Positions 1 to 14,354 of a stretch of DNA of 14,354 nucleotides are shown piece after piece. Origin of the DNA: Candidatus Stahliibacteriota bacterium. Lineage in GTDB: Bacteria > Hydrothermota > Tepidihabitantia > SM23-42. The stretch's first letter is position 1; every line of letters begins with the position of its first letter. The notes beneath the pieces were generated by a model. It searched no databases and was not told the DNA's origin. It saw only the letters and a list, made by a program, of their open reading frames with translations. The stretch covers positions 1 to 14,354 of the forward strand of contig DAOVBK010000008.1 of NCBI GenBank assembly GCA_030670605.1. The letters are read 5' to 3'. A program made the position numbers and the translations under genes.

Positions 1-82
1 TATCCTTCTGTACTTCATTTAAGTACCGTTTATTATAGTCGCCCGTCAGTGTATCGAGATACAAAGAATCGTGCTCAGACAT
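1..82 (-). CDS. Third GGDEF-family paralog, N-terminal fragment cut by window edge
   Basis: Only the first 27 codons are inside the window, starting at the ATG at 82 and running off the left edge. The peptide begins MSEHDSLYLDTLTGDYNKRY and then LNEVQKD. This matches the start of the two complete GGDEF proteins nearby, which read DELTRLYNRQYL and DELSGVYNRKYL at the same distance from their first methionine. The D-x-L-T/S-x-x-Y-N-[RK]-x-Y-L pattern is the usual opening helix of a GGDEF domain, so a diguanylate cyclase domain very probably continues to the left. Whether the ATPase and TPR parts follow cannot be seen. A strong promoter lies directly upstream, with the ATG 7 bp after the -10 box. 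No Shine-Dalgarno sequence is present, which fits a leaderless message. The family assignment rests on a short stretch but agrees with its two neighbours. Confidence 0.7.
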   Translation of the reverse strand, partial: MSEHDSLYLDTLTGDYNKRYLNEVQKD

Positions 83-89
83 ACGTTCA

Positions 90-118
90 AATATAGCGTG
101 GAGGCGCGTACTTGTCAA
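90..118 (-). promoter_or_regulatory. Sigma-70-type promoter of the left-edge GGDEF paralog
   Basis: On the minus strand a perfect -35 box TTGACA (118-113) is followed by a 17-bp spacer and the -10 box TATATT (95-90). Seven bases separate the -10 box from the ATG at 82, so transcription should start at or 1-2 bases before the start codon. The architecture is the same as at 5656-5684 and 6146-6173. Confidence 0.65.
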
Positions 119-225
119 GAAGCTATAGTCAATGCGCCGACACATCGTTACCAGGGGGCCGTGTTGTAGAGACACACAGTTTCGTTGTATAGTTAGATAG
201 CTGTATCGTTGTATTGTTGATTATC

Positions 226-274
226 TAACTATGTAACTATTCAACTATCCAACCATGCAACCATCCTAACCATC
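226..274. repeat. Degenerate 8-bp tandem repeat, about six units
   Basis: The units read TAACTATG, TAACTATT, CAACTATC, CAACCATG, CAACCATC and, after one extra C, TAACCATC. The drift from AACTAT to AACCAT along the array is orderly, as expected for slippage-derived repeats. A closely related stretch occurs inside the secreted-protein gene at 7611-7634, where 21 of 24 positions match 240-263. Confidence 0.75.
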
Positions 275-318
275 CGCCATTGGCTACTAGCCATCAGCTA
301 TATGCCATCAGCCAGTGC

Positions 319-334
319 GCGAGACAAGTCTCGC
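319..334. repeat. Short perfect inverted repeat (GCGAGAC-AA-GTCTCGC)
   Basis: A 7-bp stem with a 2-bp centre is visible. It is followed on the plus strand by CCATTCCTATGGGAC. It resembles a REP-type palindromic unit and shares the words GTCCC, CGAGA and an AT-GG core with the hairpin inside the gene at 7526-7545. It lies about 145 bp past the stop of the 1103-aa gene on the minus strand. No T-tract follows, so it is not a standard intrinsic terminator. Confidence 0.55.
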
Positions 335-478
335 CATTCCTATGGGACAATCAGACTAATAGAACCGTCCATGTACTTGGCAACGATCTGTTGACCACGG
401 ACACTATGTGCCTGGATTTCGGTCAGTGATATAACACATGAACTGCTGAGTTGTGTTGAGTACTACTTTTGCTGTCGC

Positions 479-3400
479 TTACTGAATGTTATCGAGTGCC
501 TTATGTCCTTTTTCACTCCAGGCTTTAGCGCCGATGGAGTCGAAAATCGATAGTGCCTTTTCGAAGTTTCTCTTTGCCTTCCGTAAATCGCCCTTCTTGT
601 GCTCCAGCATGCCGCGGTAATAGTGTACTTCCCCTATGTTCAGCTGCTCACCGAGATCCCGAAAAACCTTCAATGCCCGTCCTAACATAGTACGGGCTTT
701 GCTTGCTTTACCGACCTGCAGGTAGTACCGACCACTAAGCAGATTAATAATCCCTTCTTTTGGCGCGGTCAGCGGAGTCTTCACAGTTGCCCTGAGCTGC
801 TGCATTGTGTCTTTGTACAAATCGTACTCGTGCACCGTTAGATAGTAATCACACAGCTGCGTCTGAACGTGAAAAAGCATGCGTTTTGATTGAAGACGGC
901 TTGCTATTTCGTGTGCACTATCTATATACTGTTTTGCCCTTTCTGTCTCATTCACCACCATGTGAAGTTCAGCAAGGACTAACGCATTATAGAATACCTC
1001 TCTGTCGACGTGGATTTTCTGGATGAGTTCTTCTGCTTGACGAGAGTGTTCGAACGCCCGAGAATAATTCCCGAGAAGGTAGTATACATGTCCGATATTA
1101 GAAAGTATATGTGCCTCAAGGAGACGAAATCCAATCTGATGTGCAATCTCCAATGAATCTTCGAGCAGATTCAGGGCAGTATGATGTTGACCAAGCTTGC
1201 CATAGATCGAACTCATGTTGCTTCTGTAGAGGGCTTCACCACGCGTGTAACCCATTTCTATGGCAATCTTCAATGCCGCTTTATGGTACTGGAGCGATGT
1301 ATTGTAGTCTCCTAACTCATCGTGTATTATCGCAATGTTTGCGCGAGTGACTGCTTCCTGGCGTCTGTGTCCTATTTCCATCATTATTGCAAGGGCTTGT
1401 TCATAGGATGTGAGCGCTCGTTGGTATTCACCGAGATTACTGCACACAATGCCAATACTACCGGATGCCATGCCAATGCCCAATGTATCATCTGTCTCGT
1501 GAGCCATTTTCAGCGCTTTTTCATAAAAATCTAACGCACGCTCAAAATCGCCCAGTGTGAAGTACACATTCCCTAAGTGATTCAGAATTCTCGACTGCTC
1601 GCTCCTGTCTCCTGTGTTCTCATACATCTGCAATGCTTCTGTGAATTTCTCAATCGCCTTGTCTGGTTCTGTCAGCACAAGATGTGAAAATGCCACAGTA
1701 ATGAGTGCCCCGGCGATACCTTTGACATCGTTAATCTGTTCATATAGTTTCCTGCTCTTTCCTGCCTCGGAAATAGCTTCTTTGTTGCGGGATGTATCAT
1801 GATACACAGATGCCCGTTTCGCGAGAATATCTGCCTGTCTCTTTGTATCAGCACGATCTCTCGCATATTTAAGACCATCTGCCAAGTCCTTGAGTGCTGC
1901 TTCAGGATCACCCATAGCACACAATGCATACGCCCTTTTGAGCAAACAGTCGATCTTCCTCGATACCGCGCGCTCTTCTCGGTCATCTCCTAATAGTTCC
2001 AAGGCACATGTGTAATCCCGTGCTGCCTCCTCATGGGCATATTTCGCTTTTGACATATCACCAGCGAGAATGCAGTACTGTATACCCTTATTCTTATCAT
2101 GCGCGTGATAGTAATGATGTGCAAGCTGCCGTACTATGTTCTTCTCGTCGCTCTCATACTGCTGCTCGAGTCGCTCAGCTATCTGTTTGTGTAATGTCAT
2201 GCCCTTTATACCCTCAACACATTTCTTATAAATCGCATTGCGGCTGATTTCTTCCGTGAACTCGAAGTGGTCACCTTTGTATTTGACCAAACCAAACCCA
2301 GCCATCGTCTTCAACAAATCAACTAGTTCAGTTTCATCAAGCTCGGCCATCTGCTGTATAATCTCTAGGTCAAACCACCCAATAACACTTGCTATGTCTA
2401 ATACGTCCTGGGATTTCTTGCTGACGCTACGATATTTCCTCAAGGCAATATCTTCTAAACTCTTTGGTACAATCTCTTTATGAGGTTGCTTGAACTGCCA
2501 CGCACCATCTTCAATAACAAGGTAGTGATTGTGATACAAGCCTCGCATGATTTCTTCTATATAGTAGGGAATACCCGCACTTTCTTCTGTGACATATTCG
2601 GTCAGCTTATCTGACGGCTCTTCCCCAAGAATTGCACAAATACATTCCTGTATGTCAGATTGTCCAAATGCTGTTAGCGCAATGTCCTGACCATAATCAG
2701 TACCTTTTATGCGCTTCATGAACGTATCGATAGAATCATTCGTCTCCTCGCTTCTATGAATGAAAACAAAAGTAAATCTCTCTAATGAGCGAACCAGATA
2801 CTCAACAACCTCCAAGGATGCCTTATCAATCCATTGAATATTATCGATAACCATTGTTTTGGGAAAGTCGCCAGCCTGGAGTATTCTCCTGATGCCTTCA
2901 AAAAGACGATACTTGTCCACCATGCTTTCTTTTTCTGAAATATCTTCGGTGATAGTTTCACTCATTTCGGGAATGATTTTTGCTACCTCATACCGATACA
3001 TCCAAGAAATAACAGTGAACATATCAATACTACGTCGTGTTATGCGGTACCTAATTGCTTCGCGTATGGGGTAGTACGAAATACCCTCAGCCATAAGCAG
3101 ACAATCTGCCCAAATAATTTCTCTCCCGTGTATGTTATCGAGTACGTCCCTCACGAGACGTGTCTTACCTACTCCAACACAACCCCGTACAATTACGATA
3201 GCCACATGCTCTCCATCATGAGCCAAGGCTGTTTTTAGTGCTTCCTTTTCATTATCGCGATTGACTAAGTGCTTTATTGGCAGCTCTATCGCTTTTTTCT
3301 CTACCATATGGATTTGATCCCGACCACGCCGCTTGGCAGCGTACAGGGCGCCATCAGCTACTTTAAGCAGGTTGTGTAAGGTCTTTCCATCTTCTGGATA

Positions 3401-3790
3401 GGCAGCAATGCCAGCACTCAGGGTGAGTTGCAAGCCACTGAACTGTTTATTTCTGCACGCTTTTACAATCCTGCGATATATCCACTCTGCATCCTGGCGC
3501 ATTGTTTTTGACATAATACATACGAACTCATCGCCGCCATATCGAATAATGGTATCTGACTTTCTTAATTCACGTCTTAGAAACTGCGCAAACTCACTTA
3601 GTACCTCATCCCCCTTCATGTGTCCGTACGTGTCATTAATTTCTTTAAAGTGGTCAATGTCAACAATGGCAATAGAAAAGGGCGTACCGTGCGCGACGAG
3701 TGCGCGAACCTTCTGGGTTTGTTTTTCTTCAAGATACTGCCTGTTGTATAAACGTGTCAGCTCATCAACGTATGTGGATTTTTTCTCCAT
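479..3790 (-). CDS. GGDEF diguanylate cyclase fused to STAND-type ATPase and TPR array (1103 aa)
   Basis: This is predicted to be a cytoplasmic enzyme making cyclic di-GMP from two GTP, with output tied to a nucleotide-dependent switch and protein-binding repeats. Residues 1-165 are a GGDEF domain: GGDEF at 85-89 and the RxxD product-inhibition site R76-D79 are both intact. Residues about 170-510 form an ATPase of the predicted-ATPase/AAA_16 type, with P-loop GCVGVGKT (203-210), Walker B VIDNIQWID (314-322) and a GIPYYIEEI motif near 406-414. Residues about 550-1090 are TPR repeats with a 40-residue period, clearest at 690-930. No signal peptide or membrane helix is seen. The ATG at 3790 is chosen because it aligns with both paralogs. 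An in-frame TTG at 3844 would add 18 residues and overlap the upstream gene. The gene lies 11 bp after its upstream paralog, has no promoter of its own that I can see, and is probably co-transcribed. Confidence 0.9.
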   Translation of the reverse strand: MEKKSTYVDELTRLYNRQYLEEKQTQKVRALVAHGTPFSIAIVDIDHFKEINDTYGHMKGDEVLSEFAQFLRRELRKSDTIIRYGGDEFVCIMSKTMRQDAEWIYRRIVKACRNKQFSGLQLTLSAGIAAYPEDGKTLHNLLKVADGALYAAKRRGRDQIHMVEKKAIELPIKHLVNRDNEKEALKTALAHDGEHVAIVIVRGCVGVGKTRLVRDVLDNIHGREIIWADCLLMAEGISYYPIREAIRYRITRRSIDMFTVISWMYRYEVAKIIPEMSETITEDISEKESMVDKYRLFEGIRRILQAGDFPKTMVIDNIQWIDKASLEVVEYLVRSLERFTFVFIHRSEETNDSIDTFMKRIKGTDYGQDIALTAFGQSDIQECICAILGEEPSDKLTEYVTEESAGIPYYIEEIMRGLYHNHYLVIEDGAWQFKQPHKEIVPKSLEDIALRKYRSVSKKSQDVLDIASVIGWFDLEIIQQMAELDETELVDLLKTMAGFGLVKYKGDHFEFTEEISRNAIYKKCVEGIKGMTLHKQIAERLEQQYESDEKNIVRQLAHHYYHAHDKNKGIQYCILAGDMSKAKYAHEEAARDYTCALELLGDDREERAVSRKIDCLLKRAYALCAMGDPEAALKDLADGLKYARDRADTKRQADILAKRASVYHDTSRNKEAISEAGKSRKLYEQINDVKGIAGALITVAFSHLVLTEPDKAIEKFTEALQMYENTGDRSEQSRILNHLGNVYFTLGDFERALDFYEKALKMAHETDDTLGIGMASGSIGIVCSNLGEYQRALTSYEQALAIMMEIGHRRQEAVTRANIAIIHDELGDYNTSLQYHKAALKIAIEMGYTRGEALYRSNMSSIYGKLGQHHTALNLLEDSLEIAHQIGFRLLEAHILSNIGHVYYLLGNYSRAFEHSRQAEELIQKIHVDREVFYNALVLAELHMVVNETERAKQYIDSAHEIASRLQSKRMLFHVQTQLCDYYLTVHEYDLYKDTMQQLRATVKTPLTAPKEGIINLLSGRYYLQVGKASKARTMLGRALKVFRDLGEQLNIGEVHYYRGMLEHKKGDLRKAKRNFEKALSIFDSIGAKAWSEKGHKALDNIQ

Positions 3791-3801
3791 GTCGGTGTTC
3801 T

Positions 3802-5649
3802 TCACGCTTTCAATGCATGTTCGGCTTTTTCTTTCCAGGTCCAAGCATCGATAGACACGAAAATATTCATGGTTTCTCTATAGAATTTTGCAGAGCATAC
3901 TACGTCTTTTGTGTGCGCCTCTTCCATTTGCTCGCGGTAGTAGTATGTTTTCCCAATGTTCAATGGCTGCTTCAGTTCTGCATAGATCAAAGAAGCCTTC
4001 TCAAAATGCCTTTCGGATCGGGGAAAATCCTCTCTGCAAGCATGGTAACGACCTAAGAGGAGATTCATCGAAGCTCGATGAGGTTTAGTTTTGACTTCCT
4101 CGGGCAATGCTTCAAGAAACTCAAATCGGTCCTGCGTGTACTTCACGAGGCCGAGACGACTGATATCATTAATAAAGCCAACTATCTCGCCCTCATTGTA
4201 TCCAGTCAGTGACATGAGTATTTGAACATCGAACCTACCCATGACACTTGCAACATCCAACACCGACCGTGCCTCTTTGCTCAAACTGTTGTACTTCCTC
4301 AGTGTGATATCCTCAAGACTCTTTGGCACAATCTCTTTGTCCGGCTCAGTGAACGCCCATGTATCTTCTTCAATAATTAAATATCTCTTGTCATACAGCC
4401 CGCGCATAATTTCTTCGACGAAATAGGGTATTCCACCACTTTCACGAACAACGTAGTCAATGAGCGCGTGTTCAGGTTCCTCACCGATAATCGCCTGTAA
4501 GCCTCTTTCAATGTCGACTCGCGTAAGGGCATTGAGACATATTTCCTTGACATCAACCTCTCGGTTTATCGACAAAAAAAGATTTTTCAGGAATTCAGTC
4601 TCCTCCTCAATGCGATAGATGAATACAAATACTATGGCATACTGATTCAGCGCCCGTATCAAGTATCTCATGATCTCGATTGACTCCTGGTCGATCCACT
4701 GGATATTATCAATGACAATTACTTTCGGTCGATCACCAACCTCAATGACCTTCTTGATTCCCTCGTAGAGACGATACTTGTCCTGCACGAATGAAACACC
4801 TTTTTCAGCAATCTCAACGCCGATCTCGGGAACCAGCTTCCCGATTTCAAGTCTGTAGATAGGTGGAATATCTTCAAACGTCTTTGTACCGAGCTGCTGG
4901 ATTCGGTATTTGATTAATTCGCGTATTGGATAGTATGTAATAGTATCGGCAAGGAACAAACAATCGTTCCAGATTATCTCTCTTCCTTTGATTGTACTCA
5001 ATATTTCTTTGGTCAGGCGTGTCTTGCCAATACCAACATTTCCCTTGATAATCGCAACACCGAACCCTTCTTTGCTATCTGCCAAGAAATGCTTGAGCAA
5101 TTCCTGTTCGTCCCGGCAATTGAGAAAAACAGGGATTGGCAACTCAATTCTTCTCTTTTGCATTGTCCCCAATCGTCCCCGACCGCTTCGTTTCGCATCG
5201 TAGAACACCTGGTCGGCGATACCGAGCAATCGGTCAAAATCATCGGCATCAAGCGGATATGAGGCGACACCGACACTGAAAGAAATGTTGATACCACTGA
5301 ATGTTTGTTCTTTGCATTTTTTTAGTATCCGACGGTATATGGCCTCTGCATCCCGCCGTGTCGTATTGGGCATAAAGCAGACAAACTCATCACCACCGTA
5401 CCGTATGACCGCATCTGATTTCCTGAGCTCATCCTGTAGAAATGTACCAAATGCTTTGATAACCTCATCACCCTTGAGGTGACCATGAGTATCGTTTATT
5501 TCTTTGAAGTGATCAATATCAACCATAACCACGGAAAAAGGGATACGTTTTAGAACGAGTTCGCCTGCTACGGCATTTTGTTGTTTTTCTAAATACTTAC
5601 GATTGTAGACACCGGAAAGCTCGTCTTTGTACATCGATGCGTCCGTCAT
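3802..5649 (-). CDS. GGDEF diguanylate cyclase with STAND-type ATPase, TPR region mostly deleted (615 aa)
   Basis: This is a paralog of the 1103-aa protein downstream. It carries GGDEF (85-89), the I-site R76-D79, P-loop GNVGIGKT (203-210) and Walker B VIDNIQWID (312-320). The N-terminal 510 residues run collinear with the larger protein. After FEF (509-511) it jumps almost directly to sequence matching the larger protein's extreme C-terminus: the VKT at 519 corresponds to VKT at 1003, and NLLLGRYH corresponds to NLLSGRYY. About 485 residues of TPR array are therefore missing, leaving only two or three degenerate repeats. The reading frame is open throughout. The ATG at 5649 is preferred over a GTG at 5673 because a near-consensus promoter spans 5656-5684, so the GTG would lie upstream of the transcription start. 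Predicted role: cyclic di-GMP synthesis with altered or lost partner binding. Confidence 0.9.
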   Translation of the reverse strand: MTDASMYKDELSGVYNRKYLEKQQNAVAGELVLKRIPFSVVMVDIDHFKEINDTHGHLKGDEVIKAFGTFLQDELRKSDAVIRYGGDEFVCFMPNTTRRDAEAIYRRILKKCKEQTFSGINISFSVGVASYPLDADDFDRLLGIADQVFYDAKRSGRGRLGTMQKRRIELPIPVFLNCRDEQELLKHFLADSKEGFGVAIIKGNVGIGKTRLTKEILSTIKGREIIWNDCLFLADTITYYPIRELIKYRIQQLGTKTFEDIPPIYRLEIGKLVPEIGVEIAEKGVSFVQDKYRLYEGIKKVIEVGDRPKVIVIDNIQWIDQESIEIMRYLIRALNQYAIVFVFIYRIEEETEFLKNLFLSINREVDVKEICLNALTRVDIERGLQAIIGEEPEHALIDYVVRESGGIPYFVEEIMRGLYDKRYLIIEEDTWAFTEPDKEIVPKSLEDITLRKYNSLSKEARSVLDVASVMGRFDVQILMSLTGYNEGEIVGFINDISRLGLVKYTQDRFEFLEALPEEVKTKPHRASMNLLLGRYHACREDFPRSERHFEKASLIYAELKQPLNIGKTYYYREQMEEAHTKDVVCSAKFYRETMNIFVSIDAWTWKEKAEHALKA

Positions 5650-5655
5650 CTTCGG

Positions 5656-5684
5656 AGTATACTGCCCTAGCACCGCAATGTCAA
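5656..5684 (-). promoter_or_regulatory. Near-consensus sigma-70 promoter of the GGDEF gene pair
   Basis: On the minus strand TTGACA (5684-5679) is followed by 17 bp and TATACT (5661-5656). Only six bases separate the -10 box from the ATG at 5649, so the transcript should begin at the start codon and carry no Shine-Dalgarno leader. This position also settles the start codon of the 615-aa protein. Confidence 0.75.
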
Positions 5685-5787
5685 GAAAAGCTCATATCTC
5701 CTGACCCACTATGTGACCGTGTGGAACATGGACGCACTTTGTGGACCACATTCTCCCGCGCCCGTTCTGTAGCGCCGGGCTCTCTTA

Positions 5788-5829
5788 ATCATTTTGTCAT
5801 TTTGTTAATTAACAAAATGACAAAATGAT
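5788..5829. promoter_or_regulatory. Perfect 42-bp palindrome, candidate ArsR operator (site 1)
   Basis: The core is five octamers: TCATTTTG, TCATTTTG, TTAATTAA, CAAAATGA, CAAAATGA, plus one complementary base at each end. It is perfectly self-complementary. It begins 2 bp after the arsR stop codon and lies about 100 bp upstream of the GGDEF promoter. A second copy at 6153-6194 differs at three positions. Four half-sites could seat two winged-helix dimers. It could also form an AT-rich hairpin in arsR mRNA, but no loop or T-run typical of a terminator is present. Confidence 0.7.
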
Positions 5830-5831
5830 AC

Positions 5832-6140
5832 TCACTTCAATCGCTCAATGGTTTTAACAAGACGCTCAAGATCAAACATGACAGGAGCGACCGCATTCGT
5901 CTTGAGCCAGTAAGAACGGGTACGCCAGTACACTTCATAGCGAACAAGGTCCAGGTCCCGCAGTACGCGTAGCGACTGGGAAACCGTCGGTACGCTCACC
6001 CCAAGGAGACGCGCCAACTGTTCTGGTGTTCTTTTTTCGCGTGCGAGAAGATGGACGATTTCATATGCGGTTGGATTACCGAGAGCACGGCAGATGCGTG
6101 ATGCCCGGTAACGAACCTCTGGTATTTTCTTTTTTCCCAT
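5832..6140 (-). CDS. ArsR/SmtB-type winged-helix transcriptional regulator
   Basis: This 102-aa protein is about the size of one ArsR-family winged helix-turn-helix domain. The ALGNPTAYEIVHLLA helix is followed by an HTH reading TPEQLARLLGVSVPTVSQSL (residues about 38-57), with the recognition helix near VPTVSQSLRVL, and then by a wing around RYEVYWRTRSYWL. The classical metal-binding ELCVCD motif is absent, and the only cysteine (CRAL) is in the first helix. It is therefore probably not an arsenic or metal sensor. The gene is bracketed by twin palindromes, and its own promoter overlaps the upstream one, which suggests autorepression. Neighbours are the GGDEF-ATPase genes (same strand, downstream) and a divergent secreted-protein gene, which are the plausible targets. 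The ATG lies 5 bp after the -10 box, and no Shine-Dalgarno sequence is seen. The signal it senses is unknown. Confidence 0.85.
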   Translation of the reverse strand: MGKKKIPEVRYRASRICRALGNPTAYEIVHLLAREKRTPEQLARLLGVSVPTVSQSLRVLRDLDLVRYEVYWRTRSYWLKTNAVAPVMFDLERLVKTIERLK

Positions 6141-6145
6141 ACCAC

Positions 6146-6173
6146 ATCATACATCATTTTATCATTTTGTCAA
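6146..6173 (-). promoter_or_regulatory. arsR promoter embedded in the palindrome
   Basis: On the minus strand TTGACA (6173-6168) is followed by 16 bp and TATGAT (6151-6146). Five bases later comes the arsR ATG at 6140, so the message is predicted to be leaderless. The -35 box lies at the centre of the 6153-6194 palindrome, so any protein bound there would block RNA polymerase. Confidence 0.7.
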
Positions 6174-6194
6174 TTAACAAAATGATAAAATGAT
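6153..6194. promoter_or_regulatory. 42-bp near-perfect palindrome, candidate ArsR operator (site 2)
   Basis: The octamers are TCATTTTA, TCATTTTG, TCAATTAA, CAAAATGA, TAAAATGA. All positions are self-complementary except one pair near the centre. Compared with site 1 at 5788-5829, only three of 42 positions differ. The unpaired C at 6171 turns TTAACA of site 1 into the consensus -35 TTGACA on the minus strand. The site lies between arsR and the divergent promoter at 6244-6272. Confidence 0.75.
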
Positions 6195-6243
6195 ATTCTG
6201 TAATAATAGTGTGCTCGATAAGTGTGGAGGATTGTTGCACCCC

Positions 6244-6272
6244 TTGACACGTTTTGCTCTCGCACGTATAAT
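6244..6272 (+). promoter_or_regulatory. Perfect consensus sigma-70 promoter of the secreted-protein gene
   Basis: TTGACA (6244-6249), a 17-bp spacer and TATAAT (6267-6272) match the consensus exactly. A strong ribosome binding site GGAGGT (6278-6283) follows, 5 bp before the ATG at 6289. The predicted transcription start falls at about 6279, so the 5' leader is only around 10 bases and may clip the Shine-Dalgarno sequence. Confidence 0.8.
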
Positions 6273-6288
6273 TACATGGAGGTAGACA

Positions 6289-7743
6289 ATGTATGTACAA
6301 AAAAGTGCGCTCTGTTTAATTTCCTGCTGCATCGTTGCCTTAGCCCAGTACCAATGCTATCCCGTAACATCGGTCAACTCCTCTGATGCGACAGCATTCA
6401 GCAACAGCCACAAGCTCGCTACGCGAAACGGTGAGCTGCCGAGTGATACCATCCACCTCGTGTATCATGATAACGATAGTATCTACTACATACGCTCCAC
6501 AGACCAAGGGGTGTCATGGCAAACGTCGTATTCCCTGTCCTCAGGTCTCTATCCTGCGCTTGACATTTACCATAATGAAATCCGGCATGTTGCCTGGCAG
6601 CAGTTTGATCCGTCTGACAGCACCTATGATGTCTACTATGACTGCCTTGATGATTGGGCACCCCCGGTAAACATTAGCGAATCATCCAACAACTCAACGT
6701 ATCCTGATGTGGTTGCTGATGAACATCTGACTGCGCACATTGTGTGGGTCGAGGAAATCGGAACCCAGTGCTATATCTACTACCGCACATGCATCGGCGC
6801 CATGCCTGGTGACACAATGCGTATCAGCGATTTCGGTTCTACAGAAGCCACCTATTCCTACCCATCGATTTCACTGTTCAGCCCAAATAATCGCATCTAT
6901 GTTTGTTGGGATTGCCTTGATACAGACTGTTATTCACCCTATCAAATACATGTACGTTACAAAGAAGGCACAACATGGTCTCCTGTGACGGCGTACGCAC
7001 ACTACTTACCGCTACGGCATTCGTCTCTTGACTTTGGCCATGGGGGCATGGAAACGTTGTCGTTCTGCTACGAGGACAGCACCTCTGGCAATCTGGATGC
7101 TACGTTTGTCGGAGGAAATGGTGGTGGTTATGCAACAGACGGCAATTCATCGTATCCCGTGCTCACAACAGTCGGCGATGCCTGGTCCTACTTGTACTGG
7201 CAAGAGGATTCATCAGGGTACATAGACATCTGTTACCACCTTTACTATTTCATGTCCGGCTGGACTCAAGGAACAGTACGATCGGTTTTTGGCATTGGGG
7301 AACCAGTCCGATACCCTAATAGCTGCGGTGCGTATGTCGTGTGGACACAAGGGCATGCAACACCGTATACTATATACTTTGCGGATTTTGGCTACCCGAT
7401 TAGTGTAGAAGAATCACAGACCCCGGTGTGTGCATTTTCAATCGATGCTCAGCCTAATCCCTTCAAAGACAAGACAGATATCAGCTTTGGAGCAGACAGT
7501 AGACAGAACAAAGCTCCGTCCCCATGGGACGAGAGTCCTCGTCCCCCAGACGGGACAGTCAGTATACACATTTACGACGTTGCTGGTCAGCTGGTCAAAC
7601 AATTCAGCCATTCAACCATCCAACAATCCAACCACGTAACCTGGGATGGCAAGGATGACGCAGGCAATGATGTGCCTGCAGGCATTTACTATTGTGTACT
7701 TGGCGAATACAATGCGGTTACAAAGGTGACAAAACTGAGGTAA
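6289..7743 (+). CDS. Secreted beta-propeller-like protein with C-terminal FlgD-Ig/type IX-like sorting domain
   Basis: The 484-aa product begins with a hydrophobic signal peptide (about residues 1-19, ending ALA before Q20), so export is predicted. Residues 50-370 contain repeated beta-strand blades of the form IHLVY...YYIRS and HIVWVEE...IYYRT. One clear Asp-box, S70-T-D-Q-G-V-S-W77, is typical of BNR/sialidase-like propellers, but no catalytic set is visible. Residues about 385-484 form the sorting-type domain: QPNPF, then VSIHIYDVAGQLV, VTWDGKDDAGNDVPAGIYY and a final VTKLR. This domain usually marks cargo for surface anchoring or a type IX-like secretion route. It is unusually Cys-rich for its class. 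Two repeat-derived inserts fall in the C-terminal domain (7526-7545 and 7611-7634). The stop lies 2 bp from the convergent osmC-like gene. The substrate or role is unknown. Confidence 0.85.
   Translation: MYVQKSALCLISCCIVALAQYQCYPVTSVNSSDATAFSNSHKLATRNGELPSDTIHLVYHDNDSIYYIRSTDQGVSWQTSYSLSSGLYPALDIYHNEIRHVAWQQFDPSDSTYDVYYDCLDDWAPPVNISESSNNSTYPDVVADEHLTAHIVWVEEIGTQCYIYYRTCIGAMPGDTMRISDFGSTEATYSYPSISLFSPNNRIYVCWDCLDTDCYSPYQIHVRYKEGTTWSPVTAYAHYLPLRHSSLDFGHGGMETLSFCYEDSTSGNLDATFVGGNGGGYATDGNSSYPVLTTVGDAWSYLYWQEDSSGYIDICYHLYYFMSGWTQGTVRSVFGIGEPVRYPNSCGAYVVWTQGHATPYTIYFADFGYPISVEESQTPVCAFSIDAQPNPFKDKTDISFGADSRQNKAPSPWDESPRPPDGTVSIHIYDVAGQLVKQFSHSTIQQSNHVTWDGKDDAGNDVPAGIYYCVLGEYNAVTKVTKLR
7526..7545. 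repeat. Hairpin-forming palindrome inside the coding sequence
   Basis: GGGACGAG (7526-7533) and CTCGTCCC (7538-7545) form a perfect 8-bp stem around AGTC. The flanks add further GTCCC and GGGAC words (7518-7522 and 7552-7556), allowing alternative pairings. It encodes part of SPWDESPRPP, a proline-rich stretch between two predicted strands of the sorting domain where homologous domains usually have a short turn. It resembles an in-frame palindromic element. Confidence 0.6.
7611..7634. repeat. Octamer repeat inside coding sequence, related to 226-274
   Basis: Three octamers TTCAACCA, TCCAACAA and TCCAACCA lie in tandem and encode STIQQSN in the sorting domain. They match TTCAACTA, TCCAACCA, TGCAACCA at 240-263 in 21 of 24 positions. 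The protein stretch falls in the normally variable loop before VTWDG. Confidence 0.6.
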
Positions 7744-7745
7744 CG

Positions 7746-8141
7746 CTAAACAATACACTCAATATCCGGTGGATTCTGCAGCGTGGCATACGCACCGCAG
7801 TACTTATCACGTGACAGCTCATGGGCGCGCAGAAGATCTTCCCTGCGATAATCACCCGTACACCGGAATGTCATGGTGATTTTCTCATACCGTTTCGGGT
7901 GTTCTAGAGCTCGCTTTCCGTCAACGGTGACCTCAAATGCGTCGATTTTCCCACCTTTTTTCTTCAGAATACTGACCATATCCATACCCATGCACGTCGC
8001 AAGACTGACAAGAAGCAGATCTATCGAATGAAACCCCTCATCAAATCCACCGACATCTTTCACTGCATCTATAACCATTGTATGATTATGATCATCCGTG
8101 GCAATGAACTGCAAACCCTTTTTCATGGTGAGTCGAATCAT
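7746..8141 (-). CDS. OsmC-like peroxidase family protein
   Basis: At 131 aa this is the usual size of small OsmC/YhfA-like proteins. The two family cysteines are present: Cys50 in SLATCMGMD at the start of the long central helix, and Cys115 in SRDKYCGAYATL. In OsmC/Ohr proteins this pair reduces organic hydroperoxides. In the YhfA branch the substrate is unclear, so the role given here is thiol-based peroxide defence or sulfur-compound handling in the cytoplasm. The ATG at 8141 is preceded by GGAGG with a 4-base spacing, which supports it over the internal Met6. It lies 23 bp after the TlpA-like gene and is the last gene of a three-gene redox cluster. It converges with the secreted-protein gene, with 2 bp between the stops and no terminator visible between them. 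Confidence 0.85.
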   Translation of the reverse strand: MIRLTMKKGLQFIATDDHNHTMVIDAVKDVGGFDEGFHSIDLLLVSLATCMGMDMVSILKKKGGKIDAFEVTVDGKRALEHPKRYEKITMTFRCTGDYRREDLLRAHELSRDKYCGAYATLQNPPDIECIV

Positions 8142-8164
8142 ATCACCTCCGTATGTGTATTGGT

Positions 8165-8653
8165 CTATTCTTTCACGAGCGAGTCAATGAGTGTATTAAG
8201 TCCCTGTTCTAATTCAGGCGCAAAGCCCAATTGCGTCTTTCTGACCACACCGTTCTTATCGAGAATGTACATCTTGGGAATTGCCGATATTTCGTACATT
8301 CTCAAAAGCTCTTTGGTTCCAAGAAGAATAGGGTAGGGAACATTGTGTTCGTCCCGGTACCTAGTCAGCACTGACTTCTCTTCAGTACTGATGCCGAGCA
8401 CAGTGAAACCCTGATCATGGTATTTGTTGTACAATTTGGCGAATACTGGAATACTGTTTCTGCATGGTGGGCACCATGTTGCCCAGAAATCAATAAGCAC
8501 AACCTTTCCCTTAAGCTTGGATAATGTAATCTCCTCGCCATCAATCGATGTAAGTGTGAAATCCTTATCAATTTGTGCTGTTTGCACACCGTTAGCAGAG
8601 CACACGAGCACAGATATAAGGGCTGCCAAACCGACGAGCAGTAGCTTTTTCAC
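8165..8653 (-). CDS. Exported TlpA/ResA-like thioredoxin-fold protein
   Basis: The 162-aa protein starts with KK and a hydrophobic segment (about residues 4-18), followed by SANG: a signal peptide or N-terminal anchor. The VLVC sequence does not fit a lipobox because valine precedes the cysteine. The mature domain is an AhpC/TSA-Redoxin type thioredoxin fold (FTLTSIDGEEITLSKLKGK) with active site W60-C-P-P-C64 and cis-proline P126 in SAIPKMYI. Members of this family act outside the cytoplasmic membrane, reducing disulfides, for example during cytochrome c maturation. No cytochrome genes are seen here, so the partner is unknown. The start is GTG at 8653, with GGAGG 4 bases upstream. It lies 15 bp after the trxA-like gene. 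Confidence 0.88.
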   Translation of the reverse strand: MKKLLLVGLAALISVLVCSANGVQTAQIDKDFTLTSIDGEEITLSKLKGKVVLIDFWATWCPPCRNSIPVFAKLYNKYHDQGFTVLGISTEEKSVLTRYRDEHNVPYPILLGTKELLRMYEISAIPKMYILDKNGVVRKTQLGFAPELEQGLNTLIDSLVKE

Positions 8654-8668
8654 AGTTCCTCCGTTGTT

Positions 8669-8989
8669 TTATTTCACATATTTCTGTATTTTTTGGATAA
8701 TATGGTCTTTTGGCACGGCTCCAATTATCCTCTCTATTTCTTTACCATTCTGAAAGAGCAACAGCGTCGGGATGTTCTGAATGCTAAATTCATTTGCGGT
8801 CTTTATCTCATTATCGACATTGACCTTGCCGATCTGGATCTTACCATCATATTCCTTGCTGATCTCTTCCAATACTGGAGACACGATTGAACAGGGAGCA
8901 CACCAAATCGCCCAAAAATCAACAAGATATGGAATGTCAGACTTTTCAACCTCTTGATGGAAGTCCGTATCAGTCAACTCTTTCACCAT
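8669..8989 (-). CDS. trxA: Thioredoxin (WCAPC active site)
   Basis: At 106 aa this is a standard single-domain cytoplasmic thioredoxin. The redox site is W29-C-A-P-C33 in place of the usual WCGPC, with DFWA just before it and the cis-proline P74 in NIPTLLLFQNGKE. Ala at the second position of the CxxC loop occurs in some thioredoxins and may shift the redox potential. It has no signal peptide. The ATG at 8989 is preceded by AGGAGG at a 5-base spacing. It is the first gene of trxA-tlpA-osmC, with a 15-bp gap to the next gene. A hairpin and a parS-like site fill the 76 bp between it and the upstream beta-barrel gene. No good promoter was found, so read-through from that gene is possible. Confidence 0.93.
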   Translation of the reverse strand: MVKELTDTDFHQEVEKSDIPYLVDFWAIWCAPCSIVSPVLEEISKEYDGKIQIGKVNVDNEIKTANEFSIQNIPTLLLFQNGKEIERIIGAVPKDHIIQKIQKYVK

Positions 8990-9015
8990 GATTACCTCCT
9001 TTATGTAAACCTTTG

Positions 9016-9039
9016 CTCACGCACGATGCGTGCAGTGAG
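9016..9039. other. Hairpin in the trxA leader
   Basis: CTCACGCACG pairs with CGTGC-A-GTGAG around an ATG loop: a 10-bp stem with one bulged A. No T-run follows on either strand, so it is not a classical terminator. It lies 26 bp upstream of the trxA start and could be a leader structure or operator. Confidence 0.5.
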
Positions 9040-9050
9040 AAGCAACCCAA

Positions 9051-9066
9051 TGTTTCACGTGAAACC
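9051..9066. promoter_or_regulatory. parS-like ParB-binding site
   Basis: TGTTTCACGTGAAACC matches the palindromic chromosomal parS consensus TGTTTCACGTGAAACA at 15 of 16 positions, including the entire central 14 bp GTTTCACGTGAAAC. parS sites recruit ParB/Spo0J for origin segregation and usually lie near oriC. The last base overlaps the stop codon of the beta-barrel gene. No parA or parB is in the window. Confidence 0.75.
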
Positions 9067-9743
9067 TAGAAGTACTGCACATAGCCGAGTCGTATCATCC
9101 GATTGTACTGCAAATCATTACTGCTATTGTCAAGCAGGTCACGAAGTGCGAATTCAAAGAAGATCTCCTCATAAAATATGAACATCAGGCTAACATTTAG
9201 ATACCCATTGTCTTGATCTCGTTCATCCTTAAAATTCGGACTATAATCCAGCATCAACGCAGAGCTTGTGCCAAACTGGGCTTTGATTCCCGCAAACATA
9301 TCAAATCTGTTATCTCCCTCCAGCGCGTAATTAACGCCGATGCTGGGCACGATTTCAAAGTAGGATGAGGCATACGACTTGCTCAATTGGCCATAGATGC
9401 CCTTTGACATGATATCATATCGCGTGCCATCATAACCCCCATATCCCTGGCTATCAAATCCGATGCGAAATGAAGGAAGGAAGAGCATCTCCTCAATGGC
9501 GACAATCCTTACCTGCATACCCGGTATTTCATAGAAATCTGGATCGCCAGCGCCGATGAGATTTGATGCACCGTAGCTGACGCCAACGCCAAACCTATCC
9601 CAGATACCGATCTGAAAGAATCCGATTATTTCTCCCTGGGGACCAAATCGCAGCTCAATGTCAAACTCAGCATGAGCTGGAATGCCAGGATATGGTTGAT
9701 CAACATAATAAAGACTGCTTAACAGACATAAAATGAGAATCAT
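9066..9743 (-). CDS. Predicted outer-membrane beta-barrel protein, function unknown
   Basis: The 225-aa product has a short hydrophobic N-terminus (MILILCLLSSLYYV), probably a minimal signal peptide. It then has alternating polar and aromatic strands rich in Gly, Tyr and Phe, such as FDIELRFG, FFQIGIWDRFGVGVSYG and PSFRIGFDSQGYGGYD. It ends in YVQYF, and a terminal Phe is typical of outer-membrane barrels recognised by the BAM machinery. The length would fit an 8 to 10 strand barrel. No specific family, porin loop or ligand motif was recognised. The ATG at 9743 has GGAGG 4 bases upstream. It lies 136 bp downstream of dnaE on the same strand and 76 bp upstream of trxA. The barrel call rests on composition and the C-terminal signature. 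Confidence 0.65.
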   Translation of the reverse strand: MILILCLLSSLYYVDQPYPGIPAHAEFDIELRFGPQGEIIGFFQIGIWDRFGVGVSYGASNLIGAGDPDFYEIPGMQVRIVAIEEMLFLPSFRIGFDSQGYGGYDGTRYDIMSKGIYGQLSKSYASSYFEIVPSIGVNYALEGDNRFDMFAGIKAQFGTSSALMLDYSPNFKDERDQDNGYLNVSLMFIFYEEIFFEFALRDLLDNSSNDLQYNRMIRLGYVQYF

Positions 9744-9879
9744 TTAACCTCCACGGAAAGAGGGCTTGAGAAAGCTGACACACGGCGCAAAGAAGGCAAT
9801 AAGAGGCTTCTTACCATCCTCTCCTTCGTGTCCTCGTCGCCCTCTTTGCCATTTTAAGCCTTCTTTTCGCCTTTTCTTC
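9744..9879. other. Intergenic, purine/pyrimidine-biased repeat-like stretch
   Basis: On the minus strand the stretch from about 9802 to 9875 is strongly purine-rich, with imperfect AAGG/GAGG words (for example GGCAAAGAGGGCGACGAGG). A weak AAGAAG/CTTCTT stem lies near 9796-9820. No convincing terminator or promoter was found. It separates dnaE from the beta-barrel gene. Confidence 0.4.
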
Positions 9880-12800
9880 CTATATACTGCCATAAATTTG
9901 GAGCGAACCTGGTCCCACAATACCCTTAATCCGGTCAAGCACCTCAGGTGCCGGGTCTATCTTAATGCTCCGTGACCTGAGATTCCTGCATTCCATTTTC
10001 CCATTGATCTTGAACCATACCTCACACGGCCCCTTATTTGCATCCAGGATTTCGTGCAAATCCTTGAGATTCTTATCCGGCATCTGACTACGGTCAAAGT
10101 TAATCACGACTCTCTTATAGTACTTGCGGGCATCTTTCAGGAGTATGATCTGCTCAGCGCGCATGCTCTTGCGCTCCTCATCGCCTGAAACCCTACCTCG
10201 AATAATAAGCGGTGTATCAACCGTGAGCAGTGGCGCATACCTTTCAAAGTTATCCGAAAAAATGAATATGTCAATGGCACCATCAAAATCCTCAACATTC
10301 ACAATTGCGTAATTGCGCCCCTTCTTGTCCTTCTTGATCTTCTTGGCGCTCAGCAACCCGCCAATCGTGATGAATTCGCCACTCTTATGCGTATCAAGGC
10401 TACTAATAGAGAGCAGATCGAGCGCAGAAATCTCCTCCTTGTAGTGCTCAAGCGGGTGCTCAGAGAAGTAGAATCCAAACGCTTCTTTCTGGTATGCTAT
10501 GGTATCCTCGTTGGCCTCTGCAGTATCTTCTTCTCCATTATCATCATTGACCTCATCCGGGAACAAACCTACTTGCGTTGCCATATGCGCCTTGCCGCGC
10601 TTGAAGATCTTCAAGAGCTTACTGCTATCCGGCTCAAGCTCATGAAATGAGCCTGCCTTGATAAGAGCCTCAAGGGATTTCTTGTTCAGTCCTTTGACCC
10701 GCGCTTGAAAATTAAAGAATGACGTAAATAATCCGCGTTCTCTTTCTTTAAGTATCGCATTAACTATCGGCTTTCCAAGGTTCCTAAGAGCACCCAGACC
10801 ATAGCGAATCTTCTCCTCTTCTTTCTTGAATTCATAGTCACTTTGATTAATATCTGGTGCCGCTATTTCCATGCCCCTTTTGCGTGTCTCGCGAATCAAT
10901 ACCCAGAGCCGCTTTGTGTCGTGTACTTCGCTATTGAGCGAACTGATCATGAACTCTTGCTTAAAGTGACATTTCAAATAGGCGGTCTGATTTGCCAGGG
11001 CGGCATATGCTGCCGCATGTGATTTATTGAAACCGTAGCCAGCAAACGGCGCCACCTTATTGAATATCGTCTCAGCAACGTCTGCAGCAACACCCTTTTC
11101 TTGTGCGTTCTGAATGAACTTCTCCCGGTTCTCAGCCATGAGTTCAGGGATCTTCTTACCCATTGCCCGGCGTAGATTGTCTGCTTCAGCCATTGAAAAC
11201 CCGGCAATAGCTGACGCGATCCGCATGACCTGCTCCTGATACACAATCATCCCATACGTTTCTTTGAGAATCGGCTCAAGCAAAGGATGTAGGTACTTGA
11301 TTTTCCCGGGATTATTCTTGTTTTCAATCATCTTCTGCAGGTTGACATTGCCCATGGGACCTGGTCGGTAGAGCGCAATCACGGCGATCAAATCCTCGAA
11401 ATTCTCTGGCTTGAAGCTTCTCAAAATCTCCTGCATACCCTGGCTCTCAAGCTGAAACACGCCAACGGTTTCACCTCGCTTCAGCATCTCATAGGTATCC
11501 TTGTCATAGATCGGGATATCTCCGATCTGTCTGCCAATCAGCTTCAGCGTATTGTCAATGACGGTTAGCGTGCGCAAGCCCAGTATGTCCATCTTGAGAA
11601 TACCAATGTCCTCAAGCGAGTTTTTTGCATATTGCGTCGAAATCTCTTTTCTATCCGGACTCTTATACAACGGAACATATTCAACGAGCTCTTTCGGCGT
11701 AATGACAACACCTGCTGCATGTGTTGCTGGATGCCGGGCGAGTCCTTCCAGCTTCTTGGCGATCGATATCAACTCTTTGTACTCCTCTTTGGATTCAATG
11801 AGCAACCTCAATTCCTTAACCTCTTTCAGCGCCTCGTCAATGTTCCGCTGAAACGGTATGAGCTTGGCAATGCGGTCTATTTCACTGTATGGAATACCCA
11901 TAACCCGGGCAACATCCCGCAGTACGGCACGGGCCTGCATTGTGCCGAAGGTTATGACCTGGGTCACATTCTTCTCGCCATATCGCTGACGGATAAACTC
12001 TATCACCTCGTCCCGGCGAGAATCACCAAAATCTGCATCAATATCAGGCAAAATCAAACGTTCTGGATTCAGAAACCGTTCAAAGATCAAATTGTATTTC
12101 AATGGATCGACATCAGTGATGCCGAGCGCATACAGTGTTAGACTACCAACTGCTGAACCGCGACCAGGACCCACTGGTATCGCGTTCTCACGTGCGTATT
12201 GAATAATTTCACGGACAATGAGAAAGTATCCTGACAAACCCATATTCTTGATAATGCCGAGTTCATACTTGAGGCGCTCCTCAATACCAGGCGTACGTTC
12301 ATACCTACGTTTCACACCCTCAAAGGCCAAATACTTCAGGTAGTCAAAATCTGATGTGAAGTTCTGGGGTCGCGGAAATGTCGGCAGCTTCACGTCTTTT
12401 CCCGAGGTATCAATACGAAGATTACAGTTTTCCGCAATCAAGCCAGTGTTTGACAGCGCCTCTGGTAAATCCTCAAAGAGTTTTGCCATTTCTTCAGGCG
12501 AACGGAAATATGCTTGATGTGTTTCGAATCGAAGTCGCTCACGGTCTGACAACGTCTTCTTTGTCCCAATACACAAAAGGACATCGTGTGCCTTGTAATC
12601 TTCAGGATAAGAATAGTGACAGTCATTGGTTGCCACGAGCGGTGCATCGCATTCTTTTGCGAGGTCAATCAACTCTTTGTGAATCGCTTGTTCTCGTTTC
12701 ACGCCAAGCCTGATGATCTCAACATAGAAATTGTCACGGCCAAGTATCTCCTGATATTCTAGTAGAGCTTTTTTCGCACCGTTTCGATCGCCCATACCGA

Positions 12801-13242
12801 GCAGGTAGGGGACTTCGCCCTTAAGGCAGCCAGACAGACCGATAAGACCAGCGCCATGACGCGCGAGGATTTCTTTGTCAATTCTCGGTTTGTAATAGAA
12901 CCCTTCGAGAAAGGCACTGGACGAAAGCCTTATGAGATTCCTATACCCTGTTTCATCTTTGCACAGAAGTGTTAGGTGAAACGATGATTCTGGTATCCGT
13001 AAGTTCTTTGAGCGGTCTTTGCGAGAACGCGGTGCTATATAGGTCTCAATACCAATGATCGGTTTGACACCCCGGCGGTGTGCGCTCTTGTAGAACTCAA
13101 CCGCCCCGAACATATTGCCATGATCAGTAATGGCAACCGTTGGCATCTTGTACTTCGCGGCAAGCTCAGTGAGCCGGTCAATCTTCATGGCACCGTCAAG
13201 CAATGAATACTCGGTATGATTGTGAAGATGTATAAAAGACAT
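9880..13242 (-). CDS. dnaE: DNA polymerase III subunit alpha
   Basis: This is the 1120-aa replicative polymerase catalytic subunit, full length for DnaE1-type enzymes. The N-terminal PHP domain (about 1-285) retains all expected metal ligands: H7, H9, D16, H41, E66, H89, C139, D207, H209. The C-family polymerase core shows GPGRGSAVGSL (358-368), the catalytic pair in PDIDADF (D400, D402) and D552 in MDILGLR. The fingers/tandem HhH part covers about 820-870. A beta-clamp-binding peptide QVGLF lies at 890-894. An OB fold (about 956-1035) and a C-terminal domain follow, ending in GSLQIYGSI. No intein or frameshift is seen. The ATG at 13242 has AGGA at a suitable distance. It follows the small CxxC protein gene by 72 bp and is probably in the mglA operon, with a possible extra promoter at 13307-13336. 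Confidence 0.97.
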   Translation of the reverse strand: MSFIHLHNHTEYSLLDGAMKIDRLTELAAKYKMPTVAITDHGNMFGAVEFYKSAHRRGVKPIIGIETYIAPRSRKDRSKNLRIPESSFHLTLLCKDETGYRNLIRLSSSAFLEGFYYKPRIDKEILARHGAGLIGLSGCLKGEVPYLLGMGDRNGAKKALLEYQEILGRDNFYVEIIRLGVKREQAIHKELIDLAKECDAPLVATNDCHYSYPEDYKAHDVLLCIGTKKTLSDRERLRFETHQAYFRSPEEMAKLFEDLPEALSNTGLIAENCNLRIDTSGKDVKLPTFPRPQNFTSDFDYLKYLAFEGVKRRYERTPGIEERLKYELGIIKNMGLSGYFLIVREIIQYARENAIPVGPGRGSAVGSLTLYALGITDVDPLKYNLIFERFLNPERLILPDIDADFGDSRRDEVIEFIRQRYGEKNVTQVITFGTMQARAVLRDVARVMGIPYSEIDRIAKLIPFQRNIDEALKEVKELRLLIESKEEYKELISIAKKLEGLARHPATHAAGVVITPKELVEYVPLYKSPDRKEISTQYAKNSLEDIGILKMDILGLRTLTVIDNTLKLIGRQIGDIPIYDKDTYEMLKRGETVGVFQLESQGMQEILRSFKPENFEDLIAVIALYRPGPMGNVNLQKMIENKNNPGKIKYLHPLLEPILKETYGMIVYQEQVMRIASAIAGFSMAEADNLRRAMGKKIPELMAENREKFIQNAQEKGVAADVAETIFNKVAPFAGYGFNKSHAAAYAALANQTAYLKCHFKQEFMISSLNSEVHDTKRLWVLIRETRKRGMEIAAPDINQSDYEFKKEEEKIRYGLGALRNLGKPIVNAILKERERGLFTSFFNFQARVKGLNKKSLEALIKAGSFHELEPDSSKLLKIFKRGKAHMATQVGLFPDEVNDDNGEEDTAEANEDTIAYQKEAFGFYFSEHPLEHYKEEISALDLLSISSLDTHKSGEFITIGGLLSAKKIKKDKKGRNYAIVNVEDFDGAIDIFIFSDNFERYAPLLTVDTPLIIRGRVSGDEERKSMRAEQIILLKDARKYYKRVVINFDRSQMPDKNLKDLHEILDANKGPCEVWFKINGKMECRNLRSRSIKIDPAPEVLDRIKGIVGPGSLQIYGSI

Positions 13243-13306
13243 GCTTTTCCTGACCTAGTGTACCGCTGTTACACGGTAAACAACTGCTCCTTCCTGTTGA
13301 TACTTA

Positions 13307-13336
13307 AGTATAGTTCACGTTCTACCAAACGGTAAA
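13307..13336 (-). promoter_or_regulatory. Possible internal promoter for dnaE
   Basis: On the minus strand TTTACC (13336-13331) is separated by 18 bp from TATACT (13312-13307), overlapping the end of the upstream gene. The -10 box lies partly within a 12-bp palindrome ATACTTAAGTAT (13300-13311). The -35 match is only 4 of 6, so this is tentative. It would give a leader of about 55 bases. Confidence 0.3.
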
Positions 13337-13587
13337 TGGAGTGGATTAGCGCAATATATCTCCTTACACCGCGGGCAAAGGATAAAATCGAATTCTCGGT
13401 AGACCTCTTCTTCGAGAAGGTCTTCTGGTACTGATTGTATCTTTTCAAATTCCTTTTTGAGGTCAATCTCTTTAGCGTTAATATTGATAATGCCATCGAA
13501 ATCAGCACGGACTTTGATAGAAACGCGATACAGAAGTTCACCCGGGTTAACCACCCTGTTACAACGATCGCATAATTGAGAGGACAT
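13315..13587 (-). CDS. Small CxxC...CxxC (zinc-ribbon-like) protein, function unknown
   Basis: The 90-aa product has C6-D-R-C9 near the N-terminus and C71-P-R-C74, plus C79, near the C-terminus. This is a split pattern expected to bind one zinc. The central 60 residues are predicted beta-rich (LLYRVSIKVRADFDGIININ), then a charged helix EIDLKKEFEKIQSV, then an acidic run DLLEEEVYREFDFIL. It is not a recognised named family. It lies 19 bp after mglA and 72 bp before dnaE on the same strand, so it should be co-transcribed. No clear Shine-Dalgarno precedes its ATG, which may mean translational coupling to mglA. A cytoplasmic, protein-binding or nucleic-acid-binding adaptor is plausible but not shown. 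Confidence 0.75.
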   Translation of the reverse strand: MSSQLCDRCNRVVNPGELLYRVSIKVRADFDGIININAKEIDLKKEFEKIQSVPEDLLEEEVYREFDFILCPRCKEIYCANPLHLPFGRT

Positions 13588-13606
13588 GCTATTCAGTTAG
13601 CCGAGA

Positions 13607-14188
13607 TCAAGCCAATGCCTTAAGGACATACCTACATACTTCTTTGAGCGTTTCAAACACGCCAATCCCCTGGGTCGCGACTGATTCAAAATACTGATAC
13701 TTGCTCTGCGGATTGAGGATCTTCTGTAATTCCTCAACCGGCGTTATATTCGGCAAATCTCTCTTATTGTATTGAATGACAAGGGGTATCTTTTTGAGCG
13801 AGAGATTATAGGTCTCCAGATTCTCCTGCATATTCTCAGAGGAAAGAATGTTCTCGTCATACCGTTCGATTTGAGAATCCGCAACAAAAATAATGCCATC
13901 AACCCCCTTGAGTATCAATTTCCGTGATGCATTGTAAAACACCTGACCCGGTACTGTATAGAGGTGAAACCGGGTCTTAAAGCCCCGTATCGTACCGAGG
14001 TCAACCGGTAAAAAATCAAAGAAAAGTGTCCGATCAAGCTCTGTGGCAAGACTGATAAGCTTTCCCTTGATCGCCGGGTTCAGCTTGGTATATATATATT
14101 TGATATTTGTTGTCTTACCACCAAGCCCAGGACCATAGTAGACAATCTTTGCATTTATTTCCCGCGATGCGTAATTGATTAAGGCCAT
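13607..14188 (-). CDS. mglA: MglA-type Ras-like polarity GTPase
   Basis: The 193-aa protein matches bacterial MglA in length and motifs. These are the P-loop GPGLGGKT (19-26), the switch region ELDRTLFFDFLP with Thr54, the MglA-specific TVPGQ (78-82) replacing the DTAGQ of Ras, NKRD (141-144) for guanine recognition, and SVATQG (169-174). The FHLYTVPGQVFYNASRKLIL segment is a hallmark of the family. In other bacteria MglA-GTP marks one cell pole and directs gliding, pili or flagella, and the Roadblock protein MglB is its GTPase activator. No mglB is visible in the window; it could lie beyond the right edge. The start ATG at 14188 lacks a strong Shine-Dalgarno. It leads the mglA, CxxC protein, dnaE gene row. 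Confidence 0.95.
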   Translation of the reverse strand: MALINYASREINAKIVYYGPGLGGKTTNIKYIYTKLNPAIKGKLISLATELDRTLFFDFLPVDLGTIRGFKTRFHLYTVPGQVFYNASRKLILKGVDGIIFVADSQIERYDENILSSENMQENLETYNLSLKKIPLVIQYNKRDLPNITPVEELQKILNPQSKYQYFESVATQGIGVFETLKEVCRYVLKALA

Positions 14189-14201
14189 GTCTGACTAAAC
14201 C

Positions 14202-14243
14202 CCAAATACCAAGAGCCAAGGACCAAATCACAAATCCCAAAAC
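14202..14243. repeat. 7-bp tandem repeat, six degenerate units
   Basis: The units are CCAAATA, CCAAGAG, CCAAGGA, CCAAATC, ACAAATC and CCAAAAC. They begin 14 bp upstream of the mglA start codon, where a promoter would be expected. No promoter was recognised in them. Confidence 0.7.
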
Positions 14244-14295
14244 ACTGAAAACACAGAACGCTTGTCTTTGTGTGTTCTGTGATACTTTTCAGTGT
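14242..14295. repeat. Long imperfect inverted repeat
   Basis: ACACTGAAAA (14242-14251) pairs with TTTTCAGTGT (14286-14295), and CACAGAAC (14252-14259) pairs with GTTCTGTG (14274-14281). This gives 18 pairs with a 4-base bulge and a 14-base loop. It overlaps the tandem repeat on its left and the direct repeat on its right. It may be a palindromic intergenic element. Confidence 0.65.
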
Positions 14296-14354
14296 ACTCT
14301 GTGCTTTCATTCCGTGTCTTCCATGCTTTCTTTCAGTGTACTCTGTGCTTTCAT
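14287..14354. repeat. 24-bp direct repeat, two exact copies
   Basis: The same 24 bases, beginning TTTCAGTGTACTC and ending GCTTTCAT, occur at 14287-14310 and 14331-14354. They are separated by 20 bp that look like a diverged copy (TCCGTGTCTTCCATGCTTTC). The second copy ends exactly at the window edge, so the array may continue. Confidence 0.75.

Follow-up and report, generated by a model that had tools for sequence, protein, structure and literature searches.

Twin octamer palindromes around an ArsR-type gene of WOR-3 bacteria suggest an autoregulated repressor with a second putative operator after its stop codon

Repressors of the ArsR/SmtB type form a large bacterial family, and the motifs used for their metal sites are of an alpha3N CxC type and an alpha5 Asp/His type. 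The O3 operator of the lac system is located at the 3' end of lacI. REP elements with their RAYT gene (the REPtron) are a case of a small gene flanked by palindromes that are also present elsewhere. ArsR/SmtB repressors such as AzuR are described with 12-2-12 operators upstream of or within their target genes (PMC8790569). LacI limits its own gene, with O3 acting as a roadblock to transcription together with looping to O1 (PMC3711431).

The locus described here lies in a window of 14,354 nucleotides, the whole stretch of DNA that was analysed. Its ArsR protein shares the winged-helix fold with SmtB, CzrA and AzuR, and its putative operator overlaps a promoter, as that of AzuR does (PMC8790569). 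Unlike these proteins, it has no metal-site Cys/His cluster, and a second operator copy follows just after the arsR stop codon. The predicted operator is a dyad of about 40 bp with an identity of 0.624 at a lag of 8 bp, in contrast to a 12-2-12 repeat (PMC8790569). It may resemble O3, through which LacI limits its own gene by blocking transcription (PMC3711431). However, LacI belongs to another family and has its own tetramer, whereas in the present locus the two sites lie on either side of arsR, the upstream one over the arsR promoter. Of the published mechanisms that we found, lac O3 comes closest to a post-stop operator. A literature search, with most subscription papers outside its reach, returned no paper on twin palindromes of a WOR-3 ArsR gene. 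The ArsR subfamily described here has a far larger, 8-bp-periodic putative operator, which is repeated behind the stop codon. It occurs in WOR-3, and single contigs from other lineages have it too. As the octamers differ between paralogs, the subfamily offers dozens of natural protein-operator pairs on which a recognition code and the function of post-stop operators could be tested directly.

The arsR gene and its two palindromes

The arsR-type gene occupies positions 5832 to 6140 on the minus strand and encodes a winged-helix protein of 102 amino acids, as judged from its open reading frame, its match to PF01022 and its predicted structure. The PF01022 score of 49.3 bits (cut-off 22) places the protein in the ArsR/SmtB winged-helix fold; with the NCBIfam profile HTH_metalloreg (NF033788) it reaches 52.3 bits, just under the curated cut-off of 55, and falls outside that family. 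A profile search at E 0.001 returned HTH families only, and no Y1/HUH transposase family. The AlphaFold model (mean pLDDT 94.7) consists of helices at residues 8–20, 23–32, 39–46, 50–62 and 84–101 and strands at 66–71 and 74–79, and neither the model nor the profile search gave any domain besides the ArsR fold. The top-ranked PDB match of the model is CzrA (1r1u, TM 0.80), SmtB is also among the top structural matches, and SmtB 1r22 matches the protein at E 1.8e-6. The motif YRxS...CRxLGNPTAY marks this lineage-specific subfamily.

A residue count gives a single cysteine (C17) and a single histidine. An ArsR/SmtB metal site, of either the alpha3N CxC or the alpha5 Asp/His type, is absent from the 102 residues; other metal chemistries are possible. 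The lone conserved Cys17, together with neighbouring genes for a nitroreductase, a flavodoxin-like reductase and a cysteine-synthase-like protein, hints at redox or thiols as the ligand. Thioredoxin-like and thioredoxin genes are found near an OsmC-like gene at 8165–8989 of the window, and with Cys17 they hint at a redox theme.

An earlier note on this DNA had described a perfect 42-bp palindrome after arsR and a second copy, differing at three positions, before it, and comparison of the arms agrees. Site 1 (5788–5829), the putative post-stop operator, consists of octamer-containing inverted arms of 21 nucleotides that are 100% complementary with no loop. Site 2 (6153–6194), the putative upstream operator over the arsR promoter, has arms that are 95% complementary, and the two sites are 93% alike, with differences at positions 9 (G/A), 19 (T/C) and 34 (C/T). 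The change at positions 9 and 34 is compensatory and keeps the palindromy, since the two are dyad partners. The difference at position 19 breaks the dyad of site 2 and, on the arsR strand, creates TTGACA. The distances given in the note, 2 bp from the arsR stop to site 1 and 12 bp from site 2 to the arsR start, match the minus-strand frame. A 24-bp core with at most three mismatches has four strand matches in the window versus none in any of 200 dinucleotide shuffles.

In a promoter scan, this TTGACA is the arsR -35 box (6168–6173, minus strand), which is followed after a spacer of 16 nucleotides by the -10 box TATGAT (6146–6151, minus strand), with 11 of 12 consensus matches. Site 2 holds the -35 box and spacer of this predicted promoter. 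The -10 box ends 5 nucleotides before the ATG, and the arsR mRNA is apparently leaderless. The same scan of the window gave no promoter-like and no terminator-like match at site 1.

The neighbouring genes bear on the suggestion that the two sites control arsR, the GGDEF genes and a divergent secreted gene together. The next co-directional gene (3802–5673, minus strand; GGDEF and AAA domains by open reading frame and profile search) is preceded by its own promoter-like sequence, at 5684–5656. This sequence runs across the called start, and the gene therefore probably begins further in. The divergent gene (6289–7743, plus strand) encodes a secreted protein with a FlgD-like domain and sorting tail (PF13860 above and PF18962 below the cut-off). 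Control of this gene by arsR is plausible because a similar divergent secreted-protein gene recurs beside several orthologs in the window's clade. However, it also has a promoter-like sequence of its own (TTGACA-17-TATAAT, 12/12; 6244–6272, plus strand), which lies outside site 2 and about 50 bp beyond it.

Flanking palindromes of arsR relatives

Judged by its closest named matches, the source genome belongs with candidate division WOR-3 (Stahlbacteria; Caldifarciminota in NCBI naming). A search at E <= 0.001 found arsR relatives in 41 of the 61 related genomes, the close ones in G000–G027, and a phylum-wide search found a relative at E <= 1e-15 in 34 of 147 genomes. We read 68 arsR loci, seven of which stand outside the 61 loci counted below: L012, where the upstream region is masked; L038, L039, L040, L075 and L076, which are more distant; and L072, where the start is unclear.

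An upstream palindrome with 13 or more of 20 pairs precedes 49 of the 61 relatives versus 16 of 142 control ORFs. The 61 are not independent, since some loci, L021 and L024 among them, are closely related to one another, and the control value is inflated because the controls include neighbours sharing the arsR intergenic region. A post-stop palindrome of the same quality, 10–40 bp after the stop, follows 30 of the 61 relatives versus 6 of 125 controls. A rule based on an AATT centre and similarity gives 36 of 61, and the post-stop copy is absent in 25–31 loci depending on the rule. In 57 loci a palindrome with 13 or more of 20 pairs is centred on AT, mostly AATT, and its letters vary with the arsR branch (TCATTTTG...CAAAATGA, ATTCTGGTAATTACCAGAAT, TTACGACAATTGTCGTAA, AATTAAACAATTGTTTAATT). 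Among the omitted loci, L072 has no palindrome and counts against the layout. L038 has 15 and 13 of 20 pairs; L075 has 15 and 16, with the post-stop centre 62 bp away; L039 has 15 pairs upstream only; L076 has 15 post-stop only; and L040 has neither.

The two flanks of a gene resemble each other. In 36 of the 61 loci their similarity is greater than that reached by any of 21 shuffles, versus 36 of 183 cross-locus comparisons. The same holds for 14 of 21 loci outside the 61 (cross-locus 11 of 63), which comprise more distant subfamilies, two Omnitrophota contigs and one Lentisphaerae contig; L263 was left out of this test, at least 1700 of its 1801 bases being exactly common to L262. The twin-palindrome layout recurs in the Lentisphaerae and both Omnitrophota contigs, in one of the latter weakly; the Omnitrophota locus L170 barely passes the flank test (20/28). 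In the Lentisphaerae genome the palindrome, at up to three mismatches, is found only at both arsR flanks. No arsR relative was confirmed in viral contigs.

The proposal that the palindromes are twin operators of the regulator is supported by these comparisons: putative operators lie on both sides of orthologs and paralogs, vary in step with them, and occur in 0 of 33 same-class genomes without a close relative. As far as sequence comparison can establish it, the operator layout of this predicted ArsR-fold autorepressor subfamily is real, well conserved and unusual.

Some individual loci depart from the common arrangement. L189, on a WOR-3 SM23_42 contig, has an arsR of the Lys51 kind (see below) with a stop after 35 codons, and a promoter-like sequence is still in front. 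L264 and L265 (G066:C102 and G066:C171) are short ArsR genes with a palindrome of 20 of 20 pairs 24–25 bp after the stop and only 11 and 12 pairs upstream; the letters of the post-stop palindrome differ between the two.

Predicted operator recognition and proposed mechanism

Across 72 operators, with both copies counted for some genes, identity is 0.624 at lag 8 versus 0.15–0.34 at lags 1–7 and 9–15. The operator of about 40 bp consists of five 8-bp registers, with the dyad running through the middle register. From this arrangement we infer that each octamer is a half-site and that an operator would take more than one dimer. Upstream and post-stop copies of the same gene have a mean identity of 0.82 versus 0.60 between genes, a difference equalled in 0 of 2000 permutations; this test used the 31 of the 61 loci where an AATT-centred dyad with 11 or more of 20 pairs is present on each side of the gene.

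The letters also follow the protein. Among 39 non-redundant of 57 loci, proteins with Lys51, which are confined to one clade, go with operators that have G in 14 of 14 half-sites at position 7 and likewise at position 15, and Pro51 proteins go with A at positions 7 (29 of 30) and 15 (30 of 30). The effect of residue 51 reaches z 11.4 and 9.1 at these two positions, and positions 8–14 have z <= 1.5. A similar response at two positions spaced by 8 bp, 7 and 15, is expected if one monomer reads each octamer. Residue 51 is located at the start of the predicted recognition helix (50–62, AlphaFold). However, D64 and I16, which are outside the contact set, match this signal at both operator positions. 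Taken together, contact columns score higher (p 0.004); their enrichment among the top eight is not significant (p 0.083), and the top two columns, I6 and D64, fall outside the contact set. As a predictor of the operator, the recognition helix does not surpass the remaining residues (Spearman 0.386 vs 0.396; partial 0.228 vs 0.247).

Forty-four of 48 upstream copies overlap promoter-like sequence with at least 10 of 12 consensus bases, and the -10 box is 5–8 nucleotides from the start in 41 of the 48. In contrast, the 27 post-stop copies tested have at most 9 of 12 consensus bases on either strand, where shuffles reach 10. The next gene is co-directional in 30 of 35 loci with a post-stop copy versus 13 of 22 without (Fisher p 0.03), where L018, L046 and L053, with at least 13 pairs and a centre other than AATT, are scored as without; moving these three gives 32 of 38 versus 11 of 19 (p 0.049). 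Four loci with the next gene more than 500 bp away were left out of this comparison, the neighbour of L021 was set by hand as cysK, after L024, and some short downstream ORFs may be spurious. In five loci with a post-stop copy the next gene is on the opposite strand.

One clade repeatedly has an rnfA-like gene followed by arsR, a post-stop palindrome and a nitroreductase gene (for example L058, L063, L067, L068 and L071, with families checked for L067 only). At the clade loci scored with a post-stop copy, the palindrome centre lies 34–117 bp before the nitroreductase start. In G023, an operator and promoter are found in front of a cysteine-synthase-like gene of the PALP family with no arsR between. 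The higher frequency of the post-stop copy with a co-directional next gene and the recurring neighbours favour read-through or next-gene control.

We consider it probable that arsR encodes an autoregulated repressor of ArsR/SmtB fold situated between two copies of its own operator, with promoter occlusion upstream and a roadblock or pairing at the post-stop copy. The protein, though devoid of the metal site, likely binds its own sites. On the upstream copy, which covers the -35 box and spacer, it would occlude RNA polymerase at the arsR promoter, and in this way arsR is proposed to repress itself. The post-stop site is probably a roadblock or a loop partner, of which we rank the roadblock first and the loop second. 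Protein bound there would stop polymerase that has crossed arsR, and/or would pair with its upstream counterpart, which might shut off arsR and transcription running on into the next gene at the same time. The few additional intergenic copies could constitute a small regulon or a series of boundaries marked by bound protein.

A broader reading, which we offer as speculation and think unlikely in full, is that this ArsR-fold class reads DNA in 8-bp steps, one monomer per octamer, and forms arrays on sites of at least 40 bp. Post-stop sites, both its own and those of dispersed genes, would then be protein-gated transcription boundaries, and the paralog-specific octamers a recognition code that could yield orthogonal protein-gated terminators.

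The strongest alternative, suggested already in the earlier note, is that protein on both operators closes a DNA loop of gene length (365 bp between centres in the window) and locks polymerase out of or inside arsR. The two large sites are near-identical, their centre-to-centre spacing is fairly constant (359–391 bp in 20 loci with both palindromes), and an operator of several half-sites could carry more than one dimer. However, these spacings span many helical phases, with no common phase among the 20 loci, the post-stop copy is missing in the 25–31 loci noted above, and the protein has no domain beyond the ArsR fold. The spacing neither requires nor precludes a loop, and a mechanism that depends on looping is possible but somewhat less than an even prospect.

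Action at the RNA level, with site 1 as a 3' hairpin that terminates or stabilises the transcript, is improbable. The perfect palindrome does fold well (-21.9 kcal/mol, z -6.9), but the upstream copy folds equally well (-23.3) and is equally palindromic, and as it precedes the -10 box in the window, the RNA of arsR itself should not contain it. Upstream and post-stop copies match in relatives, and no terminator was called at site 1. Moreover, 29 of 36 post-stop sites have at most three T in a row downstream, with 4–6 in the other seven. An intrinsic terminator was therefore set aside, given an equally palindromic copy before the -10 box and mostly short T-runs.

Dispersed palindromes and less probable alternatives

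The source genome (1.75 Mb, 294 contigs, 79% complete) holds the palindrome at six places with up to three mismatches, versus none for a reversed-pattern control. Two are in the window; the other four are on other contigs, away from arsR and between larger reading frames. The first adjoins genes for a KNTase_C-domain protein and a sodium:solute symporter; the others adjoin a DUF5916 gene, genes for a flavodoxin-like reductase and a DUF3795 protein, and genes for GNAT and C25 peptidase proteins. The earlier note had taken wide occurrence without an arsR neighbour as evidence against its reading. Such copies make up four of the six here, although a few extra sites also fit a small regulon.

Among the 61 related genomes, 24 have palindromes of the TCATTTTG type, versus none for the reversed control. 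These 24 all belong to the 28 genomes that have close arsR relatives (G000–G027); of the 33 same-class genomes without a close relative, none has such a palindrome. K-type palindromes occur in 21 of the 61, again all among G000–G027, and in 0 of the 33 others. G011, G014, G015 and G017 have 3, 5, 3 and 4 TCATTTTG-type palindromes. The closest arsR relatives in these four genomes are paralogs, 43–54% identical, with another octamer at the operators examined (L026, L027, L032 and L033). G008 and G022 have one match each, at three mismatches, and no close cognate arsR. In these six genomes, therefore, some sites lack a visible cognate. G020 has an arsR 68% identical, yet no match to the palindrome pattern.

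We sampled 48 dispersed sites in 44 loci, the four of the source genome and 40 stretches chosen among the matches listed. Ordinary promoter operators were rejected as an explanation of these sites, promoter-like overlap being found at 1 of 48 (L111). In the 27 tandem cases the median distance is 83 to the preceding stop versus 186 to the next start (Wilcoxon p 0.025; relative-position test p 0.064). Tandem sites are nearer the preceding stop than the next start, which is a bias and not proof. Seven further sites are convergent and four divergent.

A few dispersed sites are common to loci within a genus (L110/L113, L135/L139 and L130/L138). The site 3' of the DUF5916 gene is kept in 2 (G000 and G009, of two genera) of the 29 loci with a 3' flank, which come from 25 of 26 genomes searched, with 48 further matches left aside; this one site therefore turns over. 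Some copies in G004 and G027 fall inside longer repeats. G027 also has eight identical 30-bp sites CCGACATTCCGGTAATTACCGGATTGACGG in one orientation on eight contigs, possibly inside a repeated element.

Sites without a close cognate in G011, G014, G015 and G017 could mean that the palindromes serve an unseen DNA-binding protein, or chromosome organisation, with arsR merely nearby; another octamer array, with 106 strand matches, also resembles no arsR operator examined. There is little chance of this, however, as both copies of a gene match while the letters vary between paralogs, promoter overlap is seen in the 44 of 48 upstream copies, and the Lentisphaerae genome has two copies only, both at arsR.

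Movement of palindrome-gene-palindrome as a transferable unit, another suggestion of the earlier note, fares worst and is very improbable, even though four of the six palindromes of the source genome lie without arsR, some dispersed copies in G004 and G027 are in longer repeats, and G019 lacks an arsR where G018, G021, G005 and G016 have one and has a single palindrome there. Dispersed copies would then be traces, as with REP/RAYT, to which the small gene between palindromes that also occur elsewhere bears a likeness. In contrast to REP/RAYT, there is no HUH/Y1 transposase family here, palindrome copies are few, and their letters vary with a DNA-binding regulator. The gene keeps its neighbours across genera, as in the rnfA-like gene, arsR and nitroreductase order, its protein matches HTH families only, the Lentisphaerae genome has just the two flanking copies, and viral contigs gave no confirmed relative.

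The one comparison of an empty with a filled locus is that of G019, where the palindrome is of a different octamer type from the operators of the relatives, and no clean junction of the flanks is seen. The gene after the arsR paralog in G018, G021, G005 and G016 is presumably DUF554-like. The other-octamer palindrome at this arsR-less locus (G019:C52, L142, around 2078) may reflect rewiring to another regulator.

The other octamer array (ACTATNCA/ACYATNCA, with inverted arms) is present in the window at 184–284 and 7598–7641. The pattern has 56 forward and 50 reverse matches in the source genome (control 0), often as minus/plus pairs about 20–60 bp apart, as in a dispersed REP-like octamer palindrome. 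Its copy at 7598–7641 falls within the reading frame of the secreted protein.
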